In this document: positions 1 to 64,000 of the stretch, piece after piece
How positions within the stretch are numbered: the stretch's first letter is position 1
How the letters are laid out: the number at the start of each line of letters is the position of its first letter
DNA from: an uncultured Flavobacteriaceae bacterium
Lineage (GTDB): Bacteria; Bacteroidota; Bacteroidia; Flavobacteriales; Flavobacteriaceae
DNA length: 64,000 nucleotides
Reading direction: 5' to 3'
Assembly: GCA_947488435.1 (NCBI GenBank)
Contig: CANKZG010000001.1
Location: 1,418,308-1,482,307 of the forward strand
Program-made: the position numbers and the translations under genes
The notes under the pieces: model-generated
Told to the model about the DNA's origin: nothing
The model's input: only the letters and a program-made list of their open reading frames with translations
Databases searched by the model: none

Positions 1-1
1 A

Positions 2-397
2 CAAGGTGTTCTAAGAGGGCTACATTATCAAAAAGGGAGTTGTGCGCAGGCAAAACTCGTTAGTGTACTTCAGGGCGAAGTTTTAGATGTGGTTGTAGAC
101 CTAAGAAAGGAATCTAGAACCTTCGGAAAAAAAGTCGCAACTAGATTAAGTGCTGAAAATAAAAGACAATTATTTGTTCCTAGAGGTTGCGCACATGGTT
201 TTGTCGTTCTTAGCAAAACAGCACATTTTTTTTATAAATGTGATAACCTCTATAATAAAGCTGCAGAAGCAGGTATTATTTTTGACGATGCTTATTTAAA
301 TATAGATTGGGTGTTACCAAAAGAATCTCTAATTGTTTCGGATAAAGACAAAGTATTGCCTTCTTTTCAAGAAGCGATTGGATTAAAAATATCTTAG
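2..397 (+). CDS. rfbC: dTDP-4-dehydrorhamnose 3,5-epimerase, 5' truncated by the window edge
   Basis: C-terminal part of the cytoplasmic RmlC/RfbC cupin epimerase, which converts dTDP-4-keto-6-deoxyglucose to the 4-keto-rhamnose form. The reading frame is open from base 2, and the first visible residues include the family motif GVLRGLHYQ. A conserved RGCAHGF motif (cupin active-site His region) follows about 60 residues later. The internal Met at base 89 is not the start, because conserved residues lie upstream of it. It ends 41 bases before rfbD in the same direction, so it is the tail of a dTDP-L-rhamnose operon whose rfbA/rfbB should lie upstream. The assignment is firm; only the N-terminus is missing. 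Confidence 0.95.
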   Translation, partial: QGVLRGLHYQKGSCAQAKLVSVLQGEVLDVVVDLRKESRTFGKKVATRLSAENKRQLFVPRGCAHGFVVLSKTAHFFYKCDNLYNKAAEAGIIFDDAYLNIDWVLPKESLIVSDKDKVLPSFQEAIGLKIS

Positions 398-438
398 AAG
401 ATTGATAGCATTTACGGACCGAAAACACATATGAATTC

Positions 439-1290
439 ATGATTAAAATATTGGTTACCGGAGCTAGAGGCCAATTAGCATCTTGTTTAAAGGCCATGGT
501 AGGTTCTTATGAAACACTGCATTTTAACTTTGTTGATGCTTCGCAATTAGATATTACTGATAAAGCTGCCGTAACTTCATTCTTTAGAGCCCATACATAC
601 CATTATTGTATTAATTGTGCTGCTTACACCCAAGTAGATGTTGCCGAAACTGAAAAAGAAGCCGCTACTTTAGTAAATTCCGAAGGACCAAAAAATTTGG
701 CGGAAGCATGTACTATTTCTGGAACAATACTCGTACATATATCCACTGATTTTGTGTTTGATGGTAAGAAAAGCGAACCGTATCAGGAAAAAGATGTAAC
801 AAACCCCATTGGACACTATGGTTATTCAAAGTTGTTAGGCGAAAAGTCAATAACAACAATAATGCAACACTATTTTATTTTACGAACATCTTGGTTATAT
901 TCTGAATTTGGACATAATTTTATGAAATCGATGATTCGTTTGGGTACTGAAAGAGAAAGTTTATCTATTGTATATGATCAAATTGGCACCCCGACCTATG
1001 CCGGAGATCTGGTTAAAGTTGTTCTGAAAATCATTACTACAAGCAGCAAGAAATATGGAATTTACCATTATAGTAATGAAGGTGTTGCAAGTTGGTATGA
1101 TTTTGCAAAAGCAATTTTTGAAATAAAAGGGATGTCTACCGCAGTGTCTCCAATCCGATCGGAAGCCTATCCTACACCTGCAAAAAGGCCAGCCTACAGT
1201 GTGCTTGATAAGGCCAGTATTAAAACCAATCTTGATATTACCATTCCGCATTGGCGTGATAGCCTACAGCGAGCCATAGCTAAATTATAA
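439..1290 (+). CDS. rfbD: dTDP-4-dehydrorhamnose reductase
   Basis: Last step of dTDP-L-rhamnose synthesis: NAD(P)H reduction of the 4-keto sugar, in the cytoplasm. It is a short-chain dehydrogenase/reductase of 283 residues, the normal family length. The Rossmann motif GARGQLAS is at residues 8-15, the family signature around CAAYTQVDVAE at about 60-70, and the catalytic Tyr-x3-Lys (YGYSK) near residue 130. It follows rfbC by 41 bases and is probably co-transcribed with it. The product usually feeds O-antigen or capsule rhamnosylation. Nothing odd was seen. Confidence 0.95.
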   Translation: MIKILVTGARGQLASCLKAMVGSYETLHFNFVDASQLDITDKAAVTSFFRAHTYHYCINCAAYTQVDVAETEKEAATLVNSEGPKNLAEACTISGTILVHISTDFVFDGKKSEPYQEKDVTNPIGHYGYSKLLGEKSITTIMQHYFILRTSWLYSEFGHNFMKSMIRLGTERESLSIVYDQIGTPTYAGDLVKVVLKIITTSSKKYGIYHYSNEGVASWYDFAKAIFEIKGMSTAVSPIRSEAYPTPAKRPAYSVLDKASIKTNLDITIPHWRDSLQRAIAKL

Positions 1291-1443
1291 GAATCCAAGC
1301 ATCTTTATTTTGGAAAAGCCACAAAAAAGATTTGATCCTTCTTTCAATTAAGCGTCTTTTCCCATTCGTCTATACTTTAACGTAATTTATCTTAACAATC
1401 TAATAGCTCATTGGTATTCTGGATTATTATAGGAATACTGCAC

Positions 1444-1451
1444 TACATTTG
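1444..1451 (+). promoter_or_regulatory. putative -7 promoter element TACATTTG
   Basis: The octamer matches the Bacteroidota housekeeping -7 consensus TAnnTTTG. It lies 27 bases before the ATG of the small ORF at 1479. I do not see a well-spaced -33 TTG, so this is only a suggestion. Confidence 0.3.
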
Positions 1452-1478
1452 AAGTATGTAACCTTAAAAAAGTATAGT

Positions 1479-1607
1479 ATGCCAAAGAATAGAAGTAGTG
1501 CCACGTATTTAGGATTTTATATGAAAGAACAAACCAAAGAGATCTATAAAATAACAGATGTAGAAATCGATAATATGGAGCTTACGCTAGATCTAGTTGT
1601 GATGTAG
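1479..1607 (+). CDS. hypothetical small protein (42 aa), possibly frameshifted
   Basis: Short ORF in the 700-base gap after rfbD. It begins MPKNRSSATYLGFYMKEQ and ends LDLVVM, and is rich in charged residues. It has no signal peptide, membrane segment or family motif that I recognise. A -7-like element precedes it. Shifting by +1 near base 1590 would continue the protein with CDVVYDPKMKG before a stop, so it may be a decayed or frameshifted gene rather than an intact one. Evidence for translation is only its position and a nearby promoter-like octamer. Confidence 0.3.
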   Translation: MPKNRSSATYLGFYMKEQTKEIYKITDVEIDNMELTLDLVVM

Positions 1608-1660
1608 TGTATGATCCTAAGATGAAAGGTTGATATTTTAGGTAAACAACATCTTAAAAA

Positions 1661-1701
1661 GAGCTAATCGACTAATTAGTTAACTCATCGATTTTTTTTT
1701 A
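1661..1701 (+). terminator. probable Rho-independent terminator
   Basis: GAGCTAA and TTAACTC can pair with one mismatch around an inner CTAATTAG. A second, overlapping option pairs AATCGA with TCGATT. Both are followed by a run of ten T residues. It sits just after the small ORF at 1479-1607. Confidence 0.45.
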
Positions 1702-1721
1702 GTTCTAGCATTCCAGTAAAC

Positions 1722-1729
1722 TACTTTTG
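1722..1729 (+). promoter_or_regulatory. putative -7 promoter element TACTTTTG
   Basis: Match to TAnnTTTG 23 bases before the ATG of the second small ORF (1753), directly after the T-run of the preceding hairpin. No clear -33 element was seen. Confidence 0.3.
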
Positions 1730-1752
1730 ACGTGTAGTTTAAAAGAAAGCTT

Positions 1753-1890
1753 ATGAACTTAGTAAAAGAGTCCTCCCATAATTATAATGGTTTACTGATG
1801 GTAGAAACGTCAGGAGGTCAAGAAGTATATCAAGACTGCAGTGTTAAAATAGAACATAACGAAATTGTATTGGGCGTTCCAATACCTTAA
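1753..1890 (+). CDS. hypothetical small protein (45 aa)
   Basis: An ORF of 45 codons beginning MNLVKESSHNYNGLLMVE and ending IVLGVPIP. I do not recognise it. It has its own -7-like element upstream and a strong hairpin terminator 52 bases downstream, so it looks like a monocistronic unit. Composition is mixed, with no membrane segment. The flanking signals make translation plausible. A homologue search across flavobacteria would settle it. Confidence 0.4.
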   Translation: MNLVKESSHNYNGLLMVETSGGQEVYQDCSVKIEHNEIVLGVPIP

Positions 1891-1942
1891 AAATAAGAAT
1901 AGGTTTAGGTTAAAATGTTTAGATTGTGTTTATAAAGTGAAT

Positions 1943-1973
1943 CGGCTGATTACGAAAAGTAGTCAGCCGTTTT
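1943..1973 (+). terminator. Rho-independent terminator
   Basis: CGGCTGATTA (1943-1952) pairs with TAGTCAGCCG (1960-1969) through nine Watson-Crick pairs and one G-T, with a 7-base loop, followed by TTTT. It ends the small transcription unit at 1753. It also lies 20 bases past the stop of the convergent DUF4407 gene. Confidence 0.75.
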
Positions 1974-1992
1974 AGGTTTATTATGTGAAACT

Positions 1993-3093
1993 TTAAAGCC
2001 TTTTTACCTGCATATCATGAAAGCTATCGGCTTGTAATCGCATAAGCTCTTCTGTTTTTCTTTTCTTGTAGGCATGAACGGTTTCTTCATCCGCAATTTC
2101 TCCATATATTTTTTGATTTAATACGTTTTCCGTTGCCAATAATTCCTTTCGCTGCTGTACTTTCTGATCTACCCATGTTTTCACCGCAGTTTCCTCATCT
2201 TCCAACTTCAGATCATATTCCCCCTTTGGTGCCATTAGTTTGGCCAGAATAGGAGCGGTTTCTATGGCCAAGAATAATAGAAAAATAAAAAATGAAGGAA
2301 ACCATGGCAATTTGCCAAGTGCATTAATTCTTGCCATTAGGCCATCAAACCCGTCAATGATGGGTTGTGAATTTTGCACCTGCGTATCATACGCAACTCC
2401 TAAATTAAAAATTTGAGCTTCTAAAAGAGCAATTTTATTAGTATTCTGTTGCTTAAGCAGCTGTAATTCCTGTAATGATGCATCGTGCTTTTCGCGTTTT
2501 TCTGCATATACAGGTCCTTTGCCTAATAGAAAAGTTCCTGCTGTCCCTTCTGCTTCAGAGATATAAGTGTCATATAAGGCATTTGTTTCCGTTTCTTTAC
2601 TTTTAATTTCCGCTTTCAGTGTTGAGATATCTTTATTCAGTGCCTCAATGGTTGGGGTATATTGCAAAGCAATTTGATCTTTATTGGCGAGTGTAAGTTG
2701 ATTTTTTTCTTCCAGTAATACTTGATTAATTTCTTTTTCAAAAATTTTCATCTCCAAAGGTTTGGAAATAACAACGGCAATAATTATCGCTAAAATAATA
2801 CGAGGGATAGCTTGTATAAGTTCGCTGCTAAAGCGATCTCTTTTCTTTATCGTAGATACAATATATCGATCTAAATTAAATATCAATAGCCCCCAAATAA
2901 GACCAAATAAAATAGCGGTATAAATGGAGTCAAAAACAGTGTATAGGGCATAACTGGAAGCAATAAACGCCATTACTGCTGTAAAAAAAACGGTGGCGCC
3001 AATGCCGGCATATTTGTTTTGTTCTCCATGAGAACAGGTACGAAGTAAGTTTAAATCTGCCCCTGAACAGAGTAAGAAGAAGCGTTGTATCAT
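1993..3093 (-). CDS. DUF4407 domain-containing membrane protein
   Basis: Inner-membrane protein of 366 residues matching the bacterial DUF4407 family; no biochemical function is known. Predicted membrane segments lie at about residues 30-48, 54-72, 92-112 and 262-282. Between the third and fourth is a charged, coiled-coil-like region of about 150 residues (repeated KxExx patterns) that should be extracytoplasmic. The tail is basic. The N-terminal motif LLCSGADLNLLRTC is typical of the family. An ECF-like promoter (TGTAAC-N16-CGTTCTAA) ends 28 bases before the start codon, so it may belong to an envelope-stress regulon. It is monocistronic. Confidence 0.85.
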   Translation of the reverse strand: MIQRFFLLCSGADLNLLRTCSHGEQNKYAGIGATVFFTAVMAFIASSYALYTVFDSIYTAILFGLIWGLLIFNLDRYIVSTIKKRDRFSSELIQAIPRIILAIIIAVVISKPLEMKIFEKEINQVLLEEKNQLTLANKDQIALQYTPTIEALNKDISTLKAEIKSKETETNALYDTYISEAEGTAGTFLLGKGPVYAEKREKHDASLQELQLLKQQNTNKIALLEAQIFNLGVAYDTQVQNSQPIIDGFDGLMARINALGKLPWFPSFFIFLLFLAIETAPILAKLMAPKGEYDLKLEDEETAVKTWVDQKVQQRKELLATENVLNQKIYGEIADEETVHAYKKRKTEELMRLQADSFHDMQVKRL

Positions 3094-3121
3094 GATAGTA
3101 TGCTGAGTTGATGAGTGACTA

Positions 3122-3151
3122 TTAGAACGCTATTTGCAATAATATGTTACA
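3122..3151 (-). promoter_or_regulatory. ECF-sigma-like promoter of the DUF4407 gene
   Basis: Read on the minus strand: TGTAAC (3151-3146), 16 bases, then CGTTCTAA (3129-3122), followed 28 bases later by the ATG at 3093. The same arrangement stands before the DUF4142 gene and the micro-ORF locus. Assignment to an ECF sigma is inferred from the non-housekeeping shape and the repeated spacing. Confidence 0.5.
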
Positions 3152-3177
3152 AAAAAAGACCCTAAAAAGGGCCTTTT
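3151..3177 (-). terminator. terminator after the M56 gene
   Basis: On the minus strand, AAGGCCC pairs with GGGTCTT (including one G-U) around a short loop, followed by a run of T residues. It lies about 35 bases past the M56 stop codon and just upstream of the DUF4407 promoter. Confidence 0.65.
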
Positions 3178-3211
3178 AACATATGATTAATACTACTAGA
3201 ACATTTTAAAG

Positions 3212-5890
3212 CTAACTTCCACTATAAATTTTTACTTCAGGAGTTTTAGATAGCCAAGGTAAAGTTTCTACGTGATGATATTTTTTATCCTCAATTAGTT
3301 GAATCCCTTTGGATGCGGTAATAGCCTTGTCGTTGTAGTAAAATTTTGCATTTTTACGTGCTAAGGTTTTTGCATAATCCAATAAATTAGTTTTTTGTTG
3401 TACTGCTCCCACCTTGTTCGGTTTACTGCGGATCTGAAACACAGGTTTATTACCCTTTGAGGCCTTTTTATTTAGGGTAGCCTCTTTGTTTTTCTTTAAG
3501 AGTTCTATAGCTTTTTCAGAGCTTATTTCCTTGTTTTCATGCATGAATATTGCACCTTTTACTGCCATCTCTTTCACAAAAGTTATCGGAGATTTTGGTG
3601 GTTGCGGGGGCCGAGGTACTACCGTTGGAGTTGGTGTTATTGCAGCTTTACCTTTAATTTTTATAACTTCAGGAGCAGTTTTAACCTTTGCTTTTAAAAC
3701 TGCATTAGCTGGAGTTCCTTGTTTTGGCACTTCAATAATTTTTGGAGCATTTGGTGGGGGAGGTGGAGTTGGCATTGGAGGTAAATCTGGATAAGGTTCT
3801 GCCTTTTCTTTTTGTGCAGCAGTCATTAAACTATAAATATATTGCATACGCTCCATGTCCTTCAAATGAACAGTAATATTTTCAGCAGCAATGGCTTTGT
3901 TATAGCTGGATGCAATGGCATTATACTCCATCACCATTTTTGGTGTTGCTATTTCCTGAGTAGTATTATCTTTTAAAATTATGTTTTTAGGACTTTTAAC
4001 TTTTTGCTTTTGAATAGTGTTCATTTCGGAAAATAACTTATTCAAGTATATGAGGTTTGCTTTTCGATTTTTGGAATTGTTTTCGATTCTTTTAAATAAA
4101 CGCTGGTAGGTATAAATAGTATCCATAACAGGTGGTGGAGGAAATTCAGGGAAACCTACGGCTTCTTTTTTCTGTTTTGCGGAGAATAATGCGTAAAGAT
4201 ATTCCAGTCTTTTGAAATCTTTCATTTTAATAATTCTGGATGCAATGGGTTGCGCATTATACTTTTCGGCCAATGTATTGTATTCAGACACCTGCTTTGG
4301 CGTAGCTTTTTTCTGTGCACTTCCTTGTTCTTGAACTACGGGGACGGGCGGAACAGGTTTGAACGAGTCTTTTATAAGCTGCAATTCGGCTTCGCTAAAG
4401 CTATCATATAATGTTTTTAATCGGTATTGCAAGATTTGCAGATCGGAGTTATCCGTTCTGGGACCATCTAAAAATTGTTCTAAAGCAATAAGATATTCCT
4501 TTTGCAGTTTCGAATATTTTTTAACTCCCGACTTTAGATAGGTTTCTTCAAAGCCTTCTTTTGTATAGAGGTGCAGTTGGTAGGGTTGTGGAAATCGTTC
4601 AGATCGTGCATTAAGATGTACGAAACTGCCTATATAATACGATATGTCGGAAACATCGTAATTGTTTAATTGCTCATTGTCGATTACCTTATCATCCAGC
4701 CAAAGTGCAAATTCCTTTGTATTCTTCCAAGAATCAAACTCTCCAATTGATGGAGTCTTAGGCTCAGTTTTAGATAATATGGGAATAGGTGAAGCCGGGT
4801 ATTTTTCAACAGCTTCTTGCTGTTTAGGTGACATTAAATCATAAATGGCAACTATTCTTAAATATTCCTGATAGTTAACTTTTTTGGTAGCCTTGTAAGC
4901 AGCCATAAAGCGCTTATACTCCTCTATTACTTTTTCGGGAACTCCATCTTTTTTAAGGAGTTTGTTTTGCGTTGTTTGTGAAAGATTAGGACTATCTACT
5001 GCCTCCTTAAAAACGGTTTTAGTACTGCTAAAACCATAAATTAACAATGCAATGATCGGAATCAATGCAAGTTGAATAAATCGAATTTTTGTTTTTGATG
5101 ATTCTTTTTTCATGATCGTAAATCGTTTTTTGATTGATGAATAATTGATGGCATTAGTTAGTTCCGGTGTAGTTAAGTCCCCATGATGAGTGGGTAGCGA
5201 AAAGGCTAATAATACCTGTTGATAGATTGATGTAGCTATTCCTTTTTGTAAAACCGCCTGATCAGCCAAAAACTCATGATTTAACTTGATGGCACGTTTT
5301 GCCCAAGCGATTAGTGGATTAAACCAGAATAAAACTTGGAGTAACTCGATACAGATTACATCTATACTGTGCTTTTGTATGGCATGAGCTTCTTCGTGCC
5401 AAAATACTTCTTGAGGAATCTGCTGTTTCTCGAATTTATTTTTATTTAGAAAAATATAATTAAAAAAAGTATGAGGAATAATAAGATCCCGCAACAAGAC
5501 ATTAGTAACAGAACGAGATTTATATTTTGGGTTATGTTTTATTTTATGAATTAAACGTAATAAGTTTCTTAGGAATTTAAATCCAAAAATAACTACCCCG
5601 ATGGCATATATGCTCCATAAAATTACTGGTAGATATGATATGGAAATTGCATTAGAAGTGGGTGTTGTTGTTTGAATTATTGATGGTGTTTCTACAAATA
5701 AAGGGGTTGATGAAACTGGTAAGGAAACATATGCATTAAATGTTATTAAAGGTATTCCAAAGGAGAGCAATAGCATTATAATAAGATAAAAACGCTTAAA
5801 GAAATGCATTTGCTGTTTTTCCAAAACCAGGGAATAAAACCCAAGAAAAACCAATAAACATGCACTGGATTTCAGAAGATATATCCACAT
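3212..5890 (-). CDS. M56 family metallopeptidase, BlaR1-like, with repeat-rich C-terminal region
   Basis: Membrane-bound zinc peptidase of the BlaR1/MecR1 family, which in known systems cleaves a BlaI-type repressor after sensing a signal. Membrane segments lie at about residues 4-20, 34-52, 80-104 and 270-288. The zinc motif HEEAH is near residue 166, followed by the FNPLIAW motif of the family. The long outer region (about 290-892) has three copies of a roughly 55-residue unit starting near residues 320, 533 and 648. Each unit runs from EYxxxxxxYN to YxLMSxxQKxxAExYPxxPP. Two further similar units (KGAxF...KAIxLLxxxK) lie near the C-terminus. No penicillin-binding domain is seen, so the signal is unknown. 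It starts 2 bases after the blaI-type stop. Confidence 0.85.
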   Translation of the reverse strand: MWIYLLKSSACLLVFLGFYSLVLEKQQMHFFKRFYLIIMLLLSFGIPLITFNAYVSLPVSSTPLFVETPSIIQTTTPTSNAISISYLPVILWSIYAIGVVIFGFKFLRNLLRLIHKIKHNPKYKSRSVTNVLLRDLIIPHTFFNYIFLNKNKFEKQQIPQEVFWHEEAHAIQKHSIDVICIELLQVLFWFNPLIAWAKRAIKLNHEFLADQAVLQKGIATSIYQQVLLAFSLPTHHGDLTTPELTNAINYSSIKKRFTIMKKESSKTKIRFIQLALIPIIALLIYGFSSTKTVFKEAVDSPNLSQTTQNKLLKKDGVPEKVIEEYKRFMAAYKATKKVNYQEYLRIVAIYDLMSPKQQEAVEKYPASPIPILSKTEPKTPSIGEFDSWKNTKEFALWLDDKVIDNEQLNNYDVSDISYYIGSFVHLNARSERFPQPYQLHLYTKEGFEETYLKSGVKKYSKLQKEYLIALEQFLDGPRTDNSDLQILQYRLKTLYDSFSEAELQLIKDSFKPVPPVPVVQEQGSAQKKATPKQVSEYNTLAEKYNAQPIASRIIKMKDFKRLEYLYALFSAKQKKEAVGFPEFPPPPVMDTIYTYQRLFKRIENNSKNRKANLIYLNKLFSEMNTIQKQKVKSPKNIILKDNTTQEIATPKMVMEYNAIASSYNKAIAAENITVHLKDMERMQYIYSLMTAAQKEKAEPYPDLPPMPTPPPPPNAPKIIEVPKQGTPANAVLKAKVKTAPEVIKIKGKAAITPTPTVVPRPPQPPKSPITFVKEMAVKGAIFMHENKEISSEKAIELLKKNKEATLNKKASKGNKPVFQIRSKPNKVGAVQQKTNLLDYAKTLARKNAKFYYNDKAITASKGIQLIEDKKYHHVETLPWLSKTPEVKIYSGS

Positions 5891-5892
5891 AG

Positions 5893-6258
5893 CTATTTCT
5901 TTTTAAGTTCGTTGTCGATTAGAGATTTTAAGTCTTCCAATTCTTCTCTGCTGAGATTGGTTTCCTGAGTAAAGAAGGAGGCGAATTGAGATACGCTGTC
6001 ATTAAAGAAGTTTTTAATAAGCCCATTAACGTGTTTCGAAAAATAGTCCTTCTTCTTTACAAGCGGATAGTATTCTCGGGATTTTCCGTAAAGTGTATAC
6101 GCCACAAAACCTTTATCCGTCATGCGTTTTAGTAAAGTGGCAACAGTAGTTGTGGCTGGTTTGGGTTCAGGGTACGCTTCTAACAAATCTTTCATAAAAG
6201 CCTTCTCGGATTTCCAGAGATGGTTCATAAGTTCTTCTTCTGTTTTGGAAAGTTGCAT
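5893..6258 (-). CDS. BlaI/MecI/CopY family transcriptional repressor
   Basis: Winged-helix repressor of 121 residues, the usual BlaI length. The N-terminal half (residues 1-75) carries the family pattern LSKTEEELMNHLWKSEKAF and the TTVATLLKRMTDKGFV recognition region. The C-terminal half is the helical dimerisation arm. It probably dimerises on TACA-N2-TGTA-like sites and is inactivated by the M56 peptidase encoded 2 bases downstream. Three candidate operators lie directly upstream and overlap the promoter, implying autorepression of the pair. The inducer cannot be told from the sequence. Confidence 0.92.
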   Translation of the reverse strand: MQLSKTEEELMNHLWKSEKAFMKDLLEAYPEPKPATTTVATLLKRMTDKGFVAYTLYGKSREYYPLVKKKDYFSKHVNGLIKNFFNDSVSQFASFFTQETNLSREELEDLKSLIDNELKKK

Positions 6259-6260
6259 GT

Positions 6261-6322
6261 TCTACAATATTAGAATTAACTCTACAAACATAGAATAAAA
6301 ATTTCAATTCTACAAGTGTAGA
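6261..6322 (-). promoter_or_regulatory. BlaI-type operator array overlapping the repressor promoter
   Basis: Three related 14-mers lie upstream of the repressor gene: TCTACAATATTAGA (6261-6274), TCTACAAACATAGA (6281-6294) and the perfect dyad TCTACAAGTGTAGA (6309-6322). Box starts are 20 and 28 bases apart. On the minus strand a -7 element TATGTTTG (6292-6285) falls inside the middle box. A TTG 20 bases upstream of it (6315-6313) falls inside the third box. Repressor binding would therefore cover both promoter elements. Confidence 0.7.
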
Positions 6323-6406
6323 GTATAAAAAACCTGTCAACCCTGCTTTAATAGGGTGGTATTCCGAGTTATAGCGCTCATAAAATAATTAAAAAAGCCA
6401 ATAGCG

Positions 6407-7657
6407 CTATCGGTTTCTAGGATACTCATTAATCCAGTGAAATCCTCGATTTAAGAGCTCAAATTGTGTGTGATCTTTACGCTTCAAACGAACATTTAAG
6501 TGATTCCCTTCCAGCAGACCTTGTAGCCATAGCGTGTCTTTACCATGCTCTAAATAGTTGAAATTTAGATCCATATCTCCAGGAGCATTGCGATGGAGCC
6601 CCAAACGTAATTTTGAAGTATCAATATCCATCGTAAACCGCTCCACAGAATCATTGATGCGCTTGATATCTGCATAGTTCTCCTTATCTATAACCAGATA
6701 GCGCCATCTGCTCGTATGTGTAAGTAATGGTGGAATGGTATCGTTATTTTCAATATAACCATACACTTCCCAAATACCATATAAAGGCGGTTTGTTTCTT
6801 TTATCTCTAAAAGTGCGTTCTGCTGTGAATCCTCTGGCGGTAAAAAAACCTATAAGAATAACTAAAAATATTCCCTTTCCCCAAAAAACTAATTTGTGAT
6901 AAGTCTTATTTTTAATGGGGTTAAAATAATGATATTCCGATGTTGGTTTATTCGAGATAAAAACATTAATAAAACGACTAGTATCAGTTATAAAAATGAC
7001 GGTTGCCATTCCTACGAGGTGCATAGAAAATAACTTTACTGGGATGTCATAGAAAAGATTCATCATAACAACTTGTATCATAATTCCCATTACGATAAAG
7101 GCGCCTAAGGTTTGTGTTCTGCGCGGGATTAACAAAACGCCTCCTATAACTTCCATAAGTCCACCAAAGGCATTAAACCCTTCACTAAATCCCATGTATG
7201 TCCAAGCTAACCCCATAGGAGACATGTCTCCTAGTGGCTCTAACAAACGTATAAGTGATGCTTCAGGAAATTGCAATTTAAAAACCTTTACCATACCATA
7301 AATGATCATGGTGATCACTAAAAATATCCGCAGTACCACAATAAACCAATAGAAAAGCTTATTGTACGAACTTCTTTTCGAATCTAAAACAGACCAGAGA
7401 GCCGTTCCGAAAATACTGAGTACAACCTGAATAAAAAGAATCACATAATTCAGTGTTCGATCAGAACTTCCAGTCGATACCACCGACAATTCTCCTTCAA
7501 TATTTAGAATTTCCCTACCTACCCATGCCAAGAAAGGTTCAATAAACCAACTGCTAAAGGTTAAAACCAAAAAACTAATAAAAAATAGAAATAGAAACCG
7601 AAAGCAAATTTTACTGGATAAGGACCAATTTTCGCGAAATTCTTGTGTGAGTATCAT
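6407..7657 (-). CDS. DoxX-like integral membrane protein
   Basis: Polytopic inner-membrane protein of about 416 residues. It has membrane segments near the N-terminus and several more through the first two thirds, including a DoxX-like stretch with the motif GGLMEVIGGVLLIPRRTQ. A soluble C-terminal domain of about 120 residues follows. I chose the ATG at 7657. A longer ORF starts at 7774 but would overlap the upstream dipeptidase gene and adds 39 residues with no membrane-protein or signal character. Related proteins are annotated DoxX family or hypothetical; the function is unknown. It lies downstream of the dipeptidase gene in the same direction. Confidence 0.7.
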   Translation of the reverse strand: MILTQEFRENWSLSSKICFRFLFLFFISFLVLTFSSWFIEPFLAWVGREILNIEGELSVVSTGSSDRTLNYVILFIQVVLSIFGTALWSVLDSKRSSYNKLFYWFIVVLRIFLVITMIIYGMVKVFKLQFPEASLIRLLEPLGDMSPMGLAWTYMGFSEGFNAFGGLMEVIGGVLLIPRRTQTLGAFIVMGIMIQVVMMNLFYDIPVKLFSMHLVGMATVIFITDTSRFINVFISNKPTSEYHYFNPIKNKTYHKLVFWGKGIFLVILIGFFTARGFTAERTFRDKRNKPPLYGIWEVYGYIENNDTIPPLLTHTSRWRYLVIDKENYADIKRINDSVERFTMDIDTSKLRLGLHRNAPGDMDLNFNYLEHGKDTLWLQGLLEGNHLNVRLKRKDHTQFELLNRGFHWINEYPRNR

Positions 7658-7724
7658 GAATTTAGATTGACTGATGTTTAATTGTACTACTATAACTAAG
7701 TTGCAATTAGCTAGCTGGACGTAT

Positions 7725-9113
7725 TTATTTTGACAACTCTGTAAAGTACTTATAAAAATGGGGAATGGTTTCAATACCTTTTAAATAATTCCATACTCCA
7801 AAATGTTCATTAGGGGAATGAATGGCATCACTATCCAAACCAAACCCCATAAGAATAGTTTTGCTTTTTAATTCCTTTTCGAATAGCGAAACAATAGGTA
7901 TACTTCCGCCGCTGCGTTGCGGAATAGGGGTTTTTCCAAAAGTGGTTTCATAAGCTTTAGAGGCGGCTCTGTAGCCAATACTATCTATTGGGGTAACATA
8001 ACCCTGTCCACCATGATGTGGGGTTACTGCAACGGTTACGCCACTAGGTGCTAATCGTTCAAAATGAGCTTTAAATAATTCGGTAATTTCATGCCAATCC
8101 TGATGTGGAACTAAACGCATTGAAATTTTAGCGTGGGCTTTACTGGCTATAACCGTTTTGGCACCTTCTCCGGTATACCCTCCCCAAATGCCATTAACGT
8201 CTAGCGTTGGTCTTATCGAATTTCTTTCATTGGTGGTATACCCTTTTTCGCCATATACACTTGCTATATCCAGAGCACTTTCATATGCTTCTAAATTAAA
8301 AGGTGCTTTGGCCATTTCGGCACGTTCAGCGGCTGATAATTCCTCTACCTTGTCATAGAAACCTGGAATGGTAATATGGTTGTTTTCATCATGTAGGGAA
8401 GCGATCATTTTACTCAGAATATTGATAGGATTAGCTACGGCACCGCCATAGAGTCCGGAGTGCAAATCCCGATTCGGACCAGTTACCGTAACTTCCACAT
8501 AACTTAACCCGCGAAGTCCAGTGGTGATAGAAGGAGTATCCTGTGCAATCATTCCAGTATCAGAAATTAAAATAACATCGCAGTTCAATCGCTCCTTATG
8601 CTCTGCAACAAATACGGCAAGGTTTTCGCTACCCACCTCTTCTTCGCCTTCAATCATGAATTTAACATTACAAGGCAATTGATTCTGTTTCACCATAAAT
8701 TCAAAGGCCTTCACATGCATATACATTTGTCCTTTGTCATCGCAAGCTCCTCGAGCAAAAATAGCTCCTTCAGGATGCGTAGGCGTACTTTTAATTTGAG
8801 GCTCAAACGGAGGGGAATCCCATAAATCCATTGGATCAGGGGGTTGCACATCATAATGACCGTATACCAAAACCGTTGGCAAGTTTGGATGTATTATTTT
8901 TGCTCCATAAACAATAGGGTACCCCTCGGTTTCACAGACTTCTACACTATCGCATCCAGCTACTAAAAGGGACTTTTCTACCGCAGTAGCGGTATCCAAT
9001 ACGTCTTGTGCATAGGCTGGATCTGCACTTACAGAAGGTATTTTTAATAGTGCGATTAATTCATTAATAAATCGCTCCTTATGTTGATCAATATAACGCT
9101 TTATATTTTCCAT
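7725..9113 (-). CDS. M20 family dipeptidase
   Basis: Cytoplasmic zinc peptidase of the M20/M25/M40 family, 462 residues, closest in layout to carnosinase-like dipeptidases. Metal-site motifs are VYGHYDVQPPDP (His near residue 85), GACDDKGQ (Asp near 121), and EGEEEVGSE (about 153-161, with the catalytic Glu and a metal Glu). A dimerisation domain sits in the middle. SGGSIPIV and a late AIHSPNEHFG motif supply the last ligand. It likely hydrolyses dipeptides or a short peptide amide. The exact substrate cannot be read from the sequence. Confidence 0.9.
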   Translation of the reverse strand: MENIKRYIDQHKERFINELIALLKIPSVSADPAYAQDVLDTATAVEKSLLVAGCDSVEVCETEGYPIVYGAKIIHPNLPTVLVYGHYDVQPPDPMDLWDSPPFEPQIKSTPTHPEGAIFARGACDDKGQMYMHVKAFEFMVKQNQLPCNVKFMIEGEEEVGSENLAVFVAEHKERLNCDVILISDTGMIAQDTPSITTGLRGLSYVEVTVTGPNRDLHSGLYGGAVANPINILSKMIASLHDENNHITIPGFYDKVEELSAAERAEMAKAPFNLEAYESALDIASVYGEKGYTTNERNSIRPTLDVNGIWGGYTGEGAKTVIASKAHAKISMRLVPHQDWHEITELFKAHFERLAPSGVTVAVTPHHGGQGYVTPIDSIGYRAASKAYETTFGKTPIPQRSGGSIPIVSLFEKELKSKTILMGFGLDSDAIHSPNEHFGVWNYLKGIETIPHFYKYFTELSK

Positions 9114-9192
9114 TTGTGTGGTTTCTATCTGGGCTAAATTTACAAAAAAGAACTTTTTGGAGTTGAAGTATTTTTAAATACAAATTTTGGTT

Positions 9193-9200
9193 TATATTTG
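9193..9200 (+). promoter_or_regulatory. -7 promoter element of tRNA-Leu
   Basis: TATATTTG matches TAnnTTTG and lies 22 bases before the mature tRNA. The same octamer precedes tRNA-Ser at 40863, which supports its being a real element. Confidence 0.5.
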
Positions 9201-9222
9201 CATCCCAATTTGATTTGGGTAT

Positions 9223-9304
9223 GCAGGCGTGGTGGAATTGGTAGACACGCTAGACTTAGGATCTAGTGCCGCAAGGTGTGAGAGTTCGAGTCTCTCCGCC
9301 TGTA
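9223..9304 (+). tRNA. tRNA-Leu(UAG)
   Basis: An 82-base class II tRNA. The acceptor stem GCAGGCG pairs with CGCCTGT. The anticodon stem CTAGA/TCTAG encloses the loop CTTAGGA with anticodon TAG. A short variable arm follows, then a T arm with GTTCGAG. CCA is not encoded. A bidirectional terminator follows. Confidence 0.95.
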
Positions 9305-9330
9305 CTTTCGACGTTACACAAACGAAGACA

Positions 9331-9359
9331 AAAACCGCTCAATATAGAGCGGTTTTTTT
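9331..9359 (+). terminator. bidirectional terminator between tRNA-Leu and the TonB receptor
   Basis: AAACCGCTC pairs perfectly with GAGCGGTTT around AATATA, with T-runs reading out on both strands. It can end the tRNA transcript (+) and the convergent TonB receptor transcript (-). Confidence 0.85.
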
Positions 9360-9393
9360 AGTTAACGGCAGTTGTAACACAACAAAATTGAAA

Positions 9394-12300
9394 TCAAAAA
9401 CTATATTTTACTCCAAATTGCGCGCGCCATCGGGAATTGAATAAGTCCGTTACATACGGCGTTGTACCTTCGGGGATATTAAACTGAAATTGTGGTTGAT
9501 TATTTGCAATACCTCTAAAATCAAGAAGACTAAAACTAGAGTTTACCACATTGGGAACAAATACCAAACGCCCCCAATCATTATTCAAAAAATTCAAAAC
9601 ATTTAGCATATCAAAAGAGAACGATATCAAATCCCCATTTTTTAAAGTTAAAGCGTACTCCAATTTCATATCCAATTCGTGATTCCATGGAGTGCGTGCA
9701 CCATTTCGTTCGGCAATCTGCCCACGGCGAGAACTTAAATAAGGATCATTAGTAATAAAGGCATTTAATCGTTGCCATTGTTCTGATGCGGAAACGGTAA
9801 TGTTTCCAGAAGCATCCGTAATATCTATTAAGTTGATTTCTGATGCATCTCTAGGAACATAAATCACGTCATTTCTTGAAGAACCATCGCGATTTAAATC
9901 TCCTCGGTAAACATAACTAAATGGACTACCCGCTCTTCCATTGTATAAAAAAGAAACAAAGCCGGTACTGTTTTGCGTAACATTGAATTGATAGGAATGA
10001 CTACTTACAAACTTATGCCTAAGGTCAAAATTTGAAAATGATAAAGAAGGGTCATTTCCAAATACAGCTTGGTTCCATTCAAAATTTGCTGCTGGTGAAC
10101 TGCGCACCGTACTTGAAATATCTTTACTTTTACCATTGGTATAGCCCAGGTAACCACTATAATTTCTTATCTGTTTACTAATTCCTAGCGTTAAATTATA
10201 GCGATACCCTTGATCGGTATTGGTAAGTAAAAATACATTGGTAAAATTCGGATTAATTTTAATTGCATCCCCTGTTTCTAGAAAATAAGGACGGTTGTCT
10301 GCGCCTTCAAAATCACCTAAATTGTCCTGACGATTTATCGATTGAAAGAAAATACCATTTACCACTTCAGTATAAGTTCCTTCCAGATTTATGGTCCATT
10401 TTTTTGGTAAGTTCGCTTTAAAGGCAATATTTGTTTTCCAATCTCTTGGTAAACTAAAATCAGGATCCAAAAGATTAATTTCTGCTAGATTAGGCTGTAC
10501 ACTTCGCAGATCTTCTAAATTTTCTGCAAGTGGTACCGTGCCGTCTGGTCTCAAATCAATATTAAAATATTCTGTACCTGAAATATATTCTGCGTATGCG
10601 AACCATAAATAGGGGATACGCCCAGAAAAAAGCCCCGTTCCTCCACGAAGACTATATTTACCTTCATGATCAATTTTATAATTGAATCCAAACCTTGGAT
10701 TTAACTGTGGCGCTTTGGAAATGGTGTTGTCAAATCTGGCGAATTCTGGCGTATTCCGTACTTCTTGACTAGTAGGGATTGGCTGTGTAAGATACTGCCC
10801 ATCTAAACGTATTCCTGCGGTAATTTCAAGCTTTTCTCCAATACGAAAATTATCTTGAAAAAAAGCTGCTCCCTCAAAAACTCCAATTGTGCCAGAGGGA
10901 CGACTACTTACAAAATCGAAGTCATTATTATTAATGTTGTAGACTCCTCTAATACGTGAAGGTCTGTCATTTATAAAATCATCTACAGAGCGGTATTCCC
11001 ATCGTCCGTTCCAAGCCGAAAGAAAACCGTAATCTACATCGTGCAATTGCCCAAATACACCTGCACTAAAGTGATGCTCTCCTGAATTGAAGGTATAGGT
11101 GTCTGAAAACTGTAAGGTTGAAAAATCTGTGTTGTACACAGAAGCTTCTCGATAAGTCCCGGCGAATATGCGTCCAGCAGAGGAGGTTGCTATTTGGATA
11201 TGCGGAAATACCCTGCCCTCAAAATCTCGATCCTCTTTTACAATATTCAAGCCAATTGAGAATTTATTGGTACTGCCATTTTCAAAATTAGATTTCAACT
11301 CCAAAGCCAAACTATTGGCAACACTATTATGTCGATACCCTTGGTTCCCAAAATTAAAAAAAGTGCTGTTCCATTCTAAGTTATCAGCAAAACTATTTAC
11401 ATAGTTGTTACGCAAAGTAAGTTTATGCGTTTTTGAAATATTATAATCTAAACGAGTAAATAACTTGGTGCTAGCGGTTTGTAAATCGGCATTTTGAAAA
11501 GCTCCTGGATCGTAATTAAAATCATTTAATAATTGATCACGTATTGCTGTGACATCAGCTAAGGAAATATCTGAAGATGCACTCCCTGGAGCATTTAAAA
11601 GAGGAGTATTGGACAATGCTTGTTCAAAATTCACATAGTAAAACAGTTTATCCTTTATCAATGCACCTCCTACGCCTCCACCGAATTGCACATCATAAAA
11701 GGATTGCACCTCTTGTTCATTGCCATCTGAGAAACGACCTATCAGGTTTTGGTTATTTCCATATCCGTAAACTTCGGCTTTAGTCACGTTTGTTCCATTT
11801 TTAGTAACTAAATTGATGCTCGCACCATTAAAATTACCAATACTTACATCAAACGGAGCGCTTTTAATACTTACTTGTTTTACAGCGCCAAGACCTATAG
11901 GCTGGCTTCTAGATAGCCCTCCAGGTGTCCCATTGGCCGATGAGCCAGAGGCACCACTAGCTGGTTCTTGAAAACCGATAATATCATTATTTGCAATACC
12001 ATCAATGTTTAAATTATTAAAACGATTGCTAGCTCCTCCAAAGGAATTCAAATTATTTTCTGGTAAATTCTTAGTCAAATCCTGAATACTTCTATTAATA
12101 GTAGGTGTCGCTTTAATAGTTTTACGACTAAGCAAAGTCTCATTGCCGCTTTTTTTTGCTATGGATTCAGCTGTGATAACGACTTCTAATAGCGCGGTAC
12201 TTTCTTCTTGCAGCTTATAATCTTTTATTGTAGTGCTGCCAAGGTTTATGATTAAATTGTTTTCGACAATGGTCTTATAACCTAAAAAAGAGATGGTAAT

Positions 12301-12528
12301 CTTATATGTTGTTCCTGGGGGAATGTTGTTAAGTCGATAAAATCCATTTTCTTGTGATATTGTGCCATAGACAAAATTAGTTTCTACATCGGTTAGTACG
12401 ATATTGGCAAACGCTATTGGGGTATTCGTATTGCTTTTTAAGAATCCTTGAAGATTACCCGTGGTTTCTTGAGCAACCACAATATGACTGAAAATAGCCA
12501 ATAGTAATAGGACTAAACTTTTTTTCAT
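9394..12528 (-). CDS. TonB-dependent receptor, Oar-like outer membrane protein
   Basis: Large outer-membrane receptor of about 1044 residues. It has a signal peptide (MKKSLVLLLLAIF...VVAQ) and an N-terminal carboxypeptidase-regulatory-like beta domain (about 25-110). A plug region follows (about 125-240, with RSIQDLTKNLPENN and a Gly/Ser-rich GASGSSANGTPGGLSRSQPIG segment). The rest is a long beta-barrel ending in Phe (QFGVKYSF), as expected for BAM-assembled proteins. It lacks a neighbouring SusD, so it is of the stand-alone Oar type rather than a SusC. I chose the ATG at 12528 because the longer ORF (from 12558) would put ten residues before the signal peptide. The substrate is unknown. Confidence 0.9.
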   Translation of the reverse strand: MKKSLVLLLLAIFSHIVVAQETTGNLQGFLKSNTNTPIAFANIVLTDVETNFVYGTISQENGFYRLNNIPPGTTYKITISFLGYKTIVENNLIINLGSTTIKDYKLQEESTALLEVVITAESIAKKSGNETLLSRKTIKATPTINRSIQDLTKNLPENNLNSFGGASNRFNNLNIDGIANNDIIGFQEPASGASGSSANGTPGGLSRSQPIGLGAVKQVSIKSAPFDVSIGNFNGASINLVTKNGTNVTKAEVYGYGNNQNLIGRFSDGNEQEVQSFYDVQFGGGVGGALIKDKLFYYVNFEQALSNTPLLNAPGSASSDISLADVTAIRDQLLNDFNYDPGAFQNADLQTASTKLFTRLDYNISKTHKLTLRNNYVNSFADNLEWNSTFFNFGNQGYRHNSVANSLALELKSNFENGSTNKFSIGLNIVKEDRDFEGRVFPHIQIATSSAGRIFAGTYREASVYNTDFSTLQFSDTYTFNSGEHHFSAGVFGQLHDVDYGFLSAWNGRWEYRSVDDFINDRPSRIRGVYNINNNDFDFVSSRPSGTIGVFEGAAFFQDNFRIGEKLEITAGIRLDGQYLTQPIPTSQEVRNTPEFARFDNTISKAPQLNPRFGFNYKIDHEGKYSLRGGTGLFSGRIPYLWFAYAEYISGTEYFNIDLRPDGTVPLAENLEDLRSVQPNLAEINLLDPDFSLPRDWKTNIAFKANLPKKWTINLEGTYTEVVNGIFFQSINRQDNLGDFEGADNRPYFLETGDAIKINPNFTNVFLLTNTDQGYRYNLTLGISKQIRNYSGYLGYTNGKSKDISSTVRSSPAANFEWNQAVFGNDPSLSFSNFDLRHKFVSSHSYQFNVTQNSTGFVSFLYNGRAGSPFSYVYRGDLNRDGSSRNDVIYVPRDASEINLIDITDASGNITVSASEQWQRLNAFITNDPYLSSRRGQIAERNGARTPWNHELDMKLEYALTLKNGDLISFSFDMLNVLNFLNNDWGRLVFVPNVVNSSFSLLDFRGIANNQPQFQFNIPEGTTPYVTDLFNSRWRAQFGVKYSF

Positions 12529-12644
12529 TCTTAATAAATTGGAGCAACTTGAAAACACAACAGAATATGTTCGATGTTGTGCAACTATAATTGCTAAGTG
12601 AATTACATTTAAGGGGCTAGAAGCTCTTTTTTAGGAGCTGAGAA

Positions 12645-13340
12645 CTATGATGTTGTTGATGAAAAAAAAGAAAATGGGGAACCCTTATTGAAGATAATGT
12701 ATTGTGATATTTCAAACTTGTTGAGTAACCTATGAATGCAGTTTATTGTGATCCAACCCAACAGCGATTGAATCACTTTTTTTAAGCTTGAATTACTTAT
12801 GGTGTTTATTTCAATCCTTCGTAGATCGAAAAAATAATTGACATCCTGCAGTTTTTGTAAAGCAGTACAATTAGCGTTATTCCTTAAAAGATCTGCATAT
12901 ACTTGATCAAGTAGATTCTTGGTATTCCAAGAAAAGCTAGCAAAACGCTTAAGATCGAATTGTTGTTTAGGGAGTCCTATGAGATAGAAACCGCCGTCAT
13001 TGGTAGGCCCAAGTGCAGTGCCTCCATTCTCCAATACCTCTTTTGCCTGCAAAATATGGTTGACACTAAGATTTGGACAGTCATTTCCTATAGAAATTAT
13101 CGCATCGTACCCTTTACTGTAAATACTTTGTAGTGCATTGGAATAACGACTTCCAAAACTATTTCCTACTTGATTTGTTTCGTCAAAATAATAAACAGGA
13201 AGTTCGCTTTTATCCGCAATTTTTTTGGTGTGTACGTTTAAAGATTTAGCCAAAGTACCTTGCGCTAAAAAAGATTTGTGTTTTACTTGTTCTTCGGAAG
13301 AAAAAGCAAAGACAAGAAGCGCAATGTTTTGATTTGACAT
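12645..13340 (-). CDS. DUF2064 (TIGR04282-type) glycosyltransferase-like protein
   Basis: Protein of 231 residues with the nucleotide-sugar-transferase-like DUF2064 fold. The N-terminus ALLVFAFSSEEQVKHK is followed by the acidic motif IGNDCPNLS (near residue 83) and by GPTNDGGFYLIGL (about 110-122), both typical of the family. Homologues are often linked to arsenosugar biosynthesis with a radical-SAM partner, but no such partner lies beside it here. The last 40 residues are poorly conserved-looking and hydrophobic. It is upstream of, and co-oriented with, the TonB receptor gene. Confidence 0.75.
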   Translation of the reverse strand: MSNQNIALLVFAFSSEEQVKHKSFLAQGTLAKSLNVHTKKIADKSELPVYYFDETNQVGNSFGSRYSNALQSIYSKGYDAIISIGNDCPNLSVNHILQAKEVLENGGTALGPTNDGGFYLIGLPKQQFDLKRFASFSWNTKNLLDQVYADLLRNNANCTALQKLQDVNYFFDLRRIEINTISNSSLKKVIQSLLGWITINCIHRLLNKFEISQYIIFNKGSPFSFFSSTTS

Positions 13341-13844
13341 AGCTAAATTAGGCGATTGTTAATTCCGTTAAAAACGGTTTTTTAAAAATTAGGTTCAAAT
13401 TACAAAGAATAATAGACTTCAGAAGGGCGTTTTATATTTTTCAGATATTATTAACGATGTTTTATAAATAACAACTATTAAATTTTAGATTTGATTGTAT
13501 GGTCCAATCTATTGCTGCTTTACTTGAACTCCACTTGATAGCATTGGTAATTAGGGTTCTATATTGTTTGTCTAAATAGACCTTCGGTCCATGACCAAAC
13601 ATTAGATAGGCAATAATTGGTTAACAGGCTTAATGCGAAGTGGTTTTAGGACTTTATGAAAGATAGGGAAATATGGAAAAGAAAATGATTTTCTAGTGAT
13701 AAACAATCTCTTGATTAACATTAGTCAACATAATACGCATTATTTTATATGAATAGAAACGACCTAACGTTATGGAGAATATGTACAGACGATACCGTAT
13801 TGATGTTCTAATTTTAGAAAAGATTCATTTGCTTAAAACATTTT
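13341..13844. other. non-coding gap
   Basis: About 500 AT-rich bases between the divergent DUF2064 and DUF4142 genes. I see no ORF of useful length and no tRNA. The only recognisable signal is the ECF-like promoter at its right edge. Confidence 0.5.
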
Positions 13845-13872
13845 TGTAACCTTTTTTGTTTCATTTCATCTA
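13845..13872 (+). promoter_or_regulatory. ECF-sigma-like promoter of the DUF4142 gene
   Basis: TGTAAC (13845-13850), 16 bases, then CATCTA (13867-13872), with the ATG 27 bases further on. Spacing is identical to the elements before the DUF4407 gene and the micro-ORF locus. Confidence 0.5.
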
Positions 13873-13899
13873 AGACCTACAAACGCTAAAAAAATAAAG

Positions 13900-14445
13900 A
13901 TGAAAGTAGCAACACATTCAATTAAAAAACTTTTTGCAGTCGGAATCCTCATGGTTTACGCAACGATTAGTTTTGCCCAAGAAGCCCCAAGTCTAACAGA
14001 TCCTGAGGTAGCTTCGGTAGCGGTAATAGCCAATCAAATAGATATTAGTTATGCAGAAATAGCATTGAAAAAATCAAAGAACAAAGAAATTCTTGAATTT
14101 GCAAATCGAATGGTCACCGACCATAATGCTGTAATTAAGCAAGCGGTAGATTTGGTTACAAAGTTAAGTGTTACTCCAAAAGAAAATGCTGTTGGAAGTT
14201 CGTTATTAGAAGAAGCAGAAAATACTAGAAAAAAACTACGAAAGGCCGGGAAAAAGAAGTTTGATAAATTGTATATCGATAATGAAGTGGCTTACCATAA
14301 AGCAGTGATTGGAGCCGTCAAAGGGCTTTTAATTCCAGAATCAGATAATAAAGAGTTGAAAAGCCTTTTAGAAGCAGTTTTACCAGCATTAGAGGCTCAC
14401 CTTGGGCATGCAGAAATGGTTCAAAAAGGACTGCATTCATACTGA
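13900..14445 (+). CDS. DUF4142 domain-containing exported protein
   Basis: Periplasmic four-helix-bundle protein of 181 residues in the DUF4142 (ferritin-like, DUF305-related) family. The signal peptide ends near ISFAQ (residue 26). The mature part is helical and carries the family patterns EIALKKSKNKEILEFANRMV and DHNAVIKQ, with a closing HLGHAEM. Function is not established; homologues are commonly stress-induced. A cupredoxin gene starts 25 bases downstream and is likely co-transcribed. The ECF-like promoter upstream fits a stress role. Confidence 0.85.
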   Translation: MKVATHSIKKLFAVGILMVYATISFAQEAPSLTDPEVASVAVIANQIDISYAEIALKKSKNKEILEFANRMVTDHNAVIKQAVDLVTKLSVTPKENAVGSSLLEEAENTRKKLRKAGKKKFDKLYIDNEVAYHKAVIGAVKGLLIPESDNKELKSLLEAVLPALEAHLGHAEMVQKGLHSY

Positions 14446-14469
14446 AAAATGCTATAGAAGTAAGATTGT

Positions 14470-14796
14470 ATGAGGAAAAAACGAATACTGGTAGCGTTGA
14501 TACTGGTGTTTTTAGGCATAAGTTTATCATATGCTCAAAGAACACCAGTTAAACATGTGGTTGAGATTAAAAAATTAAAATTCATACCAGCAGAGATTAC
14601 GGTGCAAAAAGGAGATACGATTGTATGGATAAATAAAGATTTTTTTCCGCATGATGTGGCTAAGTTTAAAGATAAATCATGGCAGTCTTCCCCACTACAG
14701 CAGGGGGAATCTTGGGCAAAGGTGATTTCAAAAACCGAAGATTACTTTTGTACACTTCATGTGGTAATGAAAGGGAAAATTATTGTTAAAGATTAA
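14470..14796 (+). CDS. cupredoxin domain-containing exported protein (plastocyanin/amicyanin-like)
   Basis: Small blue-copper-type protein of 108 residues with a signal peptide ending near LSYAQ. The copper site is complete: His in DFFPHDV (about residue 59), then Cys, His and Met in YFCTLHVVMKG near the C-terminus. It is expected to be a periplasmic electron carrier or copper-binding protein. It lies 25 bases after the DUF4142 gene, suggesting a joint envelope or redox-stress unit. No matching oxidoreductase is nearby, so its partner is unknown. Confidence 0.85.
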   Translation: MRKKRILVALILVFLGISLSYAQRTPVKHVVEIKKLKFIPAEITVQKGDTIVWINKDFFPHDVAKFKDKSWQSSPLQQGESWAKVISKTEDYFCTLHVVMKGKIIVKD

Positions 14797-14905
14797 ATGC
14801 ATGCCTAATTAACACCGATTGATAATAAGAGATTTTGTATGGTAAGCCCCGCGTAATTGAGTTATTAATAGAGGGTTGTTTTTTTATTTGTAGTGATGAA
14901 CGCCA

Positions 14906-14944
14906 TAAAGCGTCGACTGTTTTCAGTCGACGCTTTATTTTTTT
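14906..14944 (+). terminator. strong Rho-independent terminator
   Basis: A perfect 14-base-pair stem: TAAAGCGTCGACTG (14906-14919) pairs with CAGTCGACGCTTTA (14924-14937) around TTTT, followed by seven T residues. It ends the DUF4142-cupredoxin unit and isolates it from the micro-ORF locus. Confidence 0.85.
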
Positions 14945-15051
14945 ATGAACAAATGATTTGCATAAAGCATTGATTGTTTGATGTTTAAGTATTCTTGAGT
15001 TCTTGGATATGTTAAATTATCCATAAAACAGTACCTTTTTATACATAGTAC

Positions 15052-15079
15052 TGTAACAAAATTAATTTTCCCTCGTCTA
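15052..15079 (+). promoter_or_regulatory. ECF-sigma-like promoter of the micro-ORF locus
   Basis: TGTAAC (15052-15057), 16 bases, CGTCTA (15074-15079). The first micro-ORF begins 46 bases later. This is the best-conserved of the three copies of this element in the window. Confidence 0.55.
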
Positions 15080-15124
15080 GTAGTTGTAAGTCAATTAAAA
15101 AACAACATTTAAAATATAGAAATT

Positions 15125-15238
15125 ATGAAAGCATCAATCACAAAAACGGCAACAGAATCTAAAACAGGACAGTATTTTTCTTCCTTTAGAAATAGCAAAA
15201 GAGCGCAATGGGCACAATACAGAAATTACAATCGCTAA
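15125..15238 (+). CDS. basic micropeptide A (37 aa)
   Basis: A 37-codon ORF beginning MKASITKTATESKTGQYF and ending in a region rich in Arg, Asn and Tyr (FRNSKR, YRNYNR). Net charge is about +7. It has no signal peptide or membrane segment and no family that I recognise. It has a near copy at 15524-15637: 34 of 37 residues are identical, and 8 of the 11 differing codons are synonymous, which strongly suggests that the peptide is translated and selected. The leader is A-rich with no Shine-Dalgarno, as is common for well-expressed Bacteroidota genes. It is the first gene after an ECF-like promoter. Confidence 0.7.
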   Translation: MKASITKTATESKTGQYFSSFRNSKRAQWAQYRNYNR

Positions 15239-15256
15239 AAATCAATTAGATAAGAG

Positions 15257-15316
15257 ATGATAACAATTGAATCCTTAAAAACTACGGTTGGGGAAAATCA
15301 ATTTTTAAATTCCTAA
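15257..15316 (+). CDS. possible 19-aa micro-ORF
   Basis: ATG ORF of 19 codons (MITIESLKTTVGENQFLNS) between peptides A and C. It is too short to judge and has no paralogue in the locus. It is listed because the locus is otherwise densely packed with small ORFs. Confidence 0.15.
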   Translation: MITIESLKTTVGENQFLNS

Positions 15317-15369
15317 AAACACTAACATCTTTGTGTCGTAATTAATCATCAACATCAAACAACAACAAC

Positions 15370-15489
15370 ATGGAAACATTACCACAATATTTACAACGCC
15401 CACGAATTCATTTTAGAATCGGATTTGGTTGGAATACAGATAGACTGTATGATTTAAAAATAAAGAACAGAAAAACGATTAAAAATTAG
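15370..15489 (+). CDS. basic micropeptide C (39 aa)
   Basis: A 39-codon ORF beginning METLPQYLQRPRIHFRIGFG and ending with a Lys/Arg-rich tail (KIKNRKTIKN). Net charge is about +6. It does not align convincingly with the neighbouring micropeptides but has the same size, basic character and A-rich, SD-less leader (CAACAACAACATG). It lies between the two copies of the A-type peptide and inside the same promoter-terminator unit. Translation is inferred from position and style, not from duplication. Confidence 0.45.
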   Translation: METLPQYLQRPRIHFRIGFGWNTDRLYDLKIKNRKTIKN

Positions 15490-15523
15490 AAATAACAATA
15501 ACCATTAAATAAAACAAAAAAAC

Positions 15524-15637
15524 ATGAAAGCATCAATCACAAAAACAGCAACAGAATCTAAAACAGGACAGTATTTTTCTTCTTTTAGAACTAGTAAACG
15601 AGCGCTATGGGCGCAGTACCGAAACTTTAATCGCTAA
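15524..15637 (+). CDS. basic micropeptide B (37 aa), paralogue of peptide A
   Basis: Near copy of the 15125-15238 ORF over the whole 114 bases, with the same start and stop. Differences are Asn to Thr at 23, Gln to Leu at 28 and Tyr to Phe at 35, plus eight silent codon changes. The similarity stops outside the coding frame: upstream leaders differ and are both A-rich. That pattern fits an old duplication kept for its protein product. Function is unknown. The high positive charge and lack of export signal would fit a nucleic-acid or ribosome partner, but that is only a guess. Confidence 0.7.
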   Translation: MKASITKTATESKTGQYFSSFRTSKRALWAQYRNFNR

Positions 15638-15677
15638 TCACGATTTGTAGTACCTCAATCCTTAAACGAACAAAATA

Positions 15678-15791
15678 ATGAAAACTAGCATCAATCAATT
15701 TCCAGCGAAATCCAGAAGGCTGCTGTTTCTTGCAAAACTTAGAAATAGTAGACGATTTCGTCGTACGGAACCATCATTTTGCCTTCAATAG
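15678..15791 (+). CDS. basic micropeptide D (37 aa), distant paralogue of A/B
   Basis: A 37-codon ORF beginning MKTSINQFPAKSRRLLFLAK and followed by LRNSRRFRR. Aligned without gaps to peptide A it shares M-K-x-S-I at the start, Ser-12 and R-N-S-[KR]-R at residues 22-26, so it looks like a diverged member of the same family. It is very basic (about +9). It is the last ORF before a strong terminator. The shared positions and equal length argue for translation, but divergence is too great to measure silent changes. Confidence 0.5.
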   Translation: MKTSINQFPAKSRRLLFLAKLRNSRRFRRTEPSFCLQ

Positions 15792-15808
15792 TATTCAGTA
15801 ATAAACTG

Positions 15809-15849
15809 AAAAAAAGGGGATACACTTCATCAATGTATCCCCTTTTTTA
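15809..15849 (+). terminator. strong terminator of the micro-ORF locus
   Basis: AAAAAAGGGGATACA pairs with TGTATCCCCTTTTTT around a 9-base loop (CTTCATCAA). The stem itself supplies the T-run. It lies 18 bases after peptide D and closes the unit. Confidence 0.85.
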
Positions 15850-15995
15850 TTTGGTATAGTTACTATTGCGCTTTTATTTTTGATAAAATTGGTGTGCTAA
15901 TCGATAATAAAGTTTATTTCAAATCAATTTTATTCCTTTACTTTTACCCATACCCTATATTGTAGTGTAATTTGTAATCAAACCAAAAGACCAAT

Positions 15996-17312
15996 ATGCC
16001 AATTTTTATCATTGTTATCGGAATTCTGATCCTATTGCTTCTTACCATAAAGTTTAAATTAAACGCCTTTATCTCCTTTATTATCGTATCACTATTTGTA
16101 GGGATTACACTTGGAATGGAATTGGAAGGTGTAGTGAAGTCGATTCAAAATGGTATTGGAAATACGCTTGGTTTCCTGATTCTGATTCTTGGGCTTGGGG
16201 CGATGCTAGGAAAATTAATCGCCGAAAGCGGTGCAGCTCAGCGTATTACTTCAAAATTGGTGGCAAGGTTTGGCATTAAAAATATTCAATGGGCAGTAGT
16301 GCTTACTGGTTTTATTGTTGGTATTCCAATGTTTTATTCGGTAGGTTTTGTTATGATGATTCCATTAGTTTTTACCATTGCAGTTTCTACAAAACTCCCG
16401 CTTTTATATGTAGGTTTACCCATGCTTGCCTCCCTTTCAGTAACGCATGGATATTTACCCCCGCATCCAGCACCGACAGCTATAGCATCTATGTTTGATG
16501 CAAATATTGGGAAAACGTTGATTTATGGAATAATTGTAGCTATTCCGGCTATAATTCTTGCAGGACCTATTTTTTCTCGCACACTTAAAAATATTGAGGC
16601 GACTCCTTTGAAAGAATTTTATAATCCCGTGGTTTTAGAGGAAAAAGAAATGCCACGTACGTGGGTGAGTTTGGTGACCGCCCTTTTACCTGTGATACTA
16701 ATTATCATGGCAACGCTTACCGATCAATTTATGTCGGAATCGTATGCCATTAAAAAGGTGTTAGTTTTTCTCGGAAACCCGGTTATTGCAATGCTGATAT
16801 CGGTTTTGGTAGCGATTTACGCTTTGGGTGTTGCACGCGGAAAAAAGATGACCGAAGTTATGTCTTCTCTAGGGAATTCTGTGGCTAGTATTACTATGGT
16901 GTTGCTCGTAATTTCCGGGGCCGGTGCACTTAAACAAGTATTGATTGATAGTGGTGCAAGTGATTATATAGGATCTTTAGCCACAAACTCAAGCCTTTCA
17001 CCATTAATTTTAGCATGGTTGATTGCAACAGTATTGCGTGTTTGTGTAGGTTCTGCAACTGTTGCGGGGTTAACAACAGCAGGAATTGCACTCCCCTTAA
17101 TCGGTCAAAGTGGAACGAGTCCAGAGCTAATGGTCTTAGCTATAGGATCCGGAAGTTTAATGTTGTCTCATGTTAACGATAGTGGTTTTTGGCTTTTTAA
17201 AGAGTATTTTAATTTGTCGGTAAAAGACACTTTTCGAACCTGGACAGTTATGGAAACTACGGTAGGCGTAATGGGATTAATAGGAGTTTTAATCTTAGAC
17301 ATTTTTGTTTAG
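15996..17312 (+). CDS. GntP family gluconate:H+ symporter
   Basis: Inner-membrane permease of 438 residues with about 12-14 hydrophobic segments, the usual GntP size. Family patterns include LGLGAMLGKLIAESGAAQRI (about 65-85), HGYLPPHPAPTAIA (about 150-163), and the late SGSLMLSHVNDSGFWLFKEY. It imports gluconate or a related sugar acid with protons. It heads a run with the lactonase-fold lipoprotein gene (44 bases downstream) and faces uxuA, so a hexuronate/gluconate use locus is likely. Confidence 0.93.
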   Translation: MPIFIIVIGILILLLLTIKFKLNAFISFIIVSLFVGITLGMELEGVVKSIQNGIGNTLGFLILILGLGAMLGKLIAESGAAQRITSKLVARFGIKNIQWAVVLTGFIVGIPMFYSVGFVMMIPLVFTIAVSTKLPLLYVGLPMLASLSVTHGYLPPHPAPTAIASMFDANIGKTLIYGIIVAIPAIILAGPIFSRTLKNIEATPLKEFYNPVVLEEKEMPRTWVSLVTALLPVILIIMATLTDQFMSESYAIKKVLVFLGNPVIAMLISVLVAIYALGVARGKKMTEVMSSLGNSVASITMVLLVISGAGALKQVLIDSGASDYIGSLATNSSLSPLILAWLIATVLRVCVGSATVAGLTTAGIALPLIGQSGTSPELMVLAIGSGSLMLSHVNDSGFWLFKEYFNLSVKDTFRTWTVMETTVGVMGLIGVLILDIFV

Positions 17313-17356
17313 CATATACCATACAAATACATTTCTTAAATTAAGATAAGATAGAT

Positions 17357-18502
17357 ATGATCAAAATAAATAAAAGACACCTTTGGTTTGGTTGTGTCTT
17401 GGCATCGCTGTTATTTACGGCATGTAAACAAGATAAAATGAAGAAAGAAACAACATCAAATGAAGACAAGAATTATCCCTTTTTTGTAGGAACCTATACC
17501 AATCTCGAGAGTAAAGGAATATATAGCTACACGCTAGAGCAGGATGGCACGTTTGTATCGAATGGCTTGGCAGCTAACTCAGACAACCCCTCATTTCTTG
17601 CCCAAAGTAAGGGAGGAGAATTTCTTTTAGCCGTAAATGAAGTTGATGAAAATGGAGCAGGTTTTGTAGAATCGTTTTTGATTGAAAATGATAGTTTGCA
17701 ATTGCTAAGTCGAAGTTCTTCTGGAGGTGCGCACCCTTGTCATGTTACAATTAATGAAACAGGTGACGTTTTAATCGCAAATTATACAGGCGGAAATTTG
17801 GGTTTGTTAAAGTTAGGCCCCAATGGGAAATTATCAGAATTACTTGCTGTAGAGCAACATGAAGGTTCAGGGGGTACAGAACGTCAGGAAGGACCACATG
17901 CACATTTTGCTTCCTTTTTACCCAACAAACCCGGTATTGTATCTGTGGATTTAGGAACGAACGAACTCTGGTTTTCTAAAATAGATGCAGATTCTAGTCG
18001 GTTTTTACCATCTAATCCAGCAAAACTTAAAATGCCTCAAGGAATAGGTCCACGGCATTTGGTGTTTCACCCTACCAAACCTTGGCTTTATGTTATTAAT
18101 GAATTGCGCAGCTCAGTAAGCTTAATACACTACAATGAAGAAGGGTATGAAATAATAGATACTGTAACTACCCTTCCAGAAGACCATACAGAAGCTAGTT
18201 TTTGTGCAGATATCCACATCTCTCCTGATGGAAGTTTTGTGTATGCTTCAAACAGAGGGCACAATAGTATTGCCATTTTTAAAGTAGATACGCAAACAGG
18301 GAAACTTACTACTGTCGGTTATGAAAGTACTCGAGGAGAAGTTCCCCGAAATTTTGCACTCTCCCCAGATGGGGAGTTTGTAGTTGCCGCAAATCAGCAT
18401 ACCAACACCCTAGTATCTTATCGTCGTAATAAGGAAGATGGGTTGTTAAAATTTGTGGCGGAGATAGCAGCTCCAAACCCAGTTTGTATCTTGTTTAGAT
18501 AA
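17357..18502 (+). CDS. lactonase-family beta-propeller lipoprotein (6-phosphogluconolactonase-like)
   Basis: Seven-bladed propeller of the YbhE/Pgl lactonase family, 381 residues. An N-terminal signal with a lipobox (LLFTAC, Cys-23) places it in the envelope, unlike cytoplasmic Pgl, so its substrate is probably a sugar lactone outside the cytoplasm. Family motifs are FVGTYTNLESKGIYSY (about 42-57), SGGAHPCHVTI, and GIGPRHLVFHPTKPWLYVINE (about 230-250). It is 44 bases downstream of the GntP permease gene: hydrolysing a lactone to an acid that the permease imports is a natural pairing. That link is inferred from position. Confidence 0.85.
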   Translation: MIKINKRHLWFGCVLASLLFTACKQDKMKKETTSNEDKNYPFFVGTYTNLESKGIYSYTLEQDGTFVSNGLAANSDNPSFLAQSKGGEFLLAVNEVDENGAGFVESFLIENDSLQLLSRSSSGGAHPCHVTINETGDVLIANYTGGNLGLLKLGPNGKLSELLAVEQHEGSGGTERQEGPHAHFASFLPNKPGIVSVDLGTNELWFSKIDADSSRFLPSNPAKLKMPQGIGPRHLVFHPTKPWLYVINELRSSVSLIHYNEEGYEIIDTVTTLPEDHTEASFCADIHISPDGSFVYASNRGHNSIAIFKVDTQTGKLTTVGYESTRGEVPRNFALSPDGEFVVAANQHTNTLVSYRRNKEDGLLKFVAEIAAPNPVCILFR

Positions 18503-18522
18503 TGATTACCCTTTTGGTTTTA

Positions 18523-19680
18523 TTATTGTTCATGTAAAATACCATGCATTAAACCTCTAATTTCGGCTAGTCCTTTAAGTCTGCCAATAGCAGTATATCC
18601 GGGATTAGTTTTTTTAGAGAGATCATCCAAAAGTTGATGGCCGTGATCGGGTCTCATAGGGATAATTTTTCCGGTACGTTTTTGTGTTCGCAGTAATGAC
18701 TTTACAACTTGGTACATAGGAACATCACCGTCCAAGTGATTTGCTTCATGAAAATTACCTTTCATATCTCGTTTTGTACTCCTTAAATGTGCAAAATGAA
18801 TGTTATTGCCAAAATCATTTGCAATTTTCAGTAGATCATTCGTTGGTAATACACCTAAAGAACCGGTGCAAAATGTGATACCATTATTTGAACTTGGATT
18901 CTCTTTGAGAATACGAGCAATATCCTGATAAGTGCTCACTACTCTAGGCAGGCCAAAAATCGAAAATGGAGGATCATCAGGATGAATTGCCAGCTGGACT
19001 CCAGCAGCTTCTGCAGTTGGAAGAATATCACTTAAGAAAAGTCGAAGGTGTTGTGCTAATTGTCGGGCATCTATTGTAGCATAGGTTTTTAGTACTTCTT
19101 TAAATTCATTTATTCCATACCCTTCTTCAGCACCAGGCAAACCTGCAAGAATAGTGTCTGTTAGCGTTTTTTTAGCAGCGAAGTCCAGATTTTCGAAATA
19201 GGTCTTCGCTTTCATAATCGTAGCAGCCGAATAACTTTCCTTGGCTGATACTCTGTCTAAAATAAAACAATCAAAAGCAGCAAGAGCCAGAGGTTCAAAA
19301 CGCAAAGCTTTAGCGCCGTTAGGTAGTGCAAAATTCAAATCTGTTCGCGTCCAATCTAAAAGGGGCATAAAATTATAACAAACGGTGAAAATTCCTTCGT
19401 TTGCTAAATTGACAAGCGTAGTTTTGTAATTCTCGATATAGGTTCTATAATTTCCACTATGTGTTTTTATAGCTTCATGTACTGGAACACTTTCTACAAC
19501 TTTCCATTCCAATCCTTGCGCTGCAATAAGTTTTTTTCTTGCTCTAATAGCTGTAGTGTCCCAAACTTCTCCATTGGGATACTCATGCAAGGCGGTTACA
19601 ATTCCCGTTGCTCCTGCTTGTTTAATATCAAGAAGTGTAACGGAGTCTTTTGGGCCGAACCAACGCATGGTTTGCTCCAT
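18523..19680 (-). CDS. uxuA: mannonate dehydratase
   Basis: Converts D-mannonate to 2-keto-3-deoxygluconate in hexuronate catabolism. About 385 residues; the N-terminus MEQTMRWFGP and AGATGIVTALHEYPNGEVW match UxuA. Later motifs are HPDDPPFSIFGLPR, FCTGSLG, HFAHLRS and RPDHGH, which supply the metal and catalytic residues. The ORF extends to 19701, but an AGGAAG element lies just before two consecutive ATGs at 19683 and 19680, so the family-type start there is preferred. It is convergent with the gluconate genes, and the neighbours uxaC or uxuB are not present. Confidence 0.93.
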   Translation of the reverse strand: MEQTMRWFGPKDSVTLLDIKQAGATGIVTALHEYPNGEVWDTTAIRARKKLIAAQGLEWKVVESVPVHEAIKTHSGNYRTYIENYKTTLVNLANEGIFTVCYNFMPLLDWTRTDLNFALPNGAKALRFEPLALAAFDCFILDRVSAKESYSAATIMKAKTYFENLDFAAKKTLTDTILAGLPGAEEGYGINEFKEVLKTYATIDARQLAQHLRLFLSDILPTAEAAGVQLAIHPDDPPFSIFGLPRVVSTYQDIARILKENPSSNNGITFCTGSLGVLPTNDLLKIANDFGNNIHFAHLRSTKRDMKGNFHEANHLDGDVPMYQVVKSLLRTQKRTGKIIPMRPDHGHQLLDDLSKKTNPGYTAIGRLKGLAEIRGLMHGILHEQ

Positions 19681-19881
19681 CATTTTCTTACTTCCTAACA
19701 TAAGTGCACTTTAAAAGTCCAAATTAGAATAAAAAATATAAAACACCTCTAATTTGCCTGTTTTACCTTAAATAAATAAGCAGGTAAGACTCAAACATCG
19801 TTTATTTTTTTGAAAGCTGTTAATTTTCTCTATAAAATGCCATAAGATGGGTAATATTTTAGATTTTTGAGAACTAAACGT

Positions 19882-19915
19882 AAGAGTTTACATATTAAAA
19901 CTCTTTTTGCGAGTT
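19882..19915 (+). promoter_or_regulatory. leader hairpins before the C39 exporter gene, attenuator-like
   Basis: AAGAGTTT (19882-19889) pairs with AAACTCTT (19898-19905), directly followed by TTT, a short terminator-like hairpin 60 bases before the ATG. The segment AACTC (19899-19903) can instead pair with GAGTT (19911-19915), which would break the first hairpin. Whether either forms in the cell is untested. The rest of the 288-base gap (19681-19968) holds no ORF. Confidence 0.35.
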
Positions 19916-19968
19916 AAACACAGAAATAAATATTAAATTACCCAATTAATTAAAGGATTATTTTTCCC

Positions 19969-22170
19969 ATGTCTTTACAACGTTTTCCTTTCTACAGACA
20001 ACTTGATCAAATGGATTGCGGGCCTACCTGTTTGCGCATGGTTGCAAAACATTATGGGAAAACATATACTACAGAATATTTACGCAAAAAGGCAAATATT
20101 ACGCGTGAAGGTGTATCGTTAGGTGGAATAGCAGAAGCTGCAGAAGCCATTGGCTTTCACACCTTGGCCGTTAGTTTGGACTTTAATACTTTGGTTGATG
20201 AAGTTCCATTGCCCTGCATTGCGCACTGGAGGCAAAGGCATTTTGTTGTTGTTCATAAAATCAAGAAAGACGTTGTGTATGTGGCCGATCCTGCTCATGG
20301 TTTGGTTAAGTATTCCAAAAGGGACTTCTTGAATGGATGGATTGGAAAAAACGCTGATGAATCTTCTGAAGGCTATTTACTGTTGTTGGAAACAACACCT
20401 GCTTTTTTTGAAAATAAATTAGAGGATAAAAAGAAGTACGGGTTTAAGTTTCTTTTCTGGTATTTCAGACCATTTAAAAAGTACATTGCGCAATTAGTTT
20501 TGGGGCTGTTGGTAGGAAGTTTGTTGCAGCTAATCTTCCCTTTCTTGACACAAGCAGTTGTTGACTATGGAATAAACTATCAAAATCTGAATTTTATTTA
20601 TATCATCCTAATTGCGCAGTTAACACTTTTTATTTCCCAAACTACTGTAGATTTGATTCGAGGCTGGATTCTGCTTCATATGACAAGCAGAATTAATATT
20701 AGTTTAATTTCCGATTTTTTAATTAAACTAATGCGCTTACCAATTTCTTTTTTTGATTCTAAAAATGTTGGAGATATCATTCAACGAATTTACGATCATG
20801 ATCGGATTCAAGATTTCTTGTCTAGTACAACGCTAAACACGCTATTCTCGGCATTTAACCTTGTGGTTTTTGGCTTCGTTTTGGCCTATTATAATCTGGC
20901 TATTTTCACAATTTTCTTTATTGGTTCTTTTATATATATTGGCTGGACACTTCTATTCTTGAAAAAACGAGAGGAACTGGACTACAAACGTTTTGATCAG
21001 GCTGCAGATAATCAGAGCAGCGTTTATCAGCTTATTACAGGAATGCAAGAAATTAAGCTCAACGGGTCCGAACGGCGCAGACGCTGGGAATGGGAGGCTA
21101 TACAAGTAAAATTATTTAAGGTTTCCATTAAAAGTTTGGCCTTGTCGCAAACCCAAAATACAGGAGGGCAATTTTTTAATGAATTAAAGAATATTTTGAT
21201 CACTTTTATTGCTGCGAAATCTGTGATAGATGGTAGCTTAACCTTGGGAACTATGCTTTCTGTGCAATATATTATTGGTCAGCTTAATTTGCCAATCAAT
21301 AATTTTATCACGTTTATTCAGGCGGGTCAAGATGCTAAAATTAGTCTAGAGAGATTGGCAGAAATTCATTCCAAGGAAGATGAAGAAGAGAATGATGAAG
21401 AACTGATTAAGGAACTTCCAAAAAATAAAAGTATCCATATTCAAAACCTAAGTTTTAGATATGGAGGAAAATCCTCTCCTTTGGTATTGAATGATTTAAA
21501 CTTTGAAATACCCGAAGGGAAGGTCACGGCTATTGTTGGGGCCAGTGGTAGTGGAAAAACCACCTTAATAAAATTATTGCTAAAATTTTATGATCCTTCG
21601 GAAGGAAATATCTTAGTTGGAAAAACAAAACTTGGAAGCCTTGGTTCTAATTTTTGGAGGAAAAATTGCGGAAGTGTAATGCAAGATGGTTTTTTATTCG
21701 GAGATACTATTTCAAGAAATATTACAGAATCAGATTCCGACGGTCTCATCGATAAAAATAGATTATTACATGCGGTTAATGTTGCAAACATTGAAGATTT
21801 TATAGAAGGATTACCTTCTGGATTCAATACAAAGATCGGAAGTAGTGGCACTAATATTAGTGGTGGGCAGAAGCAAAGAATTTTAATAGCAAGATCGGTT
21901 TATAAAAATCCTAATTTTATTTTCTTTGACGAAGCTACAAGCGCATTGGATGCGAACAACGAGAAGATTATTATGAATAATTTAGAAGAGTTTTATAAGG
22001 GTAAGACGGTAGTTGTTATTGCGCATCGATTAAGTACCGTAAAAAACGCAGACCAGATTATAGTTTTGGATCGTGGGAATATTATGGAAAAAGGAAATCA
22101 CAAAGAATTGACGTCCAAAAAAGGACTTTATTATGAGTTAGTGAAAAATCAGTTAGAATTGGGGAATTAA
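19969..22170 (+). CDS. C39 peptidase domain-containing ABC exporter (bacteriocin-type)
   Basis: Peptidase-containing ATP-binding transporter of 733 residues that cleaves a leader peptide and exports the product across the inner membrane. The C39 domain spans residues 1-140: catalytic Cys-17 in DQMDCGPTCL, His in RQRHFVVVHK, Asp in VADPAHG. A six-segment ABC membrane domain spans about 165-430. The ATPase has Walker A GASGSGKTT near 524, signature SGGQKQR near 630 and Walker B IFFDEATSALD near 652. Four bases separate it from the HlyD gene. An intact C39 site predicts a substrate with a double-Gly-type leader, but none is visible nearby. Confidence 0.95.
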   Translation: MSLQRFPFYRQLDQMDCGPTCLRMVAKHYGKTYTTEYLRKKANITREGVSLGGIAEAAEAIGFHTLAVSLDFNTLVDEVPLPCIAHWRQRHFVVVHKIKKDVVYVADPAHGLVKYSKRDFLNGWIGKNADESSEGYLLLLETTPAFFENKLEDKKKYGFKFLFWYFRPFKKYIAQLVLGLLVGSLLQLIFPFLTQAVVDYGINYQNLNFIYIILIAQLTLFISQTTVDLIRGWILLHMTSRINISLISDFLIKLMRLPISFFDSKNVGDIIQRIYDHDRIQDFLSSTTLNTLFSAFNLVVFGFVLAYYNLAIFTIFFIGSFIYIGWTLLFLKKREELDYKRFDQAADNQSSVYQLITGMQEIKLNGSERRRRWEWEAIQVKLFKVSIKSLALSQTQNTGGQFFNELKNILITFIAAKSVIDGSLTLGTMLSVQYIIGQLNLPINNFITFIQAGQDAKISLERLAEIHSKEDEEENDEELIKELPKNKSIHIQNLSFRYGGKSSPLVLNDLNFEIPEGKVTAIVGASGSGKTTLIKLLLKFYDPSEGNILVGKTKLGSLGSNFWRKNCGSVMQDGFLFGDTISRNITESDSDGLIDKNRLLHAVNVANIEDFIEGLPSGFNTKIGSSGTNISGGQKQRILIARSVYKNPNFIFFDEATSALDANNEKIIMNNLEEFYKGKTVVVIAHRLSTVKNADQIIVLDRGNIMEKGNHKELTSKKGLYYELVKNQLELGN

Positions 22171-22174
22171 ACGC

Positions 22175-23497
22175 ATGAAAGAGCAATCATCAAAATTGAG
22201 AGAACAACTTGACGTTATGGAGCAACGCTCCGATGAGGTGAAGGAGATTTTAGGAAAGGCTCCAAATTGGGTAATTCGATCTGGTATTACTGTAGTTTTT
22301 ATTATTGTTGTAGCGTTAATTATTGGGGCATCAATTGTAAGCTATAATGATATCATACCTGCCGAAATCACAATCACCAGCAAAAACCCTCCAATTTATA
22401 TAAAAGCAAATGCGTCGGGAAGACTAACGCATATTTTTGTAACGCCTAATCAGGAGGTTGAGAAGGGTGCCATACTTGCCGAGGTCGAAAACACTGCAAC
22501 TTTGGATCATGTAATAACGCTAAAAGAAAAGCTCCAGGGTTTCAAAGCTTCAATAAATTCTTTAGATACGCTACGAACTACTTTTCCTTCAGATTTAAAC
22601 TTGGGTTCTATACAGACTTCTTATGCCGAGTTTTTAACGCAGTATCAAAATTTTATATTGTTCAATTCGCTTTCTCCAAACGAACGAGAATCGGCTGTAA
22701 TTGGACAGCAACTGCGGGAACAGCAGAAATTTTTAAGAAAACAGCAAAACCAACTCGATATTTTTAAAGAGGATTTGGAATTCTCTAAAGGCAGCTATGA
22801 CAGAAATAAAACATTGTTTGAAAAAGGAGTTATCTCTGCTGCGGAATTTGATGCAGCTTCCCGAGATTATCTTTCCGATAAACAACGCTATGAAGGTTTT
22901 TTAACGAGTATTTCAAGTACTCAAATTGCGATTGCCAATTTCAACAACTTACTAACGAAATCTAACATTCAGGGAGTAGAATTTGAAAACTCAAATAAAC
23001 AACAACTGGAGCGCGCTTTTCAAGGTTTAAAGAACGATTTACTGCTTTGGGAACAACAATTCTTAATCATGGCTCCTATAGCAGGGAAAGTTACGGTGTT
23101 TGATATTTGGAATCAATATCAAAATGTAGCAGTTGGTGAAACACTGTTCACAGTCATCCCAATTAATCTGGAAGAAATTATAGGGAAAGTAAGTCTCCCT
23201 ATTCGTAATTCTGGAAAGGTAAAAGTAGGGCAAAAGGTTATTGTTAAATTGGCCAATTATCCCTTTGAAGAATGGGGCAGTTTAGAAGGAGAAGTGGCCA
23301 ATATTTCGGAAGTCCCTAAGCAAGGAGAAGAAGCCTTTTATACACTTTTTATAAAGCTTAAGGGGTTATCAACGTCGTATGGAAAGCAAGTAGATTTTAA
23401 ACAAGAAATGCAGGGTACAGCAGAAATTGTAATAGAAGAACTTACCATTCTGGAACGTATTTTTTATCAAATACGCAAAATTTTCAATAGAGCTTAA
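22175..23497 (+). CDS. HlyD family secretion periplasmic adaptor
   Basis: Membrane-fusion protein of 440 residues that links an inner-membrane exporter to an outer-membrane channel. It has one membrane segment at about residues 30-52 and a split lipoyl-like barrel (KANASGRLTHIFV and APIAGKVTVFDIW). A long helical hairpin (about 100-280) with heptad-like Leu/Gln spacing lies between the barrel halves. It starts 4 bases after the C39 exporter gene, so the two form one export machine. The outer-membrane TolC partner is not in the window. Confidence 0.92.
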   Translation: MKEQSSKLREQLDVMEQRSDEVKEILGKAPNWVIRSGITVVFIIVVALIIGASIVSYNDIIPAEITITSKNPPIYIKANASGRLTHIFVTPNQEVEKGAILAEVENTATLDHVITLKEKLQGFKASINSLDTLRTTFPSDLNLGSIQTSYAEFLTQYQNFILFNSLSPNERESAVIGQQLREQQKFLRKQQNQLDIFKEDLEFSKGSYDRNKTLFEKGVISAAEFDAASRDYLSDKQRYEGFLTSISSTQIAIANFNNLLTKSNIQGVEFENSNKQQLERAFQGLKNDLLLWEQQFLIMAPIAGKVTVFDIWNQYQNVAVGETLFTVIPINLEEIIGKVSLPIRNSGKVKVGQKVIVKLANYPFEEWGSLEGEVANISEVPKQGEEAFYTLFIKLKGLSTSYGKQVDFKQEMQGTAEIVIEELTILERIFYQIRKIFNRA

Positions 23498-23514
23498 AAA
23501 TATACCAAGCTATA

Positions 23515-24411
23515 CTACTTACGTCTTTGGCGTGCTTGTAGAGATTTATAGTGTCTATATAAAAAATCATAGCATACCATTTCATTAAGCCTGTTTTTGG
23601 AGGTAAATAAGCGATTCATAAGCATATGCATATAACTTCCCATTAGATTGTTTAAATCCAGTTCCAATCGATTTTTGTCTTTTAAATCTAAAAGTTGTTT
23701 TGCAATTGGGATCATATTTTTTTCTCGATCTTCCAAAACATCTAAAATAGCAGCATATTCAGGTTCACTCTCCGAAGTATAACTTAGAAAATGATGTATG
23801 TTTTCTCGTTCTTTTCGATACTTATTATCCAACTGCTTTTTTAAAGGCCTACTCATCCCAAATTCTATACCGAAACCAGTTTTAAGGCTGTCCATCAAAT
23901 TTAGTTTTTCAGCAAGTGTATAATCAAATGCCTTCAAGAAATAATCCATAGATCGCAGTCCGAAAAGCCATCGTAATGTTTCCCCTTCGTCTCCTTCGAT
24001 AAGATCTAAAAATTGTACGGTTGCAATACTATCCAAATGAAAAAGAGATTCGGAAAGAACCATTGATGAACTTCCATAACGTTCCAATTCTCTTTGATAT
24101 GTATCTATTTGCGTTTTCCATATAAGATCTTGTTTGATGTACGGATCCAAATATTGATGCAATAAGGAGATGATGGTACTTAGTTCATTCGCTGTGCCCT
24201 CTTTCCAATGAAAACGAACTCTAAGATGGTTTTTTGGGTCAGCATAGCGAATAAAAAACCACTTATCAATACACTTACTTTTATGAAGTACTTCCGTTAT
24301 GGGTTTTATTATTTGAACTAATATTTGATCTGCTGTTTTATGTCCCGTGTAGAGTTTGTAATACAGCCATTCACTTCCGATAATAAAGTTTCTTTGCGGC
24401 GACTTATTCAT
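23515..24411 (-). CDS. thiopeptide-type bacteriocin biosynthesis protein (SpaB_C, LanB elimination part)
   Basis: Protein of 298 residues matching the SpaB C-terminal domain. In split class I lanthipeptide or thiopeptide enzymes this domain eliminates glutamate from glutamylated Ser/Thr to give dehydro residues. Typical family patterns are SEWLYYKLYTGHKTADQILV (about 13-32), WFFIRYADPKNHLRVRF (about 47-63) and a late SYMHMLMNRLF. Its ATG overlaps the dehydratase stop codon (TAATG), so the two are translationally coupled. The product works with the large LanB part on an unknown precursor. Confidence 0.88.
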   Translation of the reverse strand: MNKSPQRNFIIGSEWLYYKLYTGHKTADQILVQIIKPITEVLHKSKCIDKWFFIRYADPKNHLRVRFHWKEGTANELSTIISLLHQYLDPYIKQDLIWKTQIDTYQRELERYGSSSMVLSESLFHLDSIATVQFLDLIEGDEGETLRWLFGLRSMDYFLKAFDYTLAEKLNLMDSLKTGFGIEFGMSRPLKKQLDNKYRKERENIHHFLSYTSESEPEYAAILDVLEDREKNMIPIAKQLLDLKDKNRLELDLNNLMGSYMHMLMNRLFTSKNRLNEMVCYDFLYRHYKSLQARQRRK

Positions 24412-26663
24412 TACGAAGACAATTTTGATGAGATTAATTTATTTTCATTGTAGACAGAAACTACAAGCTGATGTGTAGTGTGCCCTTCTTCTGTTTTTAC
24501 CAAACCGTCATTGGCAAATAAAAATTCACTTAAACTAAAAGAAGTTCTATTTTTTACTAAATCAATTAGCATTTGAACGCTAGTTGCATTTTTAAAGTTG
24601 ATTAAGAGTTCGTTATCCCCATCAACGAGTAAACAATGCTGCGGGAGTCGATGCTTGTCGCAAAATAAAGAAAGACTTTCTTTAAAAGTTTCGAGATTTT
24701 CCTGATGAGCGATAAGCGAAGAAATGTCTTCCTTTTTAATCTTCCATTTCGCTTCATGAAGAATTAAATCCCCGTATTCAACTCTAGGAAGGAAGTCTCT
24801 GGTTTCAGAGAAAAAACCAAAATTAAAATACAATCCGCTCCTTAAATTTTGGGCTTGCATATCGCATAAAAAATGATACACAGGAACTGCATTATATGAA
24901 AAATTATGAGCATTAGTTAAATGTGGGACTACCTCTTTATTCAGCGATTTTGATCGTAAAACGATACGATCTCCCCGAACTGAAATATATAAATCGTCAA
25001 TCGGAATTTGGTTTTTTGAAGGTAAAACGGAACGACCTAAATAGGGGATTTCATAGGCTCTGAATTTAGGACGCATCAATATATTACCAACCCTTGCTTC
25101 AGGTAAATGAACTATCTCTGCTAAAATTTTGTCAGGGTTCATTTGCCGTTCCAAATCGGCAATGCTTTTTGTATAGGTATTCAAATGCTGATCTCCATGA
25201 CAAAAGCGTCCTAATAAATTAGCTGCACTCGAACCCCCAATTCCTGAAAATACTATTTTATGGGCTTGATCTTCTTTTACAATACTGATCATGGCAGACA
25301 TCGTATCCGGGAGGTCATCCCAATTTGGATTTAGATCTTTAAAATCATCATCAGTTAAAACAATGCGTTGTGTTCCTTCACGATCACAAGTAACAAGTTT
25401 TTTATGCAAAATTTGATGAACTTTATTCCAACCAATTTTTGTGCTTTGTAAGCTGTTGCTTTTAGGATATGGTAGTACAATATCATCTACCAAGGGATTG
25501 ATATCACCGCTACCTGAGTCCTGCAAATATCCGATTCCAGTTTCAACATCCAAAACGGTAGAAAGCTTCATTTCCCGCTCTTCATAACGCGCGGAAAAAG
25601 CATTTTTGAACTTCATTAAATTGCTTTCTTCTGGTTTAGCAGAAATTTTATTTAATAACAACATTCCTTTTTTTAAAGATTGAAGTACTTCTCGGGATAT
25701 TGTATTCGTTTTTGGTACCAATTCCATATCCGTTTGAAAAAGGTATTTTAATTCAAAAGCGGAAGGTTGTGCCTTGAGTGTTTCGCTTAAATCAATGTAC
25801 TTCACAGGATCGTTCCCAATAGTGGTATCCAATTTGGCAAGTTGCAATGCTATTTGTTGAAGAAAGTGAGATTCAGTGCTACTGTTTTGCAGTTTTTGAA
25901 TCACTTTTTGAATATGCTCCATAAATTCTGGTCCAGATACAGAAGGCTCTAGTTCACTCACCAATAATTGACTGTCTAGTAATTCTTCAATAAAGTGTAA
26001 AGCTTCTTCCTCCGTAATATCGTCATCCACTAAAAGCACTGCTAGATCCTTAATGTAAGCTCCATTTCTAGCATGGTTTAATATTCTTTCCAAATAAACG
26101 GAATAAGTGACCTGAATAATCTGATGTTGACGTTTTCCATTAACGTAAAAATATTCGATATATCTAAACTGATCTCCGGAGCGATAAATACTTGAATTGG
26201 GATAAAATAAAAGCTGATTTTTGATCGTCTCTTTCTTAGCTAAATCTTGTGACAAGGCTACTAAATAATTCATATCTAATCGCGTATGCCTTTTATTTTT
26301 AGATAATTCCTGCAATTTTATTTCAGTAGAATCACTAAAAGACCCTAATGCACATCCAGCAAAAAGACCAAATGGAGTGCATCTACTGGACATTCTAGTA
26401 AGATATTTTAGCATAGAAAACTTAAGTTTTTTTTGCTTTTTACCTTCCAGGTCCCCATTAATCCATTTTTCCATTTGGAAATATAAAGAAGGAGATGCTA
26501 AAAAAAGAGCCTCTTTAATTGCATCATTCTGGTATATTTTAATGAGCGTATCATCCGCAATGCTATCTATTGAAGTTAATTTTTGATAAAACTTAAAATC
26601 TAGTAAAGGTGATCTAAGAACGAAGTTGTTAAAAAAAAAGTAAGGATTTCTCGAGCTGCTCAT
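24411..26663 (-). CDS. lantibiotic dehydratase (LanB, glutamylation part)
   Basis: Large LanB-type enzyme of 750 residues. In this family it uses glutamyl-tRNA to glutamylate Ser/Thr of a precursor peptide in the cytoplasm. The hallmark RMSSRCTPFGLFAGCALGSF lies at about residues 90-110. VRGDRIVLRSKSLNKEVVP and the middle domain are also typical. The elimination domain is a separate downstream gene, as in other Bacteroidota split LanB systems. No LanC cyclase gene is visible, so the product may be a dehydrated or differently closed peptide. It converges on the C39/HlyD export genes, which form the other half of the module. Confidence 0.9.
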   Translation of the reverse strand: MSSSRNPYFFFNNFVLRSPLLDFKFYQKLTSIDSIADDTLIKIYQNDAIKEALFLASPSLYFQMEKWINGDLEGKKQKKLKFSMLKYLTRMSSRCTPFGLFAGCALGSFSDSTEIKLQELSKNKRHTRLDMNYLVALSQDLAKKETIKNQLLFYPNSSIYRSGDQFRYIEYFYVNGKRQHQIIQVTYSVYLERILNHARNGAYIKDLAVLLVDDDITEEEALHFIEELLDSQLLVSELEPSVSGPEFMEHIQKVIQKLQNSSTESHFLQQIALQLAKLDTTIGNDPVKYIDLSETLKAQPSAFELKYLFQTDMELVPKTNTISREVLQSLKKGMLLLNKISAKPEESNLMKFKNAFSARYEEREMKLSTVLDVETGIGYLQDSGSGDINPLVDDIVLPYPKSNSLQSTKIGWNKVHQILHKKLVTCDREGTQRIVLTDDDFKDLNPNWDDLPDTMSAMISIVKEDQAHKIVFSGIGGSSAANLLGRFCHGDQHLNTYTKSIADLERQMNPDKILAEIVHLPEARVGNILMRPKFRAYEIPYLGRSVLPSKNQIPIDDLYISVRGDRIVLRSKSLNKEVVPHLTNAHNFSYNAVPVYHFLCDMQAQNLRSGLYFNFGFFSETRDFLPRVEYGDLILHEAKWKIKKEDISSLIAHQENLETFKESLSLFCDKHRLPQHCLLVDGDNELLINFKNATSVQMLIDLVKNRTSFSLSEFLFANDGLVKTEEGHTTHQLVVSVYNENKLISSKLSS

Positions 26664-26736
26664 TAAATTTCAACGTATTAATAATAAATGTATTTTATCG
26701 ACTTTCTTCTCTGGAAAGATAATGAATCGAAGATAA

Positions 26737-26850
26737 ATGTGCTGCAAAAAATGGGAACATAATTCTGATGAATACCAGTTTGCAGAAGAGTGTTCCAATA
26801 CAACTATTAATGTTACCTTAAAAAACGATTTCTTTAATGAAGTAAGATGA
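26737..26850 (+). CDS. doubtful 37-aa Cys-containing ORF near the LanB gene
   Basis: Short ORF starting MCCKKWEHNSDEYQFAEECS with Thr/Asn-rich residues after it. It is divergent from the dehydratase gene, 73 bases away. It has Cys, Ser and Thr but no double-Gly leader, no typical leader motif and no clear promoter. It is listed only as the one nearby ORF with the residues a lanthipeptide would need; chance is more likely. Confidence 0.15.
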   Translation: MCCKKWEHNSDEYQFAEECSNTTINVTLKNDFFNEVR

Positions 26851-27120
26851 AATTAAATTTTAAGAATGGTATTTAGTTATAGAAATAATGTAATAATAAG
26901 AATTGATAAAATGAAAACAACCCCCATTGCAGAAGGTTGTTTGTAAAAAGTTTAAGTGGACTTTTATTTTAGTGTTTGCAAAAAAAGGAATACGGTAAAA
27001 CACCTCATATTCTTAATATAAGGAGATTTGAAAATATATTACTATCCTTACGAATATCCTTCGCAGCAGAACTACCGTCTTTATTGTTCAAAATGTAAGA
27101 TTGGGAGAGAAATATAGCGT
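26851..27120. other. non-coding gap
   Basis: AT-rich stretch between the RiPP module and the small membrane-protein ORF. I see only very short ORFs on either strand and no tRNA or convincing terminator. A precursor peptide gene was specifically sought here and not found. Confidence 0.4.
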
Positions 27121-27246
27121 CTAAAAGACGCCCACCGCGGCAAGGATAAGACAAACGACTACGGTAATTAAAATTCCGATTAGTACAATTACCATTAAAC
27201 CAAGAAAACCATTCAACACTTTCGTTCCTAATGTTCCTTCTTCCAT
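27121..27246 (-). CDS. predicted single-pass membrane micropeptide (41 aa)
   Basis: A 41-codon ATG ORF beginning MEEGTLGTKVLNGFLGLM. It continues as an unbroken hydrophobic stretch of about 28 residues (Ile, Val, Leu, Gly) to the C-terminus. This is a clean single-pass membrane topology with a short acidic/Gly-rich head, a pattern unlikely in random AT-rich DNA. I do not recognise a family. It lies upstream of, and codirectional with, the lanB genes, separated by about 450 bases. It is also 144 bases past the end of the sugar transporter gene. Its function is unknown. Confidence 0.55.
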   Translation of the reverse strand: MEEGTLGTKVLNGFLGLMVIVLIGILITVVVCLILAAVGVF

Positions 27247-27390
27247 GATCATTTAATTTGTTATTAAGATAGGAAAAATAGTATAAATGACTCGTATTCA
27301 GGTATAGAATTCGTTCAACTGTATACCAAAATAGGTTTAAATCGACCTAATAAATGATTTCTTCGCTCAAGGGTCTAACTGAAAAGATGG

Positions 27391-28713
27391 CTATTTGCGA
27401 CTTTTTGCTAATTTTTTCGTGAGATCCTCCAAGGATACTCCCTTGGTTTCTGGCATCATAAAAATTACAAAGAGTAACTGAAGCACCATCATTATCGCAA
27501 AAAAGGCAAATACTGGAGCGGCTCCAATACTTGTAAATAAGAGGGGTACCAAGGAAGGTATAATTGCCGCTAATATCCAGTGCGTAGAACAGCCAAAGGC
27601 TTGCCCAGAGCCTCTTAGATGATTCGGGAAGACTTCAGAGATAAATACCCATATAACAGCACCTTGACCAATTGCATGAGACGCAATAAAGAGAAATAAA
27701 AATAGTGGCACAGCCATACCTTTCCATCCAAAGAAAAAAGCCATTGCAACCAGCGTTAGTGAAATAATATATCCCACAGAACCAAAGTACATTAGCTGCC
27801 TTCTACCCAAACGATCAATTAAGAAAACACCAAAAAAAGTGAAAATTAGATTTGTTAGTCCTATACCGATACTACTTAACAAGGCAGTACTTTCACCAAG
27901 ACCTGCTTCTTCAAATATTCTTGGGGCATAATATAAAAAGGCGTTTATGCCTGAGAATTGATTGAAGAACGCAATCAAAAATGCAAGTAGCAGTGGAAAA
28001 CGATATTTTTTTAGAAAAATATGTTCCGAAGCATTAGCATGCTTATTGTCTTCAATATCCTTAAGAATTTCATTAACGGTAAGATCGGTTTGTAAAGTTG
28101 CTAGTACATCATTCGCCTCGTCAACTCTATTTTTAGTGATCAACCATCGCGGACTTTTGGGAACAACAAAAATTAATGCAGCATAAATTAATGCCGGGAA
28201 AGCCTCAATACCAACCATCCAACGCCAATCGTTTTCTCCAATACCACTTAAAAGATAATTGGAAACGAAAGCAATCAAAATTCCAAAAACTAACATGAAC
28301 TGATACAAACCAACGAGTTTTCCACGATTTTTTGCAGGTGCAATTTCTGAAATATAAGCTGGTGCTGCTATGGTTGAAGCTCCAACACCTAAGCCGCCCA
28401 AGAATCTAAAAAAAGCAAAAGTGAACGGATCATTTGAAAAAGCAGAACCGATGGCGGATACCGAATATAAAACCCCTATCCATATCAATGTGTTTTTACG
28501 TCCAATTTTGTTCGTTGGAATACCACCAAAAATAGCCCCTATTACTGTCCCCCATAGAGCCATTCCCATTACCACAATACCATGAAAACCATCAGAAGAA
28601 CTCCAAAGCGCTTGTAATTTTTTGTCTGCTCCTGAAATAACTACAGTGTCGAAACCAAAGAGAAATCCGGCGAGCGCAACAATTAATGAAATTTTGAAGA
28701 TCTTGATATTCAT
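27391..28713 (-). CDS. sugar porter family MFS transporter
   Basis: Twelve-segment sugar:H+ symporter of 440 residues in the XylE/GLUT-like sugar porter family. Diagnostic motifs are GFDTVVISG (residues 20-28), TNKIGRKN between segments 2 and 3, PKSPRWLI (about 185-192), DRLGRRQ (about 302-308) and the closing PETKG. It imports a hexose or pentose; the exact sugar cannot be read. It may supply the same catabolic need as the GntP/uxuA genes 8-11 kb away, but the intervening RiPP module separates them. Confidence 0.93.
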   Translation of the reverse strand: MNIKIFKISLIVALAGFLFGFDTVVISGADKKLQALWSSSDGFHGIVVMGMALWGTVIGAIFGGIPTNKIGRKNTLIWIGVLYSVSAIGSAFSNDPFTFAFFRFLGGLGVGASTIAAPAYISEIAPAKNRGKLVGLYQFMLVFGILIAFVSNYLLSGIGENDWRWMVGIEAFPALIYAALIFVVPKSPRWLITKNRVDEANDVLATLQTDLTVNEILKDIEDNKHANASEHIFLKKYRFPLLLAFLIAFFNQFSGINAFLYYAPRIFEEAGLGESTALLSSIGIGLTNLIFTFFGVFLIDRLGRRQLMYFGSVGYIISLTLVAMAFFFGWKGMAVPLFLFLFIASHAIGQGAVIWVFISEVFPNHLRGSGQAFGCSTHWILAAIIPSLVPLLFTSIGAAPVFAFFAIMMVLQLLFVIFMMPETKGVSLEDLTKKLAKSRK

Positions 28714-28776
28714 GTTAGTTATTTTGGTGGTTTGGGTAAAACTACTAAAAATATGAAAGCGATCAAGGTCAATAAT

Positions 28777-29034
28777 TTAGCGCGCAGTTTTTGGTTTTAA
28801 AGAGTCTATTTCTCGGTTTGACCTCTTTTTTTTCTTAAAACTTTCTTTTTTGATTTTCGGTTTTTCCAATTTGGAAGGCGAACTATTTGTAGGTTTAATA
28901 TGTTTTGACTTTTCGGTGGGTAATTCTTGCTTTTCTTTTTGTTCTGGGATTGACTTTGGCTTAGGCTCCATAGCACAACTGGCAACGAGCATAAGAAATA
29001 AGGAAAGATAACAAATGCGACTGAGGTATTTCAT
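28777..29034 (-). CDS. small Lys/Pro-rich lipoprotein
   Basis: An 85-residue protein with a signal peptide and lipobox (MLVASCA, Cys about 20). A very basic, disordered tail follows, with repeated Lys-Pro-Lys and Lys-Glu patterns. I chose the ATG at 29034; the longer reading uses TTG at 29040. No family is recognised. It lies 13 bases downstream of the Kdo transferase gene and is probably co-transcribed with it. Low-complexity lipoproteins of this kind are common in Bacteroidota. A role in the envelope is inferred only from the signal. Confidence 0.65.
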   Translation of the reverse strand: MKYLSRICYLSLFLMLVASCAMEPKPKSIPEQKEKQELPTEKSKHIKPTNSSPSKLEKPKIKKESFKKKKRSNREIDSLKPKTAR

Positions 29035-29047
29035 GAGCAAAAATATT

Positions 29048-30283
29048 CTACAATAACGTACAAATATGCTCCATAATTTGGATGCTAGCCCCAGTGTTTT
29101 TTAGGATATAATTATGATTAATTTCTCCTGTTTTTTCTCGAAAACCCACAGATGCTATGCATTGCGTAATGATCTTATGAAACTCAGCATGATTTGCAAT
29201 GGGCAATACTCCATTTTGTGCCACAAGATCCCTAGCTTCCTTAAAAGTGTCGAACTTTGGTCCTATAATGACTGGAATCCCAAAAACTGCTGGTTCTAAA
29301 GTATTGTGAAGCCCTGTTGCAAATCCCCCACCTACATAAGCGACGGTAGCATAGCTATATACTTTGGTTAAAATTCCGATAGTATCTAAAATAAGAACAT
29401 CGTAATCTAAAACAGTGTTGGAATCAATTTGGGAATAACGAATAACCTTTTTCGATATTGACTGTTGCAAGGCTTTGCAATGAGTCTCGTTAATATTGTG
29501 GGGTGCAATTACAAATTTTAAAACCTCGTTAGTCTGATTGATGAAACTAGTTAATATTGCTTCGTCTTCGGGCCATGTGCTGCCAGCTACGAAACAAAAA
29601 TGATCCCTTTTAAAACGATCCATAAATGAAAGCTTATTATCTTGTTTTAAAATTTCAGAAACCCGATCAAAACGAGTATCACCGCTTAAAGAAACATTGG
29701 TATAACCAATAGTTTTAAGTAAATCTATTGAACCCTGATCTTGGACAAAAAAATGCGAAAACGTGCTGAGAGATTTCCGCATGAAACTTCCATACCATTT
29801 GAAAAAAGATTGCTGTTTTCGAAACAAAGAGGATATTAGAAGTGTTGGAATTTTTTCTTTTTGGAGCGCCTTAAGATAATTGGGCCAGATTTCGTATTTA
29901 ATAAAAATCACTAATTGAGGCCTTACATATGAAACAAACTTTTTTGCATTCGCAATAGTATCCAACGGAAGATAGGTAACAACATCTGCAGCTGGGGTAT
30001 TTTTTTTTACGTCATAGCCCGAAGGTGAAAAAAAAGTAAGTAAAATTTTGGATTTAGGATATGTGTTTTTCATACGTTCCAAAATCGGCAACCCTTGTTC
30101 ATATTCTCCTAAAGAAGCGGCGTGTACCCAAATAACTTTGTCGGTATCAACTAGACTATTTTTTAAGGAGTCAAACGTGGTCTTTCTGCCCTGTACAAAT
30201 CGATGAATTTTTTTGTTAAAAAACCCAATCAACACCAAGACAAAAGAGGTGATATGTGTAAGTAAATTATAGATTAAATGCAC
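29048..30283 (-). CDS. waaA: 3-deoxy-D-manno-octulosonic acid transferase
   Basis: Inner-membrane-associated glycosyltransferase (KdtA/WaaA, GT30) that adds Kdo to lipid A precursor during LPS core synthesis; 411 residues. An N-terminal membrane anchor precedes the family motif WVHAASLGEYEQGLPIL (about 51-67, catalytic Glu). Later motifs include FVAGSTWPEDE (about 233-243), FVIAPHN, and AYVGGGFATGLHNTLEPAVFG (about 318-338). It agrees with family length and order. The small lipoprotein gene follows it. Confidence 0.93.
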   Translation of the reverse strand: MHLIYNLLTHITSFVLVLIGFFNKKIHRFVQGRKTTFDSLKNSLVDTDKVIWVHAASLGEYEQGLPILERMKNTYPKSKILLTFFSPSGYDVKKNTPAADVVTYLPLDTIANAKKFVSYVRPQLVIFIKYEIWPNYLKALQKEKIPTLLISSLFRKQQSFFKWYGSFMRKSLSTFSHFFVQDQGSIDLLKTIGYTNVSLSGDTRFDRVSEILKQDNKLSFMDRFKRDHFCFVAGSTWPEDEAILTSFINQTNEVLKFVIAPHNINETHCKALQQSISKKVIRYSQIDSNTVLDYDVLILDTIGILTKVYSYATVAYVGGGFATGLHNTLEPAVFGIPVIIGPKFDTFKEARDLVAQNGVLPIANHAEFHKIITQCIASVGFREKTGEINHNYILKNTGASIQIMEHICTLL

Positions 30284-30376
30284 AGGAAATCATTTCATGC
30301 TAAAATACATTTCTTTGGATAAATTCATTGACTACCGTTCCTTAATTTTGTAATATTGTAGGAATAATATGCGTAA

Positions 30377-31537
30377 ATGAAGAAAATTCAAATGGTAGAC
30401 CTTACGGGGCAATACCAATTCATTAAAGAGCAAGTTAATTCCTCAATTTCCCAAGTTTTAGATACGGCAGCGTTTATCAATGGTCCAGAAGTCCATAGAT
30501 TCCAGGAAGAATTGGAGCACTATCTTGGCGTAAAACATGTAATTCCATGTGCCAATGGAACCGATGCCCTCCAGATTGCAATGATGGGTCTTGGATTAAA
30601 ACCAGGAGATGAGGTAATAACTGCTGATTTTACTTTTGCCGCCACTGCTGAAGTAATTGCTTTATTGCAGTTAACCCCTGTTTTGGTTGACGTTGAGCCG
30701 GATACCTTTAATATTGATCCAGCAGCTATTGAAAATGCGATAACATCAAAAACAAAGGCTATAGTACCTGTGCATTTGTTTGGGCAATGTGCCAATATGG
30801 ATCGTATTATGGAAATCGCGGCCAAACATGAATTGTATGTTATTGAAGATAATGCGCAGGCCATTGGAGCAGATCATACTTTTGCCAATGGAAAGAGTCA
30901 AAAAGCAGGAACTATAGGGCATATAGCATCAACTTCCTTTTTCCCTTCTAAAAATTTAGGCTGTTATGGCGATGGAGGAGCTATTTTCACGAATGATGAT
31001 GATTTAGCACATGCCATACGAGGAATTGTAAACCATGGGATGTATGTGCGTTACCATCATGATGTTGTAGGGGTGAACTCTAGATTAGATTCAATTCAAG
31101 CTGCCGTGCTTCGCGCCAAGCTACCACTGCTAGACGAGTACAACAAAAAACGCAGAAGTGCTGCTCGTGCATACTCAACAGCATTTGAAGGTATTAAAGA
31201 TATTATCGTGCCGAAAACGGTGAAAGGATGTTCAACAATTTGTGAAAATTGCGATTGTCATGTTTTTCATCAATATACTTTACGTATTATAAACGGAAAA
31301 CGAGATGCTTTGGTAGCACACTTAAATAGTAAGGGAATACCATGTGGTGTTTATTACCCTATACCATTGCATCGGCAAAAAGCGTATGCAGACGAACGCT
31401 ATAAGGAGGCAAACTTCCCAATAACCAATATGCTTTCGGAAGAAGTAATTTCTTTGCCTATGCACACGGAGTTAGATGGGGAACAAATCACTTTTATTAC
31501 CGAAACCGTTATTCAATTTATACAAACAAACGAATGA
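30377..31537 (+). CDS. DegT/DnrJ/EryC1/StrS family aminotransferase
   Basis: PLP-dependent sugar aminotransferase of 386 residues acting on nucleotide-linked keto sugars for surface polysaccharide. The PLP Lys lies in STSFFPSKNLGCYGDGGA (near residue 192). CANGTDALQIAMMGLG (about 55-70), VHLFGQCANMD and the late IPCGVYYPIPLHRQKAY are family patterns. An unusual Cys cluster, GCSTICENCDCH, precedes the usual VFHQYTL motif. It overlaps galE by 4 bases (ATGA), so the two are coupled. Confidence 0.92.
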   Translation: MKKIQMVDLTGQYQFIKEQVNSSISQVLDTAAFINGPEVHRFQEELEHYLGVKHVIPCANGTDALQIAMMGLGLKPGDEVITADFTFAATAEVIALLQLTPVLVDVEPDTFNIDPAAIENAITSKTKAIVPVHLFGQCANMDRIMEIAAKHELYVIEDNAQAIGADHTFANGKSQKAGTIGHIASTSFFPSKNLGCYGDGGAIFTNDDDLAHAIRGIVNHGMYVRYHHDVVGVNSRLDSIQAAVLRAKLPLLDEYNKKRRSAARAYSTAFEGIKDIIVPKTVKGCSTICENCDCHVFHQYTLRIINGKRDALVAHLNSKGIPCGVYYPIPLHRQKAYADERYKEANFPITNMLSEEVISLPMHTELDGEQITFITETVIQFIQTNE

Positions 31538-32550
31538 AAATACTAGTTACAGGTGGATTAGGATTTATTGGTTCTCATACCGTGGTAGAACTGCAAAATG
31601 AAGGTTTTGAAGTGGTTGTTATTGATAACCTTTCTAACTCCTCGGAAAAGGTTTTGGATGGAATTGCTGCTATTACTGGACAGCGACCATTATTTGAAAA
31701 GCTAGATCTCCGAAATAAAAATGAAGTTCAAGGGTTTTTTGAAAAGTATACCGATGTAGAAGGGGTCATTCACTTTGCGGCTTCAAAGGCAGTAGGTGAA
31801 AGTGTTGATAATCCATTGCTCTACTATGAAAACAATCTAAACACACTTGTTTATTTATTGCAAGAACTCTCCAAAAAAGCAAGAGCCAATTTTATTTTTA
31901 GCTCCTCCTGCACGGTTTATGGCCAAGCTGATGAAATGCCAATTACGGAGAATGCACCAGTGAAACAGGCGGAGTCACCTTATGGTAACACAAAACAAAT
32001 AGGGGAAGAAATTATAAAAGATACGTGCAAAATAACACCTTCTTTACAGGCAATTGCTTTACGTTATTTTAATCCTATAGGAGCTCACCCTACAACCCAC
32101 ATAGGAGAATTACCTCTTGGCGTTCCACTAAATTTAGTGCCATTTATTACGCAAACCGCAGCAGGTATTCGCGAGCAATTATCAGTTTTTGGAGATAACT
32201 ACCCTACAGATGATGGTACCTGCGTTAGAGATTACATACATGTAGTTGATGTTGCAAAGGCACATGTAGTTGCTGTACAACGTCTTCTGGAAAATAAGAA
32301 TACTGATAATTACGAAGTTTTTAATTTGGGAACTGGAAAGGGGAGTTCTGTTTTGGAAGTAATTAAAAGTTTTGAAAAAGTATCTGGGAGTTCGCTAAAC
32401 TATAAAATAGTAGATCCGAGATCAGGAGATGTTACAATTGCCTATGCTGATACGGAAAAGGCAAATAAAGAGCTCGGTTGGATAGCCAAGTATGATTTGG
32501 ATGACGCCATAAAGGCGGCTTGGGCATGGGAACAAAAAATTAGAAACTAA
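31534..32550 (+). CDS. galE: UDP-glucose 4-epimerase
   Basis: NAD-dependent cytoplasmic epimerase interconverting UDP-glucose and UDP-galactose; 338 residues, standard for GalE. The NAD-binding motif GGLGFIGSHT lies at residues 7-16. SSSCTVYG (about 126-133) provides the catalytic Ser/Thr region. The Tyr-x3-Lys is in SPYGNTKQIGEE (about 149-155), followed by LRYFNPIGAHPTTHIGE. It starts inside the stop of the aminotransferase gene. It serves surface sugar synthesis or galactose use. Confidence 0.95.
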   Translation: MKILVTGGLGFIGSHTVVELQNEGFEVVVIDNLSNSSEKVLDGIAAITGQRPLFEKLDLRNKNEVQGFFEKYTDVEGVIHFAASKAVGESVDNPLLYYENNLNTLVYLLQELSKKARANFIFSSSCTVYGQADEMPITENAPVKQAESPYGNTKQIGEEIIKDTCKITPSLQAIALRYFNPIGAHPTTHIGELPLGVPLNLVPFITQTAAGIREQLSVFGDNYPTDDGTCVRDYIHVVDVAKAHVVAVQRLLENKNTDNYEVFNLGTGKGSSVLEVIKSFEKVSGSSLNYKIVDPRSGDVTIAYADTEKANKELGWIAKYDLDDAIKAAWAWEQKIRN

Positions 32551-32566
32551 CCAAGAACATAATATC

Positions 32567-33841
32567 ATGAAAAAATTACTCTTTTTAGGGATGTTACTAG
32601 GAACTTTTACGGTATCTGCGCAAGACATATATCTTCAATGTGGATACCTCATGGACGTTACCTCAGGTCGATTAGAGAAAGAAAAAACTATTGTTGTATC
32701 TGGAAGTAAGATTAAAGAAATTAAAAATGGTTTTGTTAACGGTTCAAAAAAAGATCAGGTTGTCGATTTAAAAAATAAGACAGTTTTACCAGGTTTGATT
32801 GACTTGCATGTACACATGGAAGAAGAATTTAATCCAGGTACCTACATCGGACGATTTATTAATAATGAAGCAGATGTAGCATTGCAAGCTACAGTTTATG
32901 CAAAACGCACCTTGATGGCTGGATTTACTACAGTTCGAGATCTTGGGGGAACAGGGGTGAACATTGCATTGCGAAATGCAATAAATAGAGGGGTTGTAGA
33001 TGGTCCAAGAATTTTCACTGCCGGAAAAGCTATTGGTACTACCGGAGGGCATGCAGATCCTACTAACGGAATGAGAAAAGAATTGATGGGAGATCCTGGG
33101 CCAAAAGAAGGTGTTGTAAACTCACCAGCCGATAGCCGAAAAGCAGTAAGACAGCGATACAAGGATGGTTCAGATGTTATAAAAATAACAGCAACCGGAG
33201 GCGTTCTTAGTGTAGCAAAGAATGGACAGAATGCACAATTTACGATTGAAGAAATAAAGGCGATAACCGATACAGCTAAAGATTACGGAATGCTTACTGC
33301 GGCGCATGCGCATGGTGATGACGGGATGCAACGGGCAGTTAAAGGAGGCATAAAAACTATTGAACACGGCACTTATATGAGTGAGGAAACAATGGAGTTA
33401 ATGAAAACACATAACAGCTATATGGTTCCCACTATTTCAGCAGGAAAACAAGTAGCGGAAAAAGCAAAACAACCTGGATTTTTTCCTGAAGTGGTTGCAA
33501 AAAAAGCGTTAGAAATAGGACCTCTAATTCAGGACACATTTAGTAGAGCTTATAAAAAGGGTGTGCCGATAGCTTTTGGGACTGATGCTGGGGTTTTTCC
33601 TCATGGTTTAAATGCTATTGAGTTTGGATACATGGTAGAAGCTGGAATGCCTGCAGCTGAAGCCATCGCCTCCGCAACGTTAACAAATGCGAAATTGCTT
33701 GGAATGGAAGATAGTTTGGGGGAAATAAAAGCTGGGTTTTTAGCGGATATTATTGCCGTAGATGAAAATCCAATGAATAATGTGAAAACACTTGAAAAGG
33801 TTGTTTTTGTAATGAAAAATGGAAAAATTCATAAGAAGTAA
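32567..33841 (+). CDS. exported amidohydrolase (imidazolonepropionase/prolidase-like)
   Basis: Metal-dependent amidohydrolase of 424 residues with a signal peptide (about 1-18, ending SAQ), so it acts in the periplasm or outside. The metal site has HVH in DLHVHMEEEF (near residue 80), a His in AHAHGDDGM, a His in IEHGTY, and the Asp in GTDAGVFPHG (about 340). The Lys position IKITATGG fits the carbamylated-Lys class. Related proteins are annotated Xaa-Pro dipeptidase or amidohydrolase; the substrate is not certain. The start lies 17 bases after galE. Confidence 0.85.
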   Translation: MKKLLFLGMLLGTFTVSAQDIYLQCGYLMDVTSGRLEKEKTIVVSGSKIKEIKNGFVNGSKKDQVVDLKNKTVLPGLIDLHVHMEEEFNPGTYIGRFINNEADVALQATVYAKRTLMAGFTTVRDLGGTGVNIALRNAINRGVVDGPRIFTAGKAIGTTGGHADPTNGMRKELMGDPGPKEGVVNSPADSRKAVRQRYKDGSDVIKITATGGVLSVAKNGQNAQFTIEEIKAITDTAKDYGMLTAAHAHGDDGMQRAVKGGIKTIEHGTYMSEETMELMKTHNSYMVPTISAGKQVAEKAKQPGFFPEVVAKKALEIGPLIQDTFSRAYKKGVPIAFGTDAGVFPHGLNAIEFGYMVEAGMPAAEAIASATLTNAKLLGMEDSLGEIKAGFLADIIAVDENPMNNVKTLEKVVFVMKNGKIHKK

Positions 33842-33862
33842 CCATACCTTTAAGTTTTTGAA

Positions 33863-34219
33863 ATGTCTCCTATCGCTAATGCTAGCTTAACACTATTAGC
33901 TGAAGCCAAAACAGAAGGCTTATATGATAAGCTGCTTTTGCAGTTGCAAAAGGACTTTGTGTTAGCTAATATTTCTTTTGAATTTTCAAAACAACCGTCT
34001 GCCAAAGTGATTTGCAACTTATTGCAGGAAAAAATTTACGTTCTTATTTTAGAAAAGTTTCAGGAATATCTTAATCTACTGTATATAATTGACGTTCCCG
34101 AAAATGTATTTAAAGAAATTGAAACAACAGATGTAGTTGCGATTTCTAAACAGGTCAGTTTTTTTATTTTTAAACGAGAATTACAAAAAGTGCGACTCAA
34201 AAAGAAATACAATACTTGA
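33863..34219 (+). CDS. hypothetical protein (118 aa)
   Basis: Unrecognised 118-residue protein, mostly helical-looking, with a Lys-rich C-terminus (KRELQKVRLKKKYN). It has no signal peptide and no convincing membrane segment, though there is a hydrophobic stretch near residue 70. It follows the amidohydrolase by 21 bases in the same direction, and then 198 bases separate it from sucA. It may be co-transcribed with the amidohydrolase. I cannot assign a function. Confidence 0.6.
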   Translation: MSPIANASLTLLAEAKTEGLYDKLLLQLQKDFVLANISFEFSKQPSAKVICNLLQEKIYVLILEKFQEYLNLLYIIDVPENVFKEIETTDVVAISKQVSFFIFKRELQKVRLKKKYNT

Positions 34220-34417
34220 TTTTTTTTGCTAGAGCTATGTGCTTCTTCTGCAAAAAGATGAAATTTTGTATTACGTGTAAATGAGGTAATAACAGAATAA
34301 ATATTTATTTGTTGACATATCGTTAATTTGAGGGAACAATACCGACTGAATTTAGGCTCAGAAATGTTAAATGTGTATTTTTGACAAAGTATTATTCAAA
34401 AGAGATAGAAATCGTTC

Positions 34418-37219
34418 ATGGATAAATATTCCTTTTTAAATGCTGCGCATACGTCGTTTTTCGCAGAACTATATGAAAAATATCTAACCAATCCAGATAG
34501 TGTTGAACCAAGTTGGCGTGCCTTTTTTCAAGGTTTCGATTTTGGTGCCGAGAATGGGTTCGATGGAATGGATATTCAGGATTCTGGCAAATCAATGGCG
34601 CTTTCTAACGGAGAAAGCATTAAAGTTCCGCAGGCTTTACAAAAAGAGTTTCAGGTCGTAAAACTTATTGATGGTTATCGAAGTCGTGGACATCTCTTCA
34701 CCAAAACCAATCCGGTTCGCGAAAGACGAAAGTATTTGCCAACCTTGGATTTGGAAAATTTTGGACTTTCAAATGCTGATTTGGATACTGTCTTTAATGC
34801 AGGTGATATTATTGGAATTGGGCCTAGCTCCCTTAAAAATATTGTAGCCCACTTACAGCGGATTTATCGTGATGCTATTGGTATCGAGTATATGTATATT
34901 CGAAACCCTGAACGTTTAGAATGGATACAAAGTTGGCTGAATGTTAATGATAATCATGGAAACTATACTGCAGAACGTAAAAAGCATATTTTAAAAAAGT
35001 TAAATCAAGCGGTTTCCTTTGAATCCTTTTTACATACAAAATATGTAGGTCAAAAACGATTTTCTCTGGAAGGAAATGAGTCTCTAATCCCTGCGTTAGA
35101 TGCCATAGTAGAAAAAGCGGCAGATTTAGGAGTAGAGCAGTTTGTTATGGGAATGGCTCATAGAGGACGACTTAATGTATTGACCAATATTTTTGGCAAA
35201 TCTCCAAAAGATATATTTAGCGAGTTTGACGGGAAGGATTACGAAGAAGCGATTTTTGATGGAGACGTAAAATACCATTTGGGATGGACATCCGATCGAA
35301 AAACGGATAGTGGAAATAAAATTAAAATGAATATTGCTCCTAATCCTTCGCATTTGGAAACGGTAGGTGCCGTAGTCGAAGGTATTACAAGAGCTAAACA
35401 AGATTCGCATTACCCAGATGATTTTTCTAAGGTCTTGCCTATTGTAGTACATGGTGATGCAGCAATAGCCGGACAAGGATTGGTTTATGAAGTAGTTCAA
35501 ATGGCAACCCTTGATGGATATAAAACGAATGGTACCATTCATATCGTAGTTAATAATCAGATTGGTTTTACCACAAATTATTTAGACGCTAGATCATCTA
35601 CCTATTGTACTGATGTTGGGAAAGTTACTTTAAGTCCGGTATTACATGTCAATGCGGACGATGCGGAAGCAGTGGTGCACGCGTCTCTCTTCGCACTTGA
35701 ATATCGAATGCGTTTCAATAGAGATGTCTTTATTGATTTGCTGGGCTATCGTAAGTATGGGCATAATGAAGGGGATGAACCTCGCTTTACGCAACCAAAG
35801 TTGTATAAGACAATTGCTAAACATAAAAATCCAAGAGATATTTATGCAGAAAAGCTATTGGCTGAAGGAGTTATCGATGAGGGACATGTTAAAAATTTAG
35901 AAATCGAATATAAATCTTCTTTAGAAGAAGAATTAGAAGATTCTCGAAAGGAAGATAAGACAGTGATCACACCTTTTATGGCAGATGAATGGAGTGGCTA
36001 TAAAAGCGTGCAAGAGAGTGAAATGATGCGGGCTGTAGATACTACTTATCCTAAAGATAAGTTGACGGAAATAGCTAAGGTAATTACAGCACTTCCTTCC
36101 GATAAAAAATTCTTAAGAAAGGTAGAGCGATTAATCGCCGATCGTCAAAAAATGTTTTTTGAAAGAGATCAACTCGATTGGGCTATGGGGGAACTATTAG
36201 CTTACGGGACTCTTCTTGAAGAAGGTCATGATGTTCGGATTTCAGGACAAGACGTAGAACGCGGTACTTTTTCTCACCGTCATGCGGTAGTAAAAGTAGA
36301 AGAAAGTGAGGAAGAGATTCTATTGCTCAATAATTTAAAAAAGCAACAAGGAAAATTTCAAATATATAATTCTTTATTGTCAGAATATGGTGTGGTAGGT
36401 TTTGACTATGGATATGCTATGGCAAGTCCAAATACACTAACTATATGGGAAGCACAATTTGGAGATTTCAGTAATGGAGCTCAAATTATGATAGATCAAT
36501 ATATCTCTGCTGCAGAAGATAAATGGAAATTACAAAATGGCTTGGTAATGCTATTACCTCATGGTTATGAGGGTCAGGGAGCAGAACATTCTTCTTCACG
36601 TATGGAACGCTACTTGCAATTATGTGCAAAAGACAATATGTATGTTGCCGATTGTACAACGCCGGCAAACCTATTTCATTTATTTAGGCGACAAATGAAG
36701 GTAAAGTTTAGAAAACCTTTAATCGTAATTACGCCTAAAAGCTTGTTAAGACATCCGAAAGCGGTTTCATCAGTTGATGATTTTGCTTCAGGGAAATTTC
36801 AAGAAATAATTGATGATGCCGATGCGAAAGTTACTAAAGTAAAAAGTTTGGTATTTTGTACAGGTAAATTTTATTATGATTTATTAGCTGCTAAGGAAGA
36901 ACTAAAGCGTGATGATGTTGCTTTGGTTCGTATTGAGCAGTTATTTCCATTGCCGTCCGATCAAATTAAGAAGATTATTTTAAAATATAAAAATGCAGAA
37001 GATATTGTGTGGGCGCAAGAAGAACCCAGAAATATGGGAGCCTGGAGTCATCTGTTAATGCATTTGAGTGATGTACATAAATTTAGGGTTGCCTCTCGAA
37101 GATTCTATGCATCCCCTGCTGCAGGTAGCTCAGTGCGCTCTAAACGTCGTCATCAGCAAGTTATAGATTATGTTTTTGATAAGAGCAAAGACAATATGGT
37201 AATACATAAAACAAAATAG
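34418..37219 (+). CDS. sucA: 2-oxoglutarate dehydrogenase E1 component
   Basis: Thiamine-diphosphate decarboxylase of the TCA cycle, 933 residues, the usual size for the E1o homodimer. The N-terminal helix recognised by E2 (SFLNAAHTSFFAELYEKYL) is present. The catalytic core shows MGMAHRGRLNVL (about 243-254), HGDAAIAGQG (about 347-356, ThDP/Mg site), and the later MLLPHGYEGQGAEHSSSRMERYLQLC. E2 follows 21 bases downstream, forming sucAB. E3 (lpd) is not in the window, as in many flavobacteria. Confidence 0.97.
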   Translation: MDKYSFLNAAHTSFFAELYEKYLTNPDSVEPSWRAFFQGFDFGAENGFDGMDIQDSGKSMALSNGESIKVPQALQKEFQVVKLIDGYRSRGHLFTKTNPVRERRKYLPTLDLENFGLSNADLDTVFNAGDIIGIGPSSLKNIVAHLQRIYRDAIGIEYMYIRNPERLEWIQSWLNVNDNHGNYTAERKKHILKKLNQAVSFESFLHTKYVGQKRFSLEGNESLIPALDAIVEKAADLGVEQFVMGMAHRGRLNVLTNIFGKSPKDIFSEFDGKDYEEAIFDGDVKYHLGWTSDRKTDSGNKIKMNIAPNPSHLETVGAVVEGITRAKQDSHYPDDFSKVLPIVVHGDAAIAGQGLVYEVVQMATLDGYKTNGTIHIVVNNQIGFTTNYLDARSSTYCTDVGKVTLSPVLHVNADDAEAVVHASLFALEYRMRFNRDVFIDLLGYRKYGHNEGDEPRFTQPKLYKTIAKHKNPRDIYAEKLLAEGVIDEGHVKNLEIEYKSSLEEELEDSRKEDKTVITPFMADEWSGYKSVQESEMMRAVDTTYPKDKLTEIAKVITALPSDKKFLRKVERLIADRQKMFFERDQLDWAMGELLAYGTLLEEGHDVRISGQDVERGTFSHRHAVVKVEESEEEILLLNNLKKQQGKFQIYNSLLSEYGVVGFDYGYAMASPNTLTIWEAQFGDFSNGAQIMIDQYISAAEDKWKLQNGLVMLLPHGYEGQGAEHSSSRMERYLQLCAKDNMYVADCTTPANLFHLFRRQMKVKFRKPLIVITPKSLLRHPKAVSSVDDFASGKFQEIIDDADAKVTKVKSLVFCTGKFYYDLLAAKEELKRDDVALVRIEQLFPLPSDQIKKIILKYKNAEDIVWAQEEPRNMGAWSHLLMHLSDVHKFRVASRRFYASPAAGSSVRSKRRHQQVIDYVFDKSKDNMVIHKTK

Positions 37220-37240
37220 TATAAAGAAAAAAACAGCATA

Positions 37241-38455
37241 ATGATTTTAGAAATGAAAGTCCCTTCGCCAGGGGAATCTATTACAGAAGTTGAAATTGCA
37301 GAATGGTTGGTTAGTGATGGAGATTATGTAGAAAAAGATCAAGCAATTGCTGAGGTAGATTCAGATAAAGCTACCTTAGAACTTCCTGCAGAAGAAAGTG
37401 GAGTAATTACATTAAAAGCAGAAGAAGGTGATGCTGTGGCTGTTGGTGAAGTAGTATGCTTAATTGATACAGAAGCTGCAAAACCTGAAGGAACTGCGGT
37501 AAAGAAAGATACAACCGCTGTTGAACCTCCCAAGAAGGTGGTTGAAAAAGTTGAAACTCCTGAAAAGAAAGAGACTTACGCTTCTGGAACGGCGTCTCCT
37601 GCTGCTAAAAAGATTCTGGCAGAAAAAGAAATATCTCCAGCAACAGTAAGTGGTACCGGAAGAGATGGTAGAATTACAAAGGAAGATGCAATAAAGGCCG
37701 TTCCTTCAATGGGTACTCCAACTGGTGGGAGTAGAGGAGAGGCAAGAACTAAACTTTCTATGCTGCGTCGTAAAGTAGCAGAAAGACTAGTTTCAGCTAA
37801 GAACGAGACTGCAATGTTGACTACTTTTAATGAAGTAGATATGTCTCCCATTTTTGAATTAAGAAAGCAACACAAAGAAAACTTTAAAGGGAAACACGGG
37901 GTAAGCTTAGGGTTTATGTCCTTTTTTACCAAAGCAGTGGTTAGAGCGTTAAAGTTATATCCTGCGGTAAACTCTATGATTGATGGAAAAGAGATGATTA
38001 CCTATGATTTTTGTGATATCAGTATTGCCGTCTCTGGACCCAAAGGTTTAATGGTACCGGTAATTCGAAATGCGGAGAACTTAACTTTTAGAGGTGTTGA
38101 GGCTGAGGTTAAACGCTTAGCAATAAGAGCTAGAGAAGGAGAGATAACTGTTGATGAAATGACTGGAGGTACCTTTACTATCACTAATGGAGGTGTTTTC
38201 GGTTCTATGTTATCTACTCCAATTATAAACCCTCCACAAAGTGCTATTTTGGGGATGCATAATATTGTTGAACGACCAATAGCTAAGGATGGAGCGGTGG
38301 TTATTGCTCCAATAATGTATGTTGCCTTATCCTATGATCATAGAATTATTGATGGAAAAGAATCTGTAGGATTTTTAGTGGCTATAAAAGAAGCTTTGGA
38401 AAACCCAACGGAACTACTAATGGATAACGACATTTCCAAAGCATTAGAATTATAA
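37241..38455 (+). CDS. sucB: dihydrolipoyllysine succinyltransferase (2-oxoglutarate dehydrogenase E2)
   Basis: Core E2 component of the 2-oxoglutarate dehydrogenase complex (also named odhB), 404 residues. It has one lipoyl domain at residues 1-75 with the lipoylated Lys in [11 protein letters not shown] (Lys-46 region). A Thr/Pro/Lys-rich linker and the E3-binding domain ([20 protein letters not shown], about 118-150) follow. The C-terminal catalytic domain has the active-site motif [11 protein letters not shown] (about 367-378). It is translated with sucA. A terminator follows. Confidence 0.97.
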
Positions 38456-38483
38456 GAATTGTAAAGATATCATGAGGATATAG

Positions 38484-38513
38484 AAAGCTCGAAGTATTTA
38501 CTTTGAGCTTTTT
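38484..38513 (+). terminator. terminator of sucAB, overlapping the end of the convergent gene
   Basis: AAAGCTCGAAGTA pairs with TACTTTGAGCTTT with one G-T wobble around TT, then TTT. The right arm lies within the last codons of the convergent retropepsin-like gene, so coding and termination signals share sequence. Confidence 0.7.
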
Positions 38514-38950
38514 AATTTAAGATAAACACAGTTCTTTTTATAGTCAATAATAGCCTTTCCTTTTTTTAAGATATCGGCGCCAATAATACCATCTACAGGC
38601 AGCACTTTATAACTGGTTAGAGCTTCATTTACATGTACAAGGTCAAAAAGTACAATTTTGGTTTTCTTGTTATACCATTGTCCAATTTTGATCGTATTCT
38701 TTTTTGAAACTTGTGTTTCCATATCTGTTGCACCTGCGCCTGCCGCTTTTACTTTAGATGCTTTGGTAATCAAGTTGAATGTATCAATTCTATCCAAACC
38801 AATACAAGTATTGGAAGCTCCAGTATCTAATAAGAATCTACCGTTTACTCCATTGATTTCTGCAACTATTTCAAAGTGATTTGTAGTGGATAGTACCAAA
38901 GGTATACGTACGTAATTCTTTACTTTTAAAAACTTTTTCAAGCTTTTCAT
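38498..38950 (-). CDS. retropepsin-like aspartic protease
   Basis: Single-domain aspartyl protease-like protein of about 150 residues. The active-site motif LLDTGASNTCI is near residue 38, and IDGIIGADIL (flap/second hydrophobic motif, about 118-127) is typical. Such proteins act as dimers. I chose the ATG at 38950, since the longer ORF (from 39013) would overlap the divergent tatD start and adds only a basic tail. No signal peptide is clear. The substrate is unknown. Confidence 0.8.
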   Translation of the reverse strand: MKSLKKFLKVKNYVRIPLVLSTTNHFEIVAEINGVNGRFLLDTGASNTCIGLDRIDTFNLITKASKVKAAGAGATDMETQVSKKNTIKIGQWYNKKTKIVLFDLVHVNEALTSYKVLPVDGIIGADILKKGKAIIDYKKNCVYLKLKSSK

Positions 38951-38986
38951 GTATTTTTTTGTCAAAGATAAGGCTATTTTTGCAGG

Positions 38987-39754
38987 ATGATACTTACCGA
39001 TACACATACGCATTTGTACAGCGAAGCTTTCGATGCGGATAGAGATAAAATTATTTCAAGAGCCATTGATATTGGTGTTGAGCGTTTTTTTATACCTGCG
39101 ATAGACTCTAGTTATACAAAAGCAATGCTGGATTTAGAGCAAGCTTATCCAGAAAAAATGTTTTTGATGATGGGTTTGCATCCCACTCATGTAAAAGAAA
39201 ATTACTTGGATGAACTGGAGCATGTTTCTGAAATGTTGGCGCAACGGAAATTTTATGCCGTTGGTGAAATAGGAATTGATTTATATTGGGATAAGCTATT
39301 TTTGAAGCAGCAACAAGAAGCTTTTAGGATTCAGATAAATTTGGCAAAGCAGTATAAGTTGCCAATTGTGATACATTGCAGAGAGGCTTTTGATGAAATT
39401 TTTGAAATTTTGGAAGATCATAAAGGAACAGATTTATATGGTATTTTCCATTGTTTTACAGGAACCTTAGCGCAAGCTGAAAAGGCAATTTCTCTTGGAA
39501 TGAAATTGGGAATTGGTGGCGTTTTGACCTTTAAAAACGGAAAAATAGATACCTTTCTCAAACAAATTGCGCTAAAACATATAGTATTAGAAACAGATGC
39601 ACCTTATTTAGCTCCAGTTCCCTATAGAGGAAAAAGAAATGAAAGTGCATATTTAATACAGATAGCAGATAAATTAGCTCACATTTATGGTAAAAACAAA
39701 GCTGAAATAGCTAAGATAACAACACAAAACTCAATGGATGTATTTGGAGTTTAA
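38987..39754 (+). CDS. TatD family metal-dependent hydrolase
   Basis: Cytoplasmic TIM-barrel hydrolase of 255 residues, of the TatD/YcfH DNase-like family. Metal ligands are HTH at residues 6-8, Glu in GEIGIDLYWD (about 94), His in IVIHCREAF (about 130), His in FHCFTG (about 155), and the Asp in LETDAPYLAP (about 204). It is the normal family length. It is divergent from the retropepsin gene with only 36 bases between, and the asparaginase gene follows by 24 bases. Confidence 0.93.
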   Translation: MILTDTHTHLYSEAFDADRDKIISRAIDIGVERFFIPAIDSSYTKAMLDLEQAYPEKMFLMMGLHPTHVKENYLDELEHVSEMLAQRKFYAVGEIGIDLYWDKLFLKQQQEAFRIQINLAKQYKLPIVIHCREAFDEIFEILEDHKGTDLYGIFHCFTGTLAQAEKAISLGMKLGIGGVLTFKNGKIDTFLKQIALKHIVLETDAPYLAPVPYRGKRNESAYLIQIADKLAHIYGKNKAEIAKITTQNSMDVFGV

Positions 39755-39778
39755 TAAGAACACCTTAAATTAAAGAAT

Positions 39779-40810
39779 TTGAAAATTAATCGAACCAAGA
39801 TTTTATTAATATACACAGGCGGAACAATTGGTATGGTTAAAGACTATACGACAGATGCTTTGGTGCCATTTGATTTTGAGAAACTTAGTGAGAATATACC
39901 CGAGTTAGGACAATTGGATTGCGAGATTGACAGTATTTCGTTTGATACTCCTATCGATTCTTCGAATATGAATATAGACCATTGGGTAGAATTGGCTTCG
40001 ATGATTGAACAACATTATAATGAGTACGATGGTTTTGTTGTTTTGCATGGTAGTGATACAATGAGTTATACCGCTTCGGCCTTGAGTTATATGTTAGAAA
40101 ATTTGCAGAAACCCGTAATCTTTACGGGATCGCAATTACCTATCGGAGATTTGCGAACTGATGCTAAAGAGAATTTAATTACATCTATTCAGATCGCTGC
40201 GTTGCGAATAAAAGGTAAACCAGCTATTTCGGAAGTTGGCCTATACTTTGAATATAAATTGTATCGAGCAAACAGAACTACCAAAATAAATGCGGAGCAT
40301 TTTGAAGCCTTCGCCTCCCTAAATTATCCTGAATTGGTTGAATCTGGAGTACATTTAAAGGTATGTCACGAATATTGTTTAAAACAGAAATCAAAAAAGA
40401 AATTTGTGGTACATAAAAAGTTAGATGGAAATGTAGCTATTTTGAAATTATTTCCGGGAATCACAAAAAATGTATTGGAAAGTGTGTTACAAATACCGGA
40501 ACTTAAAGCTTTGGTGCTTGAAACCTATGGTGCTGGAAACGCTCCTACTGACCCTTGGGTCGTAAATGCACTTAAAAAATCAATAGAGCGAGGATTACAT
40601 ATTGTAAACGTAACACAATGTTCCGGAGGAAGTGTTATTATGGGGCAATATGAGACAAGTAAGCAGTTATTAGATTTGCAAATCATTAATGGTAAGGATA
40701 TTACGACTGAGGCGGCAATAACTAAGTTGATGTACCTTTTAGGGAATAACATTTCTTCTAAACTTTTTAAAACCGTATTTGAGACTTCGCTAAGAGGAGA
40801 AATGCAATAA
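39779..40810 (+). CDS. ansA: type I asparaginase (TTG start)
   Basis: Cytoplasmic L-asparaginase of 343 residues hydrolysing asparagine to aspartate and ammonia. Both catalytic Thr regions are present: YTGGTIGM near residue 13-19 and HGSDTMSYTASALSYML near 89-105. TGSQLPIGDLRTDAKENL follows. The start codon is TTG: an in-frame TAA lies three codons upstream, and the first ATG comes after the active-site motif, so no ATG start is possible. It is 24 bases after tatD. Confidence 0.93.
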   Translation: MKINRTKILLIYTGGTIGMVKDYTTDALVPFDFEKLSENIPELGQLDCEIDSISFDTPIDSSNMNIDHWVELASMIEQHYNEYDGFVVLHGSDTMSYTASALSYMLENLQKPVIFTGSQLPIGDLRTDAKENLITSIQIAALRIKGKPAISEVGLYFEYKLYRANRTTKINAEHFEAFASLNYPELVESGVHLKVCHEYCLKQKSKKKFVVHKKLDGNVAILKLFPGITKNVLESVLQIPELKALVLETYGAGNAPTDPWVVNALKKSIERGLHIVNVTQCSGGSVIMGQYETSKQLLDLQIINGKDITTEAAITKLMYLLGNNISSKLFKTVFETSLRGEMQ

Positions 40811-40862
40811 ATTAACTTCTCAAATTTTATAAACTAATATTTTTTTTGTTTATTGCTCGCCC

Positions 40863-40870
40863 TATATTTG
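40863..40870 (+). promoter_or_regulatory. -7 promoter element of tRNA-Ser
   Basis: TATATTTG (TAnnTTTG) ends 6 bases before the mature tRNA, placing the start site at or near the first tRNA base. The same octamer precedes tRNA-Leu. Confidence 0.55.
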
Positions 40871-40876
40871 GTCAAT

Positions 40877-40964
40877 AGAGAGGTGGCCGAGTGGTCGAAG
40901 GCGCACGCCTGGAAAGTGTGTATACACCAAAAGTGTATCGAGGGTTCGAATCCCTTCCTCTCTG
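40877..40964 (+). tRNA. tRNA-Ser(GGA)
   Basis: An 88-base class II tRNA with a perfect acceptor stem AGAGAGG/CCTCTCT and discriminator G. The anticodon stem CACGC/GTGTG encloses CTGGAAA with anticodon GGA. A long variable arm (ATACACC/AGTGTAT region) and T-loop GTTCGAA follow. CCA is not encoded. Confidence 0.95.
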
Positions 40965-41042
40965 CGATTAAGTTTTAATTTTTTAATTGCATTTTTTTTT
41001 TATCTTTAACCCTTTAACTAACTAAATTTAAGTTCGTAAAAA

Positions 41043-41792
41043 ATGAAAAAATTATTCTCAATCCTAGCTACAGCTGGGTTATTTATTTTAGGTACAAATA
41101 CCGTAAGCGCAAAAACAGCTTCAATAGCAATGTTTGTTCAAGCTGGAGATGCTGATGCACCAGTAGGTTTTACACAAGTTTTAAAGGAACAATTTATCCA
41201 AGGGGGCGCTGGCTTCATGGGGATTGTATTGTTGTGTTTAATTCTTGGTTTAGCAGTTGCAATAGAAAGAATTATCTTTTTAAATCTTGCTAGTACAAAC
41301 ACTACGAAATTGAAGCAACAAGTTGAAGATGCATTAGCTTCAGGCGGTGTAGAGGCAGCGAAAGAGGTATGTAGAAATACAAAAGGACCAGTAGCGTCTA
41401 TTTTTTACCAAGGCTTAGATAGAGCTGGTGAAAGTGTAGAATCTGCTGAAAAGGCTGTTGTTTCTTATGGAGGAGTTCAAATGGGACAACTAGAGAAGAA
41501 TGTTTCTTGGTTATCTTTATTTATAGCTATTGCTCCAATGCTTGGTTTCATGGGAACGGTAATCGGTATGATTCAAGCCTTCCAGAAAATTGCTGCAGTA
41601 GGTAACTTAAGTGCTTCTTTAATTGCGGGAGATATTCAGGTAGCCCTGCTAACAACGGTATTTGGTCTTATTACAGCGATTATCCTACAAATCTTCTATA
41701 ACTATATTATCGCTAAGATAGATAGTATTGTAAATGATATGGAAGATTCATCAATCTCACTGATTGATATGTTGGTTGATCACAAAAAATAA
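41043..41792 (+). CDS. exbB: MotA/TolQ/ExbB proton channel family protein
   Basis: Inner-membrane proton channel subunit of 249 residues that energises TonB or a related envelope machine with ExbD. It has an N-terminal signal-like segment, a membrane segment near 55-75 (GFMGIVLLCLILGLAVAIER), and two C-terminal ones near 155-180 and 190-215. APMLGFMGTVIGMIQAF (about 165-181) is the family core motif. It heads a cluster exbB-membrane protein-exbD-exbD-PorT-like-exbD-exbD, so several ExbD subunits could share this one channel. Confidence 0.92.
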   Translation: MKKLFSILATAGLFILGTNTVSAKTASIAMFVQAGDADAPVGFTQVLKEQFIQGGAGFMGIVLLCLILGLAVAIERIIFLNLASTNTTKLKQQVEDALASGGVEAAKEVCRNTKGPVASIFYQGLDRAGESVESAEKAVVSYGGVQMGQLEKNVSWLSLFIAIAPMLGFMGTVIGMIQAFQKIAAVGNLSASLIAGDIQVALLTTVFGLITAIILQIFYNYIIAKIDSIVNDMEDSSISLIDMLVDHKK

Positions 41793-41815
41793 GTCGGACT
41801 TAATACAGTAGCATC

Positions 41816-42259
41816 ATGCACAAAATTTTAAAAATAGCGTTAGTAGTACTAGGATTAGTGGGTGCCGTATTATGGACTCAACTTCCTTCAAAAGACGCAC
41901 CGCCATCAGAGGCCGTAGAGAGTGGGGCGATGAATTTTATGTTTATTATTACATATTTACTTTTAGCCATCGCAGTTCTTTTTGTACTTTTTTATAGTCT
42001 TAAGAACTTGTTTTCAACACCGCAAACATTAAAAAAGGCGTTGTTTGCTGTAGGTGGTTTATTATTGATTGTTGCAATATCTTATGGATTGGCCAGTGGC
42101 ACGGATGTAAGCATTCAAGACATGGCAGATAAAGGAATTGAAACATCTGAAGGAACTATAAAAAATATAGGGGCAGGTTTAAATGTGTTCTTTATTTTGA
42201 CCATTATAGCAGTGGTCTCTATGGTTTTACCTGGAATTAAGAAATTATTCAGTAAATAA
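41816..42259 (+). CDS. hypothetical four-segment membrane protein
   Basis: A 147-residue protein with hydrophobic segments at about 5-22, 42-64, 74-92 and 122-142. I do not recognise a named family. It sits 23 bases after exbB and 15 bases before the first exbD. Genes like it occupy the same slot in other flavobacterial exbBD clusters. That position suggests a structural partner of the channel, but there is no motif to confirm it. Confidence 0.75.
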   Translation: MHKILKIALVVLGLVGAVLWTQLPSKDAPPSEAVESGAMNFMFIITYLLLAIAVLFVLFYSLKNLFSTPQTLKKALFAVGGLLLIVAISYGLASGTDVSIQDMADKGIETSEGTIKNIGAGLNVFFILTIIAVVSMVLPGIKKLFSK

Positions 42260-42274
42260 ATCTAAACCTTAATT

Positions 42275-42898
42275 ATGGCAAGAAGAAACGGAGCACCAGA
42301 AGTAAATGCAGGATCTATGGCAGATATTGCATTCTTGCTACTTATCTTTTTCTTAGTAACTACTACTATTGAAACAGATGCAGGATTGGATCGTATGCTA
42401 CCTCCAATGGAACCGCCAGAGGAAGATGTAGTAATTAAGCAAAAGAATATTTTTACGGTAAATATCAATAAAAATGGACAATTGCTTGTCGAAGATGAAT
42501 TAACCGAATTAAAAGATTTAAGAGCTAAGGCAATGGATTTTTTAGACAACGGTGGTGCAGCTTCGGGATCTCCAGAGTATTGTAATTACTGTAAAGGTAA
42601 ACGTGATGCAGAATCTTCGGATAATCCAACTAAAGCGATTATCTCTCTTAAGAACGATAGGGAAACTAAATATAGCATATATATAACGGTTCAGAACGAA
42701 TTGGTAGGAGCCTATAATGACCTAAGAAATAGAGAAGCACAGCGTTTATATAAACAGGATTTTACAGATTTGGAGGCAGCTTATCTTAATCCAGAAACTC
42801 CAGAAACGGATAAGGAGGAATTGAAGGAAAAAGTACAGCGAATTCAAGGGTTATTTCCGCAAAAGCTATCTGAAGCGGAAACATCGTCAAATAATTAA
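42275..42898 (+). CDS. exbD: ExbD/TolR family protein (long form, copy 1)
   Basis: Biopolymer transport subunit of 207 residues, longer than typical ExbD (about 140). An N-terminal cytoplasmic tail leads to one membrane segment with the proton-carrying Asp in GSMADIAFLLLIFFLVTT (about 14-31). The periplasmic domain has an inserted CNYCKG (C-x2-C) motif near residue 103, absent from classical ExbD but repeated in the paralogue at 44386. It is followed 24 bases later by the shorter exbD. Confidence 0.9.
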   Translation: MARRNGAPEVNAGSMADIAFLLLIFFLVTTTIETDAGLDRMLPPMEPPEEDVVIKQKNIFTVNINKNGQLLVEDELTELKDLRAKAMDFLDNGGAASGSPEYCNYCKGKRDAESSDNPTKAIISLKNDRETKYSIYITVQNELVGAYNDLRNREAQRLYKQDFTDLEAAYLNPETPETDKEELKEKVQRIQGLFPQKLSEAETSSNN

Positions 42899-42922
42899 TA
42901 AGTAACTTAAAAGAGAAAATAG

Positions 42923-43405
42923 ATGTCTAAGTTCAAAAAGAAAAAAGACGGGGAGTTGCCAGCTGTTTCCACAGCATCGCTACCAGATATTGTATTTATG
43001 TTACTGTTTTTCTTTATGACGGTTACGGTTATGAAAGATAGTACGATAAAAGTGGAAAATGTGTTGCCCAATGCAACAGAAATTAAGAAGCTTGAGAAGA
43101 AGGATCGTGTTATTTATATTTTTGTTGGAAAACCAACAAAAGAATATGAGAACGTTTATGGTACAGAATCTAAAATTCAGCTAAATGATAAATTCGCGGA
43201 TGTGAAGGCAGTTGGGGATTATATTTTAGCAGAACGTGCTAAAAAGTCAGAGGAACTTCAGAATGTACTTACTACAGCACTTAAAGTGGATAAAAATGCC
43301 AATATGGGATTAATATCAGATATTAAACAAGAGCTTAGGAAGGTAAATGCCCTTAAAGTTAATTATACAACCTACGAAGGAGATGCATTTAATAATCTCC
43401 AATAG
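42923..43405 (+). CDS. exbD: ExbD/TolR family protein (short form, copy 1)
   Basis: Second ExbD of 160 residues. The membrane segment carries the key Asp in LPDIVFMLLFFFMTVTVMKD (about 19-38). The periplasmic domain follows with VNALKVNYTTYEG near the end. It pairs with the long form upstream; both lie in one transcription unit ended by the hairpin at 43427. A close paralogue lies at 45018-45500. Confidence 0.9.
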   Translation: MSKFKKKKDGELPAVSTASLPDIVFMLLFFFMTVTVMKDSTIKVENVLPNATEIKKLEKKDRVIYIFVGKPTKEYENVYGTESKIQLNDKFADVKAVGDYILAERAKKSEELQNVLTTALKVDKNANMGLISDIKQELRKVNALKVNYTTYEGDAFNNLQ

Positions 43406-43426
43406 TTTAGTTAAAGAATATTGATT

Positions 43427-43460
43427 AAAACGCTTCAAATCCTATTTGAAGCGTTTTTTT
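43427..43460 (+). terminator. strong Rho-independent terminator
   Basis: AAAACGCTTCAAAT pairs perfectly with ATTTGAAGCGTTTT around CCT and runs into TTT. It ends the first exbB-exbD-exbD unit. Confidence 0.85.
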
Positions 43461-43498
43461 ATAGAACACTATTGTTTATAAACATCAAGTAAACGAAC

Positions 43499-44194
43499 AT
43501 GTTTATGTTGCTGAAGCGTTATATTTTAATTTCTTTGGTATGCACATTTGCACCCTTATACGGTCAATCTCCAACACAATCGGAAGACGATAACCGCTAT
43601 TTGGAAGATCAATTCTATTTTGGTGTTAGTTATAATTTATTGCTTGATACACCCGAAGCAGTAAATCAAAATAATCTACCCTACGGCATTCAATTGGGTT
43701 TTATTAAAGATATCCCAATAAATTCAGCTCGAAATCTAGGCTTTGGTTTGGGACTTGGATATGCTACAGATTCTTATTTTAGTAATATACAAGCAATAGA
43801 AACGAACAACGGAATTGTTTACACCACCTTGCCAGGAAGTGATTTTAGACGAACAAAGATTGGAACGCATCAGATAGAAGTTCCAATTGAATTTAGATGG
43901 CGTACGTCTACACCAGCAACATATAAGTTTTGGCGTGTATATGGTGGAATAAAATTGGCATATATTTTTAGTGGCCGATCTAAATTTGTTTCAGATACCG
44001 AACGCTTTTCTTTTTCAAATCCTGATATCGAAGACTTTCAATACGGATTAACACTTAATTTTGGCTACAATACTTTCAATATACAGACCTACTATTCTTT
44101 AAGTGGTTTGTTTAGGGATGGAGTTACCATAAACCAAGGAGAGTCTTTGCAAATTAGTCCACTCAAAATCGGAATTATATTTTATATACTTTAA
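43499..44194 (+). CDS. PorT-like outer membrane beta-barrel protein
   Basis: Outer-membrane protein of 231 residues with a signal peptide ending near LYGQ (residue 24) and a beta-rich body of alternating hydrophobic strands. It ends in a hydrophobic/aromatic strand (KIGIIFYIL) as expected for barrels. In flavobacteria the gene after exbB/exbD is often called PorT, a type IX secretion and gliding factor. The sequence is consistent, but I rely mostly on layout. It lies between the two exbD pairs. Confidence 0.65.
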   Translation: MFMLLKRYILISLVCTFAPLYGQSPTQSEDDNRYLEDQFYFGVSYNLLLDTPEAVNQNNLPYGIQLGFIKDIPINSARNLGFGLGLGYATDSYFSNIQAIETNNGIVYTTLPGSDFRRTKIGTHQIEVPIEFRWRTSTPATYKFWRVYGGIKLAYIFSGRSKFVSDTERFSFSNPDIEDFQYGLTLNFGYNTFNIQTYYSLSGLFRDGVTINQGESLQISPLKIGIIFYIL

Positions 44195-44385
44195 AGAAAT
44201 ATATTTCAATTAAATTCTATATAATAATTTTTTTTGCTTAAAATAGTTCATTTTGGTATAGTATTTGTGTTTTTGTCACTGTAAACAACAGCTTATCGGT
44301 GTGATGTTAAGAAAAAATACGACAAGTTTTATCACAACCAATTGCCAACCTCTGGTAATACCACTAACACAAAAGATATTTTATT

Positions 44386-44997
44386 ATGATGAATAAAGGA
44401 GCTCCTGAAGTGAATGCTGGTTCTATGGCTGATATTGCATTTCTATTATTAATTTTTTTCTTGGTAACTACAGTTATTGAATCTGATGCAGGGTTGAATA
44501 GATTATTACCGCGTATAAACCCAGATCAAATTATAGTGGATAGAAAAAAGAAGAATGTTTTACCCATTTTTATCGATGCTAAGGGTCAATTGTTAGTTCA
44601 GGAAAGACCGATTGAAATAAACGAGCTGAAAGCTATAGCAATAGATTTTATAGATAATGGAGGTGCACCTGCCGGAGATCCAGCTTATTGTAATTATTGT
44701 AAAGGTAATGGTAATCCAAAATCTTCAGATAATCCAAACAACGCAATCATTTCTGTAAATAATAATAGAGAAACTAGCTACGGAGCCTATATAACAGTAC
44801 AGAATGAACTGGTTAGTGCTTATACCGAATTGCGCAATAGAGAATCGCAAAAGTTATATGGACAAGATTTTACTACCATAGAAAGCGCCTTTCTGAATCC
44901 AGAAACTGAGAAAGAACAAAAGGAAATATTAAAAGAAAAAGTGTTAGTGATTCAAGGGAAATATCCGCTGAATATTTCTGATGCAACGCTAAAATAA
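44386..44997 (+). CDS. exbD: ExbD/TolR family protein (long form, copy 2)
   Basis: Paralogue of the 42275-42898 gene, 203 residues. It has the same NAGSMADIAFLLLIFFLVTT membrane segment, the same CNYCKG insertion and SSDNP stretch, and the same TVQNELV region. The start could be either of two adjacent ATGs. It has a separate 191-base upstream region, so it can be expressed independently of the first pair. No second exbB accompanies it, so it may share the channel at 41043. Confidence 0.9.
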   Translation: MMNKGAPEVNAGSMADIAFLLLIFFLVTTVIESDAGLNRLLPRINPDQIIVDRKKKNVLPIFIDAKGQLLVQERPIEINELKAIAIDFIDNGGAPAGDPAYCNYCKGNGNPKSSDNPNNAIISVNNNRETSYGAYITVQNELVSAYTELRNRESQKLYGQDFTTIESAFLNPETEKEQKEILKEKVLVIQGKYPLNISDATLK

Positions 44998-45017
44998 GAA
45001 CATTAAAACAAAACAGG

Positions 45018-45500
45018 ATGTCTAAATTTAACGCAAAGAAAACTACAGATACACCTAATGTATCTACAGCCTCATTACCCGATATTGTATTTATGTTGCT
45101 GTTCTTTTTTATGACGGTAACTGTAATGAAAGATACTGCACTTAAAGTTGAAAATACACTTCCCAACGCTTCGGAAATTAAAAAATTGGAAAAAAAAGAT
45201 CGCGTGGTTACCATATATATCGGAAAGCCAACGGCCAAATATGTTGAGCGTTTGGGAGATGAATCGAAAATTCAGTTAAATGATAAGTTTGTTTCTGTAA
45301 AAGAAATTGGGGATTATGTAAGTTTAGAAATTGCTAAAATGCCGGAACACTTAAGAGCATTTACGACCATATCTCTTAAAGTTGATAAAAATGCAAATAT
45401 GGGCTTAGTATCGGATTTGAAACAGGAACTACGACAAATTAATGCGCTTAAAATTAATTACACCACTTATGAGGGCAACGCATTTCTTAACTTAGAATAA
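45018..45500 (+). CDS. exbD: ExbD/TolR family protein (short form, copy 2)
   Basis: Paralogue of the 42923-43405 gene, also 160 residues, sharing STASLPDIVFMLLFFFMTVT, IKKLEKKDRV and the KINYTTYEG tail. It follows the long copy by 20 bases, in the same order as the first pair, so the pair was duplicated as a unit with the PorT-like gene left between. The C-terminal half is more diverged than the membrane part. Confidence 0.9.
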   Translation: MSKFNAKKTTDTPNVSTASLPDIVFMLLFFFMTVTVMKDTALKVENTLPNASEIKKLEKKDRVVTIYIGKPTAKYVERLGDESKIQLNDKFVSVKEIGDYVSLEIAKMPEHLRAFTTISLKVDKNANMGLVSDLKQELRQINALKINYTTYEGNAFLNLE

Positions 45501-45516
45501 GTTAGACAAGCTCAGG

Positions 45517-46122
45517 TTACAGCCAAAATTTTAAGGTTAACAATTGAGAGACAATCCCAATTAACAAGCCAATAAAAACTTCTGCCCTTGTGTGTGCCTT
45601 GAGGTATAGTCGAGAAGAAGCAACAAGCCCAGTTAAAAGAACTAATCCTCCGATGGCCAAAGTAATGTTAATTTCAAAATGTATACTTAAACCAATTAAA
45701 AACATAAGTAGACTTCCCATTCCCATCATGTGAAGACTACTTTTAAAACTCACAAATAGAAGAAATAGACAGGCAAAAGAAGCGGCAATAAGTCCTAGAA
45801 AATAATAAAATAATTCTAAGGTGAAGTTGTTGGGGATTACCTTAAAAAAAACCATTAATAAAAGTGCAATACTAATATACAAGGGGTATTTACGCTCTTT
45901 TATGTTCTCTGCAAATATCGACTGAATCAATCCTAAATTTTTAAGAATTAAAAAACTGATAATAGGAATTATAATGGTGAGTATGAAAATCGGTAAAATA
46001 TTGCCGCTTTGTAATTCTAAAGGACTGTACTTTGGGGTGATGGCAAAATAGGTTAAGGTTCCTGCAACAGGAATAAATAATGGATGAAAAATATAAGAGA
46101 TTGCTGTTAAAAATAGTTTCAT
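45517..46122 (-). CDS. PAP2-like membrane protein
   Basis: A protein of about 201 residues with six or so hydrophobic segments. The C-terminal SSRLYLKAHTRAEVFIG resembles the SR...H...D/E motif of PAP2 phosphatases but lacks the first PAP2 motif (KxxxxxxRP). It may be a non-catalytic relative. I chose the ATG at 46122 because the longer ORF overlaps the rpoN end and adds 30 hydrophilic residues. It lies 31 bases past rpoN and is probably co-transcribed. Confidence 0.6.
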   Translation of the reverse strand: MKLFLTAISYIFHPLFIPVAGTLTYFAITPKYSPLELQSGNILPIFILTIIIPIISFLILKNLGLIQSIFAENIKERKYPLYISIALLLMVFFKVIPNNFTLELFYYFLGLIAASFACLFLLFVSFKSSLHMMGMGSLLMFLIGLSIHFEINITLAIGGLVLLTGLVASSRLYLKAHTRAEVFIGLLIGIVSQLLTLKFWL

Positions 46123-46153
46123 ACAAACAAATTCAGTTGAATAAGCATCCGTT

Positions 46154-47611
46154 TTAAATTTGTTTTCGTAATCGGGCCACTGATATACCGAGTTGTTCTC
46201 GATATTTCGCAACAGTTCTTCGTGCTATTGGATACCCTTTTTCTTTTAAAATAGCTGCTAACTTATCATCCGTTAGCGGTTTTTTCTTCTCTTCATCGCG
46301 TATAACGGTTTCGAGGATTTTTTTTATTTCTCGTGTTGAAACATCCTCACCATGTTCATTCTTCATGGCTTCGGAAAAATATTCTTTAATAAGTTTTGTT
46401 CCGTATGGGGTATCTACATACTTGCTATTTGCGACCCGAGATACGGTAGAAACATCCATATTAATTGTATCAGCTACATCTTTTAAGATCATAGGGCGCA
46501 ACTTGCGTTCATCACCCGTTAGAAAATACTCTTTTTGATATTCCATGATGGCATTCATGGTTATGAATAAGGTTTGCTGACGTTGTTTAATTGCGTCTAT
46601 AAACCATTTGGCTGCATCTAATTTTTGTTTGATAAAAAGAACAGTATCCTTTTGAGATTTTGTTTTCTCTTTTGAATTTTTATACCCTTCCAGCATATTG
46701 TTGTACTGTCTGGAGACATGAAGTTCAGGAGCATTCCTACCATTTAGGTTTAATTCTAATACACCTTCTACAATACGTATAGAAAAATCCGGAACAATAT
46801 GCTCTATAATTTTATTACTACCTGCATATGAACCTCCCGGCTTTGGGTTTAATTTTTCAATTTCAAGAATAGCTTCTTTAAGCTCTTCTTCGGAAATAGA
46901 ATGCCTTTGAAGAAGTTTTTTAAAATGCTTTTTCGTAAAGTGCTCGAAAGATCTCTCCAAAATAGTAATTGCAAGCTCAATACTCTCCGTGCGCTCTTTT
47001 CGATTTAGCTGAATAATAAGACATTCTTCCAACGATCTGGCTGCAACCCCCGGAGGATCTAATTCCTGAACAATTTTAAGAATTCTCTGAAGTGTTTCTT
47101 CTTCAACATAAATATTTTGTGTGAAGGCAAGATCATCCATCATATCTACTAAAGGCCTACGAATGTACCCACTTTCATCAACGCTCCCTACTAAAAATTC
47201 AGCTATAGCCCACTCCTGATCGTTAAGATAAACTGTATTTAACTGGTTTATAAGGTACTGATTAAAAGAAGTTCCTGCAGCATAAGGAATACTTTTTTCA
47301 TCATCATCGGCGCTGTAGTTATTGGCCTGTGTTCTATACTCCGGAACTTCATCATCGCTCAAATACTCATCAATATTAATATCTTCTGCAGCTATACTCT
47401 CCCCTTCAGAATCTCCTTCATAGGCATCGTCAAAATTATCTTCTCCAGCATCATTCTCCGCCTTACCTGTCTCTAAAGCAGGGTTCTCTTCCAATTCTTG
47501 CTTAATTCTTTGTTCAAATGCCTGTGTAGGCAATTGAATCAACTTCATTAATTGAATTTGCTGAGGCGATAACTTCTGTGATAATTTAAACTGTAAATGT
47601 TGTTTTAACAT
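46154..47611 (-). CDS. rpoN: RNA polymerase sigma-54 factor
   Basis: Sigma-54 of 485 residues. Region I is Gln/Leu-rich at the N-terminus (LKQHLQFKLSQKLSPQQIQL). An acidic region II follows (about 45-105), then the core-binding domain and the HTH. The RpoN box ARRTVAKYREQLGI near 465-478 reads the -24 element. No bacterial enhancer-binding protein is in the window, so its targets are elsewhere. It follows asnS in the same direction by 44 bases. Confidence 0.95.
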   Translation of the reverse strand: MLKQHLQFKLSQKLSPQQIQLMKLIQLPTQAFEQRIKQELEENPALETGKAENDAGEDNFDDAYEGDSEGESIAAEDINIDEYLSDDEVPEYRTQANNYSADDDEKSIPYAAGTSFNQYLINQLNTVYLNDQEWAIAEFLVGSVDESGYIRRPLVDMMDDLAFTQNIYVEEETLQRILKIVQELDPPGVAARSLEECLIIQLNRKERTESIELAITILERSFEHFTKKHFKKLLQRHSISEEELKEAILEIEKLNPKPGGSYAGSNKIIEHIVPDFSIRIVEGVLELNLNGRNAPELHVSRQYNNMLEGYKNSKEKTKSQKDTVLFIKQKLDAAKWFIDAIKQRQQTLFITMNAIMEYQKEYFLTGDERKLRPMILKDVADTINMDVSTVSRVANSKYVDTPYGTKLIKEYFSEAMKNEHGEDVSTREIKKILETVIRDEEKKKPLTDDKLAAILKEKGYPIARRTVAKYREQLGISVARLRKQI

Positions 47612-47655
47612 ATAGAACGATTTCGCTGCACTGAATTAAAGTTATTAATTTCTGC

Positions 47656-49089
47656 TTAAAATTCCGCATTTTGAGGTGACCTAGGAAAAGGAATCACATC
47701 TCTAATATTTCCCATTCCGGTGACAAAAAGTACCAAACGTTCAAAACCTAAACCAAACCCGCTATGTTCGGCGGTTCCAAATCTTCGAAGATCAAGATAC
47801 CACCAAAGTTCCTTTTCGTCGATGCCAAGTTCTTTAATTTTATCTTGTAAAACATCCAAACGTTCTTCACGCTGCGAACCTCCTACAATTTCACCGATAC
47901 CTGGGAACAATACATCCATAGCCCGCACAGTCTTGCCATCTTCATTCAAGCGCATATAAAAGGCCTTAATCTTAGCAGGGTAATCAAATAGAATTACGGG
48001 ACATTTGAAATGTTTCTCAACCAAAAATCTTTCGTGTTCACTTTGTAAATCTGCACCCCATTCTTCAATAAGATACTGAAATTTTTTCTTTTTATTTGGT
48101 TTGCTGTTCTTCAAAATAGCGATAGCCTCTGTATATGAAACACGTTTGAATTCATTATTAGCAACAAATTTTAGTTTTTCAATAAGTGGCATTTCGCTTC
48201 GCTCTGCTTGCGGTTTTGTCTTTTCTTCATCTAACAAGCGTTTCTCTAAAAAAGTGAGATCGTCAGTACAATTTTCCAAAACATAGTTCAATACGCCCTT
48301 AATGAAATCTTCTGCTAAATCCATATTTGCAGCAAGATCGTTAAAAGCTACCTCGGGTTCTATCATCCAAAACTCAGCTAAATGCCTAGAAGTGTTAGAA
48401 TTTTCAGCTCTAAAAGTGGGACCAAAGGTATATACTTTCCCAAGTCCCATTGCAAATGTTTCTGCTTCCAATTGTCCTGAAACTGTAAGGTTTGTTTCCT
48501 TTCCAAAAAAATCTTCTTTATAATTTACTTCTCCCGAATCATCCAAAGGGGGGGCTTTCGGATCTAAGGTAGAAACCCGAAACATTTCTCCAGCACCTTC
48601 GGCATCAGACCCGGTTATGATTGGTGTATGAACATAATAAAATCCATTTTTCTGAAAATACTGATGTACAGCAAAAGACAAAGCAGATCGAACACGCATA
48701 ATCGCACTAAAGGTGTTGGTGCGAACACGCAAATGTGCTTTTTCACGTAAAAATTCTAAGGAATGTTTTTTAGGTTGAATAGGGTATTGCTCAGGATCAG
48801 CAGAACCAAGAACCGTTATTGTATCGACCATTATTTCTACCTGCTGTCCTTTTCCTTGACTTTCGACAAGAGTTCCGGTAATGGTTAAGGCTGCACCAGT
48901 AGCTACTTCTTTTAAAATAGTACTATCAATCTGTTCGAAATCAACAACACATTGTAAATTATGAATTGTAGAACCATCATTTAAAGCAATAAATCGATTG
49001 CTTCTAAATGTTTTTACCCATCCGCTTATCGTAACTTCCTGTTGTAAATTATCAGTTGATAATAGTTCTTTTACACTGTATGTGCTCAT
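47656..49089 (-). CDS. asnS: asparaginyl-tRNA synthetase
   Basis: Class IIb aminoacyl-tRNA synthetase of 477 residues charging tRNA-Asn. The N-terminal OB-fold anticodon domain (about 12-110, [15 protein letters not shown]) precedes the catalytic domain. Motif 2 includes [20 protein letters not shown] (about 220-240), and motif 3 is [16 protein letters not shown] near 452-467. I chose the ATG at 49089 ([10 protein letters not shown]), since the ORF extension to 49116 adds residues not seen in the family. Confidence 0.96.
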
Positions 49090-49195
49090 TGAAATAGCTT
49101 CTAAATTAAGGCGCAAAGATAGCTTTTTTGCTAAAAAAAGGAAGTCTACTAGGCGATTAGAAATAGATAAAATATTAAGCGCAAAAAATTAATAC

Positions 49196-51604
49196 TTATT
49201 CGGGCTGCGAATTTGCTGTATTGGTTTTTTCTTCTTTTGGCAAAATATCTATTTGAGGCTCCTTTAAGGTCTGCTTGTTGGCTATATTTCGCTCTAAAGA
49301 TAACAGCAGGGAAGGAAGTAGAATTAAATTTGCTAACATAGCGAACATAAGGGTTGCCGAAACCAAAGCACCTAATGCGACAGTACCTCCAAAATTAGAG
49401 ATGGTAAAAACGGAAAAACCGAAAAATAACACTATCGATGTATAAAACATACTAACCCCAGTTTCTCGAAGTGCGGCATAAACGGATTTCTGTATACGCC
49501 ATCGATTAGCAATTAATTCTTGACGATATTTTGCCAAAAAATGAATGGTATCATCTACCGAAATCCCAAATGCAATACTGAACACTAGAATCGTTGATGG
49601 TTTAATCGGAACACCTGCAAACCCCATTACACCCGCAGTAATAACCAAGGGAAGCAGGTTGGGGATTAATGAAATAATGATCATCCTAAAGGAGCGAAAG
49701 AGATAAGCCATAAATAATGCAATAAGGCCTATGGCAAGTGCTAGCGATAGCACTAGGTTCTTAACTAAATATTTGGTCCCCTTTAAAAACAGAAGTGCCT
49801 TTCCTGTTAAATACGTATCGTACCTTTCTTCAGGGAAAATTTTAACTAGACTTTCGTTGAGTTCGTTTTCAATTTCCTCCATACGCTCCGTCTTAATATC
49901 CTGCATGTAGGTGGTAATACGCGCTATTTGGCCTGTAGTATCTACAAAACTTTTAAGTAAATCTCCATTTCCAGTGGATTTTCGAGCTACATCCATTATG
50001 AAAGTGTTTTCCTGAGATGTAGGTAGTTGGTAATATTTAGGAATACCACTATAAAATGCTTGCTTGGAATATTTCACCAAGTTTACCACAGAAATAGGTT
50101 TGGAAAGTTCAGGTATTTCTTCGATAAGATTCCCAAACTCATTCATGCGTTTTAAGGTTGCTGGTTTTAGCACGCCATTTTTTCGCTTGGTATCAACAAC
50201 GATTTCTAAAGGCATAATACCATCAAACTCCTCTTCAAAGAAACGAATATCTTTAAAAAATGCTGCCGCCTTCGGCATGTCTTCAATAGGACTCCCAGAA
50301 ATATTAATTTGGTATATTCCTATAATACTGCAGATAAGTAAAATTACGGAAGTTACATAAACCGTTATTCTTCGAGTGCGAACAATGTGTTCCATCCAAT
50401 TAACAAAACTATCAATCCACCTTTTATTAAGATGTTTCAAATGTTTTGTCTTAGGAAGCGACATAAAGCTATATACTATCGGAATAATTAGCAGTGACAA
50501 AATAAAAATTCCAATAATATTAATAGAGGCAACTATTCCAAATTCCGTAAGTAACTTACTATCTGTAATAATAAATGTTGCAAAACCTGAAGCGGTAGTT
50601 ACATTGGTCATTAACGTAGCGTTTCCAATTTTTGAAATCACACGCTGCAGTGACAAGGCTTGATTACCATGTTTTTTAACTTCTTGTTGATATTTGTTAA
50701 TCAGGAAAATACAGTTTGGAATACCAATTACTATGATCAATGGAGGAATAAGTGCGGTGAGCACAGTAATTTCATATTGCAATAACCCTAGAATCCCAAA
50801 AGCCCACATTACTCCAATAATAACAACGCACATGGAAATAAAAGTAGCACGAAAACTTCTGAAGAAAAAGAAGAAAATAAGGGAAGTAACCCCGAGTGCT
50901 GCGACGATGAATTTTCCAATTTCATCAATGATGTTCTGCGAATTTTTGGTGCGAACATAGGGCATTCCAGAAACACGCACATCCAGATCAGTTTCATTTT
51001 CAAAATTTTCAATAAGTGTGGTAAAATCACGTAAGATAAAATCTTTTCGAACCGAAGTATTTACCAAATCCTTATCCAGATAGACAATAGTGCGTATTGT
51101 ACTGCTATTTTTATTGTATATCAAATTGTCGTAAAAGGGAACATCATCGAAAAGATGTTGTATTAGGGTGTCAATTTGTGTTTTGGACGTAGGCGGATCT
51201 GTTATAAAAGGCTTTAAAACAAATTCTTGTTTATCATTATCCTTTATTAGCTCTTTTAGATTATCGGTAGATAGTACAAAATCTACTTCAGGAAAGGCTT
51301 CAAGTTGTTTGCTTAACTTGTTCCATAGATTGAATTTTTTAGGAACAAAAAGATTGCTATCTCTTACGGCGAGTACCACAACATTCCCTTCTTCTCCAAA
51401 CTGATTTAAAAAAGCAAGGTATTCGATATTAGTTGGATGATTATCAGGCAATAGGTTAGCTTCAGAACTGGAAAAACGCATGTTTTTCCATTGCAAAGCC
51501 AGGAAAACGGTGAATGCAGCGACCAATAAAAGGATTAGAACCCTATTTCGTAATATGATTCGCGCTGTTTTGGCCCAAAAGCCTTGTGTTATTTTTGCAA
51601 CCAT
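49196..51604 (-). CDS. MMPL/RND family transporter
   Basis: Large inner-membrane exporter of about 802 residues with two halves. Each half has one membrane segment, a big periplasmic loop and a cluster of five segments (about 220-400 and 630-790). The SSD/RND-like motif GISVDDTIHFLAKYRQ lies in the second half. Related proteins are called MMPL or hopanoid/RND permeases; the substrate is probably a lipid but is not established. I chose the ATG at 51604; the ORF to 51625 would need a TTG start. The DUF5686 gene precedes it by 46 bases. Confidence 0.88.
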   Translation of the reverse strand: MVAKITQGFWAKTARIILRNRVLILLLVAAFTVFLALQWKNMRFSSSEANLLPDNHPTNIEYLAFLNQFGEEGNVVVLAVRDSNLFVPKKFNLWNKLSKQLEAFPEVDFVLSTDNLKELIKDNDKQEFVLKPFITDPPTSKTQIDTLIQHLFDDVPFYDNLIYNKNSSTIRTIVYLDKDLVNTSVRKDFILRDFTTLIENFENETDLDVRVSGMPYVRTKNSQNIIDEIGKFIVAALGVTSLIFFFFFRSFRATFISMCVVIIGVMWAFGILGLLQYEITVLTALIPPLIIVIGIPNCIFLINKYQQEVKKHGNQALSLQRVISKIGNATLMTNVTTASGFATFIITDSKLLTEFGIVASINIIGIFILSLLIIPIVYSFMSLPKTKHLKHLNKRWIDSFVNWMEHIVRTRRITVYVTSVILLICSIIGIYQINISGSPIEDMPKAAAFFKDIRFFEEEFDGIMPLEIVVDTKRKNGVLKPATLKRMNEFGNLIEEIPELSKPISVVNLVKYSKQAFYSGIPKYYQLPTSQENTFIMDVARKSTGNGDLLKSFVDTTGQIARITTYMQDIKTERMEEIENELNESLVKIFPEERYDTYLTGKALLFLKGTKYLVKNLVLSLALAIGLIALFMAYLFRSFRMIIISLIPNLLPLVITAGVMGFAGVPIKPSTILVFSIAFGISVDDTIHFLAKYRQELIANRWRIQKSVYAALRETGVSMFYTSIVLFFGFSVFTISNFGGTVALGALVSATLMFAMLANLILLPSLLLSLERNIANKQTLKEPQIDILPKEEKTNTANSQPE

Positions 51605-51650
51605 TGCCCTTTTTAACGGTGCCAAAGGTAGAAAATCATTGCAAGCGATC

Positions 51651-54161
51651 CTAAAAACCTAGGCCGAAATAATAAGTGAACTTGAAAGAAACATTATCTT
51701 CAAAATTAGGAAGCGTATAAGCGCCATAGCGATAAAAAAAACTGAGGCCGAAACCTGCAAAAATACGATTGAATTCAAAGCCACTTTCAAAAAAACCTTG
51801 ATTCAAAGAATTGAAGTCTAAACCAATTTGTTGATCTTGGTTAGAAACATCTCCAATAACAGCTCGAGAAATTAAAGATAGACTTGGATTAATACGATTA
51901 CTAATTTTAAAAGGCTTAAGTGTATGCTTTATTTGTCCAGAAATATAGCGATCCGAAAAGAACTCATTAAAAAACATAGTTTCAAAACTTTCCCTTCCAG
52001 TAACAGAAAAACGTTGGATAATTGCTTCACGACTGGGTTGGTTGGGAGATGTATTGAAAAGATGTGTTAACGGAATATCTCCAAATGCTAAACCTGCCTT
52101 CACTAAGAATTGGGTAACATTTTCGTTTTTATGATAGATACGATGTCTAACCCTAAAGTTGAACTGTGTAAAATTAAAATCTCCTCTAAAAATATTTGCA
52201 ATACTTTGTGAAGCTTGAAAACTAAATTGAGGAAATGCATTTTTTGTGATTTTCTTTCCTTCTGGAGTTTGAATATGTTCCGAAAAAGGATCCCATTGAA
52301 CTCCTAGAGTAATTTCACTGAGATTATATCTTGTAAAATTTTCTCCATTATTAATAAAAGTAAAATCGAACCTTGGATCTATATTGCTAACAGAAAGTTG
52401 TAAACGGGTGTTAATTTTTGAGGAGATATCATGATCTAAATACGTGCTAAAGCGCTTTGTTGCATGATATAAGGTAATGTTGAAAAGGCGCGGTTCGAAT
52501 AGCGAAAACATTCTTTTATCGGTAATATGTTCTTGACTTCCCGATTCTATTAAATCATCAAGATACTGCACTCCGATCCATGTTCCGGTATCTTTATTCA
52601 AGCGTGCAGCTCCACCAAAACCAAATTTAATGACCTGATCTTTTGTTCCATATACGCCATAAGCATTTAAAGAATATTTATTCGAGAATTTAGAATTTGT
52701 AATTACGCCGATTCCGTTTCGAAATCCTTCAAAACCATTGTATTTAAATAGTCGCCTTAAATCGAAATCTAAAAAACCAATAGGATAATAACCCTCTAAA
52801 AATTTACGCCCCAGAAATAACTTTCGTTCTACTCGTTCTGCTTCAGTAATGCTATCAACTACAGCATATGTTTCTCTTTCTCTATCTGTGATACTATCAG
52901 TTCTAAAGGTATTCCAAAATGACTCACTCCGCTGTGTAGCGTCATCTTCTAAGCTAACCTCAAAGCCTCTTTTTTTAAATTGTAGAGGTTCGTTGAGTAC
53001 CACATCAAAGTTTTTTTCTGTAGCTAATAGATACAGCAATTGTTCGCCTTTTTGTTGGTTGGTATGAACAATACTGCTATCTTTTTCACCTTGTTGTAAG
53101 CGTATCAATCCTCCAAACAAGTTTAGGCGATCTTCATTTTCACCTCTTTTTAGTTTTATTTCTCGCTCGCCAGGAAACCAAATTTGCGCTTTGGGATAAT
53201 ATTCATAAGATTGTGTAGCTTTAATGTCTACAATTGCTTTCAATTGTGCCACGATTTTTTGAAGCGCAAAAGATTGGGTATCAATATAAAGCACTCCTTC
53301 TAATTCAGTTTGTTTTCCTTTATTTCTTGGAAAATAATGAATCATATAGGCTGATCTTTCCTTAGATTTTAGCGTATCCAAAATTCTAAAACGATACTTT
53401 TTTAATCCTGTGGGTGTTAGCGGATTTGTATAGGAAGTTCCAAAAAGCGTATAGGTCGAGTTGTAAAAAGAAAAGGATTGTAATTTTAAAGCTAAAACTT
53501 CATATAAGGGTTGTTTAAAACCTGCCATTCGCGAAGCTTCTATAACTTCCTGTCTGCCTTTTTCTTTGGTGAAAAGGAAACTAGATGCTTTTTCAGAAAG
53601 ATAAATATGAGATCGATCGAGACGTTTTTTTAGTTTGTAATTGCTCGAATCTAATTCTTTGAAAATTAACTTCCCTTCTTTTCGAATAAAAACAGAATCA
53701 ATTATGGGACGTATAGTATTTGGATTTGCAGTGATTACCAATTTCTTATAGGCTTTAAAAGAATAACTCTCTAAGGCTTTTTCAGGATTATTCATTTTTT
53801 TATTCGCAATAGCATTTCTAATAATTCCAAGAACAGGATTTTCATCTGCAACAAGTACTACTTCATTAAGCTGTTCTATTTCCGGTGTTAATGTAATTGA
53901 GTAAAAGTTTTGCCCAGAAATTAGCGGGATAATTTTAGTCGTATAGCCTATATAACTTATTCTTAATGTGGTTGTTTCTGGCGGGACGTCTAGCTCGAAA
54001 AGACCATCAATATCCGTAATTATACCCTGATCATCAACATAGGATATCGTAGCAAAAGGTAAGGGTTGACCAGATTCAATATCGGTAACAATGCCGGATA
54101 TCGTTTGTCCCCAAGATATCGTGGTAACAAATAAAAAAAACAAAAGAACCTTTATCTTCAC
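51651..54161 (-). CDS. DUF5686/carboxypeptidase-regulatory-like outer membrane protein (GTG start)
   Basis: A protein of about 836 residues with a signal peptide (residues 1-20, ending SWGQ). A carboxypeptidase-regulatory-like beta domain follows (about 22-100, ISGIVTDIESGQPLPFATISY), then the DUF5686 barrel region ending in Phe. The start is taken as GTG at 54161, which puts a proper signal peptide at the N-terminus. ATG-started readings (54308 or so) would overlap the osmC gene and place a non-signal segment first. Family members are outer-membrane proteins of unknown function, common beside lipid or iron genes. Confidence 0.8.
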   Translation of the reverse strand: MKIKVLLFFLFVTTISWGQTISGIVTDIESGQPLPFATISYVDDQGIITDIDGLFELDVPPETTTLRISYIGYTTKIIPLISGQNFYSITLTPEIEQLNEVVLVADENPVLGIIRNAIANKKMNNPEKALESYSFKAYKKLVITANPNTIRPIIDSVFIRKEGKLIFKELDSSNYKLKKRLDRSHIYLSEKASSFLFTKEKGRQEVIEASRMAGFKQPLYEVLALKLQSFSFYNSTYTLFGTSYTNPLTPTGLKKYRFRILDTLKSKERSAYMIHYFPRNKGKQTELEGVLYIDTQSFALQKIVAQLKAIVDIKATQSYEYYPKAQIWFPGEREIKLKRGENEDRLNLFGGLIRLQQGEKDSSIVHTNQQKGEQLLYLLATEKNFDVVLNEPLQFKKRGFEVSLEDDATQRSESFWNTFRTDSITDRERETYAVVDSITEAERVERKLFLGRKFLEGYYPIGFLDFDLRRLFKYNGFEGFRNGIGVITNSKFSNKYSLNAYGVYGTKDQVIKFGFGGAARLNKDTGTWIGVQYLDDLIESGSQEHITDKRMFSLFEPRLFNITLYHATKRFSTYLDHDISSKINTRLQLSVSNIDPRFDFTFINNGENFTRYNLSEITLGVQWDPFSEHIQTPEGKKITKNAFPQFSFQASQSIANIFRGDFNFTQFNFRVRHRIYHKNENVTQFLVKAGLAFGDIPLTHLFNTSPNQPSREAIIQRFSVTGRESFETMFFNEFFSDRYISGQIKHTLKPFKISNRINPSLSLISRAVIGDVSNQDQQIGLDFNSLNQGFFESGFEFNRIFAGFGLSFFYRYGAYTLPNFEDNVSFKFTYYFGLGF

Positions 54162-54207
54162 GATGTCTCTAAATGGGAAACAGTTAAATTTTATAACGTA
54201 AATGCAC

Positions 54208-54681
54208 TTATTGTTGTACTGTAATTTTTGGTCGATGATTAATTTCAAAATTACATGAATTTGCAATAAAACAGAATTCATGCGCTTTGTGATGCAATTC
54301 TGTAGCAAGTTTTATTTGATCTTTATTTCGAATAACTACTTCTGGATATAAGATTACCTCTTCAAACTTACCACTACCATTCTTTGTTTCAATCATTGAG
54401 CCAGTTGCGGTATCGACATAAGCTAGCACACTAATTTCATGTGTTGAACATAAATGTAAATACCATAGCATATGGCAGGACGATATAGACGCAATAAATA
54501 ACTCCTCTGGATTATAACGTTTCGAATCTCCGCGAAAAGAAGGATCTGATGATCCTAATATTGTTGAAGTTTTATGTGCCGCTGAAATCTCATGATCTCT
54601 TTCGTATGCTCTATAGTTTTTAGTGCCATTACCTAAATTTCCAGTCCAAGAGGTTTTAATTTCATAATGGTGTTTTTTCAT
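54208..54681 (-). CDS. OsmC family peroxiredoxin-like protein
   Basis: A 157-residue thiol peroxidase-like protein of the OsmC/Ohr family. The fold pattern is complete, with the peroxidatic Cys in ASISSCHMLWYLHLC (about 71, after EELFIASIS) and a second Cys near 127 (AHEFCFIANSC region). It likely reduces organic hydroperoxides in the cytoplasm. It lies between the DUF5686 gene and frr, all in the same direction. It is a little longer than small Ohr proteins but normal for OsmC. Confidence 0.85.
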   Translation of the reverse strand: MKKHHYEIKTSWTGNLGNGTKNYRAYERDHEISAAHKTSTILGSSDPSFRGDSKRYNPEELFIASISSCHMLWYLHLCSTHEISVLAYVDTATGSMIETKNGSGKFEEVILYPEVVIRNKDQIKLATELHHKAHEFCFIANSCNFEINHRPKITVQQ

Positions 54682-54713
54682 ATTAGCCTCTTCAAATCCA
54701 GAAATCGCAGGTA

Positions 54714-55268
54714 TTATACTTTCATAATTTCTACCTCCTTAACTTCAAAAATACGATCAACATTAGCACTAAAAGTGTTGGTAAGATCCTGAACGTCTTG
54801 TTCTGCATTTTTTTTCAAATCGTCAGAAGCTTCTAGCCCTCGGATTTCTTTATTAGCATCTTGTCTCGCATTCCGAATACTTACTTTAGCATCCTCTGCT
54901 TCCGCTTTGGCTTGTTTAACCAAATCTCTACGACGTTCTTCCGTAAGGGGGGGGACACTTATAATAACAGACTCCCCATTATTCATAGGATTGAAGCCCA
55001 AATTTGCAACCATGATAGCTTTCTCGATTTCAGCAATCATATTCTTTTCCCAAGGTTGTACTGAAATTGTTCGTGCATCAGGAGTGTTTACATTTGCAAC
55101 TTGAGATAAAGGAGTTTGAGAGCCATAATAATCTACCATTACACTTGAAAGCATTACAGGACTAGCTTTTCCTGCACGAATTTTGACCAACGCTTTTTCT
55201 AGATGACCAATAGCTTGTTGCATACTTTCTTTTGTGGTATCTAAGATAAATTCAATTTCTTCGTTCAT
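54714..55268 (-). CDS. frr: ribosome recycling factor
   Basis: Soluble 184-residue factor that releases ribosomes after termination together with EF-G. It has an L-shaped helical/beta layout with family motifs KIRAGKASPVMLSSVMVDYYG (about 30-50), SVQPWEKNMIAEIEKAI, NNGESVIISVPPLTEERRRD and the helical hairpin. It follows pyrH by 43 bases, the usual pyrH-frr order. Confidence 0.97.
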   Translation of the reverse strand: MNEEIEFILDTTKESMQQAIGHLEKALVKIRAGKASPVMLSSVMVDYYGSQTPLSQVANVNTPDARTISVQPWEKNMIAEIEKAIMVANLGFNPMNNGESVIISVPPLTEERRRDLVKQAKAEAEDAKVSIRNARQDANKEIRGLEASDDLKKNAEQDVQDLTNTFSANVDRIFEVKEVEIMKV

Positions 55269-55311
55269 ATCATATATATTTCAAGAATACAATACTATCT
55301 CTAATCAGAGA

Positions 55312-56019
55312 TTATAAATTAACAGTTGTTCCGATATTCTCACCAGATACAATTTTTAATAAGTTTCCTTTTTTGTTCATGTCAAAGACTACAATAGGAA
55401 GTTCATTTTCTTGGCTAAGCGTGAACGCTGTTGTGTCCATGACCTTTAACCCTTTGGTTAATACATCTTTAAAGGAAATAGTGTCGAACTTGGTTGCGGT
55501 TTTATCTTTTTCAGGATCAGAGGTATATATACCATCAACTCGAGTTCCTTTTAGGATAACATCAGCTTCAATTTCAATTGCTCTTAACACAGCAGCAGAA
55601 TCTGTTGTGAAATAGGGATTCCCTGTTCCACCCCCAAAAATCACCACTCTTTTTTTCTCTAAATGACGCATTGCTCTTCTTCGAATAAAAGGCTCTGCAA
55701 CTTCATTAATTTTTATCGCAGATTGCAACCTTGTTTCCACGCCTTGTATTTCTAAAGCACTCTGAAGTGCTAAACCATTTATTACCGTTGCCAACATTCC
55801 CATGTGATCTCCCTGTACTCTATCCATTCCGCTACTAGCACCAGAAAGACCTCGAAAAATATTGCCACCACCAATTACAATAGCCATTTCTACTCCAGTA
55901 GCAACAACTTCTTTAATATCCTTGGCATACTCGGCAATTCGTTTTGGGTCAATACCGTATTGCTGATCGCCCATGAGCGCTTCACCACTTAATTTTAACA
56001 GGATTCGTTTGTATTGCAT
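55312..56019 (-). CDS. pyrH: UMP kinase
   Basis: Phosphorylates UMP to UDP in the cytoplasm; 235 residues, the family norm. The N-terminal [23 protein letters not shown] (about 46-57), [13 protein letters not shown] and [18 protein letters not shown] (about 130-147) match bacterial PyrH. It normally follows rpsB-tsf; here it is separated from tsf by 5.4 kb of opposite-strand genes. Confidence 0.97.
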
Positions 56020-56199
56020 GTAGCATTGGTTTTATAATGGTAGCAAAAATAATCAAAAAAATAATGATGACGATTTGAAATAAGGATCAATAGTTCCTTA
56101 ATTATTTCAAAATAGTAATGCTTGGTTTCAATAAATTTAATATTCTTGTAACCTATTGTAAATCGGATCTTTTGTAAAAAATATATAAAGTGTAATAAG

Positions 56200-58074
56200 A
56201 TGAAGAAAGTACTTTTGATTGGTTTTTTGGGAATGTTACTTTATGGATGTGGAGCTACAAAAGCTACAGCAACGGCAGATAAAACGCTTGTTGATGTAAC
56301 CATAGATTTGGTAAATGTAAAAGATGACAAGGTTTTGGTAACAGTTAACCCTGGAGCATTTACTACAGATCAAGTGTCTTTTTATATTCCTAAAACGGTG
56401 CCAGGAACTTATAGTACAGATAACTATGGGAAATATATCGAAGGCTTTAAGGCATATGATTATAAAGGGAACGTGTTGGATGTTTCGCATCCTGATGAAA
56501 ATAGTTGGGTGATTGGTGCTGGAAAAAATTTGGATCGCATACAGTATTATGTAAATGATACGTATGATACTGAAGGAGAACAGGAAGAGGCCGTTTTTTC
56601 TCCAGCAGGGACCAATATCTTAAAGGATGAAACCTTTATGTTAAACCTTCACGGTTTTGTGGGCTATTTTAATGATTTTAAAGAAGTACCGTATGCCCTG
56701 CATATTACTGCGCCAGAAACGTTGGATGCAACTACATCATTACCAAAACGATCTGAATCAGCAGCTACTCCAGGTGTAGATACCTTTATCGCAAATCGAT
56801 ACTTTGAGGTGATAGACAACCCAATTCTCTATGCCAATGGGAGCAAAGAATCTTTTAAAATAAATGACATTACAGTAACACTAAGTGTATATTCTCCAAA
56901 TAATGTATACAGTGCATCAAGCCTAAAGGCAAGGATGGAGAAAATGATGGGTGCACAAAAGGCATTTTTAGGAGAGATAAATAGCACTAAAAATTACAAT
57001 ATATTATTGCATTTGTCAACGCTAGAACCTACGGATGCTTCAGGTTTTGGAGCCTTGGAACATCATACTTCAACTGTGGTTGTTTTACCAGAGCAGATTG
57101 GAAAAGAACGTTTAGAACAGGCGATGGTGGATGTAGTTTCGCATGAATTTTTTCATATTGTAACACCACTAAATGTACACTCAGAAGAGATACAGTTTTT
57201 TGATTTTAATGATCCTAAGATGTCTGCTCATTTATGGATGTATGAAGGAACCACAGAATATTTTGCAAATCTATTTCAAATTCAACAAGGACTTATAGAC
57301 GAAACGGAGTTTTATAAACGAATTATAGATAAGGTAAATAATGCTAAGGCATATGATGATGATCAATCCTTTACGGAAATGAGTGCAAATGTTCTGGTAG
57401 AACCATACAAAAGCAACTATAATAATGTGTATGAGAAAGGAGCGCTAATAAATATGGCGTTAGATATTACTTTACGAGAGCTAAGCAGTGGAGAAAAGGG
57501 AGTTTTATGGTTGATGAAAGAACTATCAAAAAAGTATGATGAATCTACACCTTTTCAAGATGCTAAATTAATTGATGAGATTGTTGCAATGACATATCCG
57601 GAGGTTCGAACTTTTTTTGATACGCATGTAATAGGAGATACCCCAATTGATTACAATAAATATTTCGGTAAAATGGGACTTACTGCTAAAGTGGAGCCTA
57701 TACAAACAGGATATTTTCTTAATGGAGAAGTGCCATTTATAGATGTAGATCAAAGTGATGGTAATGAAGCTATTTTTATACGAAATGGGATAAGCTTAAA
57801 TAGCTTTTTTACAAACCTAGGAGCACAGGGCGGAGATGTTATTAAATCTATTAATGGCACTGCAATTACTTTAGAAAGTATTCGTCCAATAATAGGACAG
57901 AGTTTTGGGTGGACCCCAGAAACAGAAATTACTATGATTGTGCAACGGGGGGATGAAGAAATTACCTTAGAGGGGAAAGTTGGAATACCTTCGCTAGATG
58001 TAGAAGTAATTGTTCCTGATGAACAATCTAGCGATACACATAAAATACTTCGTAAAGCTTGGTTAAAAAGCTAA
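56200..58074 (+). CDS. M61 family metallopeptidase lipoprotein with PDZ domain
   Basis: Zinc aminopeptidase of the M61 glycyl-aminopeptidase family, 624 residues. The signal has a lipobox (LLYGCG, Cys about 17), so it is anchored in the envelope. The N-terminal beta domain (about 25-190) starts PGTYSTDNYGKYIEGF. The catalytic HExxH motif is VSHEFFHIVTPLN near residue 315, with the downstream Glu in MYEGTTEYFANL (about 349). A C-terminal PDZ domain spans about 515-610. It is a single unit ended by a strong terminator. Confidence 0.9.
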   Translation: MKKVLLIGFLGMLLYGCGATKATATADKTLVDVTIDLVNVKDDKVLVTVNPGAFTTDQVSFYIPKTVPGTYSTDNYGKYIEGFKAYDYKGNVLDVSHPDENSWVIGAGKNLDRIQYYVNDTYDTEGEQEEAVFSPAGTNILKDETFMLNLHGFVGYFNDFKEVPYALHITAPETLDATTSLPKRSESAATPGVDTFIANRYFEVIDNPILYANGSKESFKINDITVTLSVYSPNNVYSASSLKARMEKMMGAQKAFLGEINSTKNYNILLHLSTLEPTDASGFGALEHHTSTVVVLPEQIGKERLEQAMVDVVSHEFFHIVTPLNVHSEEIQFFDFNDPKMSAHLWMYEGTTEYFANLFQIQQGLIDETEFYKRIIDKVNNAKAYDDDQSFTEMSANVLVEPYKSNYNNVYEKGALINMALDITLRELSSGEKGVLWLMKELSKKYDESTPFQDAKLIDEIVAMTYPEVRTFFDTHVIGDTPIDYNKYFGKMGLTAKVEPIQTGYFLNGEVPFIDVDQSDGNEAIFIRNGISLNSFFTNLGAQGGDVIKSINGTAITLESIRPIIGQSFGWTPETEITMIVQRGDEEITLEGKVGIPSLDVEVIVPDEQSSDTHKILRKAWLKS

Positions 58075-58095
58075 TTGCTTTTCAAATAATGAGTT

Positions 58096-58131
58096 AAAGG
58101 GTCGCATTTGAATGATGCGACCCTTTTTTTT
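58096..58131 (+). terminator. strong Rho-independent terminator
   Basis: AAAGGGTCGCAT pairs with ATGCGACCCTTT around TTGAATG and runs into eight T residues, ending the M61 unit 21 bases after the stop codon. Confidence 0.85.
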
Positions 58132-58215
58132 GATCATTGCTCAAAATAAATTCCCTATTTTTTGTAACCATTTATAAATTCTTGAGTTTATCCTTTTAAT
58201 TAACCATAAAAGTAA

Positions 58216-58767
58216 ATGCAAGCACTAACCGATAATGCATTAATGTTGCAAGTTAAGTCCGGTCAATTAGACAAATTGGGCTTATTATACGAACGCTATA
58301 AAAAACAGCTATTTGGCTTTTTTTATCATATGAATAGTAATGCAGCATTAAGTGAAGATTTGGTGCAAAATGTATTTGTAAGGATAATGAAATACAGGCA
58401 TACATTTACGGGAGATGGATCATTTGCGGCTTGGTTGTTTCGAATGGCACGAAATGTAAGCTATGATCACTTTAGAAAGCATGGTAGTCTAAATAAACGA
58501 GCAGATTTAGACGAAATAAATTACAAGCTTTCAGATTCTGAAAGTTTTGAAAGTGAAGGAGATAAACAAGATCAAATTAAACAACTGCAATGGGCATTAA
58601 ATAAGTTGAGCCCAGAAAAAAAGGAAATTATAATCCTAAGTAAGTACAGGGAATTAAAGTTCAAGGAAATAGGAGAAATTCTCAATTGTAGTGAAGGAGC
58701 CGCTAAAGTAAAAGCGCATCGAGCAATACAAGATTTAAGAAAAATGTTCTTACAACAAAAAAAATAA
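58216..58767 (+). CDS. RNA polymerase sigma factor, sigma-70 family (ECF)
   Basis: Alternative sigma of 183 residues. The region 2 core is LSEDLVQNVFVRIMKYRHTF followed by GSFAAWLFRMARN (about 45-80). Region 4 HTH is LSPEKKEIIILSKYRELKFKEIGEILNCSEGAAKVKAHRA (about 135-172). It is followed after 3 bases by a HEAT-repeat protein with a membrane segment that is probably its anti-sigma factor. The upstream region has TGTAAC at 58163, but the expected -10 partner is weak. It likely responds to envelope stress. Confidence 0.93.
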   Translation: MQALTDNALMLQVKSGQLDKLGLLYERYKKQLFGFFYHMNSNAALSEDLVQNVFVRIMKYRHTFTGDGSFAAWLFRMARNVSYDHFRKHGSLNKRADLDEINYKLSDSESFESEGDKQDQIKQLQWALNKLSPEKKEIIILSKYRELKFKEIGEILNCSEGAAKVKAHRAIQDLRKMFLQQKK

Positions 58768-58770
58768 CAT

Positions 58771-59595
58771 ATGGATATTGAAAAATTTGAGGAATGGAGT
58801 ATGGATTATCTATCTGGGAATATGGATATAGAAACACGTAAGCTTTTTGATAGGTTTCTTAAAGACCATCCGGAATATCAAGATAAATTGAAAGAATTCG
58901 ATAATACATGGGGAGTATTAAACGAATTAGAAGCTCCTGAAACTTCCCTAGCAATGGATGATGCATTTTATGAGATGTTGTCGGATACTATTAAAAAGGA
59001 ACAGGTAAATACAGCTAAAAGTGGATGGTTTGAAAATCTAATATCTCAGTTTATGGCTCTTATTAAACCACAGATGGCTTATGGAATGTTATTACTATTA
59101 GCAGGTGTTGGATTGGGATATTTTTTTAATTCGACTGATTCGAATACAACTACTGTAGCCGAGATAAATACGAATGTTGAAAATAGTGCGGATGAAGCAA
59201 GTTTGGTGCGAGAAAAATTAGTGCTTACACTTTTGGAACAACCTTCTGCAAAGAAAAGACTCGAGGGTGTTAATGAGGCTAATAAGCTCAAAAATGTGGA
59301 AGAAAAAGTCATACAAGCACTTCTGAAAACACTAAACAATGATGCAAATGTTAATGTGCGCTTAGCAGCGATAGCCTCCCTTACTCAATTTGTAGAGCAC
59401 CCTCAAGTTAGGGAAGGGTTGGTGAAATCTATAACACAACAAGAATCTCCAATCGTGCAAATTACACTGGCTAACCTTATGGAGATACTTCAGGAAAAAA
59501 AGTCTGTAGAACCTTTTAAAGAACTATTAAAAACTCAAAAATTGGATACAACTGTGAAACAGAAAATAGAACATTCTATCAAAGCAATTATATAA
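58771..59595 (+). CDS. HEAT-repeat membrane protein, probable anti-sigma factor
   Basis: A 274-residue protein. The N-terminal part (1-80) is acidic and helical, like the cytoplasmic sigma-binding part of anti-sigma factors. A membrane segment follows at about 109-128 (MLLLLAGVGLGYFF). The outer part (about 165-274) has HEAT-type helical repeats (NVRLAAIASLTQFVEHPQVREGLV and the next unit). It starts 3 bases after the ECF sigma gene. The anti-sigma assignment rests on topology and position, not on a matched family motif. Confidence 0.75.
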   Translation: MDIEKFEEWSMDYLSGNMDIETRKLFDRFLKDHPEYQDKLKEFDNTWGVLNELEAPETSLAMDDAFYEMLSDTIKKEQVNTAKSGWFENLISQFMALIKPQMAYGMLLLLAGVGLGYFFNSTDSNTTTVAEINTNVENSADEASLVREKLVLTLLEQPSAKKRLEGVNEANKLKNVEEKVIQALLKTLNNDANVNVRLAAIASLTQFVEHPQVREGLVKSITQQESPIVQITLANLMEILQEKKSVEPFKELLKTQKLDTTVKQKIEHSIKAII

Positions 59596-59669
59596 AAAAA
59601 AGCAAGTGTTTATTCATCAATCTGCCATTTGGCAAAAAATCAAATTTCGAACAATTAAAAACTAAAATC

Positions 59670-60533
59670 ATGAAAAATTTAATTACAACAGTACTCATCC
59701 TTTTGCTGTGTGGAGTAACCCAAGCGCAGAAAAAAGAGTTTGAGGAGGTGATCAAAAAAGAGCTTTCTTTTCAAACCAATTCATCTGACAATATGTTGAA
59801 TATCCATAATATTTTTGGATCAATAACTGTGGAAGGTTATGATGGTTCTACAGTAAAGCTTGAAGTGATCAAGCAAATAAGTGCGGCTAATGAAGAGGAT
59901 TTAACTCAAGGAAAAAAGGAGATAGGTTTAAAAATTCTGAAAGAAGGACGTAATCTTATTGTCTATCCTGATGCTCCTTTTGTTAGTTATAAAGATGGCA
60001 GGTTAAAGTATAATTGGTGTAATGACGAAGACTCGCCGGCTTATGATCATAAGTTAGAATTCAAAGTTAAAATGCCTAGAAATAGCGGATTGAAGGTTAG
60101 TACGGTTAACGATGGTGAAATAGAAGTTAAAAACACACGAGGTAATTATGTTAAGGCAAATAATATTAACGGAGGAATAGCCTTAAAAAATATAACCGGA
60201 AAAACAGAAGTGCATGCCATAAATGGTGAAGTTAGTATTAGTTATGCCTCAAACCCAAAGGAGACATCGTCGTATTATTCGTTAAACGGGGATATTAATA
60301 TTACATATCAAAAAAACTTATCCGCTGCAATTAGTTTTACCAGTATGAACGGTGAGTTATACACAGACTTTAAGGTGGCGAAACAATACGCAAAAACCTC
60401 CAAAAATTCCTCTGGAAAGGGACAACAAGTAAAATATAAATATGAGTCAAAACCTATAGTGGAAATTGGTAATGGAGGTGTTGATTTTGATTTTGAAACT
60501 TTGAATGGAGATGTAATTATTAAAAAAATATAA
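59670..60533 (+). CDS. DUF4097 family beta-strand repeat protein (copy 1)
   Basis: Exported protein of 287 residues with a signal peptide ending TQAQ (about 19). The body is a right-handed beta-helix-like DUF4097 domain with repeated short strands such as NIFGSITVEGYDGS (about 48-61), NINGGIALKNITGKTEVHAINGEV and a final FETLNGDVIIKK. DUF4097 proteins lie beside ECF/anti-sigma genes in many bacteria and are thought to be envelope stress outputs or sensors. The next gene is a paralogue. Confidence 0.82.
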   Translation: MKNLITTVLILLLCGVTQAQKKEFEEVIKKELSFQTNSSDNMLNIHNIFGSITVEGYDGSTVKLEVIKQISAANEEDLTQGKKEIGLKILKEGRNLIVYPDAPFVSYKDGRLKYNWCNDEDSPAYDHKLEFKVKMPRNSGLKVSTVNDGEIEVKNTRGNYVKANNINGGIALKNITGKTEVHAINGEVSISYASNPKETSSYYSLNGDINITYQKNLSAAISFTSMNGELYTDFKVAKQYAKTSKNSSGKGQQVKYKYESKPIVEIGNGGVDFDFETLNGDVIIKKI

Positions 60534-60543
60534 AACAATCATA

Positions 60544-61350
60544 ATGAAAAATATAATAATATTAGGAATTGCTTTAGTAGTTGGTTTTGTTGGAACTGCG
60601 CAGAAAAGTGTAGAATTATTTAGTGTCCCATTAAGTAAACCTGGCAATACGGGTAAATTAATAATAGAACAGATTTCTGGATCTATTACAGTATCGGGAT
60701 ATGATGGGAAAGAAATTATTGTTAAAGCGTCTTTTGGGAATAATAAAGGACACTATAAGGATGAAGATACTAGGGATGGTTTGAAACGAATTAAGAGTAC
60801 CCCACTAAAAATTCAAGCAGAAGAAAAGGACAATGTAGTTCAAATTGTTAATGAACGTTTTAATGCTGTGACCAACATAGAGGTAAAAGTACCCTATAAT
60901 TTTTCTCTAAAATTAGGTACGATTAATGAGGGAAATATTCAGGTGGATAATGTTAACGGAGATTTGGAAATAAGCAATGTTAATGGGGAAATCACTATGA
61001 ATGATGTTGGTGGTTCCGCTTCTGCAGATACTGTAAATGGAGATGTGAAAGTAACCTTTAAATCAATCTCAAACAATGCTAATATGGCATTTAGTAGTTT
61101 AAATGGAGATTTGGACATTACTTTTCCTAATAGCCTAAAAGCTAATGTTAAAGCAAAATCCGATATGGGAGATATTTTTACAGATTTTGATATGGTAGTT
61201 GCGGATCAAAAACCGCAGGTTGAAACGGACAATTCCTCAAACACTTACAAAGTAAAAATAGAGCAATGGGTTCAAGGTAAAATTAATGGAGGCGGACCCG
61301 AGATGATTTTCAAAACTTTTAATGGCGATATTTTAATCCGATCCAAATAG
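60544..61350 (+). CDS. DUF4097 family beta-strand repeat protein (copy 2)
   Basis: Paralogue of the preceding gene, 268 residues, starting 10 bases downstream. It has a signal segment (about 1-20) and the same GSITVSGYDGKEIIVKA opening. The same step repeats occur (VDNVNGDLEISNVNGEI) with the closing FKTFNGDILIRSK. It ends with a bidirectional hairpin. It most likely acts with copy 1 in the same envelope response. Confidence 0.82.
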   Translation: MKNIIILGIALVVGFVGTAQKSVELFSVPLSKPGNTGKLIIEQISGSITVSGYDGKEIIVKASFGNNKGHYKDEDTRDGLKRIKSTPLKIQAEEKDNVVQIVNERFNAVTNIEVKVPYNFSLKLGTINEGNIQVDNVNGDLEISNVNGEITMNDVGGSASADTVNGDVKVTFKSISNNANMAFSSLNGDLDITFPNSLKANVKAKSDMGDIFTDFDMVVADQKPQVETDNSSNTYKVKIEQWVQGKINGGGPEMIFKTFNGDILIRSK

Positions 61351-61383
61351 AAAATTAATTGAACCATTGCTTCTTAAAAAACT

Positions 61384-61417
61384 AAAAAGCCACCATTCAT
61401 TAGAATAGTGGCTTTTT
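61384..61417 (+). terminator. bidirectional terminator between DUF4097 and tsf
   Basis: AAAAAGCCACCATTC pairs with GAATAGTGGCTTTTT with one mismatch around ATTA, with T-runs on both strands. It can end both the ECF operon (+) and the tsf transcript (-). Confidence 0.8.
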
Positions 61418-61436
61418 CGATTGTTTTCTTTAGAGA

Positions 61437-62261
61437 TTACCCTAAGGCAACTCTTTCAAAAGCAGTAACTTCTAAATCAGCATCAATAGATTTTACGTAT
61501 TGAGCAACACTTTGCTTATTATTTTTAATAAAATCCTGATTTACTAAGGTATTGTCTTTAAAGAAACGCTTGATTTTTCCTTTAGCGATATTATCTAACA
61601 TTGCCTCAGGTTTTCCTTCTTGACGTAACTGATCTTTTGCAATTTCAATCTCCTTTTCGATAGTTGCTTGATCCACACCATCTTCGTTTAAAGCAACTGG
61701 GTTCATAGCAGCAGCCTGCATTGCAACATCTTTAGCAACTGTAGCGGCACCATCAACAGCATTGGATAGTCCTACCAAAGTGGCAATTTTGTTACCTGCA
61801 TGAATATAAGATCCAACAAAAGAAGCGTTTAATTTTTTGAAACCACCAATTTCAATTTTCTCACCGATAACTCCAGTTTGTTCTGTTAGCTTATCCTGAA
61901 CAGACATTCCATTAAAATCCGCAGCTAAAAAATTGTCTTTAGTATCAAAATCTAATGCTAAACCAGCTAGATCCTTAGCTAAAGTTACAAAAGTATCATT
62001 CTTAGCAACAAAGTCTGTTTCACAATTTAAAGAGATAATAACTCCACTATTGTTTTCAGCATTTACTTTCGCTATTACAGCACCTTCAGAAGAATCTCTG
62101 TCAGCTCTTTTAGCAGCTACTTTTTGTCCTTTTTTACGAAGAATTTCAATAGCTTTTTCAAAATTTCCTTCTGCTTCAACCAATGCCTTTTTACAATCCA
62201 TCATCCCGGCACCCGTTGTTTTTCTTAATTTATTTACCTCAGCGGCGGTAATCTTTACCAT
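61437..62261 (-). CDS. tsf: translation elongation factor Ts
   Basis: Nucleotide exchange factor for EF-Tu, 274 residues. The N-terminal MVKITAAEVNKLRKTTGAGMMDCKKAL is the TsF UBA-like domain with the TDxTGA-like signature. The core SLNCETDFVAKNDTF (about 79-93) is the conserved EF-Tu contact. It lies 110 bases downstream of rpsB in the expected order. The next usual partner, pyrH, is 5.4 kb away. Confidence 0.97.
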   Translation of the reverse strand: MVKITAAEVNKLRKTTGAGMMDCKKALVEAEGNFEKAIEILRKKGQKVAAKRADRDSSEGAVIAKVNAENNSGVIISLNCETDFVAKNDTFVTLAKDLAGLALDFDTKDNFLAADFNGMSVQDKLTEQTGVIGEKIEIGGFKKLNASFVGSYIHAGNKIATLVGLSNAVDGAATVAKDVAMQAAAMNPVALNEDGVDQATIEKEIEIAKDQLRQEGKPEAMLDNIAKGKIKRFFKDNTLVNQDFIKNNKQSVAQYVKSIDADLEVTAFERVALG

Positions 62262-62370
62262 CTTGATTTCTGTTATTGAATTACACTAATATCATGTTTA
62301 TTTACTTGATTTCTAGTGTAATAGTTTAAATTAATATACAATTTTAATAAATACTATTTGTTTGGAAGGT

Positions 62371-63492
62371 TTACTCAACCCCTCCACTTACGCTATCTTG
62401 CCATGTCTTAAGCTCATCCCATTTCCCTTCGGCAGCCATTTTTGCTTGTTTTGGCCATGATGCAGGGTTTTTAGAAGCAAAAGTAGAGCCAGCTTCGGTC
62501 AAAATAGTTTTTAAATCCTCCTCAGATTTATCTGCAAGAAGCGCAAAAGTAGTAATCCCTGCCGCTTGTAGTAATTCTGATATTTTCGGTCCTATACCCT
62601 CTACCTTGGTAAGGTTATCTGCAACAACTTCAGCGGGAGCTTCTTTCTTAGCTGGCTTAGCCTCAACTGCTGGAGTTTCTTCTGCTTTTGCTGGCGCTTC
62701 TTTTTTAGCTGGTTTAGCTTTTGCCGGAGCATCTTCAGTTTTAGCAGCTGCTTCTGTTTTTGCAGGAGCTTCCTTTGCTGGTGCCGCATCTTTAGACTTT
62801 TCAGCTTTACGTTCCGATAATCCTTCTGAAATAGCACCTGTTACCTCTGTTAAAATTGCTTCAATTGATTTTGAAGCATCATCATTCGAAGGAATTACGT
62901 ACTGAATAGGTCTTGGATCAGAATTTGTATCTACCATCGCAAAAATGGGGATATTTAACTTCTGAGCTTCTTTTACGGCAATATGCTCACGCATCGTATC
63001 AACAACAAAAAGCGCGCCTGGTAAGCGTGTCATTTCAGAAATAGACCCTAAGTTCTTTTCTAGTTTTGCTCTTAAACGATCCACTTGAAGACGTTCTTTC
63101 TTAGAAAGTGTGTTGAACGTTCCATCTTTTTTCATACGATCGATTGAAGCCATTTTTTTGACAGCTTTTCTAATCGTAACAAAGTTTGTTAACATTCCAC
63201 CTGGCCATCTTTCTGTGATGTAAGGCATATTTACCTTAGCTACTTTATCAGAGACAATATCCTTAGCTTGTTTTTTGGTAGCCACAAATAAAATTTTTCT
63301 TCCCGAAGCTGCAATTTTCTTCAAAGCCTCATTCGCTTCGTCTAATTTTGCAACTGTTTTGTATAAGTTGATTACGTGAATCCCATTACGCTCCATGTAG
63401 ATGTAAGGCGCCATGTTTGGATTCCATTTTCTAGTGAGGTGACCAAAATGTACACCTGCCTCTAAGAGGTCTTTTACTTCAGCTTTTGCCAT
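62371..63492 (-). CDS. rpsB: 30S ribosomal protein S2 with C-terminal HhH extension
   Basis: S2 of 373 residues, about 120 longer than typical S2. Residues 1-226 are the ordinary core (HFGHLTRKWNPNMAPYIYMER near 16-36, and DTMREHIAVKEAQKL). A linker of about 60 residues rich in Ala, Lys, Pro and Glu follows (about 227-287). The last 85 residues are a helix-hairpin-helix-like domain (VEGIGPKISELLQAAGITTF) ending WPKQAKMAAEGKWDELKTWQ. This tail matches the extension of flavobacterial ribosomal protein L21. It is an unusual fusion for S2. Confidence 0.92.
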   Translation of the reverse strand: MAKAEVKDLLEAGVHFGHLTRKWNPNMAPYIYMERNGIHVINLYKTVAKLDEANEALKKIAASGRKILFVATKKQAKDIVSDKVAKVNMPYITERWPGGMLTNFVTIRKAVKKMASIDRMKKDGTFNTLSKKERLQVDRLRAKLEKNLGSISEMTRLPGALFVVDTMREHIAVKEAQKLNIPIFAMVDTNSDPRPIQYVIPSNDDASKSIEAILTEVTGAISEGLSERKAEKSKDAAPAKEAPAKTEAAAKTEDAPAKAKPAKKEAPAKAEETPAVEAKPAKKEAPAEVVADNLTKVEGIGPKISELLQAAGITTFALLADKSEEDLKTILTEAGSTFASKNPASWPKQAKMAAEGKWDELKTWQDSVSGGVE

Positions 63493-63758
63493 TTTTAATA
63501 TTTAGTTTACGTTCTTTTGAATTAGCAATGTTGAAGTGGTACGTATTTACGCAGCCTCCAACATTTAGATGCTAAACTAATTTTCACCCAAACTAAATTC
63601 AGTTTAGGGTATCCTTCAATTAATGGAATAATATCAGGAATTTAAAGTTGCCTTTTGCAAGGCGTTTCAAGGAACTTAGAGTTATATTTCCTAACTTTTT
63701 TAGGAACTTTAATTATAAATAAAATATGAATGTCCTATGATTAGGACATTCGATAATA
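63493..63758. other. rpsI-rpsB intergenic region with small hairpins
   Basis: It contains TTCCTAA/TTAGGAA (63688-63706) and GAATGTCC/GGACATTC (63729-63752) stems plus a GCCTT/AAGGC stem near 63650. None has a convincing T-run in the right place, so they may be an rpsI 3' structure or part of an rpsB leader that senses S2. No ORF was seen. Confidence 0.35.
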
Positions 63759-64000
63759 TTAACGTTTAGAGAACTGGAATTTCTTACGCGCTTTCTTTTG
63801 ACCAAATTTCTTACGTTCAACCATTCTAGGGTCTCTTGTTAAAAGGCCTTCTGGTTTAAGAATAGCTCTATTTTCCTCATCTACTTCACACATTATTCTG
63901 GAAAGTGCTAAACGCACAGCTTCTGCCTGTCCTGTAATACCACCACCATAAACATTTACCTTTACATCATAGCTACCTTCGGTATCTGTTAATGAAAAAG
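63759..64000 (-). CDS. rpsI: 30S ribosomal protein S9, 5' truncated by the window edge
   Basis: C-terminal 80 residues of S9 on the minus strand, read to a stop at 63759. Clear S9 motifs are [20 protein letters not shown] followed by the basic [20 protein letters not shown] and the terminal SKR, whose Arg touches the P-site tRNA. The start lies beyond base 64000. It is upstream of rpsB, as in other flavobacteria where rplM-rpsI precede rpsB-tsf. Confidence 0.97.

Follow-up and report, generated by a model that had tools for sequence, protein, structure and literature searches.

Organization of the Micro-ORF Array

The window (the whole stretch of DNA that was analyzed, 64,000 nucleotides) carries four tandem micro-ORFs on the plus strand. 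ORF A (15125-15238, 37 aa) encodes an A-type micro-protein with the SKRAQWAQYRNY core, and ORF C (15524-15637, 37 aa), also of the A type, is a near-duplicate that is 92% identical to ORF A. ORF B (15370-15489, 39 aa; IGFGWNTDRLYD) starts with METLPQ and encodes a B-type micro-protein, which differs in type from A, C, and D. ORF D (15678-15791, 37 aa) belongs to a divergent last-ORF type and gave an E-value of 3.4e-4 against A1. The core tryptophan of ORF D is lost, and this part of the peptide reads SRRFRRTE; the same was observed in the last ORFs of several relatives, such as L126, L127, and L133. The genus of the window is represented by this genome only.

Two plus-strand terminators flank the array. 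The terminator of the upstream gene (14905-14938; -24.0 kcal/mol, z -9.25, 46 nt folded) sets the array apart from that gene, and an intrinsic terminator, a hairpin followed by T, lies after ORF D (15810-15848; -19.8 kcal/mol, z -4.74, 49 nt folded). The terminator scan assigned the second hairpin to the minus strand, and T also comes after it on the plus strand. An earlier note on this DNA had described four ORFs of 37, 39, 37, and 37 codons as a self-contained unit between strong terminators. The four ORFs were found at the claimed positions, together with both terminators and a promoter module of the array's own. The same note had ascribed an M-K-x-S-I start and R-[NT]-S-[KR]-R at residues 22-26 to peptides A, B, and D; the motif exists, but its bearers are A, C, and D, and B is of another type. 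The locus is real and larger than first described: the present analysis added a palindrome at the -35 element, another promoter-like element between A and B, a connection with a PadR/HAAS-PspC operon, and a set of 28-aa counterparts.

Conservation and Properties of the Encoded Peptides

The in-frame JC dN/dS was 0.11 for A (162 sequences), 0.18 for the last ORF (46 sequences), 0.16 for the other ORFs (23 sequences), and 0.29 for B, where the value derives from 7 sequences and 12 pairs only. In the +1 and +2 frames of the same ORF groups, dN/dS was 0.78-2.21. Only pairs that were 70-95% identical were taken for these values, and the pairs were not independent. The third codon positions were the most variable in the array alignments. 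One reverse-strand frame also showed a low pN/pS (0.31-0.46, and 0.68 for B), as is expected where the third codon positions of the two frames fall together. The start sites were rich in adenine, with A at -3 in 80% and 96% and A at -11 to -13 in 84-94%, and G was almost absent upstream of the starts. The part of PMC6847099 covered here describes A at -3 and at -11 to -13 as positive for initiation in F. johnsoniae. Judged from the sequences, the micro-ORFs are real conserved coding sequence, and the Ka/Ks check that the earlier note had proposed came out far below 1.

The peptides carried a mean net charge of +6.0 (A) and +4.5 (B) and were hydrophilic, with an average GRAVY of -1.10. A membrane-spanning 19-residue stretch was sought and not found (highest mean 0.83), and the peptides had no hydrophobic export signal, as had been noted before. 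In an alignment of 42 sequences, M1, K25, R26, and W29 were invariant, and T10, F18, S19, and R33 were nearly invariant. The sequences share K-x3-W-x3-R-x-[YF] near the C-terminus. The related pattern W-x3-[RK]-x-[YFH] occurred near the C-terminus in 243 of the 293 A-type HMM matches and in 199/201 once the last ORFs of multi-ORF arrays were excluded; in the window, A and C carry it, and D, which has no W, lacks it. Helix-periodic conservation along the peptide was not significant (permutation p 0.42-0.48), and the AlphaFold models were poor (mean pLDDT 66.3 and 59.8; pTM 0.27 and 0.26).

A 21-member profile searched against PDB sequences found no ribosomal protein at E up to 10, and its only match was a capsid protein (0.37). 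No Pfam or NCBIfam model matched the micro-proteins. A known ribosomal protein was ruled out by the PDB, Pfam, and NCBIfam searches. Searches of open-licence PMC papers brought up no description of such micro-ORF arrays. The claim that the peptides belong to no described family thus agreed with the model searches; the family appears undescribed in the libraries and open-licence literature covered and appears easily overlooked by standard annotation. Stress-induced small proteins are, as a kind of system, already known.

Distribution of the Family and Array Types

When A was used as a single query sequence, A-like ORFs turned up in 35 of 299 Flavobacteriaceae genomes, most of them as tandem copies spaced about 150 bp apart. 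The reading frames were conserved in relatives when checked as previously suggested. Among close relatives, 65 loci lay in named genomes, including Maribacter, Ulvibacterium, Pricia, Arenibacter, Kriegella, Croceitalea, Croceivirga, Muriicola, Allomuricauda, Saonia, and others. A profile search run over 128 loci resolved them into 115 distinct arrays, in which 293 A-type ORFs were counted. The array types were AAA (28), AA (23), A (23), AAAA (19), BAA (7), BAAA (6), AAAAA (4), and ABA (2), with ABAA (the window), BA, and BAAAA seen once each. As read from the array listing, the last A of an array is usually of the divergent type. B stood in first place in 15 of the 18 arrays that carry it, and in the window it is second. 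A hairpin with a T-run (dG below -10) lay behind the last ORF in 63/110 37-aa arrays vs 5/103 random stretches.

A constant neighbor gene was sought beside the arrays, and the largest neighbor cluster, of AraC type, covered 25/115; no immunity or transport gene is therefore constant. Over a wider taxon range, an A-type search among 395 genomes yielded four Flavobacteriaceae and one weak match with a stop. Mobile-element relatives were absent from 72,556 plasmid and 50,697 phage records, and none of the 10 candidate viral contigs was confirmed as a relative of the family. Phage or plasmid cargo was ruled out by the lack of plasmid, phage, and viral-contig relatives.

ECF-Type Promoter Module

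Pattern search and array consensus placed a plus-strand ECF -35 element, TGTAAC, at 15052-15057 and a -10 element, CGTCT, at 15074-15078, with a spacer of 16. The 64-kb window contains a single GTAAC-N16-CGTC (15053-15077), where shuffling predicts 0.10. The ECF-like promoter of the earlier note is thus present, and the same type precedes the relatives of the array: GTAAC-N-CGTC was found within 250 bp upstream of 80 of 112 arrays, the spacer being 16 in 76 of them and 17 in 4 (0.003 expected per 250 bp); three arrays with an upstream stretch shorter than 150 bp had been left out. The module consensus ahead of the arrays was TGTTAAAtatT..ATAAAATAGTACCTTTTtATACATAGTACTGTAACAAAA, followed by CGTCT. 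In the window, it includes a conserved AT-rich block upstream of the operator (15010-15030, plus strand; TGTTAAAT..ATAAAA type), which appeared in the consensus of 76 aligned arrays and with the 80 and 88 sites.

In the genome of the window, the ECF -35/-10 pattern gave 10 matches, all with spacer 16 where 15-17 was allowed, and the reversed pattern gave 6, so that the count alone is weak and single ECF-pattern sites prove little. Among the 10 were two DUF2807 genes and an operon in which a middle gene stands between an ECF sigma factor gene and DUF4252. The sigma gene and DUF4252 were confirmed by Pfam; the middle gene had no Pfam match and is a putative anti-sigma gene by position only. TGTAAC-N16-CGTCT precedes both the window array and the ECF sigma/DUF4252 operon. 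Because its operon has the same promoter, the sigma factor of that operon is most likely the reader of the array promoter and is our prime candidate.

Three ECF-type matches deserve mention. L120 and L121 (G000:C5:88403 and 88672) share an intergenic region, where they are separated by 269 bp, and the second precedes a short ORF, MNNFTLLLRFIRTP. L115 (G000:C1:2175842) is an ECF-type promoter ahead of a pair of similar exported proteins (114 and 111 aa). A gene resembling that of L115, as judged by eye, lies behind the 28-aa array in L271.

Palindrome and the PadR/HAAS-PspC Operon

A PadR-type palindrome, GTACCTTT-TTATA-CATAGTAC, lies at 15031-15051 and directly abuts the -35 element. The window copy is imperfect, with 13 of 16 specified bases, and the same score was reached once in 93 shuffles, so that it is weak on its own. 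Across the family, GTAC-N13-GTAC occurred in 74/80 ECF-positive arrays and in 3/32 others, and the 21-bp palindrome started 22 bases before GTAAC in 77 of the 80 ECF-positive 37-aa arrays. At the 88 motif sites described below, the right half of the palindrome is set by the search motif; thus, only the left half is informative there.

A similar site was found in the genome of the window, in the intergenic region ahead of the minus-strand DUF4870, PadR, and HAAS-PspC genes, and this PadR is the only one in the genome above the Pfam cut-off. In all of the 24 other genomes tested, GTACTATG-N5-CATAGTAC occurred at 14-16 of 16 at 0.6-1.4 kb upstream of a PadR gene; shuffled controls reached at most 13 of 16. 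The palindrome was missing from 6 of 31 PadR loci, which were paralogs in genomes having another positive copy, with 10 of 40 PadR matches left out of this comparison. Searched with up to two mismatches, the operator pattern gave 32 matches in the genome of the window vs 21 in the control, so that a single operator site likewise proves little. The palindrome is common to the array promoters and the PadR-gene regions, which suggests that PadR may bind at the array palindrome. HAAS-PadR pairs have been proposed as membrane-stress sensors with PspC (PMC11237479, in the part covered), and the DUF4870/PadR/HAAS-PspC group is a predicted envelope-stress sensor. A separate site, L192 (G000:C2:656824-656845, minus strand), matches AGTAC-N8-ACATAGTAC exactly and lies after a sigma-70-type gene and before a small ORF (MEKIYSEEHNAYQLM...).

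Other Promoters and Inputs

A second promoter-like element, AAAACTACGGTTGGG, lies between A and B (15278-15292, plus strand). Its pattern, AAAANTAC-N2-3-TGGG, was found in six of the 115 arrays (the window and five others), 88-98 bases before the next ORF; the control gave 3 matches in 1.82 Mb. The plus-strand sequence CATCTTTG (15326-15333) is a putative -7 box, one base off the flavobacterial sigma-A consensus TAnnTTTG given in the part of PMC9723704 covered. Boxes resembling it were found in L056, L132, and L133.

The ECF pattern was missing from 32/112 arrays, and an AraC-type gene lay within 1.5 kb of 18 of these 32; no such gene was found within 1.5 kb of the ECF-positive arrays. In 13 ECF-less arrays (L037, L050, L051, L052, L139, L151, L155, L157, L166, L167, L168, L170, and L189), a 681-689-aa AraC/TPR gene reads away from the array at 235-238 bp, and in two others a gene for a 290-aa AraC protein lies at 216-220 bp; one protein of each type was checked by Pfam. 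The 18 ECF-less arrays beside AraC-type genes indicate that envelope stress cannot be the only input. Together with the second element between A and B, the AraC-side arrays indicate that the peptides are controlled by more than one signal.

The Promoter Core as a Probe for Related Micro-Proteins

The 15-base core of the module, CATAGTACTGTAACA, was matched exactly at 35 sites in 34 genomes with arrays, and an array followed every one of these sites. The A search had already found 34 of these 35 arrays, and the new one carried 24-aa copies. Seven of 11 one-mismatch sites were not ahead of an array. The exact core occurred in 137 of 397 Flavobacteriaceae genomes and 97 of 237 genera, and among the matches listed for these 397 genomes, the reversed control gave one. 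In a class-wide sample, the core was found in 4/14 Flavobacteriaceae genomes and 1/381 others; the lone match outside the family lacked the CGTC element, overlapped a coding ORF, and was unlike the module.

A micro-ORF with W-x2-4-[RK]-x-[YF] followed 53 of 60 further core sites, and 38/60 had the strict form [ST][KR]-x3-W-x3-[RK]-x-[YFHL]. In control windows, the loose signature occurred in 65/1904, so that it can match by chance, and the strict form occurred in 4/1904. Seven of the 60 sites had no signature micro-ORF (L289, L310, L318, L327, L332, L333, and L347). In L285, L318, and L347, the module is followed by a 187-188-aa protein whose N-terminal part has a hydrophobic stretch and which contains repeats around [YF]LPxNFNPxKG; the L285 copy had no Pfam match.

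The commonest product behind the core was a 28-aa peptide of the MRTLNNNQLTGTLNGTKSNQWNTKRRYR kind, with 96 ORFs at 62 of 88 sites. Its dN/dS was 0.24 vs 1.47 and 1.12 in the other forward frames. The tail of the 28-aa peptide aligns with the 37-aa type, and M1, W21, and R25 were invariant among 21 sequences. A 44-aa ORF ending in W-K-G-T-K-R-Y-x-H often comes after the 28-aa ORFs, and an exbD-like gene lay behind the 28-aa/44-aa micro-ORFs at no fewer than 24 of the 88 sites, L266 among them, with one such gene confirmed by Pfam. The 28-aa members came to light through the promoter and not through a protein search. The promoter module is usable as a probe for micro-proteins whose shortness and divergence put them beyond homology searches.

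Discussion

We propose, with a probability of about 0.7, that the locus is a self-contained envelope-stress transcription unit encoding a tandem set of micro-proteins. The coding frames, the array order, and the DNA module are conserved, and the module's palindrome is also found upstream of PadR genes. As we picture its working, a repressor (or activator) of the PadR type, encoded in the HAAS/PspC operon, would sit on the palindrome abutting the -35 element and, under envelope stress, would let go or be switched. Transcription would then be started by an ECF sigma factor, for which the autoregulated one of the sigma/anti-sigma/DUF4252 operon is the most likely choice. The resulting short mRNA would be translated into several near-identical 37-aa copies, a B-type product, and a last-ORF-type product. 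Each ORF has its own A-rich start site, so the copy number would set the dose. The products, at a net charge of about +6, would remain cytosolic, and the response would amount to a burst of cationic micro-proteins.

That individual residues are invariant suggests a single, specific partner. The best candidate for it is RNA or the ribosome, as acidic macromolecules, a tentative assignment made from charge. Binding to RNA or the ribosome had also been proposed in the earlier note, and the idea is plausible. bTHX, Sra, and RMF are small ribosome-associated basic proteins that are short and have one conserved aromatic residue. The array peptides resemble them in length, basic character, and the conserved aromatic, but differ from them in that the profile search recovered no ribosomal protein from the PDB. 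The inner membrane or a membrane-stress protein may be the partner instead, which we consider the next likeliest possibility: the cationic, aromatic peptides would attach to acidic lipid or to a sensor of the PspC/HAAS type and stabilize the membrane or damp the signal. Such a role would fit the predicted control by the PadR of the HAAS-PspC operon, the exbD-like genes found behind part of the motif sites, and the content of K, R, W, Y, and F. It is countered by the hydrophilic composition, by the lack of a membrane-spanning stretch, and by a conservation that falls on single residues and forms no amphipathic face. A role in feedback, in which the peptides would switch off or adjust the same stress response by binding PadR, RNA polymerase, or the anti-sigma factor, seems unlikely to us. 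Their small size, their several copies, and their tight tie to one promoter module speak for such a function; however, arrays that lack the module and lie under AraC-side promoters keep the same protein core, and the peptides are therefore not tied to the PadR/ECF circuit.

Other readings of the array are far less probable. The operons of aureocin A70 and phenol-soluble modulin alpha are short and encode several cationic peptides of 20-40 aa that have no leader; these peptides are amphipathic or hydrophobic and exported. The array has a similar layout of short cationic leaderless peptides in tandem, here containing Trp, and might by analogy release antimicrobial or toxin-like peptides under stress. 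This is improbable, since the array peptides are hydrophilic, no gene family that could supply a linked transporter or immunity function stands beside most arrays, and the family combines strong purifying selection with the lack of plasmid, phage, or viral-contig matches. Slightly less probable still is that the micro-ORFs serve a downstream gene as attenuators or leader peptides, as the conserved C-terminal motif and the exbD-like gene behind some 28-aa arrays might suggest. The leader-peptide reading was rejected because terminators lie behind more than half of the 37-aa arrays and no downstream gene is constant; the several near-identical copies also speak against it. The least probable reading is a conserved RNA or DNA repeat with accidental ORFs. 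Tandem repeats about 150 or 250 bp apart and the low pN/pS of the one reverse-strand frame speak for such a repeat, but the variation concentrates in third positions and the only Rfam matches in the window were two tRNAs. An RNA-only element was rejected on the in-frame dN/dS, which lay well below that of the other forward frames.

Returning to the envelope-stress unit, we compared it with two described systems. In the part of PMC9723704 covered, the SM6 motif of F. psychrophilum has a CGT box at -10, an ECF sigma/anti-sigma pair lies within the regulon, and Rfp11 is an independent short transcript among the SM6 promoters. These three traits are points of likeness to the present system. That part of PMC9723704 mentions no GTAAC-type -35 element and describes the SM6 independent transcripts as without coding potential and Rfp11 as a structured regulatory RNA, a difference for which Rfp11 was compared by description only. 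The likeness to HAAS-PadR-PspC systems is that the PadR of this genome adjoins HAAS-PspC and DUF4870 in an operon that has the array-promoter palindrome. The difference is that no micro-protein target is named in the covered part of PMC11237479. The array would be a putative regulon member of HAAS-PadR-PspC and no part of the sensor itself.

More broadly, it is conceivable, and we advance it only tentatively, that Flavobacteriaceae share a class of 24-44-aa stress micro-proteins defined by the PadR-plus-ECF module and the W-x3-[RK]-x-[YF] tail and not by overall sequence. Such proteins might reprogram translation or RNA handling on envelope damage as the dedicated, mass-produced output arm of the HAAS-PadR-PspC sensor. 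With the array, the flavobacterial HAAS-PadR-PspC system gains a specific candidate target together with a DNA site, and the array offers a ready candidate reporter of envelope stress in a family whose regulation is little known.
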